Assembly: GCA_020832185.1 (NCBI GenBank)
Contig: JAFIFE010000013.1
Location: 1 to 45,220, forward strand
DNA: 45,220 nt
Reading direction: 5' to 3'
Origin: Alkalibacterium sp.
GTDB taxonomy: Bacteria > Bacillota > Bacilli > Lactobacillales > Carnobacteriaceae_A
The position numbers and the translations under genes were made by a program. Shown piece after piece: positions 1 through 45,220 of this stretch (its first letter is position 1; each line of letters starts with the position of its first letter). A model generated the notes under the pieces. It saw only the letters and a list, made by a program, of their open reading frames with translations. It was not told where the DNA came from and did no database searches.

Positions 1-79
1 CCTTAAGTGATGAATGTTTGTTTTGGTGAACTTCATTTTATCAGATTAAGGGGGGAAGAGGTGCCTTTTTGCATTTTAA

Positions 80-109
80 TTGACAGAGCAACGATAGTTG
101 CAGTAAAAC
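80..109 (+). promoter_or_regulatory. Candidate sigma-A promoter of the DUF1697 gene
   Basis: A perfect -35 TTGACA (80-85) is followed after 18 bp by TAAAAC (104-109), a 4/6 match to the -10 consensus. The spacer contains a perfect inverted repeat GCAAC-GATA-GTTGC (88-101) that could be an operator. The gene start lies 56 bp downstream. The rest of 1-164 shows no gene that I can support. Confidence 0.5.
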
Positions 110-164
110 ATAACAAAAACAAAGAAAAATTGGGAATTACGATCTTATATCAAGGGGGGATCAT

Positions 165-701
165 ATGAAATATGTCGCATTATTGAGAGGGATCAATGTT
201 GGCGGTAAAAATAAACTTAATGTGGAAGAGTTAAAACGAACAGTTGAAAACAGTGGAATGACATCCGTTTCGACCTATATCAATTCGGGGAATGTCATTT
301 TTGAAAACGAAGATCTCGACAAAGGTGAATTGAGCCTGGTTTTAAAGGAGGTGATCCTTAAGACATTTGGTTTAAATATCGACATTCTGATTCGCAGCAG
401 GACTGACCTTTCTATTGTGATGGAAACTTTGCCGAAGGACTTGAAGAATGATAAGACTATGAAATCGGATGTGCTCTTTCTGTTTGAGGAAATCGATAAC
501 GAGTCCATACTAAACGACCTCACTATTAAACAGGGGATCGATACAGTTTGCTATGTGCCAGGAGCTCTGATCTGGACAGTCGATAGGAATCAGGTATCCA
601 AGAGCGGCATGATGAAGCTGGCGGGCTCAGCTTTGTATAAAAAAATGACACTCAGAAACGTTAATACTACGCGACACCTTTATGAGTTGCTTAGTCAGTA
701 A
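165..701 (+). CDS. DUF1697 family protein
   Basis: The 178-aa product opens with YVALLRGINVGGKNKL and continues with a YINSGNVIF segment (about residues 38-46). This is the hallmark N-terminus of the DUF1697 family, small alpha/beta proteins of unknown function. The length is normal for the family. The ATG at 165 follows an AAGGGGGGA ribosome binding site at 152-160, which fixes the start. No signal peptide or membrane segment is visible. It is separated by 45 bp from the following Nudix gene in the same direction, so co-transcription is possible. The biochemical role is not known from family knowledge. Confidence 0.9.
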   Translation: MKYVALLRGINVGGKNKLNVEELKRTVENSGMTSVSTYINSGNVIFENEDLDKGELSLVLKEVILKTFGLNIDILIRSRTDLSIVMETLPKDLKNDKTMKSDVLFLFEEIDNESILNDLTIKQGIDTVCYVPGALIWTVDRNQVSKSGMMKLAGSALYKKMTLRNVNTTRHLYELLSQ

Positions 702-746
702 GCAACTGTGTCAGACAGTCGCATATGAGTAAGGGGAGGAAACGAA

Positions 747-1271
747 ATGGAGATTTGGGATACGTATGATACCAACAGAATCAAAAGAAAAGAGAAAATG
801 ATTAGAGGAGAGGCATTCGATAATGGGCAGCTGCACTTGATCGTTCATCTGTGTCTCTTTGATTCAAATGGTCGGATGCTTATTCAACAGAGACAATCAG
901 ACAAAATAGGCTGGGCAGATAGATGGGACTTGACCGTAGGAGGAAGTGCTCTGAGTGGCGAGACAAGTCAGACTGCACTGCAGCGTGAGGCTTTCGAGGA
1001 GCTTGGTCTGGAATTAAGCTTAGATAGTAGTAGACCCCACCTGACTATTAATTATGCCCATGGCTTTGATGACATATACTTAATTGAAAAAGATTTAGAT
1101 GCTGACCAGTTGTCTCTACAAAAAGAAGAAGTTCAGGCAGTTAAATGGGCAACAAAAAAAGAAATTTTAGCTTTTATAGATGAAGATCTGTTTATTCCAT
1201 ATTACAAGAGTTTTATAGAATTCATTTTTGAAAGTCGGCATCAATTTGGAGTTATTCCTAAGGAAATCTAG
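747..1271 (+). CDS. Nudix hydrolase, isopentenyl-diphosphate-isomerase-like subgroup
   Basis: The 174-aa protein carries a complete Nudix box at residues 66-88: G, five residues, E71, seven residues, then REAFEELGL, holding the metal-binding glutamates. Enzymes of this fold hydrolyse nucleoside diphosphates linked to another moiety. The N-terminal layout (an EIWDTYD opening, then a QLHLIVHLCLF strand and LIQQR) resembles the IPP-isomerase-like branch often annotated as YfcD-like, but the substrate cannot be read from sequence. A GGGGAGG ribosome binding site at 733-739 supports the ATG. The next gene starts 35 bp downstream, so it probably forms an operon with thpR and the methyltransferase. 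Confidence 0.9.
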   Translation: MEIWDTYDTNRIKRKEKMIRGEAFDNGQLHLIVHLCLFDSNGRMLIQQRQSDKIGWADRWDLTVGGSALSGETSQTALQREAFEELGLELSLDSSRPHLTINYAHGFDDIYLIEKDLDADQLSLQKEEVQAVKWATKKEILAFIDEDLFIPYYKSFIEFIFESRHQFGVIPKEI

Positions 1272-1306
1272 CAACAGTGAAGACGTTTGAAAAAGGGGCA
1301 GAGGAT

Positions 1307-1897
1307 ATGAGACTTTTTATAGCGATAGCACTCGATGAGTGTATCAAAACCAAGCTATCTGAGATTCAAGAAACAGTCAAAAGAATGTCGGTCAAAGGCA
1401 AGTATACTGCTCCAGACAATTTTCACTTGACGTTATATTTTATAGGGGAAGTAAGCGAAGCGCGCTCTGAAGAGATTAAATCAGCCGTAAAAAAAGTGGC
1501 TGACCAGTCATCTGGCTTCGAATTAACTTTGGAATATCTGGGACATTTCCAAAAAAAAGAGAGGCATATTCTATGGGTCGGCGTAAATGGATACACGGAT
1601 CCGCTATATAAAATGAACTTTAAGTTAAGAAGTGAGCTGGAAAAAGAGAGCCTTTCGGAGGGAGACATGGACTATACCCCACATATAACCCTAGGAAGAC
1701 AAATCATTTTACCTCGACCGTTTGATGAGTTTAAACAGCACGTAGATGTAACAGGAACGCCCTTAAGGGTTAACTCTATCTCGCTGATGGAAAGTAAACG
1801 GGAAGAAGGGGAGCTCGTGTATAAGTCGATTTATACTAGGTCATTAAAACAGTCATCAGATATAGGAAGAGAGGGGACAGATAGTGAAAGACCGTAA
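1307..1897 (+). CDS. thpR: RNA 2',3'-cyclic phosphodiesterase (2H/LigT family)
   Basis: The protein starts MRLFIAIALDE, typical of ThpR, and carries the two HxTx motifs that define 2H phosphoesterases: HLTL at residues 40-43 and HITL at 126-129. The family hydrolyses 2',3'-cyclic phosphate ends of RNA and can ligate tRNA halves in vitro. I chose the ATG at 1307, preceded by GGGGCAGAGG, over an in-frame GTG at 1277 that lacks a ribosome binding site and would add ten atypical residues. The 196-aa length suits the family. The 3' end overlaps the methyltransferase start by 14 bp, which suggests translational coupling. Confidence 0.93.
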   Translation: MRLFIAIALDECIKTKLSEIQETVKRMSVKGKYTAPDNFHLTLYFIGEVSEARSEEIKSAVKKVADQSSGFELTLEYLGHFQKKERHILWVGVNGYTDPLYKMNFKLRSELEKESLSEGDMDYTPHITLGRQIILPRPFDEFKQHVDVTGTPLRVNSISLMESKREEGELVYKSIYTRSLKQSSDIGREGTDSERP

Positions 1898-2641
1898 AGA
1901 GAAATTAGCAGCTTCTTTAACGGCTGAATCCACTGCACTTATTCCCTATTTGCCTTATCTTCTACAAGATTTGTGGGAGCTGGGTTCTTCACCCAGAGAT
2001 ATATGTGCGCTGCTTGAGGCTGACACACCGATATCTGAAGACTATCATGTGCTTGATTTGGGGTGTGGAAAAGGCGCAGTCAGCATTGTTATGGCGGAAC
2101 GTTTTAAGTGTCATGTTAAAGGCATCGATTTACTACCAGAGTTCATTGAAGAAGCTGAACAAAGAGCCATTGACTATGGAGTAGCTGACATTTGTCACTT
2201 TAAAGTAGGAGACATAACTGAATCAGTCAATGAAGAAAAGAATTACGATAGTGTCATATATGGGGCAGTGGGGGATGTATTAGGTGAACCGGTTGATATG
2301 ATCAACCAGTTGAAACAGACAGTCAGAGCAGGAGGCTATATAATTATCGATGACGGCTATGCTTTGGACGACAATGCATACTATTACACCAAAAAAGAGT
2401 GGCTGTCCTTTTTAAGAATGCAGAAATGACAGTGATTGATGAAAAGGAGATAGAACAAGACGAAGTTGTGTCTCTGTGTCACCATCAGATCGAGAAAATC
2501 ACTCATAGAGCAAATGAGCTTAAAATGAGATACCCAGAGGCGTCTGATTTGTTCGAGAGCTACATTACAAGTCAGAAAGCAGAATGCAAGGATCTTACCA
2601 ACGAGATTATAGGGGTAACTTTTCTACTCCAGTCAAAATAA
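1884..2641 (+). pseudogene. SAM-dependent class I methyltransferase, interrupted by a -1 frameshift
   Basis: The first frame (GTG at 1884, ribosome binding site GAGGGGAC) has the SAM-binding motif I VLDLGCGKG at residues 56-64, but stops at 2429 after 181 residues. Without interruption in homology sense, a second frame carries on through about 2399-2641 (KNAEMTVIDEKEIEQDE onward). One extra T in the TTTTT run at 2409-2413 would join them as WLSFFKNAEMTV into a protein of about 252 aa, a normal length for such enzymes. The cause may be a real mutation, a homopolymer sequencing error or, less likely, -1 ribosomal slippage at CTTTTTA. The target is unknown. Confidence 0.75.
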
Positions 2642-2645
2642 ATAA

Positions 2646-2703
2646 GACCGGTGAGCGCCTGGGACTTCTTTGAACGTGAAGAAGTCCCAGACGCTTACTG
2701 GTC
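2646..2703. terminator. Long hairpin between convergent genes, probably bidirectional terminator
   Basis: Arms at 2646-2670 and 2679-2703 pair over about 25 bp with only three imperfect positions and an 8-nt loop. A TTTT follows on the plus side; on the minus strand the hairpin is followed by a U-rich TTATTTATTTTG stretch. It sits between the methyltransferase end and the heliorhodopsin end. Confidence 0.8.
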
Positions 2704-2717
2704 TTTTGGATAGGGAA

Positions 2718-3500
2718 TTAGGGCTGCATAACACCTGCAAAGGCAAGCCAGGCAAGAATCGATTTAGCAAATAGGCTCAGAATGATATACCCTCGTTCTC
2801 CATAAAGGTAATTTTCCCATCTGCCTATTTTTTTGTATTGAAGGATCATATTGATTGGGAATAAATTAAAGAAGACAAAATAACTGCCTACGATTGCGTA
2901 CACAAACCAGGGAACTTCTGCAGGGTTGGAATTACCAAACGCATAGAGAAGGATGACGATCCATGGTGCCAGACCTGCTATCGTACCAAATACAAAAGGT
3001 TTCCAGTTCGTTCGCTTCGCATAATAATTCATTTCCTCCATATCCAATCCAAACAGGTTCATCGAGGCATTTACTACAACGATTAGTATAAGGGCTCCAA
3101 TATCGTACACTCCGAATAAAAGGGCAATCAGCATGATCATTAAAGAAGAACTGAGTGCATATTCATACCAGCGGAATCGGTTCATTCCTTTACTCAGATC
3201 ATCATTGTACTTAGGATTGCCCCAAGGGCTAACGATTATGAAATGTGCAAGTGCGGATAGGAAAAGAAATAAGGAGACAGTAACACCAAATGGAAGTTCA
3301 AAAAGCATATCCGTTTCAGTGACTAAACGCATTTGAGTTTCATCGAATGTCAGAAAATTTGACATCACAGGTATTCTAAAGTCGGCAATACGGTCTATAA
3401 ATAAGGCAAACCCAAGCATCAGCAAGCCTTGAACTAGATGCAGAACCCCCATCACTAAATTGAATTTTTTCAATGAAGAGTAAGTTATTTCTTTTGACAT
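2718..3500 (-). CDS. Heliorhodopsin
   Basis: The 260-aa protein has seven hydrophobic segments (roughly 12-34, 68-91, 111-129, 132-150, 168-187, 197-223, 237-257) and a long first inter-helix loop, as in heliorhodopsins. The last helix holds LFAKSILAWLAFAG, with Lys246 as the expected retinal Schiff-base lysine. Ser242 (K-4) and Trp251 (K+5) are also in place. Helix 3 carries RWYEYALSSS, with Glu113 as counterion. His21 and His86 match the two conserved histidines of characterised members. Heliorhodopsins bind retinal with inverted topology, do not pump ions and are thought to be light sensors. The ATG at 3500 has AGAAGG eight bases upstream; a GTG at 3509 is less likely. No retinal-making gene is visible nearby. 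Confidence 0.95.
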   Translation of the reverse strand: MSKEITYSSLKKFNLVMGVLHLVQGLLMLGFALFIDRIADFRIPVMSNFLTFDETQMRLVTETDMLFELPFGVTVSLFLFLSALAHFIIVSPWGNPKYNDDLSKGMNRFRWYEYALSSSLMIMLIALLFGVYDIGALILIVVVNASMNLFGLDMEEMNYYAKRTNWKPFVFGTIAGLAPWIVILLYAFGNSNPAEVPWFVYAIVGSYFVFFNLFPINMILQYKKIGRWENYLYGERGYIILSLFAKSILAWLAFAGVMQP

Positions 3501-3575
3501 GACGAGCACCTTCTTTCATATTAGTATCTTCAGTTTGTAAGAGTGTCTTTTGTCATCGCGTACCCCTTTCTCAAA

Positions 3576-3594
3576 TGAACATACTTCCTGTTCA
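3576..3594. promoter_or_regulatory. Inverted repeat upstream of heliorhodopsin, candidate operator
   Basis: TGAACA and TGTTCA form perfect 6-bp arms around a 7-bp spacer, 76-94 bp upstream of the heliorhodopsin start. The arm sequence recalls DinR/LexA half-sites (GAAC/GTTC), but the spacing is too wide for that regulator. The regulator is unknown. Confidence 0.4.
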
Positions 3595-3620
3595 ACGTAT
3601 CTTGTTAATCGTATTTTACC

Positions 3621-3634
3621 ATAACGCACGTTAT
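3621..3634. promoter_or_regulatory. Palindrome ATAACG-CA-CGTTAT, candidate operator
   Basis: Perfect 6-bp arms flank a 2-bp centre, giving a compact 14-bp site typical of dimeric helix-turn-helix regulators. It lies between the divergent heliorhodopsin and ywbE genes, about 120 bp from the former and 145 bp from the latter. No obvious regulator gene is adjacent. Confidence 0.4.
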
Positions 3635-3778
3635 AAAAACCTCTTTTACTCTCTCGAAGGTGTGGAAGTTTCTGTGAACAAATCATCATTCCTTTCTTGA
3701 TCATGCAAAAGGATGGACAAAAAGGTATACTAGTGTCAGGTAGTGAATAAAAAGGATAGTTCAAAGGAGAGTATTTAC

Positions 3779-3973
3779 ATGGATGGCACAAAACGTTCTA
3801 ACATTAACCCGGGGGATAAAGTAAAAGTGGTCCAGAAACAGGACCAGCGGTCTGGTAAATTGACGGAAGGTGTAGTTTTAAAATTATTAACTAATTCACC
3901 TACACATCCTCATGGAATCAAGGTTATGCTTGAAGACAAGACTGTTGGACGAGTAAAGGAAATAATTAAATAG
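3779..3973 (+). CDS. ywbE: YwbE family protein (DUF2196)
   Basis: The 64-aa product has the YwbE pattern RSNINPGDKVKVV, KQDQRSGKLTEGVV and LTNSPTHPHGIKVMLED, nearly its whole length. The family consists of small basic KOW-like/SH3-like proteins of unknown role. The ATG at 3779 has AAAGGAGAG seven bases upstream, giving the standard family length. An upstream in-frame GTG at 3743 lacks a ribosome binding site and was not used. The gene is divergent from heliorhodopsin and ends in its own terminator, so it is probably monocistronic. Confidence 0.92.
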   Translation: MDGTKRSNINPGDKVKVVQKQDQRSGKLTEGVVLKLLTNSPTHPHGIKVMLEDKTVGRVKEIIK

Positions 3974-3981
3974 GTGTAATA

Positions 3982-4018
3982 AAAAAAGTATCTGATCCAT
4001 TCGTTCAGATGCTTTTTT
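3982..4018 (+). terminator. Rho-independent terminator of ywbE
   Basis: Arms AAAAAAGTATCTGA and TCAGATGCTTTTTT, with one G-U pair and a 9-nt loop, lie nine bases after the ywbE stop. The roughly 280 bases from here to the next start hold no gene that I can support; a TATAAT at 4120-4125 lacks a convincing -35. Confidence 0.85.
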
Positions 4019-4296
4019 CATGGGGTTCATTACACTCGTTTACTGAATAGGCCTGATTTATTTCTGAGTTTTATGTCAATTCGGGCGCACTATCAGTAGG
4101 GCTTTCTCAAAGAACATTGTATAATGGAGAAAAGAACAAGTGTATTTTTATTATCACCAGATCAGTTGTCGTTTGTATCGATCATCAAAGAGCGATTCTT
4201 GCACAGGATTGGTTTAAGACAGGCATATGTCTATGGTCCTCTACTAAATTAAATCGTCTACCCCTTTTTCTCTGATTGACTAAAGGAAGTGAAATC

Positions 4297-5391
4297 ATGA
4301 CCTCTAAACAAACCGTATTGATTAATCCTTTTCATTTTATAGTTGATCCAATGGAAAGATTATTGCTGATCAATTTTCAGAAGGATCCGGATGAGCATTA
4401 TATGGGTTTTGAACCACAGGTGTTCGATGATGCTGTAAACGGCATAGGACATCTCGTCATCGGATGGAGACGCGATGGTAAAATCGATGTGTATCATCAG
4501 TCATCACTGAATCTTTCAGAAAAATTATTTGACATTACAGGAAGAGAGCCGGCAGATATTTTAGAATGTTCCTTTGAGGTCGCGTCATTTGAAATTGATC
4601 AAAGAGGGGTACAGGCTCTTTACCGGTTTACGGATAAATATAACAGACCGGTTAAAATCAAAATCAATGAAAAGAACTACAAAAAAAGATACCCGTTTAA
4701 TATGCTGGCTCCTTTAGGGCATTCGGTTGACACTCCTTCTTCTCTGCCTCTGATTTACTTGTTTGACTTTTATTTTGTCAGAAAGAGTCATACCGTCATT
4801 GATATACAAATCAGCGGAAAAAATCATAAGCTTGATACTCTTGCAGTACCCATTGACGGGATGAAAATGTATTTCACACGGTACAGTTCCAAACCGCTGA
4901 TAGCAGAATTCAATCCTGCTCTAGATGATCATATTAGTTTATTGAAGGTAACAGACGAACAGGATAGTGTAAAAACGAAGACAGGCATAATCGAATTAAA
5001 CTGGGCTAATTCAGTTCCTTCAATTAAAACGTTAAGGCAAACGAATGCCGTCTTTCCTATCGAGTTGACATTTATCCCCCCATTTCCTGATATTACAGCT
5101 CTGGAGAATAATAAAATGCGGGAAGGCATAATGCAGATCAGCTGTCATGCCTCGTTGGGGTTGATAATCGGCAGATACCAAGTGGTAAGAAGAGGTAAGA
5201 ATATTAAAATCAAATGTTCTCCATCTAAAGGGTGGTCCCCCGTGCCAGAAAAATGGTCCCTTAGATTTTTATATAAAACAACTCCGGTATTTAGAGAATG
5301 GACCAAATCTTATGAATGGACAGCCTATATTTATGAAAGAAATCAGTCTAATTATTATATGCATTCCAGATGGAAACGATTGAATAGATAA
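4297..5391 (+). CDS. Uncharacterised 364-aa protein
   Basis: I do not recognise a family. The protein has no signal peptide or membrane helix and appears rich in alternating beta-strand segments. Distinctive stretches are INPFHFIVDP near the N-terminus, GWRRDGKIDVYHQSSLNLSE, RYPFNMLAPLGH followed by SSLPLIYLFDFYFVR in the middle, and YSSKPLIAEFNP. The beta-rich two-lobed look could suit a lipocalin or AttH/CrtC-like barrel, but that is speculation. The ATG at 4297 follows AAAGGAAGTG; a TTG at 4276 has no such site. A 39-bp gap to the Old Yellow Enzyme gene suggests co-transcription. Codon usage and base composition look like the neighbours. Confidence 0.7.
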   Translation: MTSKQTVLINPFHFIVDPMERLLLINFQKDPDEHYMGFEPQVFDDAVNGIGHLVIGWRRDGKIDVYHQSSLNLSEKLFDITGREPADILECSFEVASFEIDQRGVQALYRFTDKYNRPVKIKINEKNYKKRYPFNMLAPLGHSVDTPSSLPLIYLFDFYFVRKSHTVIDIQISGKNHKLDTLAVPIDGMKMYFTRYSSKPLIAEFNPALDDHISLLKVTDEQDSVKTKTGIIELNWANSVPSIKTLRQTNAVFPIELTFIPPFPDITALENNKMREGIMQISCHASLGLIIGRYQVVRRGKNIKIKCSPSKGWSPVPEKWSLRFLYKTTPVFREWTKSYEWTAYIYERNQSNYYMHSRWKRLNR

Positions 5392-5430
5392 ACGCACAGC
5401 ATTTAATAGATAAAGTGAAGGAGACTATCA

Positions 5431-6654
5431 ATGAGCAAGCTTGAAGTGGAACAGCCTTTAGAGTTACCTAATAAAATTACCATCAAAAACCGATTCTTCA
5501 AATCTGCAATGAGTGAAACACTTGCTGATCGAAACAATAGTCCCACCCCATTACTTGTGAATCTCTATAATGAGTGGGCTAAAGGGGGTTCAGGAATCGT
5601 AGTGACTGGTAATGTGATGATAGACCGTCAAGCATTGGGGGAGCCGGGTAATGTCGTTATAGATGATGAACGTGATCTGGTGACCTTAAAACAATGGGCC
5701 AAATCAGGAACAGTCAATCATACACACTTATGGGTGCAGGTGAATCACCCGGGAAAACAATCACCGCGTTCACTGTCCAAAGAACCAGTGGCCCCAAGCG
5801 CAATAGCATTAAACAAAAAATATAAGTCGTTTTTTAATCAGCCACGCGAGTTAACAACAGGTGAAGTAAAAGAAATCATTCAAAAATTCATTAATACCGC
5901 TAGGATTGTCAAAAAGGCAGGCTTTACCGGTGTTCAGATACATGGAGCCCATGGTTATCTAGTCAGCCAGTTTTTATCACCCGTTAGTAATCAGCGTGAA
6001 GATGAGTATGGTGGCTCGATCGAAAATAGAATGCGCTTTTTGATTGATATATATACTGGAATGAGAGAGGCACTTGGGACTGATTTTTCGATAAGTGTCA
6101 AATTGAATATTTCTGACTTCAGCGAGGGTGGATTCAGTGAAGAAGAAGCGGTAAAAGTCATGATGAAACTATCAGATCTAGGGATCGATTTAATTGAGAT
6201 ATCAGGTGGGAACTATGAAAATCCGAAAATGTTCAATGAAACGGATGATGAGGACGTCTTTTTTATTGAGTACGCTAAAAAACTCAAACTAAAAATCAAA
6301 GCACCTATAGTTGTGACCGGAGGATTTCGAACGCTTAAAACAATGGAGCACGCATTAAGTGAGAAACAGACAACTATGATTGGCTTAGCACGTCCATTAG
6401 TATTGTACCCTGATCTACCCAATCAGATCAGTAAGGGGAAGAGGACACGTATCGACACCCCTCGTTTAACCACTGGACTTAGCTTTTTGGATAAAAAAGC
6501 GGGTGGATTTATAGGAATCAGTTATTACGAGCAGCAGATCAAGCGGATCGCTTATGGAGAAAAGCCGGTGATCCATCGTAACGGTTGGAAACCTATAATC
6601 AGTACCCTCAAATCTCATGGATTAACAGCACTAATGCCTCGCAGAACAAACTAG
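5431..6654 (+). CDS. NADH:flavin oxidoreductase / Old Yellow Enzyme family protein
   Basis: The 407-aa protein shows the FMN-barrel signature of the family: KNRFFKSAMSE near residue 19, HGAHGYLVSQFLSP from 171, and NQREDEYGGSIENRMRF from 187, the active-site and FMN-binding region. VVTGGFR and the GLARPLVLYPDLP segment later in the barrel contact the FMN phosphate. Such enzymes reduce activated C=C bonds or act as 2,4-dienoyl-CoA reductase relatives; there is no second (FAD/FeS) domain, so it is the single-domain type. About 40 C-terminal residues extend past the usual barrel end. The ATG has GAAGGAG upstream. The substrate is unknown. Confidence 0.9.
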   Translation: MSKLEVEQPLELPNKITIKNRFFKSAMSETLADRNNSPTPLLVNLYNEWAKGGSGIVVTGNVMIDRQALGEPGNVVIDDERDLVTLKQWAKSGTVNHTHLWVQVNHPGKQSPRSLSKEPVAPSAIALNKKYKSFFNQPRELTTGEVKEIIQKFINTARIVKKAGFTGVQIHGAHGYLVSQFLSPVSNQREDEYGGSIENRMRFLIDIYTGMREALGTDFSISVKLNISDFSEGGFSEEEAVKVMMKLSDLGIDLIEISGGNYENPKMFNETDDEDVFFIEYAKKLKLKIKAPIVVTGGFRTLKTMEHALSEKQTTMIGLARPLVLYPDLPNQISKGKRTRIDTPRLTTGLSFLDKKAGGFIGISYYEQQIKRIAYGEKPVIHRNGWKPIISTLKSHGLTALMPRRTN

Positions 6655-6717
6655 TGCAATCAACTTAGTCATCAGTCAGAAAACGTTTCTAAAAATCATA
6701 TAAGGATGAAGGTAAGG

Positions 6718-7458
6718 ATGAAAACCATACAGAAAAACTGGAAAAAGATAGTACTTGGATGTGTCATTCTCCTTGCTGCATTATTGGTCGGACTGTTTAT
6801 ATTTGTTCGTGTCAGTACGTATGAAGCGATGGAAGAAGCAAAAGACCTCTTAAACGATACCAATGTTATGCAGGAAGATAACTGGATTAAAATTGAACCA
6901 GAGGTAAGAATAGGAACGATCGTGTTCTATCAAGGCGCATTTGTTGAAGCAGAATCGTATCTGCCATTAGCAAAGAGTCTGAGTGATCAAGGATTTAGAG
7001 TATTTATTCCTTACATGCCCCTCAATCTTGCTATTTTAAACACTCGTGCATTTGAGAGGATATATGATGAGTATGCTTCGGATGAGGAGTGGGTGATTGG
7101 AGGACATTCTTTGGGTGGAGCCAGCGCTTCACTTTTTGTAGCTGATCAGGATGAGCATATTGATGGTGTCTTTTTCCTTGCATCGTATCCCAGCGCGAAT
7201 AGTGATTTATCAAATCGCTCATTTCCAGTGTTATCCATTACAGCCTCGCATGATATCATTGTTGACGACGAGCGGTTCAATGAGTCTCGAGAAAATCTCC
7301 CAGATCATACCGTTTTCAGTAGGATCGAAGGAGGAAATCACTCTAACTTTGGATATTATGGGTTTCAATCTGGGGATGGGATAAGTCAAATCACTCGGGA
7401 AGAGCAGCATGAGCAGGTCGTGCAAACCATTATCTCTGTCTTTCTAGAGGATGAGTAG
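6718..7458 (+). CDS. Membrane-anchored alpha/beta hydrolase
   Basis: An N-terminal hydrophobic helix (about residues 7-30) is followed by an alpha/beta hydrolase-fold-5-like domain with nucleophile motif GGHSLGGA (Ser131), acid in SHDIIV (Asp179) and GGNHSNFG (His208), a full catalytic triad. The domain probably sits outside the membrane. I set the start at the ATG at 6718, with AAGG five bases upstream; an ATG at 6706 has AGG directly abutting it and would add four residues. Substrate class is not predictable; esterase or lipase-type activity is the general expectation. No terminator is evident between it and the next gene. Confidence 0.85.
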   Translation: MKTIQKNWKKIVLGCVILLAALLVGLFIFVRVSTYEAMEEAKDLLNDTNVMQEDNWIKIEPEVRIGTIVFYQGAFVEAESYLPLAKSLSDQGFRVFIPYMPLNLAILNTRAFERIYDEYASDEEWVIGGHSLGGASASLFVADQDEHIDGVFFLASYPSANSDLSNRSFPVLSITASHDIIVDDERFNESRENLPDHTVFSRIEGGNHSNFGYYGFQSGDGISQITREEQHEQVVQTIISVFLEDE

Positions 7459-7582
7459 GATGATCAGTACACAGTTAATAATTTCGTCACTAACTGTCAT
7501 GGTCGAATCATTGAATCTATGTTAATCTATAACAAGTGAAATTAATTAAAAATGTATAACCAAAGTAAAAGGAGCTAGTCCA

Positions 7583-8440
7583 TTGATTGACAAACGTATG
7601 TTACATTCTCTCAGCGTCCTGACAAGTTTTTTTATTCTTGCAGGGTGTTCGGATAATAACAATGAAGACCACACAGCTACCACAGGAAATGAATCGGCAG
7701 AAGAACTCCCAGATGAAAACAGTGAACAATCTGAAGAGATAGGAGCAGAAGATGAGTCTCCTTCAGATGATGACACAAGTGAAGACGTGTCAGAAGAAGC
7801 CCCGGATGACGAAGGATTGGTTGACATCGATTTTGAAGACGACCTGATGGAACCATCGAGTATCAAGGCACTTGTCAATAAACAATATGGTCTGCCTGAA
7901 GACTATGCGCCAGATGATTTGGTGACTGTAGATGTACCGACTGTACTTGAAAATCCTGAAGTCAGACAATTAAGAGAAGAGGCAGCAGATGCATTGAAGG
8001 AAATGTTCGATGCAGCTCAAGAAGATGAGTTATATCTCCATGCACGATCAGGTTACAGATCTTATCAGACCCAAGTACAGCTGTATAATAGTTATGTGTC
8101 TAACCACGGAGAGGAAGCGGCTAACAGATACAGCGCTCAACCAGGTCATAGTGAGCATCAGACTGGACTCGGAATGGATGTTACCAGTGAAAGCGCCAAT
8201 CTTCAGCTGACAGAAGCTTTTGGAGACACGCCTGAAGGAAAATGGGTAGAGGATCATGCACATGAGTTTGGATTTATCATTAGATATCCACAAGGGAAAG
8301 AAGAAATTACCGGGTACCAGTATGAACCATGGCATCTCCGCTACCTGGGAGAAGAATTGGCTGCTGAAGTTTATGAGAGTGGTCTGACGTATGAAGAATA
8401 TTTAATTGAAAGAGGGATCACTATTGAGATCAACCAATAA
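7583..8440 (+). CDS. VanY-like D-alanyl-D-alanine carboxypeptidase lipoprotein (M15B)
   Basis: A hydrophobic N-terminus ends in lipobox LAGC (Cys22), so the protein should be a lipoprotein. Residues 23-90 are an acidic Glu/Asp/Ser linker. The peptidase domain has SGYRSYQTQVQLY, then HSEHQTGLGMDV with zinc ligands His192 and Asp199, and EPWHLRYLG with His251. Family members trim the terminal D-Ala of peptidoglycan stem peptides. The start is a TTG with AAAGGAG nine bases upstream; an internal ATG at 7598 would shorten the signal sequence. The next gene overlaps it by 17 bp, so the two are likely coupled. There is no vancomycin-resistance ligase nearby; a housekeeping role is likely. Confidence 0.92.
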   Translation: MIDKRMLHSLSVLTSFFILAGCSDNNNEDHTATTGNESAEELPDENSEQSEEIGAEDESPSDDDTSEDVSEEAPDDEGLVDIDFEDDLMEPSSIKALVNKQYGLPEDYAPDDLVTVDVPTVLENPEVRQLREEAADALKEMFDAAQEDELYLHARSGYRSYQTQVQLYNSYVSNHGEEAANRYSAQPGHSEHQTGLGMDVTSESANLQLTEAFGDTPEGKWVEDHAHEFGFIIRYPQGKEEITGYQYEPWHLRYLGEELAAEVYESGLTYEEYLIERGITIEINQ

Positions 8441-9743
8441 GCAGAACAAGTCCAAGTCAATTAAACTGATCGCTTTAATTATCCTGTTTTCTGTTATTTT
8501 GATGGGAGCGACTGCCATCGCGATTAACATGGCTCAGGGAAATAATGAAGAGGCGGATACAACTGGTCAGGAACAGGCGAATGGAGACACACAGACAGAC
8601 AACGAAGGACAGACTGACACTAACGAGGGCGCAGACAGCGGGGATGAAACTGAAGAGGAAGAGGAAGAAGAAAGTGTAGAAGAAACAGTCACTGACATCA
8701 GAATTTCTGCAGTCGGAGACGTTATGGGCCATATGACTCAAATCAACAGTGCCTACGACGCCGAAACAGACACTTATGATTTTACATCTGTATTTGAAGA
8801 TATGGCTCCCTATATTTCTGAAACAGATTTGGCTATTGCCAATCTTGAAACGACCTTATCAGGAGAGCGTTTGCCCTATTCAGGTTACCCTATGTTTAAT
8901 ACACCTGACAGCATCGTTGATGCATTAGCACATGCCGGATTTGACACGCTCATCACTACAAATAACCACAGTCTAGATACTGGATTTGCAGGAGTGACAA
9001 GAACGGTCGAAGTCATTGAGGAAAAAGGACTGGATCCTGTTGGCACGTATACTAGCGAGCCGGACTCACGGGTTCTAATAAAAGATATACAAGGAGTCAA
9101 AGTCGCTATTTTAGCTTATACGGAACACTTGAATGGCGTTGATGCTGGATTCTCACCCGAACAGGTGAATGCTCAGATCAATGTGATAAGTGAAGACCGC
9201 ATTCTTCAGGATATCGAAGAGGCAAAAGCATCTGAAGCAGACTTGATTATTTCATACATGCATTGGGGAGCTGAGTACCAGAGAGAACCGAACGAGTTTC
9301 AGACCACTTATGCAGAAATGCTGACACGTGAAGGGGTAGATATTATTTTTGGCAGTCACCCTCATGTGATACAAGAAGCCGAATTTATGGAAGTTGATGG
9401 AAATGAATCCGTCGTTGTGTATTCTTTAGGAAACTTTATATCTAACCAGCGAATAGAAACGCTTGGTGAGGGACGTGCACCAACAGAAGATGGTGTCATC
9501 TTCCATGTTGATGTCCAAAAAAACGACCAAACAGGAGAAACAACAATTCAAGGAGTAGATTATACTCCTACTTGGGTCTACCGTCATATGTACGAAGGAG
9601 ATAGTGAGTATACTTACCGTATACTGCCCGTTGAATCAGCACTCGACAGTGGTGAATTCGGCGAGAACTATCAGAACCGTTTGAGACGCTCTTTAGAAGA
9701 GACAACCACACGACTTGATATAGATGGATCTGTGGAAGAGTAG
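8424..9743 (+). CDS. CapA-family (PGA_cap) metallophosphatase-like surface protein
   Basis: The 439-aa product has an N-terminal membrane anchor (about residues 12-36), an acidic low-complexity linker (about 38-85) and then the CapA-type metallophosphoesterase fold: SAVGDVMGHM, ANLETTLSG, NNHSLDTG, MHWGAEYQREPN and GSHPHVIQ. CapA relatives take part in poly-gamma-glutamate or polysaccharide capsule assembly, but no capB/C genes are present, so the substrate is open. The TTG at 8424 with AGAGGGA six bases upstream is the preferred start; a TTG at 8406 has no such site. It overlaps the VanY-like gene by 17 bp, suggesting joint cell-wall function. Confidence 0.9.
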   Translation: MRSTNKQNKSKSIKLIALIILFSVILMGATAIAINMAQGNNEEADTTGQEQANGDTQTDNEGQTDTNEGADSGDETEEEEEEESVEETVTDIRISAVGDVMGHMTQINSAYDAETDTYDFTSVFEDMAPYISETDLAIANLETTLSGERLPYSGYPMFNTPDSIVDALAHAGFDTLITTNNHSLDTGFAGVTRTVEVIEEKGLDPVGTYTSEPDSRVLIKDIQGVKVAILAYTEHLNGVDAGFSPEQVNAQINVISEDRILQDIEEAKASEADLIISYMHWGAEYQREPNEFQTTYAEMLTREGVDIIFGSHPHVIQEAEFMEVDGNESVVVYSLGNFISNQRIETLGEGRAPTEDGVIFHVDVQKNDQTGETTIQGVDYTPTWVYRHMYEGDSEYTYRILPVESALDSGEFGENYQNRLRRSLEETTTRLDIDGSVEE

Positions 9744-9772
9744 AACGGTCATACTAATGTCGTCTTATCGAG

Positions 9773-9829
9773 AAGGCTGGTCTAAAATTGGGGGGGTCAT
9801 ACTGTCCTGATGGTAGCTCAGCCTTTTTT
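9773..9829 (+). terminator. Terminator after the VanY/CapA pair
   Basis: Arms AAGGCTG (9773-9779) and CAGCCTT followed by a T run (9819-9829) enclose a long loop of about 40 nt. The remaining bases to 10042 hold no recognisable gene. Confidence 0.6.
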
Positions 9830-10042
9830 GATGGATCTGCCCGTTCAACTTATTTAAAGCTGTGTTTGTCAAAAGGATTCAACCAGCCTAGTCTTTTTTG
9901 AGAAAATCACACACATTGAAGTATGTCATCCGAATAGAGCTGAGTTAAAAACGTGTACACCATTATCAGGCTGAGATATGCGATTGATTCAGTGAAGCAT
10001 GACTGAGAGAAAACAGGAAAACATAAAGTGAGGACCCATTAT

Positions 10043-10336
10043 ATGACTACTTTAACAATACAACAGCTGCTTATTCTAAGTGTAATCGTGCTGCTTAATT
10101 TACGCAGTCTTTATCTCTTCTATAGTGATAAACAGCGCGCAATAAAAAAGAACTATCGGATCTCAGAACGGACATTACTGTTATCTGCAGCCCTATTAGG
10201 GGGCCTGGGTGCCTGGGCGGGCATGACTCTGTTTAGACATAAAACTAAACGCACAGTGTTTAAAATATGTGTACCTATTTCAGGTATGCTGACTAGTATA
10301 GCACTGATTGCGGTCATTATTTTTAACCATCTGTAA
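10043..10336 (+). CDS. DUF1294 family membrane protein
   Basis: The 97-aa protein has the DUF1294 signature: DKQRA about residue 28, RISERTLLL, GGLGAWAGM and LFRHKTKR, with three hydrophobic segments. The family is of unknown function and is sometimes fused to a cold-shock domain, which is absent here. The ATG at 10043 follows TGAGGA by eight bases; a GTG at 10028 would add five residues without a good ribosome binding site. It lies 24 bp upstream of the kinase-like gene and may share its transcript. Confidence 0.9.
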   Translation: MTTLTIQQLLILSVIVLLNLRSLYLFYSDKQRAIKKNYRISERTLLLSAALLGGLGAWAGMTLFRHKTKRTVFKICVPISGMLTSIALIAVIIFNHL

Positions 10337-10360
10337 ACGACTTAAAGAAGGAGACAACTT

Positions 10361-11263
10361 ATGTCATTTAAAAAAGAAGTGCTGACCAGAGCTTCGAAGG
10401 AAGGCATCGAACTAATAGAAGAATCGATGGTGACAGAAGAAAGTGGGTTGGATTTTCAGGTCGCATTTGCTGAAGATAAATCAGGCAATCAGTGGGTTCT
10501 GCGAGTACCTAGAAGAAAAGACGTATTCAGTAAGATAATACAGGAGAAAAAAGCGTTAGATCTTCTCAATCAACACCCTTTGCCATTTGATGTTCCTGCT
10601 TGGAGTGTGTACTCTAACGAACTGATTGGTTACATTATGGTAAAGGGTTCCCCAGTCAGCCAGACGGATATGGCTACAGGAGAGACCAGCTGGTTATTTG
10701 ATAGGCAGGATATACCGAAAACGTATACACATAGCTTGGCAAAGTCCCTGGTGGCGCTTCACAGTCTCTCGTCCACACCTGATGTGGCTGGGGAATTTAA
10801 ACGTGTGGCTGCGAAAGACTTGCGATTAATGATGAAAAAAAGAATGGACACTTTAAAAAGTCAGTTCACGATCAGTCAGGCACTATGGAAGAGGTGGCAG
10901 AAATGGCTGGAAAGTGATTACTTATGGCCCGAACAGACGGCATTTATCCATGGGGACTTGTTTCCAGGGCATATTTTGATTGACACCGACTACAGGGTGA
11001 CTGGGATGATCGACTGGACTGAGGCTCGAATAGATGATAGTGCACACGATTTTACTGCACACTACCTGTTATTCGGTGAAGAGGCGTTGGTTGAGCTTAT
11101 AAGGGCCTACGAGCAAGAAGGCGGATACTGCTGGCCGTACATGAAGGAACATATTATCGAATTATTATCTACTCAGGCCATGACTATAGCAGAATTTGGA
11201 CTTGAGTCTGGACTGAAAGACTATATAGATATGGCTCAAGACATGCTGATGAGGGAAGAATAA
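10361..11263 (+). CDS. Macrolide 2'-phosphotransferase-like (Mph/APH fold) kinase
   Basis: The 300-aa protein has the APH fold as seen in Mph enzymes: VLRVPRR (Arg48 region) in the nucleotide lobe, HGDLFPGHILID with catalytic Asp199 and the His204 found in Mph where other APH enzymes have Asn, then GMIDWTEARIDDSAHDF with metal-binding Asp218. Mph enzymes phosphorylate the 2'-OH of the macrolide desosamine using GTP. The gene sits in a plain chromosomal context with neighbouring composition and no mobile element, so it is probably intrinsic; whether it confers resistance cannot be read from sequence. Ribosome binding site AAGGAG precedes the ATG. Confidence 0.85.
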   Translation: MSFKKEVLTRASKEGIELIEESMVTEESGLDFQVAFAEDKSGNQWVLRVPRRKDVFSKIIQEKKALDLLNQHPLPFDVPAWSVYSNELIGYIMVKGSPVSQTDMATGETSWLFDRQDIPKTYTHSLAKSLVALHSLSSTPDVAGEFKRVAAKDLRLMMKKRMDTLKSQFTISQALWKRWQKWLESDYLWPEQTAFIHGDLFPGHILIDTDYRVTGMIDWTEARIDDSAHDFTAHYLLFGEEALVELIRAYEQEGGYCWPYMKEHIIELLSTQAMTIAEFGLESGLKDYIDMAQDMLMREE

Positions 11264-11311
11264 AATACCAGCTGAAAGACTCAAGATGATGAGCCTTCCA
11301 GCTGGTATTTT
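11262..11311. terminator. Bidirectional terminator between convergent genes
   Basis: Perfect 13-bp arms AAAATACCAGCTG and CAGCTGGTATTTT enclose a further internal stem. A/T tracts at both bases let it serve the Mph-like gene and the leftward EAL gene. Confidence 0.88.
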
Positions 11312-11366
11312 GTCGTTTAGCATAAAGGGGCTATACGTTCAAAGTGATGGGAGTATAAAAGAGTGG

Positions 11367-12371
11367 TTAATAGCGAGTTAAGTCAACGGCATTTTCTGGT
11401 AGAGGATCAGGGAGTGGTTTTCCAAATAAATACCCTTGAAATAAGTGATAGCCGTTTGTTTTTAGCCACTCGAAATCTTCAATTTCTTCAATGCCTTCGG
11501 CTAAGGTTATGGCACCATATTCTCTCGCTTTCTCTAAAAACGATAAAGCGACTGCCTGCTTTTTCTCTGAGGCGTGCACGCCTTGAACATAATGCATGTC
11601 CAGTTTAACGTAAGGTGGTTTTAAATCAGATAACAGATCCAATGTATTATATCCAGAGCCAACGTCATCCAGGGCATAACTAAAGCCATTATTTTGGTAA
11701 TATGTTAATATCGATTTTAAATGTGCGGTATCCCGTATTTTTTCCGTTTCCACTACCTCAAATACAAAGCGGTCGCTTTCAATATTCATCTGTTTGGCAA
11801 CTGCAGTCGTTGTTTTAAGACAATAGGCCGGATCATAAATTGCGGTAGGGATAAAATTGATAAAGGCCTTCTGATCCTCACTTAATCGTGTCACTTGTCT
11901 GACACCTTGTATACGGCATAAACGGTCTAATGCAAATGTGCGGCCTCTAATTTTGGCAGCAGGAAACATAACGTCAGGGTAAATCACGTCTCCATTTTGA
12001 TCTTTAAAGCGAGCAAGCATTTCATAGCCATATATTTTACCGGTCGAGGTGATAATAGGCTGAAAATGCATGGCAATAAATTTCTCTCTAAGTATATTAT
12101 CCACCCAAGAGGATTCTATGTATGTTCTGATATCTAAAATAGGTAACCATTCGTCATTATGGATTTTAAATGAGACTTCTTCAGTCAAAGCCATAGCTTC
12201 CAGAAAATCGGTTAAATCTGCTGCAGCCTGCTCGGTTGTGAGTATGTAGTCATCCTTGATGGCGTACGGGTAATCTCTCTGATCAAAATGACTGAGAACC
12301 ATTGAAGTTAGCTTGCTGGGAATATCTAATATAATTCGCTGTTTGCTTATAGTACAGGAAGGACATGCCAT
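11367..12371 (-). CDS. EAL-domain cyclic-di-GMP phosphodiesterase
   Basis: The EAL domain spans about residues 95-325. The signature reads YGYEMLARF (EML for EAL, Glu117), NF.P (Asn172), FEVVE (Glu205/208), YALDDVGSGY (Asp235-Asp236), VKLDM (Lys256), LAEGIEE (Glu292) and FQGYLFGKP (Gln312). The residues needed for metal binding and catalysis are all present, so hydrolysis of c-di-GMP is expected. The N-terminal 90 residues carry MACPSC, a CxxC pair, but no recognised sensor domain, and there is no membrane segment. No GGDEF cyclase is present in the window. The ATG follows GGAGG (ACTGGAGGTTTTACG upstream). Confidence 0.9.
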   Translation of the reverse strand: MACPSCTISKQRIILDIPSKLTSMVLSHFDQRDYPYAIKDDYILTTEQAAADLTDFLEAMALTEEVSFKIHNDEWLPILDIRTYIESSWVDNILREKFIAMHFQPIITSTGKIYGYEMLARFKDQNGDVIYPDVMFPAAKIRGRTFALDRLCRIQGVRQVTRLSEDQKAFINFIPTAIYDPAYCLKTTTAVAKQMNIESDRFVFEVVETEKIRDTAHLKSILTYYQNNGFSYALDDVGSGYNTLDLLSDLKPPYVKLDMHYVQGVHASEKKQAVALSFLEKAREYGAITLAEGIEEIEDFEWLKTNGYHLFQGYLFGKPLPDPLPENAVDLTRY

Positions 12372-12445
12372 CGTAAAACCTCCAGTGTCGTTTGTTTCTA
12401 TTTTAACACAAAAGTTATAATAGTCTTAATTCTTCCAAAGAAAAT

Positions 12446-12477
12446 AAGGCCGCCTGAAATAAAATTCAGCCGGCCTT
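12446..12477. terminator. Terminator between the 48-aa membrane protein gene and the EAL gene
   Basis: Arms AAGGCCGCCTGAA and TTCAGCCGGCCTT pair over 13 bp with one mismatch. It ends the small leftward gene and insulates the EAL gene; a strong T run also lies on the plus side. Confidence 0.8.
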
Positions 12478-12507
12478 GTTTTTTATTAGATTGAAGTAAG
12501 TATTAAG

Positions 12508-12654
12508 TTACCTTCCTCTTCTACCAGTAATCATATTAAAGATGAATACGATTAATGCAATTACAAGTAAAATATGCACTAGTCCACCTGCAACTTCAAA
12601 CACAAGTCCTAAAATCCAAAATAAAATTAAAAGTCCTATTATTGTCCACAACAT
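12508..12654 (-). CDS. Lmo0937-family small membrane protein
   Basis: A 48-aa frame translates to MLWTIIGLLILFWILG, then LVFEVAGGLVHILLVI and a C-terminal MITGRRGR. This is the two-helix pattern of the Lmo0937/DUF5670 family of tiny membrane proteins, with Gly-rich turn and Arg-rich tail. The ATG is preceded by AAAGGAGTGA, an excellent ribosome binding site, and the gene is followed by its own terminator. Family members are often stress-induced, though function is unknown. It is too short for usual length cut-offs. Confidence 0.88.
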   Translation of the reverse strand: MLWTIIGLLILFWILGLVFEVAGGLVHILLVIALIVFIFNMITGRRGR

Positions 12655-12819
12655 TATTGCTCACTCCTTTTATTTGATAAGTTGAGTATAACAGAAGGAT
12701 TTACCTTTTGTATAATGATATGCTCCAGCATTTAATTATTCACTTAAATTCAGAATGTTAGAGAAAAAAATTAATGAGTGATAAACTATAACTATCTAAA
12801 GTAACGTTGGGGGATTGTT

Positions 12820-14079
12820 ATGACTATAGGCTATGCGTGTTTAACGCGAGGTGTGATGGATCTAAACTACAAAACCTGTCGCAGACAAAACGCGACCAGG
12901 GAAAATTTGACCGAACTGATCGAGCATAATCTTGCAGTACTTGAAGCCATGATTGATTATAATCATCAAATGAACATCCGGCTGTTTAGAATGAGCTCAG
13001 ATATCATTCCGTTTGGGTCAGATTTTAACGTGAACGATTTGAACTGGTCTGCCCTTTTCAAAGAAAGATTTGATCAGATCGGGAAAAAAATTCAGCAATA
13101 TGATATGAGAGTATCCATGCATCCTGGTCAATATACGGTCCTTAATTCACCTAATCCAGATGTTGTCTCAAGAGCAATTGATGATTTAACCTACCACACA
13201 CAATTTATTGATAATTTTAATGTGGGGTCTCAGCACAAAATCATTCTTCATATTGGGGGAGTCTATGGGGACAAAGAAGCGGCAGTCATTAGATTCATTG
13301 ATGTCTACAAAATGCTAGATGATGCGGTCAAAGCAAGGCTTATCATAGAAAACGATGATCGGCTGTATACAATTGAAGACGTGCTGTATATAAGTGAGAA
13401 CACAGGAGCGCCTGTTGTATACGACAATCTACACCATTATATAAATGGAAAGGAACTGGATGGGTCAGATGCCTACTGGATAAGTAAAGCAAAAGGAACC
13501 TGGAAAGACAGTGATGGCAATCCCAAAGTTCATTATTCTCAGCAGCAGTTGGGTGCCAGGGAAGGGGCTCATTCCCAGACCGTTCGACTACAGGAATTTT
13601 TGGGGTATTATGAATCCATTGCTCCACTAGGTATAGACATTATGCTGGAAGTGAAAGATAAAAACTTATCCGCAGTAAAGTGTATCCTTGCAACCTCAAA
13701 AGAAGCAACCATTAAAGATCTGGAAAAAGAGTGGAGTAGATACAAATATGCTGTACTGGAAAGATCCCCCTCACATTATCAGAAAATAAGAGAGCTGCTG
13801 AAAGATAAAGCATCTTATCCAGTAGTCCCCTTTTACAGAATGATTGAAGAGGCAATGGATACGCCTTTATCCTCTAAAGTAGTGATCAATAGTTTAGACC
13901 ATGTATGGGGGTATGTAAAAGGTCAAGACGTTCAAAAAGATAAAAAAGCATTCGAAAAGTACAAAAAGGAGGTAGACGTGTCTGTTGAGTCACTACCCAA
14001 AGCAAAGCGTTTTCTGAAAAGAATGGCATTAAAACAGCAGCAGGTATATTTATTGGAATCATATTACTTTGATTTATAA
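12820..14079 (+). CDS. uvsE: UV damage endonuclease UvsE with DUF1722-like C-terminal extension
   Basis: Residues 1-300 form the UvdE TIM barrel: GYACLTR, FRMSSDIIPFGS, MHPGQY (His101), LHIGGVYGDK (His144), IENDD (Glu177), YDNLHH and later HSQT and MLEVKDK metal ligands. UvdE nicks DNA 5' of UV photoproducts. Residues from about 305 add RYKYAVLERSPSHY, then NSLDHVWGYVKG and QQQVYLLESYYF, a pattern resembling DUF1722 (the YbgA family, encoded beside photolyase in Escherichia coli). UvsE of Bacillus is about 320 aa, so this is a likely fusion. Ribosome binding site GGGGGA precedes the ATG. The TspO-like gene follows after 19 bp. Confidence 0.93.
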   Translation: MTIGYACLTRGVMDLNYKTCRRQNATRENLTELIEHNLAVLEAMIDYNHQMNIRLFRMSSDIIPFGSDFNVNDLNWSALFKERFDQIGKKIQQYDMRVSMHPGQYTVLNSPNPDVVSRAIDDLTYHTQFIDNFNVGSQHKIILHIGGVYGDKEAAVIRFIDVYKMLDDAVKARLIIENDDRLYTIEDVLYISENTGAPVVYDNLHHYINGKELDGSDAYWISKAKGTWKDSDGNPKVHYSQQQLGAREGAHSQTVRLQEFLGYYESIAPLGIDIMLEVKDKNLSAVKCILATSKEATIKDLEKEWSRYKYAVLERSPSHYQKIRELLKDKASYPVVPFYRMIEEAMDTPLSSKVVINSLDHVWGYVKGQDVQKDKKAFEKYKKEVDVSVESLPKAKRFLKRMALKQQQVYLLESYYFDL

Positions 14080-14098
14080 AGACTAAGGAGTGGATTAA

Positions 14099-14833
14099 AT
14101 GTCAACTAAACAAAGATTTGGAATCATTTATAGTGTTGCGTTTGTTGTGATGATTGCTATGAATTATCTGGTCGGATCTGATGTAGGGACCATCGCGGAT
14201 GAAAATCAGGCAATTATACAACCGGCTGGATATGTCTTTTCAATATGGGGACTCATTTATATTTTACTGGCCATATGGATTATTCGTCTGTTTTTTTTGA
14301 ACCACGAAAGAGATCAAGTGTATGAAACACTGCACTATTGGCCTATCGCTAACTTCATCTTGAATGCTATGTGGATTGTTGCGTTCACACAGAGATGGCT
14401 ATTGGCGTCCGTTATCATTATAATTGGTCTTCTCATTACCCTGATTGTCATATACAAGAAAATTACTAAAACATCATCAGACTGGTTTGATCGTGTCCCA
14501 TTCTCTGTCTATTTCGGATGGGGGACAGTCGCGACTATAGTAAATATTGTTGATCTAGTGAAGGACGAAGGGATAGAAGAAGTAGCAGGATTAAACGAAT
14601 ACCAGTGGACACTTATATTACTTGTCATAGCGACAGTTATTGCGCTTTTTGTCTCATTAGCTCATATGGATTGGATATATCCGCTAGTGTTTGTATGGTC
14701 GTTCGCAGGAATAATAGTTGAAAATGAAAATCAGTTGTTTTTACTGACCATTGTTGCTGGAATGGGAATTGTCTTTCATATTCTTGCCGCTTCAATTGTT
14801 GGATTTAGTAAAATTAAAACCATGACTCGTTAA
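14099..14833 (+). CDS. TspO/MBR-like tryptophan-rich membrane protein
   Basis: The 244-aa protein has about seven hydrophobic segments. PAGYVFSIWGLIY (about residues 42-54) and PIANFILNAMWIVAF match the conserved helix motifs of the TspO family in its longer Firmicute form (classical TspO is about 160 aa, five helices). TspO binds porphyrins and, in Rhodobacter, modulates light- and oxygen-controlled pigment genes; the role of the long form is unknown. The ATG has AAGGAG upstream, 19 bp after uvsE, so the two are probably co-transcribed, and a strong terminator follows. Confidence 0.8.
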   Translation: MSTKQRFGIIYSVAFVVMIAMNYLVGSDVGTIADENQAIIQPAGYVFSIWGLIYILLAIWIIRLFFLNHERDQVYETLHYWPIANFILNAMWIVAFTQRWLLASVIIIIGLLITLIVIYKKITKTSSDWFDRVPFSVYFGWGTVATIVNIVDLVKDEGIEEVAGLNEYQWTLILLVIATVIALFVSLAHMDWIYPLVFVWSFAGIIVENENQLFLLTIVAGMGIVFHILAASIVGFSKIKTMTR

Positions 14834-14836
14834 CTG

Positions 14837-14900
14837 AAAAAGACTGAAAATAATTAGTGAGGGTGTAAACATCTTCACTATTATTTTTAGTCTTTTTTTT
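14837..14900 (+). terminator. Terminator of the uvsE-TspO-like unit
   Basis: A long stem pairs AAAAGACTGAAAATAATTAG with its near-complement and ends in an eight-T run at 14893-14900. It closes the unit before the YeiH-type gene. Confidence 0.9.
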
Positions 14901-14982
14901 ATGATCAATTTGTTATTCCATCATGTAATGAGTCCAATTAATGTTATAATAATTCAGGTAGAAATAGAAAGGATTGTGTAGA

Positions 14983-15990
14983 ATGAAAAAAGGACTAGCT
15001 ATCTTACCTGGAGTATTATTAGCCGCGGGGATCGCCCTAGTGGCTATACTGATCGAATCACAACTGCCCGGACATTACATAGGATCAGCAGTATTGGCCA
15101 TGTTTCTGGGGATAGGGATCAGAACACTATACTATAACAAAGATGTGTTCCAGGAAGGCATCCAGTTTACATCTAAAAAAGTATTGAAATTTGCTATTAT
15201 ATTATTAGGGGCTTCATTGAATTTTTCAATTATTCTGCAAGTGGGAAGCCGAACCCTGTTTGTATTGCTCTTTACGTTAGTGACGGCCTTTGGGGGAGGG
15301 TATCTGCTAGGCAAAGTCTTCAAAGTTAACTGGAAACTAAGCAATATGATTGCAGCTGGGACTGCCATTTGTGGCGGATCTGCAATTGCAGCGATGGCCC
15401 CAGTTATAGAGGCAGAAGATGGGGATGTTTCTTATGCAATTTCAGCAACATTTGTGTTTGATATGCTGATGATAGTCGCCTATCCAGTCATTGGCCGTCT
15501 GTTGATGCTGAGTGATCAATTTTTCGGTTACTGGTCAGGAACATCAATTAACGATACATCAAGTGTAGTAGCAGCCAGTTTTGCCTTTTCTGAGAGTGCC
15601 GGTGAAATTGCAACCATGGTCAAGCTGACACGTACACTCGCAATCATCCCAACTGTTATTATTTTCTCAATTATTTATTTTAACAAAAAACTGAAATCAC
15701 CTGATAAGCGAAAAGAAAAAGTGTCCCTTCAAGGGCTCGTTCCATGGTTTATTGTATTATTTGTGTTGATGGCGGGCTTAAACTCTGCTGGAGTGATTAC
15801 CCCGGTCCTTTCTGATTCATTAAGGTCGGTTAGCCGGTTCTTAATGGTCGTAGCGCTCGCAGCCATTGGATTAAAAACAGATATCAAGTTATTTATCAAA
15901 ACAGGATGGAAACCATTTATGCACGCCATGGTATTATCCAGTCTAGTCGTAGTTGTTTCATTTGCAGTCGTTACTTTAATTATCAGCTGA
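14983..15990 (+). CDS. YeiH/UPF0324 family putative sulfate exporter
   Basis: The 335-aa protein has about ten transmembrane helices and the UPF0324 signatures ILLGASLNF, AAGTAICGGSAIAAMAPV (about residues 123-140), GTSINDTSSVVAA and KLTRTLAIIP. Members are annotated as putative sulfate or sulfonate-linked exporters, with little direct proof. The ATG at 14983 has AAAGGA nine bases upstream; a TTG at 14974 overlaps that site. A TATAAT at 14945-14950 may be the -10, though the -35 is poor. A 34-bp gap to the next gene hints at read-through. Confidence 0.9.
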   Translation: MKKGLAILPGVLLAAGIALVAILIESQLPGHYIGSAVLAMFLGIGIRTLYYNKDVFQEGIQFTSKKVLKFAIILLGASLNFSIILQVGSRTLFVLLFTLVTAFGGGYLLGKVFKVNWKLSNMIAAGTAICGGSAIAAMAPVIEAEDGDVSYAISATFVFDMLMIVAYPVIGRLLMLSDQFFGYWSGTSINDTSSVVAASFAFSESAGEIATMVKLTRTLAIIPTVIIFSIIYFNKKLKSPDKRKEKVSLQGLVPWFIVLFVLMAGLNSAGVITPVLSDSLRSVSRFLMVVALAAIGLKTDIKLFIKTGWKPFMHAMVLSSLVVVVSFAVVTLIIS

Positions 15991-16024
15991 TTAACTATAA
16001 ATATATAATACGAGGAGGAGCAGC

Positions 16025-16927
16025 ATGAGAAAAATAGTGAAAGTGATAGGAATCGGTTTAAGTGTGGTGTTGTTTGTGTGGTTTCTGCTATTTCTATTTC
16101 CATTATCGTCGGAAGGGGAGCAGGACTTTTTACAAAAGAGTACCAAGCCCTTAGTTATAGCTCACAGAGGGGGACTGGATCATGCCCCTGAAAACACGCT
16201 TGACGCATTCAGACATGCAGAGAATCTCGAAGTGGATATATTGGAATATGATGTCTTTATTACAGCCGATGGAGAATTAGTTGTTATACATGATGATACA
16301 GTTGACCGAACCACTGATGGGACTGGACGAGTGAACGATATGATTCTAGAGGAGTTGCAAGCACTTGATGCCGGATATCACTTTGAAAATGAACAAGGGG
16401 AACACACCTTTAGAGACAAGGGCGTATATATTCCTGCAGTTGAAGAGGTCTTCCAGGAATTCGGTCATAAACGTCAGCTGATCGAGTTGAAAGCGACCAA
16501 CGATCCAGAAAAATATGAGGAAATGATTCAAGAAATGTGGCGATTGATCGAAGAGTACAATATGCATGACAGGGTGCTGATTGCGAGCTTTGATCATGAC
16601 ATCAATTTGAGATTTAATGAAGTGTCCAAAGGATCCGTTGCCATCGGAGCGGGGGAACAGGAAACCAGACGTTTTGTGATGATTCACAAAGCGCTCCTCA
16701 ATGCAGTCTATCGGCCGACGGCAGATGCCTTTCAGCTGCCGACCGAACAGGAAGGGTTTAACCTGGCCGACTGGAAATTGATAAGAGGGGCAGAGAACCG
16801 AGGGATGACCGTATACTACTGGACCATTAACGATGAAGAAACGATGCAGGAGCTGATAGATCTGGGTGCACATGGCATCATGACAGATAATCCTGAGTTA
16901 CTGATCGAACTGAGAAATCAAGACTAA
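16025..16927 (+). CDS. Membrane-anchored glycerophosphodiester phosphodiesterase
   Basis: After an N-terminal helix (about residues 7-27) comes the GDPD barrel: AHRGG (His47), APENTLDAF (Glu56), LEYDVF (Glu74, Asp76) and VIHDDTVDRTTDG (His89), all catalytic or metal sites of the family, then LIELKA and YYWTIND. It should cleave glycerophosphodiesters to glycerol 3-phosphate and an alcohol at the cell surface. The ATG follows GAGGAG. The gene lies 24 bp before a 5'-nucleotidase-like gene; together they may salvage phosphate-containing compounds, although the second lacks an export signal. Confidence 0.93.
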   Translation: MRKIVKVIGIGLSVVLFVWFLLFLFPLSSEGEQDFLQKSTKPLVIAHRGGLDHAPENTLDAFRHAENLEVDILEYDVFITADGELVVIHDDTVDRTTDGTGRVNDMILEELQALDAGYHFENEQGEHTFRDKGVYIPAVEEVFQEFGHKRQLIELKATNDPEKYEEMIQEMWRLIEEYNMHDRVLIASFDHDINLRFNEVSKGSVAIGAGEQETRRFVMIHKALLNAVYRPTADAFQLPTEQEGFNLADWKLIRGAENRGMTVYYWTINDEETMQELIDLGAHGIMTDNPELLIELRNQD

Positions 16928-16951
16928 AAGAGCAGATGAGAGGATCATTTT

Positions 16952-18511
16952 ATGAAACTTACATTATTTGAAACAAGTGATATCCATGGGTATCTTTTCC
17001 CTACTGATTACCAATCGCGACAGCATAAAGCAGAATTTGGACTATTTAAAATTGCCTCTCTACTTGAAAGTGAAAGAAGTCAATTAGAAGGACCAAGCTT
17101 GACTATAGAAAATGGAGATATTATCCAGGGGTCGCCTTTTACTCACTATATTGTAAAAGAAAAGAAAGAAGCCTCAGCAGTCATGAATGCAGTTAACAAG
17201 TGTCAGTTTGATGCAGGGGTGGTCGGGAATCATGAATTCAATTATGGATTAGATTACTTGAAATCTGCGATCAAAGGAGCAGATTATCCAGTTTTAAGTG
17301 CGAATATCCTGAATGAAAAAGGCGAGCCGGCGTTCGGACAAGGATACAAACTGTTTAATAAACAAGGCGTTACAATTGCTGTTTTAGGCTTGACTACTCC
17401 TTACATTCCTAACTGGGAACACCCTGAGAATTACGAGGGGTTGACATTCAAATCAGCAGTTGAAAGTGCAAAAGAATACATTCCCTATTTAAGAGAGCAG
17501 GCTGATATAGTTGTAGTCAGCTATCATGGGGGATTTGAGAAGGATTTACGAACCGGAAAAGAAACAGAAATTCAAACTGGGGAAAATGAGGGCTATGCCT
17601 TACTTCATGAAGTCGAAGGCATCGATGTGTTACTGACTGGCCACCAGCATAGGGTCATAGCAGAAAAAGTTAATCAGACAGCAGTCGTTATGCCGGGAGA
17701 TAAGGGAACCTACTTAGGAAAAGTGACGCTCGAAATTGAAAAGGTCAATGGGAAGTTTCAGCTGATCGATTCCATCCCCGAAGTTATTTCGACAGAAGGA
17801 GTACCGGTTCACCAATGTTTTGTTGACGAATTTAAACACATTAATGATGAAGTGGAGATGTGGCTGGACAGTCCTATTGGTGAAGTCGAAGGAGACATGG
17901 AAATAGATGATGTCGAACAGGCTAGAAGAGTGGAGCATCCATATGTCGAATTTGTCCACAAGGTGCAGATGCATTACTCAAACTGTGATATATCTGGTAC
18001 GGCCTTGTTCAATAATCAGGCTAAAGGATTTGGGAAAAAAGTAACCATGCGTGATGTAGTTTTAAATTATATTTATCCAAACACGTTAGCAGTTCTTAAA
18101 GTAAGCGGGGCAGATTTGAAAGCGGCACTCGAGAGATCAGCTACCTACTTTAAACTGGGAGAATCTGGGGATATAATCGTCAATCCTAGTTTTATGGATC
18201 CTAAGCCCCAAATGTATAATTACGATATGTATGAAGGAATAGACTACACAATCGATGTGTCCCGCCCAATGGGTGAGCGAGTTGTAAAGCTGCTGTACAA
18301 AGGAAGCCCAATTCAACCTGAAGACAGTCTGGAAATTGTGATCAATCAGTACCGTGCAGTGGGTGGCGGGGATTATGATATGTTTGATACCTCAAAAATT
18401 GTCAGAGAAGTAACGATTCCGATGAACGAACTGATGGGTGATTTTTTCAGTCTGTTTTCCCCAATACAAGCAGAAGTGAACCAGAACTTTAAAGTCACTG
18501 CATCTAAATAG
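16952..18511 (+). CDS. Bifunctional metallophosphatase/5'-nucleotidase family protein
   Basis: The 519-aa protein has the N-terminal metallophosphoesterase motifs SDIHGYL, ENGDIIQGS, GNHEFNYG, SYHGG and TGHQH. The C-terminal 5'-nucleotidase domain starts near residue 330 and ends with AVGGGDYDMF, the substrate-stacking region. Relatives hydrolyse 5'-nucleotides or 2',3'-cyclic nucleotides. No signal peptide or cell-wall anchor is present, unlike secreted UshA or YfkN, so an intracellular role is inferred. A GAGAGGA ribosome binding site precedes the ATG. A second, more distant relative (YunD) is at 33196. Confidence 0.9.
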   Translation: MKLTLFETSDIHGYLFPTDYQSRQHKAEFGLFKIASLLESERSQLEGPSLTIENGDIIQGSPFTHYIVKEKKEASAVMNAVNKCQFDAGVVGNHEFNYGLDYLKSAIKGADYPVLSANILNEKGEPAFGQGYKLFNKQGVTIAVLGLTTPYIPNWEHPENYEGLTFKSAVESAKEYIPYLREQADIVVVSYHGGFEKDLRTGKETEIQTGENEGYALLHEVEGIDVLLTGHQHRVIAEKVNQTAVVMPGDKGTYLGKVTLEIEKVNGKFQLIDSIPEVISTEGVPVHQCFVDEFKHINDEVEMWLDSPIGEVEGDMEIDDVEQARRVEHPYVEFVHKVQMHYSNCDISGTALFNNQAKGFGKKVTMRDVVLNYIYPNTLAVLKVSGADLKAALERSATYFKLGESGDIIVNPSFMDPKPQMYNYDMYEGIDYTIDVSRPMGERVVKLLYKGSPIQPEDSLEIVINQYRAVGGGDYDMFDTSKIVREVTIPMNELMGDFFSLFSPIQAEVNQNFKVTASK

Positions 18512-18533
18512 AAAAAAACAATTAAAAAGGACA

Positions 18534-18569
18534 AGAGATCAGCACTCAGCTGACCTCTTGTCCTTTTTT
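18534..18569. terminator. Bidirectional terminator between convergent genes
   Basis: Arms AAAAAGGACAAGAGATCAGC and its near-perfect complement enclose a 5-nt loop and end in six Ts. The CDF gene ends just beyond on the other strand. Confidence 0.92.
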
Positions 18570-18583
18570 GGTTCCTCATCGCC

Positions 18584-19483
18584 TTACATTTGATCTCTGT
18601 TAAACTGATCCATCAAGTTATCCGGCTCGACATGGACATCTGTATGCATAACATCATGTTTCTCATACAATACTTCTTCGATCAGCTCAGTCACGTCATG
18701 TCCTTCCTGGACCGTCATGCTGCCATCTACTAAAATAGTAACATCGACGTAAGTATTAGCTCCATACATACGCGCTTTAATCGAGGCGACTTCTTTCACT
18801 TTAGGTTGTTTTAAAATATCTTCTTTGTATTCAGCCAGGTGTTTATCTTTAAATCCGTCAGACAATGCAAAACTGCTTTCTTTGAACACATCTACTCCAG
18901 TTTTAATAATAATCAGTGACACAATAATGGCCATCGTTCCGTCAAGCCAAGCCCATCCAAAGGAAGCACCAATAATAGCAACTGTTGTGGCCATACTAGT
19001 TAAGCTGTCTGCCAAGTTGTCTTTAGAAACAGCCCGCAAACCAGCACTGTTTGCCTTCTTAGCGAGAGATAAATTATAGCGGTATAGAAAGAATAGGATA
19101 ATGGCACTAATAAAAGAAACAATGGCCGCTAAACTATTTGGAGGAGTGATCTCACCAGTCACCAGCCTGACGATGCTGCTCTGGAACACTTGAAATCCAA
19201 CGAATAACATTATAAATGAAGTGATTAAACTTGCGATAGGTTCAGCTTTCCAGTGTCCGTAGGGGTGATTGTGGTCAGCTGGTTTCCGGGCTGTTTTCAA
19301 CCCAATCAGTACGGTGACCGACGACACCACATCAGTCAGGTTATTAAATCCATCCGCTGACAGAGAAGATGACCTGAAAAAATAGCCCATAATAACTTTT
19401 GCCAGTGCTAGTAAAATATAGATAAAAATACTTACTTTAGCTCCACGTTCAGCTAATTTAACTCTATTGATCTGATTAGGCAT
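18584..19483 (-). CDS. Cation diffusion facilitator, probable Mn(II) efflux type
   Basis: The 299-aa protein has six hydrophobic segments and a C-terminal cytoplasmic CDF domain (about residues 205-290, with TYVDVTILVDG and DVMHTDVHVEPD). Transport-site residues read NNLTD in helix 2 (Asn47, Asp51) and DNLAD in helix 5 (Asp155, Asp159). The N/D plus D/D set is typical of manganese-type members such as MntE and MneP, whereas zinc types have His in helix 5, so manganese efflux is inferred. GGAGGA eight bases upstream selects the ATG at 19483 over a GTG at 19498. Confidence 0.9.
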   Translation of the reverse strand: MPNQINRVKLAERGAKVSIFIYILLALAKVIMGYFFRSSSLSADGFNNLTDVVSSVTVLIGLKTARKPADHNHPYGHWKAEPIASLITSFIMLFVGFQVFQSSIVRLVTGEITPPNSLAAIVSFISAIILFFLYRYNLSLAKKANSAGLRAVSKDNLADSLTSMATTVAIIGASFGWAWLDGTMAIIVSLIIIKTGVDVFKESSFALSDGFKDKHLAEYKEDILKQPKVKEVASIKARMYGANTYVDVTILVDGSMTVQEGHDVTELIEEVLYEKHDVMHTDVHVEPDNLMDQFNRDQM

Positions 19484-19717
19484 TATGTATTCCTCCACGT
19501 TTCAGTCATAACTTATTAATAGTATATAATTAAGCAGGCTATTTCAACAAATGAACACACTATTTAAGCTATTACTTATTTTTTAGGATACGTATAATTC
19601 AAAAAATGGGAAGACGAAAGGTTAATTAAAGAAAGACCATCCTATAAAATGTAACTGAACAATCAACTGCCAGCACTTATGTGAGTAAAAGTGTAGGATA
19701 TGTCAGGAGTATTTATT

Positions 19718-19977
19718 TAGGCGAGTGGAGAACGGTAATCGAGTTGAGTAATACGAATAAGCCTGTATAGAGTCAAGTGGAGAATGGTGATCGAGTTGAG
19801 TAATACGAATAAGCCTGTATAGAGTCAAGTGGAGAACGGTGATCGAGTTGAGTAATACGAATAAGCCTGTATAGAGTCAAGTGGAGAACGGAGATCGACT
19901 TGAGTAATATGAATAAGGCTGTATAGAGTCAAGTGGAGAACGACAGGTGAGTTGAGTTACATGAATTAGGTAAGAGT
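19718..19977. repeat. 52-bp direct tandem repeat, about five copies
   Basis: Units begin at 19718, 19770, 19822, 19874 and 19926, exactly 52 bp apart. The three units from 19770 are nearly identical; the first lacks the opening bases and the fifth decays after about 17 bp. The unit opens GAGTCAAGTGGAGAACGG and closes ATAAGCCTGTATA. There are no unique spacers, so it is not CRISPR. The period is not a multiple of three and no frame runs through it with a ribosome binding site. 52 bp equals five helical turns at 10.4 bp per turn. The surrounding 19500-20085 holds no gene that I can support. Confidence 0.95.
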
Positions 19978-20085
19978 GAAGCATATGGTAATTAAAAAGG
20001 GCACTTATGAGTCTAACTATAGCAGATTCTGGGGAAAATAAGAGACTATGTAGACAGGTGCTGACAATAAAAACCGTATAAATAT

Positions 20086-20142
20086 AAAACCCACATGTCA
20101 TTAAGGAAATCGAATGGATAGCCTTATGACATGTGGGTTTTT
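20086..20142. terminator. Terminator of the his operon
   Basis: About 20 paired bases (AAAACCCACATGTCAT and complement, one bulge) and a 15-nt loop lie just after hisIE. T-rich sequence follows on both strands. Confidence 0.92.
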
Positions 20143-20176
20143 ACTATTTATTTGAATGGTTTAAAGGTCACACGAG

Positions 20177-20818
20177 TCACCAGTCCTGAACTGATTGTCG
20201 TTCACCTTTAAAATTGTTTTTCTTTTCATGACGAGAAGCCAGCACAGCTTCCACTTCAGAAACTGATACTCCAGAATCATATAACAACACCCCTAAGTGA
20301 TACAGCACATCAGCGGCCTCGTTTTTGATTTCTGTTTTATCTTTATTTTTAGCACCTATGACTATTTCAAAAGCTTCTTCACCAAATTTTTTGGCTATTT
20401 TGTCTATTCCTTCATTCAGCAGATAGTTAGTGTAGGACTTTTCTTCTGAAGAAGTTGACCGATTTTCAATAGTTGATTCAATGTCTTTTAAGGTGAAAGA
20501 GGGAGCAAGATTGAAACAACTGTCTGATCCTGTGTGACAAGTAGGCCCAACAGGGTCGATCATAATCAGCAGAGCATCCTGATCACAGTCCAGATGCATT
20601 GCTTTAACGTACTGGACGTTTCCACTTGATTCCCCTTTTTTCCATAACCGGTCTTTTGAACGAGAAAAGAACCAGACGACACCTTCCTGCTTAGTTAATT
20701 CAAATGCTTCTTTGTTCATATAGCCCATCATACGAACATCCTTGCTTGTATAATGCTGCAATATGACAGGAAGCAATCCTTTAGAAAAGTCAGGTTTTAA
20801 TAAGTCGTAGTTAGACAT
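20177..20818 (-). CDS. hisIE: Phosphoribosyl-AMP cyclohydrolase / phosphoribosyl-ATP pyrophosphatase
   Basis: The 213-aa protein fuses HisI (about residues 1-110; WFFSRSKDRLWKKGESSGN, metal motif DCDQD at 77-81, Cys94 and Cys101) to HisE (about 118-213; KKFGEEAFEIVIGAK and EAADVLYHLGVLL). It performs steps two and three of histidine synthesis, the hydrolysis of PR-ATP to PR-AMP and ring opening to ProFAR. It is the last gene of the operon; its ATG overlaps the hisF end by 8 bp, and AAGGAG lies within hisF. Confidence 0.97.
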   Translation of the reverse strand: MSNYDLLKPDFSKGLLPVILQHYTSKDVRMMGYMNKEAFELTKQEGVVWFFSRSKDRLWKKGESSGNVQYVKAMHLDCDQDALLIMIDPVGPTCHTGSDSCFNLAPSFTLKDIESTIENRSTSSEEKSYTNYLLNEGIDKIAKKFGEEAFEIVIGAKNKDKTEIKNEAADVLYHLGVLLYDSGVSVSEVEAVLASRHEKKNNFKGERQSVQDW

Positions 20819-21575
20819 GTCGCATCGGAACTCCTTTCGTGTCGCATAAATCTTTTACTTCCTGAATCGTCACATCTTCATCATGGAAGATAGAAGCCGC
20901 TAAACCAGCTGACACATCTGTTTCTAAAAATAAGGAAACAAAATCTTCAGCACTTCCAGCTCCACCGGAAGCAATGACTGGAATAGACACTTCTTTTTGA
21001 ATTTTTGAAAGTAACGTATGATCGAATCCGTTCTGCATCCCATCATAGTCCATGCTGGTAACTAGGAGTTCACCGGCGCCGCGTTCTTCGACTTCTTTGA
21101 TCCAGTCTAGTGTCCGGATATCTGTACGCTCTTTTCCACCATGTGTGTAACAGAACCAGTCCTGTTCGGATTCTTCCCACTTGGCATCGATGGCAATACA
21201 GATACATTGTGTTCCGAATTTTTCACTTGTTTCATTAATCAAGTCCGGATTTTTCAGTGCAGCAGAGTTTAAACTGACCTTATCAGCCCCAGCATTCAAT
21301 ACAGCAGAAATGTCTTCAATAGACTTTAATCCGCCTCCTATGGTCATAGGGATGAAGAGCTCTCTGGCGGTCTGTCTTATCACATCCAGCATCAAGGCAT
21401 TTCCCGTTTGAGTAGCAGAGATATCAAGAAAAACCAGTTCATCTGCCCCAAGTAAATTATACCTCTTGGCCAGATCCACCGGGTCGCCTATTTCACGTAA
21501 CCCTTTAAACTGAATGCCTTTAACCACTACGCCGTCTTTGACATCAAGACAGGGAATGATTCGTTTTTTGATCAT
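20811..21575 (-). CDS. hisF: Imidazole glycerol phosphate synthase, cyclase subunit
   Basis: The 254-aa TIM-barrel protein has catalytic Asp11 in RIIPCLDVKDG and Asp130 in IAIDAKWEE, with phosphate loops TIGGG and ASGGAGS. With HisH it makes imidazole glycerol phosphate and AICAR from PRFAR and glutamine-derived ammonia. Its ATG directly follows the hisA stop, and the gene overlaps hisIE by 8 bp. Confidence 0.97.
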   Translation of the reverse strand: MIKKRIIPCLDVKDGVVVKGIQFKGLREIGDPVDLAKRYNLLGADELVFLDISATQTGNALMLDVIRQTARELFIPMTIGGGLKSIEDISAVLNAGADKVSLNSAALKNPDLINETSEKFGTQCICIAIDAKWEESEQDWFCYTHGGKERTDIRTLDWIKEVEERGAGELLVTSMDYDGMQNGFDHTLLSKIQKEVSIPVIASGGAGSAEDFVSLFLETDVSAGLAASIFHDEDVTIQEVKDLCDTKGVPMRHV

Positions 21576-22280
21576 TTAGTTGATTCCCTCCCAGAAAGCA
21601 TCTGTATTTGCGGCTTTTCCAACGATTGCAGCGGAAACACCTGCTTCTTCAAGCAGCTTCATGTCTTCCAGACTACGGATTCCTCCAGAAGCTGTAACAG
21701 GATGAGGAGTAGAAGAGACCAGCTGTTTAGTCAATTCGAAGTTTGGTCCCTGCATTTTACCGTCTTTTGAAATATCTGTATAAATGATTCCCCCTAAAGG
21801 GAGTGAAGCAGTCTCTTTAGCCACATCGAATATCGTCCGATCGACTGATTCTGTCCAGCCGTTAACTGCAACCTGATCTTTTTTGGCATCCAGACCCAAG
21901 TATATTTTACCAGGGTAGAGCTGAGTCATCTCAGTCAGCCAGTCGAAATCCTGAAGACCACGTGTTCCAACGATAACGTAAGAGGCGCCGCTCTCCAGAT
22001 AGTAATCGATCGTTTCTTTAGAACGGATACCTCCGCCTATTTCAATTGGACAGTCACTTACCTGAATCAGATCTTTAATAAATCTCTCCTCGGCAGGTTT
22101 CTGATGCAGTGCACCCATTAAGTCTACTATATGGATACGTTTGACTTGTTCAAACTGATTGTAAAAGGCAATTGCTTCTTGTGGGGTGCGAGGCATCAGC
22201 TCTTTTGTATCATAATCGCCCTCAGTTAATCGCACACTCTGATTGTTGATCAAATCGATTGCCGGCCATAATTCTATCAT
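21576..22280 (-). CDS. hisA: ProFAR isomerase
   Basis: The 234-aa barrel has catalytic Asp9 (PAIDL) and Asp131 (LGLDAKKD) and phosphate-binding IGGGIR and TASGGIRS. It isomerises ProFAR to PRFAR, the HisF substrate. Its length is slightly below the usual 240. The ATG overlaps the hisH stop as ATGA. Confidence 0.96.
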   Translation of the reverse strand: MIELWPAIDLINNQSVRLTEGDYDTKELMPRTPQEAIAFYNQFEQVKRIHIVDLMGALHQKPAEERFIKDLIQVSDCPIEIGGGIRSKETIDYYLESGASYVIVGTRGLQDFDWLTEMTQLYPGKIYLGLDAKKDQVAVNGWTESVDRTIFDVAKETASLPLGGIIYTDISKDGKMQGPNFELTKQLVSSTPHPVTASGGIRSLEDMKLLEEAGVSAAIVGKAANTDAFWEGIN

Positions 22281-22855
22281 TGATTAAACCCGCCTTTTAA
22301 TGCTTGATTTAGTATTTGCAGTCCTTTGTCTCCGCTTTTTTCAGGGTGGAACTGTATGCCAATAATATTATCCTTTTGAACAATGGCTACGACATCTTCT
22401 TCGTAGTTGGCTTTCGCAACTACATTTTCATCAGTGTGTACTTTGTATGAATGGATGAAGTATACGTCTTCTTCAAGAGAAGGAAGAGAAGCATTCAGTT
22501 TGTTCCAGCCTAAATGGGGGACAGGCAGTTGACACGTCATTTTCTTAACTTGTCCCGGAAGAAAGTTCAACCCGTCGACATCGCCTTCTTCACTGTGTTC
22601 GAATAATAGTTGCATCCCTAAACAAATTCCAATGAAGGGTTTAGACTCTTTAAGTTTGATCAGCTCCGGCACAAGGTTCAAATCATTTAAACGATTCATA
22701 GCGTCTTTAAAGTGACCAACACCTGGCAAAATGATTTGATCAGCTGCTTCCAGTTCACTGACTTTATTTGTTACACGTACCTCGTATCCGAGAAAATGTA
22801 AAGCATTTGATAAATTAGCGATATTACCCAAGCCGTAATCAACAATCGCAATCAT
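22277..22855 (-). CDS. hisH: Imidazole glycerol phosphate synthase, glutamine amidotransferase subunit
   Basis: The class I glutaminase triad is present: Cys78 in FIGICLGMQ, His170 and Glu172 in QFHPEKSG. DYGLGNIANL at the N-terminus and LPGVGHF are family landmarks. The 192-aa protein feeds ammonia to HisF. It has ATGA overlaps with hisB upstream and hisA downstream. Confidence 0.97.
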   Translation of the reverse strand: MIAIVDYGLGNIANLSNALHFLGYEVRVTNKVSELEAADQIILPGVGHFKDAMNRLNDLNLVPELIKLKESKPFIGICLGMQLLFEHSEEGDVDGLNFLPGQVKKMTCQLPVPHLGWNKLNASLPSLEEDVYFIHSYKVHTDENVVAKANYEEDVVAIVQKDNIIGIQFHPEKSGDKGLQILNQALKGGFNQ

Positions 22856-23433
22856 GATTCGATCACTCCTTTAGAAGAAGGCAATCTTGTAATTGAAGAA
22901 TCTCTAGACGCCTTGCGCAGAGCCTGTGCATAAGACTTAAAGATCGATTCAATTTCGTGGTGAGTATTGCCGCCTCTGATTAAATCGATGTGTACAGTCA
23001 AACGGGCATTGATTGTCAGCGCATAAAAGAATTCTTTGACTAACTGTACATCAAATGAACCAACTTTCTGACTCGAAAAATCAGGTTCGAAGTGAAGATA
23101 CGGGCGGCCGCTGATATCTATTACGGTCCTTGACAGTGTTTCATCCATAGGGACATAAGCCGTTCCATACCGTTCGATCGACTCTTTATCGTTCATCAGT
23201 TCAGCAATGGCTTGTCCAATTAGAATACCAACGTCTTCTGTCGTGTGGTGATCATCCACATCCACATCACCATCAACTTTTAAGTCGATGACATAGTGAC
23301 CATGAAACGCAAACAAATCCAGCATATGATTTAAAAATCCCACGCCAGTATCGATATGTGATTCTGACAGGCCTTTACTGATCTTAAGTTCTATTGAGGT
23401 TTCTTTAGTTCTGCGTTCTTTTTTTATGGTCAC
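22852..23433 (-). CDS. hisB: Imidazoleglycerol-phosphate dehydratase
   Basis: The two repeat halves carry the manganese motifs DDHHTTED and THHEIESIFK, plus FLNHMLDLFAFHG. It dehydrates IGP to imidazole acetol phosphate. I chose the GTG at 23433, whose GTGA overlaps the hisC stop and which has GGAGA eight bases upstream; a TTG at 23448 would add five residues without support. The product is 193 aa, the monofunctional type without a phosphatase domain, so a separate phosphatase (hisJ) is needed. Confidence 0.95.
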   Translation of the reverse strand: MTIKKERRTKETSIELKISKGLSESHIDTGVGFLNHMLDLFAFHGHYVIDLKVDGDVDVDDHHTTEDVGILIGQAIAELMNDKESIERYGTAYVPMDETLSRTVIDISGRPYLHFEPDFSSQKVGSFDVQLVKEFFYALTINARLTVHIDLIRGGNTHHEIESIFKSYAQALRKASRDSSITRLPSSKGVIES

Positions 23434-24428
23434 TGTGCAGTTCTCCAATCTTTTAAAATATCTCTTAACGCATTAAGCTGATCGTCTGTAGCAATCGAGT
23501 ATCTGACCGCTTTTCTCAAAGCAAGATTCTCAGATTCGGGATACATCCTAGGCAAAAAGCCTCTTTCGACTATATATTCACCTAATTCAGCAGCTTTATC
23601 TCCATACGTAAACACGAAATTAGTTGAACTATCCAGAATGCTGATGACATCTCCAACTTCATCTTTAAATATCTGAAACAGTTTTTTAGACAGCACCCGG
23701 TTAAGCTCGATAAACTGATCCAATCGTTCTGTCTGATTCAGCAGATAATTGGCTACATTTAAAGAAAATGTATTGAGTGGGTAAGGGTGAGCAATCGAAT
23801 TTAAAATAGCCATTGTTTTTTCAGTAGAGGTTGCTACTCCCACACGTAAGCCAGCTAGACCATACACTTTACTTAAGGTACGTAAGCGAATGACATGATC
23901 ACCTTCGGGGTAAGTCACTTGGTCTTCGATAAATTCACCGTAGGCTTCATCTATGATGAAATAACCGCCCACTTCTTTCATCAGTTCAGCAGCTGCCTGT
24001 ATGAAATCAGATGGGTGCAGTGTTCCAAAAGGATTATTGGGCTGAGAAAAAATAAAGACAGAAGGCTTAAGTTCTTTTATTTTTTTATAGACTTCTTCAT
24101 AATCAAATGTCCAGTCATCGAGACAGTTGATTTTAGTTAACGGTCGGTTGAACTGTTTGGCATATTCTTCATACATCACAAAATCAGGGTCTAACACTAA
24201 AACAGGCCCATCACCTAAAACAATCATCGCTTTTTGGATCCATTCATCAGATCCATTTGCGAAAGATATCAAGTCGGGGTCAAGATTATTGTATGCGGCA
24301 TAACTTTGCTGAAGGTTTAAGTATTCATCTTCAGCATACTGATTGAAGTGAGTATCAACAGCCAGTTTTCCAATTTCGTCTTCAGTCAAAGCTCTATAAG
24401 GACTTTCATTTTTATCGATTCTAATCAT
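23430..24428 (-). CDS. hisC: Histidinol-phosphate aminotransferase
   Basis: The fold-type I PLP enzyme shows DKNESPY at the N-terminus, NPNNPFG-like PNNPFGTLHPS, IIDEAYGEF and the Schiff-base lysine in RTLSKVYGLAGLRVG. It transaminates imidazole acetol phosphate with glutamate. The ATG at 24428 overlaps the hisD stop (ATGA) and has GGGAGG seven bases upstream; an ATG at 24443 was rejected because it would lie over that site. The product is 332 aa, somewhat shorter than the usual 350-360. Confidence 0.95.
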   Translation of the reverse strand: MIRIDKNESPYRALTEDEIGKLAVDTHFNQYAEDEYLNLQQSYAAYNNLDPDLISFANGSDEWIQKAMIVLGDGPVLVLDPDFVMYEEYAKQFNRPLTKINCLDDWTFDYEEVYKKIKELKPSVFIFSQPNNPFGTLHPSDFIQAAAELMKEVGGYFIIDEAYGEFIEDQVTYPEGDHVIRLRTLSKVYGLAGLRVGVATSTEKTMAILNSIAHPYPLNTFSLNVANYLLNQTERLDQFIELNRVLSKKLFQIFKDEVGDVISILDSSTNFVFTYGDKAAELGEYIVERGFLPRMYPESENLALRKAVRYSIATDDQLNALRDILKDWRTAQ

Positions 24429-25675
24429 TTTAAATCCTCCCATCTGCTTGCTAATGAGTCATAGTGCGCGTTCAATGCTTCTTCTTTAGCCATTCGCATG
24501 CCGCTTGGAGCCATTCGCAAGAAGGTGTCTTTTTCCAGGGCTATCACTGAGTTTGTGCGAAGAAAATCGTTCACTGTCAACCCATTACTGAAACGCGCTG
24601 TTCCCCCTGTAGGAAGGACATGACTCGGTCCGGCAACGTAATCACCAATCGCTTCTGGAGAATAGTCGCCGATGAATAATGCGCCAGCAGTGGTAATGCG
24701 CTCAATATACTCACTAGCGTCTTTAGTCTGAATGGATACATGTTCTCCTGCAATAAGATTGATAATCTCGATTGTTTCATCAGTGGATTCAGTCAATATA
24801 TTATAGTGATGATTGGCTAGGCTTTCCTGAATAATAGATGCTCGCGGCTGTTTTTTCAGTGCTTTTTGAACAGCACCATATATTTCCTGCAGCTTGCCTT
24901 CGTTTGAACTAACTAAGAAGGTACGTGCTTCTATATCGTGTTCTGCCTGTGCAAGAATATCATAAGCTGCCCATGTGGCATTGGTGGTTTCGTCTACTGC
25001 GATCACTATTTCACTGGGTCCGGCTATTGAATCAATTCCGACTTCACCATATACCAGTTTTTTAGCTAAAGCCACATACTGATTCCCGGGTCCCACTATT
25101 TTATCCACTTTAGGGATGGTTTCTGTCCCGTAGGCTAATGCGGCAATGGCTTGTGCGCCACCGACCTGATAGACATGGTCAACGCCTGCAATACGACACG
25201 CGGCCAGTATTGCAGGATGAACACCATCTGCTTGTGGTGGTGTGGTAACGATGATTTCATTGACACCTGCTACTTTAGCCAGTACAGCTGTCATCAGTAC
25301 GGTCGAAAGAAGGGGAGCTGTGCCACCAGGAACATAAATACCTACACGATTTAAAGGATGAACCTTTTGAAACAACTCAGTGCCTTCGCTATCTGTCAGT
25401 TTGATGGATTCCTGATACGTTCTAATGTTCTCGTGTGCTTCCTCCATCGATTCTCTCAACTTCTTATCAATTTTCTGAACGGCAGTTTCAAGGTCGCCAT
25501 GAGGTATCTCCAAGTCAGTGAGTTCAACGTGATCGAACTGTTCGCTGAATGTCTTTAACGCGCGGTCCTTTTTTTCCTGAACGGCTTGAATAATTTCCAT
25601 AACAGCTGTTGTTTTGGTCCAGTCAACACTATTGATCGTTTCAAATTTAGCTTTGAATGATTGAGTTGTATACAT
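24425..25675 (-). CDS. hisD: Histidinol dehydrogenase
   Basis: The 416-aa protein has GIYVPGGTAPLLSTVLM, VGGAQAIAALAYGT, VGPGNQYV, GPSEIVI, AEHDIEA and GPSHVLPTGGTARF, the zinc, NAD and catalytic segments of HisD. It oxidises histidinol to histidine in two steps. The ATG directly follows the hisG TAA stop. Confidence 0.97.
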   Translation of the reverse strand: MYTTQSFKAKFETINSVDWTKTTAVMEIIQAVQEKKDRALKTFSEQFDHVELTDLEIPHGDLETAVQKIDKKLRESMEEAHENIRTYQESIKLTDSEGTELFQKVHPLNRVGIYVPGGTAPLLSTVLMTAVLAKVAGVNEIIVTTPPQADGVHPAILAACRIAGVDHVYQVGGAQAIAALAYGTETIPKVDKIVGPGNQYVALAKKLVYGEVGIDSIAGPSEIVIAVDETTNATWAAYDILAQAEHDIEARTFLVSSNEGKLQEIYGAVQKALKKQPRASIIQESLANHHYNILTESTDETIEIINLIAGEHVSIQTKDASEYIERITTAGALFIGDYSPEAIGDYVAGPSHVLPTGGTARFSNGLTVNDFLRTNSVIALEKDTFLRMAPSGMRMAKEEALNAHYDSLASRWEDLK

Positions 25676-26284
25676 TTACACACCTGCTTTTTTAAATTGA
25701 TTGATGATAGCTTGTATTTCTTCATTTTTAGAAAAGAATGCATGCTTGTTTGCAATGAGACGGGCATTGATTTCATGAAGCTGAACTTGCTCTTCCAGCC
25801 CATTTTCTCTAAGAGTTGTCCCTGTCTGAACAATATCCATGATGGCATCGGCCATATCAATAGTAGCGGCCAGTTCGACGGAGCCTTTCAGATAAATGAT
25901 TTTGACAGGCTGCATGATGGAATCAAAATAGTCCTGCGTGAATCGAACATACTTGGTAGCGACAACGGGATAAGTCTCCTGTGGGTTTTTGGCTGCCAAT
26001 GCAAAGTGACAGTACCCGAAAGGCAAATCCATCAAATTATTAATATGTCTCTTCTGCTCGTATAAGACATCACTGCCTGTTATACCAAGATCTGCCACGC
26101 CTTCTTCAACATAGACAGGCACATCTTCCCCTTTAACCAGTAAGAAACGGATCGAATCTGTTTCAACAACGAGTTCTCTGGAGACAGACTCAAGTGCGTC
26201 ACTTAAATGAGTCAGCTCTTTGCTTTTCAAAAAAGCTATAAAATCTTTTAATTGTCTTCCTTTAGATAATGCAATAGTTATCAT
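25676..26284 (-). CDS. hisG: ATP phosphoribosyltransferase, short catalytic subunit
   Basis: The 202-aa product is the short HisGS type, which lacks the C-terminal regulatory domain and needs HisZ. ITIALSKGR at the start, EGVADLGITGSDVL and the PRPP loop DIVQTGTTLRENGL are present. It catalyses the first committed step, condensing ATP and PRPP. GGAGGAAA precedes the ATG, 23 bp after hisZ. Confidence 0.97.
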   Translation of the reverse strand: MITIALSKGRQLKDFIAFLKSKELTHLSDALESVSRELVVETDSIRFLLVKGEDVPVYVEEGVADLGITGSDVLYEQKRHINNLMDLPFGYCHFALAAKNPQETYPVVATKYVRFTQDYFDSIMQPVKIIYLKGSVELAATIDMADAIMDIVQTGTTLRENGLEEQVQLHEINARLIANKHAFFSKNEEIQAIINQFKKAGV

Positions 26285-26307
26285 GTCAGTTTCCTCCGAA
26301 AAATTGA

Positions 26308-27153
26308 TTAATAGGTTAGATCAGTCAAGTTGATTGCCATACCAAAAGCTTTTGTGGGGCTTGAATATTGTCCACCTGTGACGATAGGCTCAACTAACTG
26401 ATCTGTATAAAACTGAAGGAAAATACCTTTATAGTAAGACTGAGCAGGCAGTGAAAATAAGTCACTGTACACAGTCGGGATATTTTTCTTTTCAAGCAGA
26501 GCAGACCATTCGATCATTTCGTTTACAGGCTCTTTTAAGTCCGGGAATTTTTCTTTAGCAAACTGCAGTTGATCGGGGACGGGCTGGCTCATTAACTGAA
26601 CTACTGGGTGTTCAGACCCCAAGTGGTGAATGAGGCCATCTAAGTTACGTTCCCTCAATAAGTTTTTGATCTCTGCATCTTCCAGTTCGTCTTGAGACAA
26701 CAGTTTTTTTAACAAAGAATAATGGCTGATTACAGCCACTGAGAGGTCTTGATTTAGATTGGTCTGAATATAATCAAGCAGTTCTTTCATTGCGTCCTGC
26801 TGTTTGATGATAGTTTCCGAAAAGATTTCCATTCCAAACTGCATTTTCTCATGATTGTAAGGATAGACCGGTCCAGAATAAGCGATTTTGGCTGTCTTTA
26901 ATTTATATTTTTTACGGTATCTGACAATCGAGTCAGTCCAGTCACTTCTTAGAGAAAGGAGTGACTCATTTGATTGCCAGGTGTACCGGTTTGTCATTGT
27001 TTTCAGGTCATCAGCAGACAAGTTGTCCCACTGGAATTCTTCTAATATGGATAAATCAAGCAAGTCATACCCTAGATGATTAAAATGATGAAGAAACTCC
27101 CACTCTTTATGTTTTTTGTCTAATATATGATGATTGTTCTGTTCGAATAGCAT
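26308..27153 (-). CDS. hisZ: ATP phosphoribosyltransferase regulatory subunit, short form
   Basis: The protein has a class II histidyl-tRNA-synthetase-like layout weakly visible (LLSLRSDWTDSIVRY; KIAYSGPVYPY; GIFLQFYTD; VTGGQYSS) and lies immediately before hisG, as HisZ does. It allosterically completes the short HisG. I set the start at the ATG at 27153, with GAGGAAACG upstream; longer starts (TTG at 27195, ATG at 27168) lack ribosome binding sites. At about 281 aa it is shorter than usual HisZ (320-390), the loss being mainly in the C-terminal part. It is the first gene of the leftward operon; no T-box or attenuator is visible upstream. Confidence 0.88.
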   Translation of the reverse strand: MLFEQNNHHILDKKHKEWEFLHHFNHLGYDLLDLSILEEFQWDNLSADDLKTMTNRYTWQSNESLLSLRSDWTDSIVRYRKKYKLKTAKIAYSGPVYPYNHEKMQFGMEIFSETIIKQQDAMKELLDYIQTNLNQDLSVAVISHYSLLKKLLSQDELEDAEIKNLLRERNLDGLIHHLGSEHPVVQLMSQPVPDQLQFAKEKFPDLKEPVNEMIEWSALLEKKNIPTVYSDLFSLPAQSYYKGIFLQFYTDQLVEPIVTGGQYSSPTKAFGMAINLTDLTY

Positions 27154-27288
27154 CAGTCGTTTCCTCATTTCTATTTTAGTATGATTTTGATACAATAACT
27201 GTACAAATCAGTTAATTAAAAAAATACTAACATAAAATTAGTGTTTGTGAAAGCTGTTTTCATTAACCAGTATTTACAGGGGGATATT

Positions 27289-28074
27289 ATGCAATCAGAC
27301 AATCATATTCATACGCACTATTGTCCGCACGGTTCAGACCATATAATGGAAGATTATGTTAAATCTGCTATAAGAAAAGGCATAAAACGCATCACATTTA
27401 CAGAGCATGCTCCTTTAGTGATAGAAGATACTACACCAGAAAAAGATAGTGCCATGGCTTTGGAAAATGTAGAAGCCTATATCAATGAAGGAAGGATGCT
27501 GAAGAAAAAGTACCTTGCAGATATTGAAATAAATCTGGGATTCGAAGTCGACTACATTGAGGGGAAAGAAATGGAAACAGTACGCTTCTTACAAAAATAC
27601 CCGGAAATGATTCCTTATTCAATTCTCAGTGTCCATTTTATTAAGTTGTCAAAAGATGATTATTTCTGTATAGACTATGATAAAGAGTCATTTTTAGTTA
27701 AGATTGAGGAAGTGGGCTATGAAAAGGTAACAGCCATCTACGAGCATACTCTCAACCTGGCTTTATCACGCCCCTTTAAAGAGTATACTCCAAAAACGAT
27801 CGGGCATATCACCCTGATCGATAAATTTAAAAACTCTTACCCGTTTGAAAATCAGATAGACTGGTCGGGTATACTAAAAAAAATCAAGTCTAACGGGTAT
27901 CATATGGACTATAATTTTGCAGGTTTGGATAAACCCTATTACAAAGAGACGTATCCGCCTGAGCATCTAGTAAAGAAAGCTGTTGAGCTGGGGATCCCAC
28001 TATCTTATGGATCTGATGCACACCACCCAGATGATGTAGGGCGCTATTTTGAAAGGAGTGTAGAAAATGGATAA
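27289..28074 (+). CDS. hisJ: Histidinol-phosphatase, PHP family
   Basis: The PHP domain opens DNHIHTHYCPHG (His6, His8 metal ligands), with TFTEHAPL, GFEVDYI, SVHFI and YGSDAHHPDDVG at the end. This 261-aa enzyme supplies the histidinol-phosphate phosphatase lacking from the operon. The ATG at 27289 has AGGGGGA five bases upstream; a GTG at 27241 was rejected. It is divergent from hisZ across 135 bp that contain no recognised leader; a weak ACTAA-N7-TTAGT repeat lies at 27226-27242. The end overlaps the PC4-like gene by 8 bp. Confidence 0.93.
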   Translation: MQSDNHIHTHYCPHGSDHIMEDYVKSAIRKGIKRITFTEHAPLVIEDTTPEKDSAMALENVEAYINEGRMLKKKYLADIEINLGFEVDYIEGKEMETVRFLQKYPEMIPYSILSVHFIKLSKDDYFCIDYDKESFLVKIEEVGYEKVTAIYEHTLNLALSRPFKEYTPKTIGHITLIDKFKNSYPFENQIDWSGILKKIKSNGYHMDYNFAGLDKPYYKETYPPEHLVKKAVELGIPLSYGSDAHHPDDVGRYFERSVENG

Positions 28075-28288
28075 ATTATCATATGAAGTTCTCGAACATC
28101 TAGCTGTATTATCTAAATCACCCAAAGGCTGGACTAAAGAGTTGAACCTTGTGAGCTGGAATGATCGACCGGCAAAATTTGATATTAGAGAATGGAGTCC
28201 GGATCACTCAAAAATGGGTAAAGGCATAACGCTCAGTAATGAAGAAATGACGGCTCTGAAAAAACAATTACTTGAAATTGAACTGTAA
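28067..28288 (+). CDS. YdbC-like PC4-family single-stranded-DNA-binding protein
   Basis: The 73-aa protein matches the bacterial PC4 homologue YdbC of Lactococcus over its length: LAVLSKSPKGWTKELNLVSWN, then DIREWSPDHSKMGKGITLS. These are the core beta-sheet and helix of the PC4 fold, which binds ssDNA as a dimer. AAAGGAG within the hisJ end precedes the ATG. The overlap with hisJ suggests coupled expression, but a link to histidine synthesis is not established. Confidence 0.9.
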   Translation: MDKLSYEVLEHLAVLSKSPKGWTKELNLVSWNDRPAKFDIREWSPDHSKMGKGITLSNEEMTALKKQLLEIEL

Positions 28289-28333
28289 AGACAGGTAAAC
28301 TGTTTATAACTATCCAGTCGAAGGAGAGATCAC

Positions 28334-29140
28334 ATGGAAAAAGTTCGTTTGAATAACGGAATCTCAGTGCCTTATCTAGGAACAGGGACCAACACATATG
28401 GAAAAGAAAATAATGAGTATAATGGCGAGTTAAATGGAGATTTTTCAGCATTAGAATCAGCAATTGAATGTGGATACCGTCTGATCGACACTGCCATATC
28501 TTACCGGAATGAAGCAGGTGTAGGGGAAACAATCAAGAAAAGTGGGGTTCCACGTGAAGAGTTCTACATCACAACAAAAATACCCGCAGATGATCAGTAT
28601 ATCAAAGACAAAGATACTGTAAGAGAAACACTTAATCAGAGTTTGAGTAATCTACAGACCGATTACATTGATGTATACTTGATCCATAAACCAATCGAAG
28701 ACGAACAGAAACTGAGACACACTTGGGAAGTGCTTGAAGAGTATGTGAGTAACGGCAAAATAAAAACCATTGGGGTATCTAATTTCTCAATAGAAGATTT
28801 AAAACGATTAGACCAATTCGCTACAGTCAAACCCGCTATCAATCAGATCAAATCAAATCCGACTCATTGGAATAATGAGTGGATAAAATATATGTTTACT
28901 GAAGATATAAGACCTCAGGCCTGGGGACCAATGAAAACAACAGATGATCATAAAAAGCAACTCAGTGAAATAGGAGAAAGTTATAATAAGTCATGGAGTC
29001 AAGTTTTGCTGCGATACCAAACTCAGCGAGGAATCATTGTCATTCCCAAATCGCATAACAAGGATAATCAGAAAGCGAACCTGGAAAGCATGGATTTCCT
29101 ACTTTCTGAAGAGGACATGAAAAAGATCGATCAATTATAA
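28334..29140 (+). CDS. Aldo/keto reductase
   Basis: The 268-aa barrel has the catalytic tetrad Asp52 and Tyr57 (LIDTAISY), Lys82 (TTKIP) and His118 (YLIHKP), with VSNFS and the NADPH-binding IPKSHNKDN segment near the end. Such enzymes reduce aldehydes and ketones with NADPH; the natural substrate is unknown. AAGGAGAG precedes the ATG. The tail is slightly short compared with many members (about 275-280 aa). Confidence 0.93.
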   Translation: MEKVRLNNGISVPYLGTGTNTYGKENNEYNGELNGDFSALESAIECGYRLIDTAISYRNEAGVGETIKKSGVPREEFYITTKIPADDQYIKDKDTVRETLNQSLSNLQTDYIDVYLIHKPIEDEQKLRHTWEVLEEYVSNGKIKTIGVSNFSIEDLKRLDQFATVKPAINQIKSNPTHWNNEWIKYMFTEDIRPQAWGPMKTTDDHKKQLSEIGESYNKSWSQVLLRYQTQRGIIVIPKSHNKDNQKANLESMDFLLSEEDMKKIDQL

Positions 29141-29147
29141 TAAGTAA

Positions 29148-29189
29148 AAGCCTCTCTGTGCACTAGTTCTCTAGTACACAGGGAGGCTT
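29148..29189. terminator. Terminator between convergent genes
   Basis: Arms from AAGCCTCTCTGTGCACTAG and its near-complement around a 4-nt loop. It serves the aldo/keto reductase and possibly RNase H from the other side. Confidence 0.88.
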
Positions 29190-29192
29190 GGT

Positions 29193-29786
29193 TTATCTTA
29201 AAGCATTTTTTGCAAGTTGATCTGCCCGTTCATTGTAATCTATTCCTGAATGAGCTTTCACCTTAACAAATGAAACAGTTATCTCTTTAGCTAACTTTTG
29301 ATAAAAGGTGACGTAATCTTTCGATACCGTCTTGTTCGCACGCCATTTACCTAAAGCCCACATCTCGATGCCTAAGTAGTCATAGTGGATGATAATCGAC
29401 TTATATTTCTGGTCGATAGCCCACTTGATTGCATTCAATGCACCGAAGCATTCTCCTGCAATTTGAAAGCTTTCTGCGTAAGTCGGATCATCACCTGAAT
29501 TAGCTATTTCTTCAATGATCTTTCCGTTTTTGATCAATACGACGCCGTAGCTGTATTTCTTGGACCGTTTATCAAAGGATCCATCAACATAAGCCAGCAC
29601 GGTGTCTTCTGTTTCAATTAGAGAGGGAGCAGATGACTCATTCAAGTAATTATCAGCTTCTTCCCGATTGGCAAATGATTTAAACTCGGCATTAGAATAC
29701 CCGGATATCACGTTTTGTGCTTCAGGCCAGGTGGTGAATATACCCGTCTGTCTTCCTTTTTTTACAGCATAATATTTTTTCGGCAT
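29193..29786 (-). CDS. RNase HI with N-terminal hybrid-binding (viroplasmin-like) domain
   Basis: Residues 1-46 form the RHBD/viroplasmin domain (YYAVKKGRQTGIFTTWPEA) that binds RNA/DNA hybrids. The RNase H domain has the DEDD set: Asp68 (YVDGSF), Glu112 (AGECFG), Asp136 (HYDYLG) and Asp189 (NERADQLAK). It cleaves RNA in hybrids. The ATG follows AAGGAG by eight bases. No partner gene is evident. Confidence 0.95.
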   Translation of the reverse strand: MPKKYYAVKKGRQTGIFTTWPEAQNVISGYSNAEFKSFANREEADNYLNESSAPSLIETEDTVLAYVDGSFDKRSKKYSYGVVLIKNGKIIEEIANSGDDPTYAESFQIAGECFGALNAIKWAIDQKYKSIIIHYDYLGIEMWALGKWRANKTVSKDYVTFYQKLAKEITVSFVKVKAHSGIDYNERADQLAKNALR

Positions 29787-29910
29787 ATATATCTCCTTGC
29801 TATTTTTCTAATCTAACTCTAGAAGAGAAAGGAGATTTTGTCAATGACCGTTCACCTTCTATGACCAGCAGTCATGAATTAGAGAGCTGTTTATCTTATG
29901 TACAAACTAT

Positions 29911-29961
29911 AAACAAAGGTGTCTTTATCCTGTAAAGGGGATAAAGACACCTTTGTTTTTA
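29911..29961 (-). terminator. Perfect 20-bp hairpin terminator of the 188-aa membrane protein gene
   Basis: Arms at 29911-29930 and 29939-29958 are perfectly complementary with an 8-nt loop. On the minus strand it follows the stop of the membrane gene; plus-strand Ts also follow. Confidence 0.9.
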
Positions 29962-29991
29962 AGTATCTGCTTTATATTATTTAAGTCAGTG

Positions 29992-30558
29992 TTAATCAGC
30001 CTGATGAAGTGCAAATCTTTTTTTCTGAAACAAAATAACGACTCCAAAGTGAAAGAGGGTCCAAATCAGGATGGCTGTAAAGGGGATAAAGAAAAGCCAT
30101 GAGGCTGCAACCACTCCAATGGAAGCAACATGCCAGTAAACGAAGCCAACGCCTATAGTCAGTACGCCATGGATATACTGGCTGACTCTTCGCCACTGAT
30201 CGATCATACTGATGCCCTTCATTGCCAATGCGACCAGAAAGGCAGCTAAGGCTGCGTATCCGAAGGGATTAGTCATGGCAGGAAAGCGTATAGCTGCTAT
30301 CAGGTTCATCTCAGCAGCTAAATGAAAGACGACCAGTAACATTCCGGATGCTCCTGCTGCAATACTTGCCACCTGATTCTTCCACTCAGAGGTTAAGATA
30401 ATAAAAGACAGCGACAGGTACGCCAGGACCCCAACTACCATTGAAAGTGAGTGTGTGGGAAAGACCGGAATGACCGTACGGAATAAACCCCAGAACATGG
30501 AAAGGGACAAAAGACTGAAAAGACCTAAAACGATTACTTTTTTCTTCTGCATATGCAT
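29992..30558 (-). CDS. Uncharacterised six-helix membrane protein
   Basis: The 188-aa protein has about six hydrophobic segments and no family that I recognise. Charged residues are few; an IDQWRRVSQYIHG loop separates helices four and five, and the C-terminus is basic (FQKKRFALHQ). AAAGGAG seven bases before the ATG and a strong terminator make it a real monocistronic gene. It is divergent from cardiolipin synthase. Function unknown. Confidence 0.8.
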   Translation of the reverse strand: MHMQKKKVIVLGLFSLLSLSMFWGLFRTVIPVFPTHSLSMVVGVLAYLSLSFIILTSEWKNQVASIAAGASGMLLVVFHLAAEMNLIAAIRFPAMTNPFGYAALAAFLVALAMKGISMIDQWRRVSQYIHGVLTIGVGFVYWHVASIGVVAASWLFFIPFTAILIWTLFHFGVVILFQKKRFALHQAD

Positions 30559-30700
30559 GTGAAGACTCCTTTCGATTTTAGTTTACCCTATTAAAACATT
30601 ACCATAATCAAGGAGGAGGATAAATCAAAAACCCTTAATGAAGTAGTGACAAACCGGTCAAAAACAGGTAGTCTTAAAAGGGAGTAAAGGAGTGTGCAAA

Positions 30701-32245
30701 ATGGGTAAAAAAGCCTTGATGTATTTATTTAAAAGACGAGTTCTCCTGGCATTATTTATTATTATTCAATTCGTTATATTTGGCTTCATTATTAATCAGT
30801 CACTAGCCTATTCCATTTTTTGGGAAGCGTTCTTTACATTGCTTTCTATAGGAGTAGCTTTTCATGTCGTCTGGAAAAAAGGAAAGGAAGCTTACAAGAT
30901 AACCTGGATTCTTCAAGTACTGATTTTTCCTGTATATGGGACGTTATTCTATCTCATGTTCAACAGGCAGACGCATACTAAGAAATTACAAGAGAAATTG
31001 GAAAAGATATATAAGCTCCATTTAAGCCATTCTTTACATGAAGACGAGACACTCGTTTCGGCTAAAGAAATGTATCCGGCTCACGGAAGACTGATGCATT
31101 ATCTATCTCAGACAGGCGGATTTCCAATATATAACCAAACTGAGACAGATTATTATCCTTTAGGTGAAGATTATTTCGAAGCAATGATTCAGGCTATTGA
31201 TAAGGCAGAGAAATACATATTTTTTGAGTTTTTCATTATCGCAGAGGGACATATGTGGCAGACCCTTCTAGACTCAATGAGTAAAAAAGCTGAGCAGGGC
31301 GTTGACGTCAGAATAATGTATGATGATATTGGCAGTTTCGTTACACTGCCTTCAGACATAAAAGAAACGCTGGAGAGCAAAGGGATAAAATGCAGAATTT
31401 ACAATCCGTTTCATCCCATCCTGACCTCTTCACAAAACAACCGTGACCACAGAAAAATTCTCTCAGTCGATGGACACACTGCCTTTACGGGCGGGATCAA
31501 TATTGCTGATGAATATATAAATAGAATCGAACGGTTCGGGCACTGGAAAGATAATGGGGTAAGATTGAAAGGGAAAGGGGCCTGGGGGTTAACGTTGATC
31601 TTTCTGCAATTATGGCAGACAATGGACGAGTCATTGACCGACGAGGATATCTCATCCTTAAAGCCTGATTTCAGTGGAGTAAAAGAGAACGTTGTGCAGA
31701 CAAGTTTTGTTCAGCCGTTCTCAGATAGCCCCACTGATAAAATAAATTACGGGGAACATGTTTTTATTAAAATGATTCATTCAGCAAAACAATCGGTAGT
31801 CATCTATACGCCGTACCTGATTTTAGACGATAACCTTGAAACGGCATTGATACTGGCTGCTGAGAGTGGAGTCGACGTGAAAATCATCACACCAAAGAAA
31901 TGGGATAAATACCTGGTCCATCTGACGACCCGCTCTTATTATGCAGAGCTGATTGAAGCCGGAATAAAGATATATGAATACACTCCTGGGTTTATGCATG
32001 CTAAAACCGTAATGATTGATGATGAGGTTGCCCTAGTGGGGACAATAAATTTTGATTACCGAAGTCTCTATCTGCACTTTGAAAATGCAGTGATTCTCTA
32101 TGGTGGGTCAGTTATGCAGGAAATAAGAAACGATATTGATGAAACACTCGTACGCAGCGAAGACATAAAGAAAGAATCGATATCGCAATCAAAAGGCGTT
32201 CGTTTTTTAAAAAGCATATTGAGATTATTTGCTCCTTTAATGTAA
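30701..32245 (+). CDS. cls: Cardiolipin synthase
   Basis: Two N-terminal helices (about residues 14-32 and 38-57) precede two phospholipase-D HKD motifs: DHRKILSVDG (His250, Lys252, Asp257) and MHAKTVMIDD (His433, Lys435, Asp440), with FTGGIN and VGTINFDYRS following each. It joins two phosphatidylglycerols to give cardiolipin at the membrane. I took the ATG at 30701, eight bases after GGAG, rather than a GTG at 30692 that overlaps it. The 514-aa length is typical. Confidence 0.96.
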   Translation: MGKKALMYLFKRRVLLALFIIIQFVIFGFIINQSLAYSIFWEAFFTLLSIGVAFHVVWKKGKEAYKITWILQVLIFPVYGTLFYLMFNRQTHTKKLQEKLEKIYKLHLSHSLHEDETLVSAKEMYPAHGRLMHYLSQTGGFPIYNQTETDYYPLGEDYFEAMIQAIDKAEKYIFFEFFIIAEGHMWQTLLDSMSKKAEQGVDVRIMYDDIGSFVTLPSDIKETLESKGIKCRIYNPFHPILTSSQNNRDHRKILSVDGHTAFTGGINIADEYINRIERFGHWKDNGVRLKGKGAWGLTLIFLQLWQTMDESLTDEDISSLKPDFSGVKENVVQTSFVQPFSDSPTDKINYGEHVFIKMIHSAKQSVVIYTPYLILDDNLETALILAAESGVDVKIITPKKWDKYLVHLTTRSYYAELIEAGIKIYEYTPGFMHAKTVMIDDEVALVGTINFDYRSLYLHFENAVILYGGSVMQEIRNDIDETLVRSEDIKKESISQSKGVRFLKSILRLFAPLM

Positions 32246-32264
32246 TAAGAGAAAGGAAGATAAG

Positions 32265-33140
32265 ATGGATTCAGTAACTATTGGAGAAACAAAAATCACT
32301 TGGTTGAATGGCGGCCTTACAAAAATGGATGGAGGGGCTATGTTTGGCCCTGTACCCAAACCTCTCTGGCGTAGACGTTACCCATGCAATGAGAAAAATC
32401 AGATTGAATTAGTAACCGAACCGATGCTGGTAGAAAAGTCAGACCTTCTATTTTTAATTGATGCAGGAATAGGTAAAGGCAGATTAAGTGACAAGCAGAA
32501 AATGATTTTCGGGGCCAGTGAAGAATCATCTATACAAAACGACTTGAATGAATTAGGATTAAAGCCTGAAGATATTGATTATATTTTGATGACTCACCTG
32601 CATTTTGATCATGTAACGGGACTGGTCAAAGAAGAAAGTGGAAACCTTACAACGGTATACCCTAATGCAAAAATCATTTTAGAAAATAGAGAATGGGCTG
32701 CTATCCGTCATCCTCTTAAACGCACACAAGGAACATACTGGGAAGACAACTGGAAAGCAATTGAATCACAAGTTGTATTATTCGATGATTATTTTGAGGC
32801 GGCACCAGGAATTGAACTGTTCCACACTGGAGGACATAGTCCAGGTCTTTGTATAGTGAAGATTGAAGACGGGAACCAGACAGCCATCCATTTGTCGGAT
32901 ATTTTCCCAACGCATGCCCATCTGAATCCCCTTTGGGTTACGGCTTTTGATGACTATCCCTTAAACTCCATCGAAGCTAAAGAACACTGGATCACTAAAG
33001 GGATCGAACAGGAGTGGCTCTTTCTTTTTTACCATGATGCTTACTTTAGAGCGCTGAAATTCGACAAAGACAGTAGAAGTATCAGCTGGAGTTTGAAACG
33101 CTCAAAAGAACCGGCTATTCCTTTAGACCCATCAAATTAA
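32265..33140 (+). CDS. YtnP-like metallo-beta-lactamase-fold lactonase
   Basis: The 291-aa protein opens with the YtnP-type segment TWLNGGLTKMDGGAMFG and PVPKPLW, and has the zinc motif THLHFDH (His111, His113, Asp115, His116), HTGGHSPG and a late FYHDAY. YtnP of Bacillus subtilis quenches lactone signals, including N-acyl-homoserine lactones, so similar lactone hydrolysis is likely here, though physiological targets are unknown. GAAAGGAAG precedes the ATG. It lies 19 bp after cls. Confidence 0.88.
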   Translation: MDSVTIGETKITWLNGGLTKMDGGAMFGPVPKPLWRRRYPCNEKNQIELVTEPMLVEKSDLLFLIDAGIGKGRLSDKQKMIFGASEESSIQNDLNELGLKPEDIDYILMTHLHFDHVTGLVKEESGNLTTVYPNAKIILENREWAAIRHPLKRTQGTYWEDNWKAIESQVVLFDDYFEAAPGIELFHTGGHSPGLCIVKIEDGNQTAIHLSDIFPTHAHLNPLWVTAFDDYPLNSIEAKEHWITKGIEQEWLFLFYHDAYFRALKFDKDSRSISWSLKRSKEPAIPLDPSN

Positions 33141-33195
33141 CTGAAAAATAGAGAATTGGATACGTGTGTGATAATATTAGGGTGGAGGAGAAACA

Positions 33196-34575
33196 ATGGA
33201 AAAAATAACAATTTATCACACAAACGATATGCATTCTCATCTGACCTACTGGCCTAGAATTGCCCGTTATCTATCGGATGAAAAACAGAAAAAGCGTTCT
33301 GAAAATGAAACCGTCTTTGTATTCGACAGTGGAGATGCGACTGACCGGATGCACCCTTTAACCGAAGCGACAGACGGCAAAGCCATCGCTTCTTTGCTGC
33401 ATGATGGCAATTATGATGCAATCACTATTGGTAATAATGAAGGAATAGGTAACACAAAAGATCAGTTGAATAATCTTTTTACAGAATCAGAATACAAAGT
33501 AGTTGTATCAAATCTGTTAGATAAAGAGACGGGTTCAAGACCTGCCTGGGCTGAAGAATTGATCATTCTGGAAACCGCCGCTAAAAAGAAAATAGCCCTT
33601 ATTGGATGTACCATTCCATTGCAACTGAGTTACGATTCACTAGGTTGGGACGTTCTAGATCCTATTGAAACCATTACTCACATGATCCAGGAGCATAAAG
33701 ATGAGGTTGACGGATTCATACTGTTAAGTCATCTTGGACTGGATACCGATCGAGAAATAGCTTCACTCTTCCCGGAAATACTAGTTATTTTAGGTGGACA
33801 CACACACCATTTGCTTCCTGAAGGTGAAAAAGTCAATAATACCCTTATTGCGGGAGCAGGAAAATTTGGCAGGCATATCGGCATAGTTACTATAGAGCTG
33901 CTAGAGGCCTACAAAGGGCAGATGTCTGCTCAAGTCATTGATGTCAGAACGCAATTAGACGAAGAACCCGATGAGCAAAACCGTATGGAAGAATTAAAAT
34001 CGACTGGTAAATTACTGCTCGAAGAAGAATCTTTAGGAGTGCTGACCTATCCACTTGAAAAAAAGTGGACAAACCAGACAAATCTGATTTCACTGACATT
34101 AGAGGCCATGCGTGAAGCTTCAAATGGCGATGGCGCAATTATCAACGCCGGATTGTTTTTAAAATCGATTCCAAAAGGAACCACCAACCGAAGACAGCTG
34201 CATGAAGCCCTCCCGCACCCTATGCGATTGGTAGAAATCATATTAACTGGTCACAAGGTGATTGAAATGCTTAAGCAAATGGAAAACCAGCAGGATAAGT
34301 TAAAGACACTTTCTGTTAAAGGGTATGGGTTTAGAGGAGACGTATTTGGAGAACTCATTTATCAGGGGATCCAGATAAAAAATAATGAGGTCATTATCGA
34401 TAATAATCATATTATTTTGGATCGACTATATAAAATAATTACGGTAGACTACCTCATGTATGTCCCTTATTTTCCCGTTTTACAAGAAGAGACACAAGTG
34501 AAAATAATCAGCTCGGATTTCCTCAGAACCATTGTCGGAAATTATGTAAAAAAACAGTATCCAGCTCATGGATGA
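33196..34575 (+). CDS. yunD: YunD-like metallophosphatase / 5'-nucleotidase
   Basis: The 459-aa protein has HTNDMHSHL, DSGDATDR, GNNEGIG in place of the usual GNHE, LSHLG and GGHTHH, then a C-terminal 5'-nucleotidase domain. The GNNEGIG variation is typical of the YunD branch. There is no signal peptide. It leads a conserved Firmicute run with yutD and yutF. GGGTGGAGGAG precedes the ATG. Substrate unproven; nucleotide or sugar-nucleotide hydrolysis is the family expectation. Confidence 0.9.
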   Translation: MEKITIYHTNDMHSHLTYWPRIARYLSDEKQKKRSENETVFVFDSGDATDRMHPLTEATDGKAIASLLHDGNYDAITIGNNEGIGNTKDQLNNLFTESEYKVVVSNLLDKETGSRPAWAEELIILETAAKKKIALIGCTIPLQLSYDSLGWDVLDPIETITHMIQEHKDEVDGFILLSHLGLDTDREIASLFPEILVILGGHTHHLLPEGEKVNNTLIAGAGKFGRHIGIVTIELLEAYKGQMSAQVIDVRTQLDEEPDEQNRMEELKSTGKLLLEEESLGVLTYPLEKKWTNQTNLISLTLEAMREASNGDGAIINAGLFLKSIPKGTTNRRQLHEALPHPMRLVEIILTGHKVIEMLKQMENQQDKLKTLSVKGYGFRGDVFGELIYQGIQIKNNEVIIDNNHIILDRLYKIITVDYLMYVPYFPVLQEETQVKIISSDFLRTIVGNYVKKQYPAHG

Positions 34576-35375
34576 AAGGAAAAATCATAGTGGTCAATAA
34601 TAATGAAGAAGAACACAAAGCAGCACCTGAAGCGTCAGAAGAAATAGAAGCGCTTGTGAAAGCAGAAAATAAACTGATTAAAAAAATCGATTCAGAGACA
34701 CTTGAAATTAACAGCGATAAATATGCGATTAAAACAAATTACAGGGACGCCTTAGATATAGACTTACTGGAAGAAAGATATAGTGATTTGCTTGAAAAGT
34801 ATGATTACATTGTAGGTGATATGTCATATGGAAAGTTAAGACTAAGAGGATTTTATTATGACTCCAACAAAAAAGCACCAATCGATATGAAAATTTCGCA
34901 TCTGCAAGATTATCTGCTTGAATACTGCAGTTTTGGATGTGCCTATTTTGTTCTGGAAAGCCTGGAAACAAAAAATAAAAAACGTTCTTATCCTAATACG
35001 GATTCTGATTATGACGAACCAGCAAGAAAGGCTCCTAAAAACAGATCCGACAGATCGCGAAAAAGACCGGCTAAAAAGAACTATAATCAGTCCACTAAAT
35101 CTGCGTCAAAACCAGCAAACAAATTAGGGAACAAACCGGCGAGTAAACCTGCAAATAAAGCATCTGGCAAACCAGACCATAAACCGGCGAGCAGACCGTC
35201 AAGTAAACCTAAATCAAAATCGGCTGCTGATAAACCTCAAAAAAGTAATGAGAAAAAGACATTTACCAAGAAGAATCGTTCTGACAATCAATCTGAGAGC
35301 AAGCAGACTGAAAAGGTAAAAGAAGTAAAAAACGAAAAAGGCAATACCCGTTTTCAAATCAGAAAGAAAAAGTAG
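34572..35375 (+). CDS. yutD: YutD family protein (DUF1027) with basic disordered tail
   Basis: Residues about 45-135 hold the YutD domain (YAIKTNYRDALD, YDYIVGDMSYGKLRLRGFY and LLEYCSFGCAYFVL). From about residue 140 a Lys/Ser/Pro-rich tail of some 125 residues with repeated KPA-type units follows; YutD proteins are usually shorter. The ATG overlaps the yunD stop as ATGA; a GTG at 34590 has AAAGGA nine bases upstream and is a serious alternative start. Function is unknown; the basic tail suggests nucleic-acid or ribosome contact (inference). Confidence 0.88.
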   Translation: MKGKIIVVNNNEEEHKAAPEASEEIEALVKAENKLIKKIDSETLEINSDKYAIKTNYRDALDIDLLEERYSDLLEKYDYIVGDMSYGKLRLRGFYYDSNKKAPIDMKISHLQDYLLEYCSFGCAYFVLESLETKNKKRSYPNTDSDYDEPARKAPKNRSDRSRKRPAKKNYNQSTKSASKPANKLGNKPASKPANKASGKPDHKPASRPSSKPKSKSAADKPQKSNEKKTFTKKNRSDNQSESKQTEKVKEVKNEKGNTRFQIRKKK

Positions 35376-35395
35376 GATGTTAAAGGAGAAGGCCA

Positions 35396-36166
35396 ATGAC
35401 TGAAATGAACTATAAAGGATACCTCATAGATTTAGATGGGACGATGTACAAAGGCAAAGAACCCATCAAAGAGGCACCACACTTCATCAATTATTTAAAG
35501 AAAAATAAACAACCGTACCTTTTCCTTACTAATAACTCAACCAGCAGTCCAGCTGAAGTCGCAGTTAAATTAAAGGCTCAATTCAATATACCCGCGGAGG
35601 CCAATGATGTATATACTAGTTCACTGGCTACTGCAGACTACGTTAGACAGTTGAAGGGGAATCGTGTCTTTGTTATAGGAGAAAAAGGATTGATTGAAGC
35701 TCTTCAGGAAGCTGGATGCGAAATCGTTGACGAGGCAATTGATCATGTTGTAGTAGGATTGGACACTCAACTGACCTATGCTAAATGTGAACGTGCAAGT
35801 TTAGCTATTCAAAATGGCGCTTCTTTTATTGCGACAAATAAAGACACGAATTTACCTAATGAAAAAGGATTGGTCCCAGGAGCCGGGGCGATTGTCGCAC
35901 TGATTGAGAAATCCACGCGTGTAAAACCGACATTTGTAGGGAAACCGGAGAATTATATAATGGAGTCTGCCTTAAGGAAACTGGGTCTTGAGCGAAACGA
36001 AGTAGTTATGGTCGGAGACAATTATGAGACCGATATATTAGCAGGAATCAATAATGGCATAGATACATTACTCGTCCTGACTGGATTCACGTCGCGTGAC
36101 GATCTGAAAAACTACTCCAAGCAACCGACACATGTGGTCGATACCCTGGATGATTGGAGAGTCTAA
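35396..36166 (+). CDS. yutF: NagD-like HAD-IIA phosphatase YutF
   Basis: The 256-aa HAD enzyme has motif I DLDGTMY (nucleophile Asp), LTNNSTSSP as motif II, a long C2-type cap, KPENYIMESAL and MVGDNYETDI as motif IV. This matches the TIGR01457/YutF group, which dephosphorylates small phosphate esters; the natural substrate is unclear. AAAGGAGAAGG precedes the ATG. The next gene starts at its stop. Confidence 0.95.
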   Translation: MTEMNYKGYLIDLDGTMYKGKEPIKEAPHFINYLKKNKQPYLFLTNNSTSSPAEVAVKLKAQFNIPAEANDVYTSSLATADYVRQLKGNRVFVIGEKGLIEALQEAGCEIVDEAIDHVVVGLDTQLTYAKCERASLAIQNGASFIATNKDTNLPNEKGLVPGAGAIVALIEKSTRVKPTFVGKPENYIMESALRKLGLERNEVVMVGDNYETDILAGINNGIDTLLVLTGFTSRDDLKNYSKQPTHVVDTLDDWRV

Positions 36167-36167
36167 T

Positions 36168-36794
36168 ATGCTGATCCTCAAAAAAACAGCCGGATTTATC
36201 AGCCTGTTGTTACTGATTATTACTGTTAGCATAGCGGTCGTGATTTTGTTTACCCCGCTATACCATTTTACCGTGTGGTTTCATGATTTACCGCAGCGAC
36301 TGGATATGACATATAATACCCTGATTGAGAACTATTATGTGCTGATGAGGTATCTGCATTTTCCATGGATTCAAGAATTGAATCTTCCTGATTTCCCGAG
36401 TTCTGAAAGTGGATTGTTTCATTTTTGGGAAGTCAAAATTTTATTTTATATAAACTACGGCGTACTCTTCATTTCAGCTGCAGCAAGTGTTTTATACATC
36501 AGATATGTGAAACGAAATCGGTTGTTCTGGACGCTTCAAAAGCCGTTTTTCATAGCTAGCCTTGTTCCCCCCATGTTGCTAATGCTTTTGGCCATTAATT
36601 TTGATCGGATGTTTGTTATTTTCCATGAGTTGTTCTTTAATAATGATGCGTGGTTATTCAACCCATCAACCGATCCCATTATTCTCGCACTTCCTCAAGA
36701 ATTTTTCATGTACTGTTTCATTCTTTTCTTTATCCTTATAGAAGCTTCATTTATATTTGGGTATAGATACAGCAAGAAAAAGGCATTCAAATAA
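36168..36794 (+). CDS. TIGR01906 (DUF1461) family membrane protein
   Basis: The 208-aa protein has about four to five helices and the large loop typical of this family (YHFTVWFHDLP; FHFWEVKIL; FDRMFVIFHELFF and LFNPSTDPII). The conserved aromatic FHE and NPSTDPII motif is the hallmark; function unknown. The ATG at 36168 lies one base after the yutF stop, with TGGAGA upstream; an ATG at 36132 inside yutF was rejected. Confidence 0.9.
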   Translation: MLILKKTAGFISLLLLIITVSIAVVILFTPLYHFTVWFHDLPQRLDMTYNTLIENYYVLMRYLHFPWIQELNLPDFPSSESGLFHFWEVKILFYINYGVLFISAAASVLYIRYVKRNRLFWTLQKPFFIASLVPPMLLMLLAINFDRMFVIFHELFFNNDAWLFNPSTDPIILALPQEFFMYCFILFFILIEASFIFGYRYSKKKAFK

Positions 36795-36870
36795 AAAGCT
36801 GATCGATTCTGCAAGCACCCTTTGTCATTAAGGAAGGTGCTTTTGCATTGAATCGATCAGCTTTATTTTT
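36795..36870. terminator. Bidirectional compound hairpin terminator
   Basis: Outer arms AAAGCTGATCGATTC and GAATCGATCAGCTTT enclose an inner stem GCAAGCACC/GGTGCTTTTGC. T-rich ends lie on both strands between the TIGR01906 and pgpA stops. Confidence 0.9.
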
Positions 36871-36872
36871 AT

Positions 36873-37382
36873 TTATTTCATGACATCTGATATTTCTGGA
36901 TTATCATGAGCAACCCTACTGGCTGCGGCGGCGGCAATTGCTCCGACGATGTCATCCAGAAAAGTGTGGGTCTCGTTAGTATTCTTATGATCATCAAGTC
37001 GTGCAATGACCTTAGGTTTAGTCTTATCTAAAAAGCCGTAATTGGTAAAGCCAATCGACCCATACACGTTTACAATAGACAGGGCTAATATTTCGTCGAT
37101 GCCATACAATCCTTCATCTTCCTTGATGATTTCCTGCAGCGGGCTGGACAATTTTCCTTCTTCGCAAAGGACATCCAGTTCAACACCTGTAAGCACAGTA
37201 TTTTGAACTTCCCGTTTGCGTAGAACAGCCTTCACATTCTCCAAGCATAAGTCCATGGTGATATCAGACAAGTAAGGTTTCTGCAGATCGTAAACCAATT
37301 CTGCAATTTCTTCTAATTTAACTCCACGTTTTTCCAGTAATTCCAAAGCTACTCTGTGTAATTCTGAACCTGATTGTACCAT
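36873..37382 (-). CDS. pgpA: Phosphatidylglycerophosphatase A family protein (YutG type)
   Basis: The 169-aa protein matches the soluble-looking PgpA relatives of Bacilli: VALELLEKRGVKLEEIAELV, then VYGSIGFTNYGFLDK, KPKVIARLD and FLDDIVGAIAAAAASRV. PgpA enzymes dephosphorylate phosphatidylglycerophosphate, which would feed cardiolipin synthase here. The family assignment is firm; the activity of this form is by homology. GGAGGAATGCGAA precedes the ATG. Confidence 0.88.
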   Translation of the reverse strand: MVQSGSELHRVALELLEKRGVKLEEIAELVYDLQKPYLSDITMDLCLENVKAVLRKREVQNTVLTGVELDVLCEEGKLSSPLQEIIKEDEGLYGIDEILALSIVNVYGSIGFTNYGFLDKTKPKVIARLDDHKNTNETHTFLDDIVGAIAAAAASRVAHDNPEISDVMK

Positions 37383-37408
37383 TTCGCATTCCTCCTAATC
37401 GTTTTTGT

Positions 37409-38410
37409 TCAATCTTCAAATGATAATTTCGTACTTTGAATAGGTTGAGCATGTTCTTTAGGATAAATAGAGTGGATTGCATGATTGACAGCTGTAGGTG
37501 CTTCACCAAATCCAGTGGCAATCAATTTCAATTTTCCATCAAATGTATTACTGTCACCGGCAGCGTAAATACCTTCTGTAGTTGTTTCCATTTTAGAATT
37601 GACAACTATATCTGTCTGATCAAGTTGGATATTCCAGTCTTTTAGGGGACCGATTGAAGAAACGAATCCATAATTCACAATAAAGTAATCTAAATCGACC
37701 CTTGTCACCTTATCGCCTCTAGTTTCTTTAAATTCAACAGCCTGCAGGTGATTATTTTCCCCTATGAGCTGATGAGGGACGAAGGGGGTAAGGACATCTA
37801 CATTGGATGCATTTAGCATTGCAACGGATCCTTCATGTGCTCTGAAACGTTCTCTGCGGTGAACAAGGATAACTTTTTTAGCTATGCCTTCTAAGGTTAG
37901 AGCCCAGTCGACTGCAGTATCTCCACCGCCGCAAATGACGACTGTTTTATTTTTGTATTGCTCAAGATCCTTAACGATATAATGAAGGTTAGTATCTTCA
38001 AAACTATCGGACGAAGGGAGTGTCAGTTTTCGTGGCTGAAATGATCCTTGTCCCGTTGTGATAATCACTGTTTTCGAATAATGCACATCACGATTGGTAC
38101 TGATTTTAAACAAATGGTCATCCAGCTTTTCTATTGTCCGTACTTCCTGATCGAGACAAATGGTTTGATCAAAATGCTGCATTTGGGCGGTCAGCTGATG
38201 TATCAGTTCTTTTCCTGTTACACCTGCATAACCTCCCACATCATAAATCGTTTTCTCCGGATAAAGCAGAGATACTTGCCCACCTAGGACCGGTAAAGAT
38301 TCAATGATTTTTGTTTTCGCATTTCTCATGCCTGCATAAAAGGCGGCAAACATACCTACTGGACCACCGCCAATGATTGTTATGTCGTATAAATCCTCTG
38401 AAACTGTCAA
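37409..38410 (-). CDS. yumC: Ferredoxin/flavodoxin--NADP+ reductase (YumC, thioredoxin-reductase-like)
   Basis: The 333-aa flavoprotein has the FAD motif IIGGGPVGMFAA, GGQVSLLYPEK, the NADP motif VVICGGGDTAVDWAL with HRRERFRAH, and TEGIYAAGDSNTF. There is no CxxC redox pair, which separates the YumC type from thioredoxin reductase. It reduces ferredoxin or flavodoxin with NADPH. The TTG start at 38410 has GGAGGG six bases upstream. Confidence 0.95.
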   Translation of the reverse strand: MTVSEDLYDITIIGGGPVGMFAAFYAGMRNAKTKIIESLPVLGGQVSLLYPEKTIYDVGGYAGVTGKELIHQLTAQMQHFDQTICLDQEVRTIEKLDDHLFKISTNRDVHYSKTVIITTGQGSFQPRKLTLPSSDSFEDTNLHYIVKDLEQYKNKTVVICGGGDTAVDWALTLEGIAKKVILVHRRERFRAHEGSVAMLNASNVDVLTPFVPHQLIGENNHLQAVEFKETRGDKVTRVDLDYFIVNYGFVSSIGPLKDWNIQLDQTDIVVNSKMETTTEGIYAAGDSNTFDGKLKLIATGFGEAPTAVNHAIHSIYPKEHAQPIQSTKLSFED

Positions 38411-38440
38411 AACAAACCCTCCATAACTTATTCCTGAACT

Positions 38441-38923
38441 CTAATAAAATATACCAATGAGAAGAGCTATCAGTATGCCTGATAAGATCCCAAAGAAGAC
38501 TTCGATAGGTTTATGTCCCAAATGTTCTCTTGAATGACGTTCTTCCTCATCTATATCTTCTAGATTATCATGCTTATATTGTGTAAATGTTTTACGGAGA
38601 TCTTCAAAATCGGCAAGTAGTTCATTGATTAATATTCCATGTTCGCCACTTTGACGTCTGACTCCCATAGAATCAAACATAACGATGACACCAAATGTGG
38701 AAGCAATCGCAACATAAGGGGACTGTATCCCATATTCTGCAATCATGCTTGTAATCAGAGCTGTAACACCAGCAGAGTGAGAGCTAGGCATCCCACCTGT
38801 TGATGTAGCAAGAGCGACTGAAGAAGGACGTTTCAATAACAGAGCAACAGGCACTTTAATGATTTGCGAAAGGACAATAGCGGAAAAAGCGGCAACTAAC
38901 GGGTAATTGTTAAATAATATCAT
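38441..38923 (-). CDS. yuiD: Divergent PAP2 family protein (DUF212, YuiD-like)
   Basis: The 160-aa membrane protein shows GGMPSSHSAGVTALI, MFDSMGVRRQSGEHG and LGHKPIEVFFGILSG, the DUF212 signatures related to PAP2 phosphatases, with about four helices. It may act on a lipid phosphate, but the substrate is unknown. AAAGGAAGAG precedes the ATG. It leads the leftward yuiD-yumC-pgpA set. Confidence 0.93.
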   Translation of the reverse strand: MILFNNYPLVAAFSAIVLSQIIKVPVALLLKRPSSVALATSTGGMPSSHSAGVTALITSMIAEYGIQSPYVAIASTFGVIVMFDSMGVRRQSGEHGILINELLADFEDLRKTFTQYKHDNLEDIDEEERHSREHLGHKPIEVFFGILSGILIALLIGIFY

Positions 38924-39015
38924 ATATAACTCTTCCTTTTTTTAAAGTAAAAACCTCTTTAATAATAACATGAATAAACGCATATGATGACAAAAAAGTG
39001 TTACAATTAAAAATA

Positions 39016-39044
39016 TTGGAAAATGAGTAAAACTAAGGTACACT
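39016..39044 (+). promoter_or_regulatory. Candidate sigma-A promoter of ppiB
   Basis: TTGGAA (39016-39021), a 17-bp spacer and TACACT (39039-39044), each 4/6 to consensus, 31 bp before the ppiB start. Confidence 0.45.
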
Positions 39045-39075
39045 AAAATGAGATAAAAAATTAGGAGGAATTTTA

Positions 39076-39666
39076 ATGAGCGAGTTTCCACAGTTAAATT
39101 TAGAACAGGTTAAAGGACCAAAAGCAGTTATGAGAACCAACATGGGTGAAATGACTATTCAGTTATTTCCTGATGAAGCACCGAAAACAGTTGAAAACTT
39201 TATTGGACTGGCAAAAAAAGGGTACTATGATGGCGTTATTTTCCACAGAGTGATTTCTAATTTCATGATTCAGGGTGGCGATCCCACTGGAAGCGGTATG
39301 GGCGGAGACAGCTTATTCGGCGGATCATTCGAAGATGAATTCAGTCCCAACTTGTATAACTTGAACGGGGCTCTTTCTATGGCTAATGCCGGACCTAATA
39401 CGAATACAAGTCAGTTCTTCATCGTAACCATGAGCGATATTCCACAACAGATGGTCTCTCAGCTTGAAGATGCCGGTTTCCCTGAAGAAGTAATTGAAGC
39501 ATACAAAACAAATGGTGGAACACCATGGTTAGATCAGAAACACACTGTATTTGGTCATTTGATTGATGGGCAAGATGTTTCTAAAGCGATTGAAAATGTT
39601 GAGAAAAATGCAATGGACAAACCTAACAAAGATATCATTATTGAGACTATTACAATCATTGACTAA
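39076..39666 (+). CDS. ppiB: Cyclophilin-type peptidyl-prolyl isomerase
   Basis: The 196-aa protein has [21 protein letters not shown] (catalytic Arg in FHRV), [28 protein letters not shown] and the FGHLIDG motif. The inserted loop after FIVTM (about residues 117-147, ending [11 protein letters not shown]) is common in Lactobacillales cyclophilins. It is cytoplasmic, without signal peptide, and speeds prolyl isomerisation during folding. TAGGAGG precedes the ATG. Confidence 0.96.
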
Positions 39667-39699
39667 AGCGTCTTAAATAATCGTGTAGGAGGTTGATCC

Positions 39700-40554
39700 A
39701 TGTTAGGTGCAATCGAAGCCGGTGGAACAAAGTTTGTTCTGGCTGTGAGCGATGATGAGTTGACTATTATAGAACGGGTGTCTATACCAACCACAACGCC
39801 CGAAGAAACTTTCAAGAAAGTATTTGAATTCTTTGACAACTATAAAGTTAAAGCAATAGGGATTGGATCATTTGGCCCAATAGATGTAAATACTGCATCA
39901 GATTCTTACGGGTTTATTACTTCAACTCCTAAAACCGCCTGGGAGAATACTGATTTCATCGGTATGATGAAAGAACGGTACCCTGTCCCTATGGGATGGA
40001 CTACAGATGTGAATGCTGCTGCATTAGGGGAACTAAATTATGGAGCTGCAAAAGGCATGTCATCTTGTCTTTACTTGACAGTAGGGACGGGCGTGGGCGG
40101 AGGTGCTGTTATTAACGGCGAACCACTTGAAGGGTTTGGGCATCCAGAAATGGGTCACATACTTGTCAGGAAACACACCACAGATACATTTGATGGGAAT
40201 TGTCCTTATCATAATGATTGTCTTGAAGGCCTTGCAGCAGGACCCGCGATAGAAAAACGGTACAATAAAAAAGCACAGGATCTGAGTGACAATGATGACG
40301 TATGGGAAGTCGAAGCCTATTATCTTGCACAAGCTTTAATGAGCTATACTTTGACTATAAGTCCCGAAAAAATCATCCTGGGGGGCGGAGTTATGAAGCA
40401 AGCTCAGTTATTCCCACTGATCAGAAATCAGTTTGCCAGCTTGTTAAATGACTATGTGCAAACCCCTGATTTAGATGACTATATTGTTTCACCATCTTTA
40501 AAAGACGATGCCGGGATTACAGGCTGTCTGATACTTGCGCAAAGAGCACTATAA
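39700..40554 (+). CDS. ROK-family fructokinase
   Basis: The 284-aa kinase has EAGGTKF at the start, GIGSFGPID, catalytic Asp103 in TTDVNAAALGE, LTVGTGVGGGAV and the zinc-site region GHPEMGHILV followed by CPYHNDCLEG. This is the Firmicute fructokinase branch, making fructose 6-phosphate, which would join Pgi. TAGGAGG precedes the ATG. No PTS or sucrose gene is adjacent. Confidence 0.93.
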   Translation: MLGAIEAGGTKFVLAVSDDELTIIERVSIPTTTPEETFKKVFEFFDNYKVKAIGIGSFGPIDVNTASDSYGFITSTPKTAWENTDFIGMMKERYPVPMGWTTDVNAAALGELNYGAAKGMSSCLYLTVGTGVGGGAVINGEPLEGFGHPEMGHILVRKHTTDTFDGNCPYHNDCLEGLAAGPAIEKRYNKKAQDLSDNDDVWEVEAYYLAQALMSYTLTISPEKIILGGGVMKQAQLFPLIRNQFASLLNDYVQTPDLDDYIVSPSLKDDAGITGCLILAQRAL

Positions 40555-40558
40555 AAGT

Positions 40559-40640
40559 AAACGTGTTCCTGATTTACTGGAGACTTTCAAGATTGAATGT
40601 AATCAATCAGAGCCTTCGTAAAAAAGGAACACGTTTTTTT
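40559..40640. terminator. Terminator between convergent fructokinase and patB
   Basis: Outer arms AAACGTGTTCC and GGAACACGTTT followed by Ts; the 55-nt loop has a perfect inner stem GATTGA/TCAATC. Confidence 0.8.
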
Positions 40641-41814
40641 AATTTACAGAGGAATCGAATACAGTCTTCACACGGTTCAGTCCATCTATCAGCACTGAGT
40701 GCGGCACAGCAAAGTTCATACGCATATAGGCTTGACCGTTAGGGCCATAACTGATTCCATCATTCAATGCGATTTTACCTTTTTCAACGAAAAATTCTCT
40801 TAACTTGTCGGGTTCTATATTTAATGGAGACGCATCAAACCAGAATAAGTAAGTTGATTCAGGAGTCATATAGCTGACGTATGGAAGGTGATCATCAAAA
40901 AATGCCATTATCGTTTGTCTGTTGAGTTCCAGATAGGCAAGCAACTCATGTCTCCATTCTTCAGATTCAGAAAATGCTGCTTCGGTTGCACACATACCGA
41001 AACTGTTTACCGCATCTAATTCAGTCAGCTGAAGAACGTCTTCAATCTTTTTAAACAGTCGTTCATCAAAAACGATGATGAATGACAGTTTAGCCCCTGC
41101 AACATTAAAGGTTTTACTAGCAGAGTGTAAGGTAATGACCCATTGTTTATACGACTCTTTTAGTGTAACTGGTGAAATTGACTGATAACCGGGATACACT
41201 AGATCGCTATGAATTTCGTCACTGATCAAAATGACCTCATGCTTGATACAAAGTTCAACTAAAGTAGACAATTCGTTTCTGTTCCAGACACGGCCTCCGG
41301 GATTATGCGGGTTACTCAAAATAAATAGTTTAACTTTAGGGTTTTTTATAGTGGTCTCAATGTCATCAAAGTCCATGATGTATTGTCCTTCTTCTATTAT
41401 AAGCTTTGAGCGGTGCACGGTACGGTTATTTCTATCGGCCATCGCAGCAAAAGGGGTATATACTGGATCGTGAATCAAAATACCATCTCCTGGATCGGTG
41501 AGCGCCTGTATGATTACACCAATGGAAGAGAGAACACCAGGGGAAAACTGAATATGTTCTTTATCTACTTTCATATGGTGATGGGTATCCTGCCAATTGA
41601 TTATTGCAGAATAGAGACTGTCTTTAGGAAAAGTGTAACCCATAATTTCCTCACTAATCATATGTCGAAGGGCTTTTTTTATAGGGGGGGCATTTTCGAA
41701 ATCCATATCGGCAATCCACATAGGTAATAGGTCTTTGTCTCCAAACAATTCACTGATCTTATCCCACTTAACACTGCCTGTATTTGTTCGGTTAATGATT
41801 TTATCAAATGTCAT
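40639..41814 (-). CDS. patB: MalY/PatB family aminotransferase, C-S beta-lyase
   Basis: The 391-aa PLP enzyme opens MTFDKIINRTNTGSVKWD and has MWIADMDF, FSPGVLSSI, NPHNPGGRVW, SDEIHSDLVYPG and the Schiff-base lysine in HSASKTFNVAG. PatB-type enzymes cleave cystathionine and cysteine conjugates to a thiol or homocysteine, pyruvate and ammonia. GAGGAGTGAGCTT selects the ATG at 41814; an ATG-like start at 41850 would add 12 residues with no site. Confidence 0.93.
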   Translation of the reverse strand: MTFDKIINRTNTGSVKWDKISELFGDKDLLPMWIADMDFENAPPIKKALRHMISEEIMGYTFPKDSLYSAIINWQDTHHHMKVDKEHIQFSPGVLSSIGVIIQALTDPGDGILIHDPVYTPFAAMADRNNRTVHRSKLIIEEGQYIMDFDDIETTIKNPKVKLFILSNPHNPGGRVWNRNELSTLVELCIKHEVILISDEIHSDLVYPGYQSISPVTLKESYKQWVITLHSASKTFNVAGAKLSFIIVFDERLFKKIEDVLQLTELDAVNSFGMCATEAAFSESEEWRHELLAYLELNRQTIMAFFDDHLPYVSYMTPESTYLFWFDASPLNIEPDKLREFFVEKGKIALNDGISYGPNGQAYMRMNFAVPHSVLIDGLNRVKTVFDSSVN

Positions 41815-41921
41815 AAGCTCACTCCTCTTATTTTCTATATATTTACTCAAGTATTATCTAATTCGAGATTAAAATCAAGCACACGAAGGTCCAAGGTTAG
41901 TTTCCAAAATGATTACTTTCA

Positions 41922-41930
41922 TGCTATACT
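41922..41930 (+). promoter_or_regulatory. Candidate extended -10 promoter of yugI
   Basis: TGCTATACT is a TGN-TATACT extended -10 element, 45 bp upstream of the yugI start; the -35 region (41902-41907, TTCCAA) is weak, as is common for extended -10 promoters. Confidence 0.55.
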
Positions 41931-41975
41931 ATTCATGATGATTTCAAAAAACCCTGATGACGGAGAGGGGAATTC

Positions 41976-42359
41976 ATGGTGTACAAAATTGGCCAAAAAG
42001 TTAGAGGAGAAGTCATCGGTATTCAACCCTATGGTGTCTTCGTAGCAATAGATGAAGAGACACAAGGGTTAATTCATATTTCTGAATTGAAACATGGCTA
42101 CATCAAGAGCATTTCTGAAGTTGTAAATAAGGGAGATATCGTTGATGTTATTATAATGGATATCGATGAGTACTCACACAAAATCAGTTTATCACTGAGA
42201 AGTTTGCACAAACCAAAATTTCATCCGTTTTCTAATAGAAGGAACATAGCAAGATACGGGAATAAAACAGGTGTCGGTTTTAAATCGATCGAAGATAAAT
42301 TACCAGGCTGGGTTGAACTGGCATTAAAAGAAATTGATACACGCAAAAGCAGTAAGTAA
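41976..42359 (+). CDS. yugI: S1-domain RNA-binding protein (YugI/GSP13/CvfD-like)
   Basis: A single S1 domain fills residues 1-75 (GQKVRGEVIGIQPYGVFVAI; GLIHISEL; VDVIIMDIDEYSHKISLSLR), followed by a basic tail. Length and layout match general stress protein 13 of Bacillus and CvfD of streptococci, which bind RNA or ribosomes. GGAGAGGGG precedes the ATG, which is assigned at 41976 (ATGGTG). Confidence 0.93.
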   Translation: MVYKIGQKVRGEVIGIQPYGVFVAIDEETQGLIHISELKHGYIKSISEVVNKGDIVDVIIMDIDEYSHKISLSLRSLHKPKFHPFSNRRNIARYGNKTGVGFKSIEDKLPGWVELALKEIDTRKSSK

Positions 42360-42394
42360 GATATTATATTGATTATATGCTTAGAAAGGTGTTA

Positions 42395-42793
42395 ATGAAT
42401 TTGATGAAAGAAAATCATTATGTTGCATGTACCATTCTGGTTAAAGGAAAAGACGGGCGTTATGTCTTTTTAGTCAGAAAAGAAGACGAAGGGTTTGCTT
42501 TTTTAGCGACTACAGTTAGACCCAAGCAAACAGGATTAGCAAGTGTGATCAACCGGTTGAAAGAAATCTGTAATTTGGATATTGAAAAACTGGAGTTAAA
42601 TGAATTAACTAACGCTATTGTTGATGATAATCGCATCCCGCTATTTGTCTTTGTATATGAAGACAATGATTTGGTCGATCCAGATCAGCTGCTGGCGAAC
42701 GAAAGCGATCTGTCATGGGAACATTCTGAAAATGTAATTTCTACACTGGAACAATGGAAGATATCCGGAGTTCCGCAATTCTTACTTATTTAA
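42395..42793 (+). CDS. Small protein with a degenerate Nudix-like fold
   Basis: The 132-aa protein has a Nudix-like pattern: ACTILVKGKDGRYVFLVRKE as the first strands, then VRPKQTGLASVINRLKEICN where the Nudix box would be, then LTNAIVDDNRIPLFVFVYED. The box lacks the REUxEE catalytic glutamates, so hydrolase activity is doubtful; a binding role is possible. This fold call is inference. I prefer the ATG at 42395, with AAAGG five bases upstream; starts at 42377 and 42404 are also in frame. It sits between yugI and pgi. Confidence 0.65.
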   Translation: MNLMKENHYVACTILVKGKDGRYVFLVRKEDEGFAFLATTVRPKQTGLASVINRLKEICNLDIEKLELNELTNAIVDDNRIPLFVFVYEDNDLVDPDQLLANESDLSWEHSENVISTLEQWKISGVPQFLLI

Positions 42794-42828
42794 TTAGTTA
42801 ATATTTATCTTATGGAGGAATGATGTAT

Positions 42829-44178
42829 ATGACAAAAATCAAATTTGATTACTCTAAAGTAGTAGGGAAATTCATAAACGAAGACGAATTGAAAAATATG
42901 CAGCCACAAGTCAATTCAGCAGACTCGCTTATTAAAGAACAAACGGGTCCTGGAAATGAATTTTTGGGATGGGTTGACTTGCCTGAGAATTATGACAAAG
43001 ATGAATTTGCCCGTATTGAAAGATCAGCAGAAAAAATCAAATCAGATTCAGACGTTCTTGTAGTTATAGGTATAGGAGGATCGTACCTTGGAGCTAAGGC
43101 TGCCTTGGACTTCTTGAACCATTCTTTTTATAATGAACTTAATGATGAACAGCGAAACTCACCTCAAATCTTTTTTGCTGGAAACAATATCAGTTCAACT
43201 TATCTAAGCGATTTGATCGAAGTCATTGGAAATAAAGATTTTTCGATCAACGTGATTTCTAAATCCGGTACAACGACTGAACCGGCACTTGCATTCAGAG
43301 TGTTCAAAAAGTTGCTTATTGATAAATATGGAGAAGAAGAAGCTAAAACAAGGATTTATGCAACTACTGATAAAGAAAAGGGCGCATTGAAGTCCTTAGC
43401 TGATGCACAGGGGTATGAATCATTTATTATTCCAGATGATGTGGGAGGTCGTTTCTCAGTATTGACTGCAGTTGGTCTTTTGCCAATCGCTGTAGGCGGC
43501 GGAGACATCAAAGCATTGATTGAAGGTGCGAATCAGGCTAGAGCAGATTTCTCAGACAGTAATCTGGATAACAATTTGGCCTATCAGTATGCCGCTTTTA
43601 GAAATATTTTATATAGAAAAGGAAAAGTAACTGAGCTCTTAGTAAACTATGAGCCTAACCTGCAGTACCTATCTGAATGGTGGAAGCAGCTCTTCGGAGA
43701 ATCTGAAGGAAAAGACCAAAGAGGAATTTATCCATCAAGCGCAAATTTCTCAACAGATCTGCATTCTTTAGGTCAATACATTCAAGAGGGTAGAAGAAAT
43801 CTCTTTGAAACAGTGATTAAAGTAGATAATCCGGCTAAAGCACTGACTATTCCAACAGAAAAAGAAGATCTGGACGGCTTAGGCTATTTAGAAGGCAAGG
43901 AAATCGACTTTGTTAATACGAAAGCATTTGAAGGGACTCTACTTGCCCATACTGATGGGGAAGTTCCAAACTTTGTTATTACAATACCTGATACATCAGC
44001 ACATACCCTGGGATATTTATTCTACTTCTTTGAAATTGCAGTGGCGCTTTCAGGATACATGAACAGTGTGAATCCTTTTGATCAGCCTGGCGTTGAAGCA
44101 TATAAAAAGAATATGTTTGCATTGCTTGGAAAACCAGGTTTTGAAGATTTAGCTGATGAACTAAACAATCGTCTATAA
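42829..44178 (+). CDS. pgi: Glucose-6-phosphate isomerase
   Basis: The 449-aa product carries [52 protein letters not shown] and the C-terminal [10 protein letters not shown]-like [13 protein letters not shown], the phosphate and active-site segments. It interconverts glucose 6-phosphate and fructose 6-phosphate in glycolysis. GGAGG ten bases before selects the ATG at 42829, giving [10 protein letters not shown] as in relatives; ATGs at 42820 and 42823 are too close to it. Confidence 0.97.
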
Positions 44179-44201
44179 TATATAAATGGATACAGTCTTT
44201 A

Positions 44202-44227
44202 AGAGAGCAGAGATGCTCTCTTTTTTT
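44202..44227 (+). terminator. Terminator of pgi
   Basis: A perfect AGAGAGCA/TGCTCTCT stem with a GAGA tetraloop is followed by a T run, a textbook intrinsic terminator. Confidence 0.95.
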
Positions 44228-44280
44228 CTTTTAAAAAAGATCAGGATGAGTTAATATATAAAGCTATAGGGGGAGAGTTA

Positions 44281-44805
44281 ATGGATGAGATATTAATTAA
44301 AGAAGCAAAAGGTGAAGATGTTTCTACTATAAAGGGAATACTGTATGATACTGCGGTCTGGTTAAAGAAGAAAGGCTCCACGCAATGGGCAGGTCTTTTA
44401 AAAGGGGAAGATGTGCATAACATTCAAAAAGCTATTGAGAAAAAAGAAGTCTTCTTAGTTTATAGTAACAACGAGGTAATTGGTACGTTTGCATTATGGG
44501 ATGTTCAAACAGAATGGGATAAAGATTTATGGGGGACTGCAGATCATAACAACTATTATTACCTGCATAGAATAGCAGTAGATAGAAGCAGACCAGAAAA
44601 AAGTAAAGGACGCAGGTTAATTGAAGGCGCTAAAGAAATTGCCGCTTTAAATCACAAAAAGGGTATCAGGTTAGATTGTATTGCAAGTAATGATCGACTG
44701 AATGCTTTTTACTCTAATCACAACTTCAGATACGTTAATACAGTCAAAGACTATGATAACGGTGAAGGATTACAAGATTACAATTTATACGAATGGAAAG
44801 TTTAA
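44281..44805 (+). CDS. GNAT family N-acetyltransferase
   Basis: The 174-aa protein shows a GNAT fold: ILIKEAKGEDVSTIKGIL at the start, NNEVIGTFALWD, LHRIAVDRS and then KSKGRRLIEGAKEIAA as the acetyl-CoA loop (a variant of Q/RxxGxG/A), with LDCIASNDRLNAFYSNHNFRYV, the late substrate/CoA strands. The acceptor is unknown. GGGGGAGAG precedes the ATG. Nothing between its stop and the rRNA promoters looks like a gene. Confidence 0.9.
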   Translation: MDEILIKEAKGEDVSTIKGILYDTAVWLKKKGSTQWAGLLKGEDVHNIQKAIEKKEVFLVYSNNEVIGTFALWDVQTEWDKDLWGTADHNNYYYLHRIAVDRSRPEKSKGRRLIEGAKEIAALNHKKGIRLDCIASNDRLNAFYSNHNFRYVNTVKDYDNGEGLQDYNLYEWKV

Positions 44806-44912
44806 TAATTTAAGTAAATCCTGTTGACTATTGCTAAGTATCCTGTTATTATTAATCTCGTTGCTGCAAAACATAACTGTCATTCAGCAATTAAAAAAGA
44901 ATAAGTTAATTG

Positions 44913-44941
44913 TTGACATTATGCCAGCAATGAGATATAAT
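44913..44941 (+). promoter_or_regulatory. rRNA operon promoter P1
   Basis: TTGACA (44913-44918), a 17-bp spacer and TATAAT (44936-44941) give a perfect consensus promoter. The AT-rich stretch at about 44889-44912 could be an UP element. It is the stronger-looking of two tandem promoters, as in rrn operons. Confidence 0.93.
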
Positions 44942-45014
44942 AAAATAGCTGTCATAGAGGCATAGGTAACGCTTACACGATCAAATTGACTTCTAAATTA
45001 ATTTGAAAAAAGTG

Positions 45015-45043
45015 TTGACACTTGGCTGACCTGATGGTAAGAT
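45015..45043 (+). promoter_or_regulatory. rRNA operon promoter P2
   Basis: TTGACA (45015-45020), a 17-bp spacer and TAAGAT (45038-45043), with A/T-rich sequence at 44995-45012 upstream. Two tandem promoters about 100 bp apart are typical of Firmicute rRNA operons. Confidence 0.88.
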
Positions 45044-45050
45044 ATAAAAG

Positions 45051-45220
45051 TTGCTAACAACGCAAAACGAACATTAGCGACACACACTGAACGAGATAGA
45101 TCTTTGAAAACTGAACAAAGTAGAAACAACCAAATGTGCAGGGGTCTTCGATTCTTTTAGGGTCGAAGGCAACAAACGAGTTAACATGGTTAACTCACAA
45201 TTAATACAATGAGCAAGTCA
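45051..45220 (+). promoter_or_regulatory. 16S rRNA leader region
   Basis: GATCTTTGAAAACTGAACAA (45099-45118) is the conserved Firmicute rRNA leader and spacer element that carries a boxA-like antitermination signal. Two hairpins follow, GTCTTCGA/TCGAAGGC (45144-45170) and GAGTTAAC/GTTAACTC (45178-45196), likely processing structures. The 16S gene itself should begin beyond the window end. Confidence 0.85.

Follow-up and report, generated by a model that had tools for sequence, protein, structure and literature searches.

A solitary heliorhodopsin gene in Alkalibacterium and its co-occurrence with DNA repair genes across the Lactobacillales

The heliorhodopsin locus

The window analysed here is a stretch of 45,220 nucleotides from Alkalibacterium sp., a haloalkaliphile of the lactic bacteria, contig C12 of a 2.64-Mb genome in 28 contigs. 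It carries the only heliorhodopsin (HeR) gene of that genome, together with the following features:

2640–2717, between convergent genes: long near-perfect hairpin of 78 nt (−41.6 kcal/mol on the HeR strand, z −9.8)
2718–3500, minus strand: HeR gene, intact, with an ATG start, 260 aa
3501–3742: intergenic region between HeR and the DUF2196 gene, with no promoter-like sites on the HeR strand
12820–14079, plus strand: uvdE, encoding a UV-damage endonuclease (UvdE/UvsE) of 419 aa that includes DUF1722; distance to HeR about 9 kb
14099–14833, plus strand: gene for a TspO/MBR-like membrane protein (26.4 bits to PF03073, cut-off 24), which follows uvdE after 19 bp

An alternative GTG start three codons upstream of the HeR ATG would give a protein of 263 aa. 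The original prediction had placed the gene alone on its strand, convergent to a methyltransferase and divergent from ywbE, which corresponds to the DUF2196 gene. This arrangement was found, but the methyltransferase (1884–2641) is not intact, being split near 2410 into two ORFs (1884–2429 and 2399–2641) by either a frameshift or an assembly error; its SAM methyltransferase relative in locus L026 is a single 255-aa frame. The sole same-strand neighbour of HeR is a mechanically called ORF of 91 aa (3516–3791) that overlaps the DUF2196 gene and belongs to no shared cluster among the loci compared. Both neighbours lie on the opposite strand in all nine Alkalibacterium loci examined (the window, L018–L024, and L026), while in genome G008, judged by eye, HeR occupies a different site.

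The hairpin is the probable shared transcription terminator of HeR and the convergent gene; a simple terminator scan did not list it. Promoter-like sites across 2300–4100 were at chance level (5 found, 4.7 expected). HeR would then probably be made as a one-gene transcript ending at the hairpin.

Family membership, fold and selection

That the window encodes a complete heliorhodopsin in a Firmicute was borne out by the intact 260-aa frame and by matches well over the cut-offs of the Pfam profile PF18761 (342.5 bits, cut-off 26.7, E 1.6e-102, all 242 profile positions covered) and of the NCBIfam heliorhodopsin model NF038020 (318.9 bits, cut-off 100, E 2.1e-95). Judged by these E values, the frame is no chance ORF. 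PF18761 was the only match in the Pfam scan, with no second domain and no PF01036 (type-1 microbial rhodopsin). A PDB sequence search matched six distinct sequences, all named heliorhodopsin (best E 3.6e-58).

Residue equivalences were taken from a HMMER alignment to the heliorhodopsin 48C12, for which the roles of the Schiff-base and hydrogen-bond residues have been described (PMC9726877, in part). By this alignment, the Schiff-base lysine is K246, within the helix 7 SxxxK motif (S242-LFA-K246), the counterion is E113, and the surrounding network comprises N14, H21, Q24, S82, H86, Y98, R110, S117, E235, S242, and W251. His21, His86, Glu113, Ser242, Lys246, and Trp251 each stand at the position first named for them. 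In a multiple alignment of 33 HeRs, each of the 15 positions equivalent to the 48C12 set has one and the same residue throughout. This alignment (A1) held 31 of the 80 HeR loci plus the window and G008; the stop-bearing L021 and L024 were left out, and the invariance of W251 accordingly excludes L024 and the G024 fragment (stop at that codon), as that of W180 excludes L021. E149 of 48C12 aligns with either E155 or E156, depending on gap placement.

The AlphaFold2 model (pLDDT 90.0, pTM 0.85) has seven long helices, in line with the seven counted from the sequence, and a two-strand sheet within the first outer loop. The ten best Foldseek matches of this model were all HeR chains (TM 0.82–0.88 on the query), and non-HeR rhodopsins appeared only from E 2.3e-3. 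The predicted inner loops carry 14 lysines and arginines and the outer side 3, a bias that would fit a cytoplasmic N-terminus and hence the inverted topology. On family, residues, and fold model, it is virtually certain that the gene is a bona fide heliorhodopsin. The window copy adds a member to a known family, and HeR has been published before from the Lactobacillales (Trichococcus).

The gene is under strong purifying selection in Alkalibacterium. Among 21 pairs of seven intact copies, pN/pS was 0.06–0.16, with pS of 0.72–0.92, so that synonymous sites are near saturation; these counts were used because the Biopython dN/dS calculation returned no usable dS for most pairs.

Distribution and phylogeny

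HeR was found in 10 of the 12 Alkalibacterium genomes examined, our own included, and is missing from G001 and G009. The nearest named relative of the window copy is that of A. olivapovliticus (93%). Two of the 10 copies carry a single in-frame stop, at W180 (TGA) in A. putridalgicola (L021) and at W251 (TAG) in A. thalassium (L024). A genome of a relative genus (G024, locus L017) holds a degraded HeR fragment with stops at R236 and W251, and the W251 codon is thus a stop in two HeR lineages.

In a HeR tree of 99 rows, built without L081 (stop), eight stop-bearing, fragmentary, or duplicate loci, and same-genome duplicates, the HeRs of the Lactobacillales fall in three places. One is an 18-row clade (support 100/99) that unites Alkalibacterium, G015, genus g18 (including one genome labelled Carnobacterium), G228, G372, and G147 with three Clostridia-type MAGs; the G008 HeR groups with those of G147 and G228. 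The second is a clade of Trichococcus, g30, and Enterococcus aquimarinus, and the third is the HeR of E. rivorum, whose placement is unresolved. The three places suggest several transfers. A HeR 66.5% identical to that of the window is carried by a 10.5-kb mobilizable plasmid of Lactococcus petauri (NZ_CP141705.1, L176:5592–6368), where its nearest annotated neighbour is an IS6 transposase; HeR can therefore be mobile in this order.

Heliorhodopsins are described as confined to monoderms, Firmicutes among them (PMC8612252, in part). A literature search that covered papers other than their supplementary tables found none pairing heliorhodopsin with Alkalibacterium or Carnobacteriaceae, or Alkalibacterium with rhodopsin; it is nonetheless quite likely that HeR has been listed for Alkalibacterium before.

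Source of the chromophore

No recognised beta-ring carotenoid or retinal-forming enzyme passed the profile cut-offs in our genome. The RPE65/CCD profile matched none of 99 relative genomes, against 2 of 14 control genomes. The Blh profile (PF15461) matched 8 of the 99, all Alkalibacterium and none over the cut-off, in a search whose 14 control genomes gave no match and so provided no positive control. The Blh match of our genome was rejected as a chance membrane-protein match, the protein being YidC (60KD_IMP, 172.8 bits). Cyclase PF18916 was found in none of 31 genomes. Lycopene_cycl (PF05834) matched 12 of the 31, six over the cut-off and our own below it; the matches span only the first 34–43 profile positions and occur in 10 of 14 control genomes as well, and we therefore read them as a common nucleotide-binding start and reject them as candidate lycopene cyclases.

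SQS_PSY, a carotenoid-type synthase, was present in 11 of the 12 Alkalibacterium genomes. In our own it lies with CrtI-family genes on contig C27 (L114), and the desaturase passed the crtI_fam subfamily cut-off; among the matches listed (the best 25 of 77 for the desaturase), neither gene reached an equivalog cut-off. A C30 carotenoid pathway is probable for this group.

As our genome has no retinal-forming enzyme over the cut-offs, the retinal is probably scavenged from outside the cell, a retinal-forming enzyme of a yet unrecognised type being a possible alternative source. For Saccharibacteria, too, an external retinal supply has been proposed; the same paper refers to the rapid binding of external retinal by HeR (PMC9296517, in part). 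G004 (Alkalibacterium sp. 20) has both HeR and a type-1 rhodopsin (PF01036; L140:1480–2184) and no SQS_PSY, RPE65, or Blh match over the cut-off, and the same combination was seen in G035 (rhodopsin at L141:1483–2175). PF01036 was not matched in our own genome.

A fasciclin (FAS1) gene adjoins the type-1 rhodopsin of G004 (L140:1480–2880). Fasciclin genes also adjoin HeR in G147 (L166:7213–10094, divergent) and in L057 (1445–3329, upstream, by BLAST), two cases among 80 named and 19 region loci scanned, too few for inference. Because an algal fasciclin protein binds carotenoids (PMC10147662, in part), a role of these neighbours as retinal or carotenoid carriers is conceivable by analogy.

Co-occurrence with photolyase and UvdE

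The HeR of Trichococcus flocculiformis (TfHeR) does not pump ions; it binds a class II photolyase and raises repair, and rescue has been shown (PMC9769723, in part). Because of this result, the co-occurrence of solitary HeRs with photolyase was examined in 395 genomes of the order. HeR was over the cut-off in 33 genomes (including two stop-bearing copies and the G024 fragment), photolyase in 103, and UvdE in 72; matches below the cut-off in G384 (photolyase), G297 (HeR), and G079 (SQS_PSY) were left uncounted. Photolyase was present in 32 of the 33 HeR genomes and in 71 of the 362 without HeR (Fisher 9e-20, a value that overstates the evidence, as do all Fisher values here, because it ignores the shared ancestry of the genomes). 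UvdE was present in 29 of 33 and 43 of 362, respectively. Both repair genes occurred together in 35 genomes, 29 with HeR and six without. The one HeR genome without photolyase, G147, is also without UvdE, and 15 of the 71 genomes with photolyase and no HeR belong to genus g25.

The pattern was retained outside Alkalibacterium in a set of 99 genomes, where photolyase was found in all 7 genomes with HeR and in 16 of the 80 without it (p 4e-5) and UvdE in 6 of 7 against 16 of 80 (p 9e-4), while SQS_PSY was unlinked (1 of 7 against 21 of 80, p 0.88). The photolyase link is seen in carriers whose HeRs fall at three places in the tree. Five genomes of genus g9, of the same family, that have no HeR (G019, G021, G023, G025, and G026) have photolyase and SQS_PSY genes at a spacing of about 5 kb, which suggests light-protection clusters.

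UvdE was to serve as a negative control related to light, against which to judge the photolyase link; across the order it failed in that role, because it correlates with HeR too, and it separated from photolyase only within genera. In five genera in which HeR is variable (g1, g4, g18, g30, and g58; 33 genomes), photolyase tracks HeR (product of exact probabilities 1.9e-5) and UvdE does not (product 1.0). In this comparison, g4 rests on one degraded HeR in a genome that is 71% complete, and g18, g30, and g58 may contain further genomes lacking all three genes, whose inclusion would sharpen the contrast. The comparison does not include g25, another genus of variable HeR content (one HeR, in G378, for at least 16 genomes with photolyase), because its gene-less genomes were unlisted.

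Linkage of HeR to repair genes

UvdE lies on the HeR contig, 7.9–24.4 kb away, in 9 of the 10 HeR-bearing Alkalibacterium genomes. This is largely shared synteny and counts as one event. The pair of uvdE and TspO/MBR genes is also present in the HeR-less G001 and G009, whose uvdE loci (L167–L169), as far as the contig ends and cuts to which they reach, gave no match to HeR, DUF2196, RNA ligase, or OYE. An EAL-domain protein (334 aa, 11367–12371, minus strand) is encoded between HeR and uvdE in the window, and an EAL-domain gene stands beside uvdE in G001 and G009 as well. Defence-system profiles matched neither HeR nor UvdE. No photolyase adjoins HeR in the Alkalibacterium loci examined; that of our genome is on contig C26, away from HeR, and is not part of a HeR operon, the HeR neighbours being on the opposite strand.

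Linkage was also seen in other genera. In both g30 carriers (L122 and L170), HeR is preceded on its own strand by UvdE at a distance of about 0.6 kb, with a mechanically called 92-aa ORF on the opposite strand between the two in L122. In the Trichococcus-type genome G079 (L121), the gene order is class II photolyase, DUF2238, HeR, and in G228 (L159) HeR is followed on one strand by two glycosyltransferase-like genes, one ORF, and a class I-like photolyase about 5 kb from HeR. G015 has photolyase at about 19 kb and UvdE at about 36 kb. Against linkage stand the long distances in G069 (nearest 582 kb), G035 (61 kb), and G372 (UvdE at about 52 kb). The combined probability of such linkage by chance was 4e-6, or 1.3e-4 without Trichococcus, calculated from one genome per genus chosen after the distances had been seen (the closer of two for g58, the farther, G069, for g18) and leaving out g5, g25, g48, and g71.

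In g18 (L119, L120, and L028), HeR sits between a thioredoxin-like gene and cggR, downstream of clpP (Pfam for L028, by eye for the others). In three Alkalibacterium loci (L157, L163, and L161), a class I-like photolyase is just upstream of a run of clpP, thioredoxin, and cggR genes that looks similar by eye.

The type of photolyase differs among Alkalibacterium genomes. Those of our genome and G003 are nearest to PRK10674 (405 and 404 bits, below the cut-off of 506), which we take to be a class I photolyase. That of A. subtropicum (G005) is nearest to phr2, class II (549.5, just below the cut-off of 550.05), and G006 has a CRY-DASH gene 13 kb from HeR (452.9, over the cut-off of 317.05). These differences argue against one conserved binding interface on HeR, and the partner may be a regulator of repair rather than photolyase itself. 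A second TspO-like protein (L158:11768–12577), recognised by BLAST to the first and with no Pfam match, is encoded about 2.4 kb from the G006 CRY-DASH gene.

The original prediction held that HeR has no obvious operon partner to name its function. For adjacency this stands, in nine of nine loci at the site; it does not extend to the wider genome, where a UvdE about 9 kb away and a photolyase in nearly all carriers of the order provide a lead to function.

Proposed role and alternatives

What heliorhodopsins do in the cell is still debated. Ten groups of genes that frequently neighbour HeR have been published, photolyase among them (PMC11109279, in part); the studies of context consulted here rely mainly on neighbour genes, and solitary HeRs such as this one are therefore left without an assigned role. 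For UvdE, our search of papers outside their supplementary tables found a pairing with heliorhodopsin only in PMC8612252.

Our observations comprise family membership, residues, a fold model, selection, co-occurrence, and linkage. The window protein would be a seven-helix membrane protein with a cytoplasmic N-terminus, presumably binding all-trans retinal, probably scavenged, on Lys246 with Glu113 as counterion. By analogy with 48C12, which has the same residues, light would isomerise the retinal, the Schiff-base proton would pass to the Glu113/His86/His21 network, and a slow photocycle would then shift the basic cytoplasmic loops. From the published effect of TfHeR on its adjacent photolyase, and from the co-occurrence and linkage found here, we propose that the HeR couples visible light to the repair of UV-damaged DNA in trans, through photolyase and/or the UV-damage response. 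We give this reading, for which both partner and mechanism are inferred, a probability of about 0.45.

Several observations weigh against a role in repair. Photolyase is not beside HeR in the Alkalibacterium loci and its type varies by species, and TfHeR residues R162 and E97 are not conserved at the aligned positions of the window protein. Photolyase is present in 71 genomes without HeR, six genomes have both repair genes and no HeR, and G147 has HeR and neither repair gene. Stop codons interrupt 2 of 10 Alkalibacterium copies, and light-exposed habitats can by themselves produce co-occurrence. This last point leads to the main rival, a quite plausible one, by which HeR would be a general light sensor, acting on oxidative stress, metabolism, or another membrane partner, and the repair genes would co-occur through a common sunlit habitat. 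Across the 395 genomes, UvdE correlates with HeR as strongly as photolyase does, as such a sensor would allow, and other HeRs regulate glutamine synthetase (PMC9529153, in part) or an ABC transporter (PMC11109279, in part), while Bulzu et al. have proposed photo-oxidative stress sensing (PMC8612252, in part). Within the five variable genera, however, it is photolyase and not UvdE that separates carriers from non-carriers; moreover, SQS_PSY is unlinked to HeR outside Alkalibacterium (1/7 vs 21/80), and HeR is closely linked to repair genes in several genera.

It is improbable that HeR is a dispensable acquisition with little function in Alkalibacterium and in the course of being lost. Its absence from 2 of 12 genomes, the in-frame stops in 2 of 10 carriers, the degraded fragment that is all G024 keeps, the mobilizable Lactococcus plasmid with its IS6 transposase, and the lack of a retinal-forming gene among those searched for would agree with such a history, but the window frame is intact, pN/pS is 0.06–0.16 at near-saturated synonymous sites, all functional residues are retained, and the gene occupies the same site in all nine Alkalibacterium loci examined. 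Regulation of the immediate neighbours (the methyltransferase, a 2′-5′ RNA ligase-like protein, and the DUF2196 protein) is very improbable. Most of the nine Alkalibacterium loci do have DUF2196 (or OYE) and RNA-ligase-like genes on the flanks of HeR, and G015 likewise has RNA ligase and OYE genes beside it; yet the flanking genes are on the opposite strand in all nine, the methyltransferase cluster adjoins HeR only in the window, where it is frameshifted, and in L026, and the regions scanned in g18, g30, g36, and g58 gave no match to methyltransferase, RNA ligase, or DUF2196 near HeR. Light-driven proton transport, reported for a giant-virus HeR, is hardly to be expected of a protein with the complete residue set of 48C12, and TfHeR shows no pumping (PMC9769723, in part).

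The coupling of light to repair can be extended, although doubtfully, to the order as a whole. HeR in the Lactobacillales would then generally assist DNA photorepair, using scavenged retinal and working in trans alongside whichever type of photolyase a cell possesses (class I, class II, perhaps CRY-DASH). Genera would gain and lose it together with photolyase, and TfHeR in its operon would be only the visible tip of the partnership. The order-wide co-occurrence of HeR and photolyase is the part worth following: it holds for HeRs from three regions of the tree, solitary ones among them, and gives the Trichococcus finding a general form that can be tested in culturable bacteria with no recognised retinal pathway.

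Comparison with known heliorhodopsins

The window protein shares its fold and hydrogen-bond network with TaHeR (PDB 6IS6 and 7U55) and 48C12 (PDB 6SU3 and 6UH3), to which it is 41–45% identical; its first outer loop is longer. Among its closest relatives outside the Lactobacillales are HeRs of Clostridia-labelled and Syntrophomonadaceae MAGs (66–82% identical), whose gene neighbourhoods, where examined, are unlike that of the window. Fusions to MORN have been published for HeRs of haloalkaline Syntrophomonadaceae (PMC8612252, in part), while the window protein consists of the HeR domain alone. Most Znf-HeRs of the Thermoplasmatales have genes for photoprotection and repair on their flanks, including those for photolyase and UvdE; these proteins, however, are archaeal, carry an N-terminal zinc ribbon, and have their repair neighbours nearer than the 9 kb of the window (PMC8612252, in part).

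TfHeR lies in an operon with a class II photolyase and DUF2238 (PMC9769723, in part; the same order is seen in L121), whereas the window HeR is solitary and the photolyase of its genome is class I-like and on another contig. Of the three TfHeR residues tested for binding, only one is conserved at the aligned position: R162, which is needed for binding, aligns with A161 (K162-R163 being adjacent) and E97 with P96, while K227 is kept as K224. The two proteins belong to the same family and bacterial order, with 61% identity overall and 15 of 15 key residues identical. TfHeR is the sole opsin of its genome (PMC9769723, in part), and our genome likewise has one HeR and no PF01036 match.
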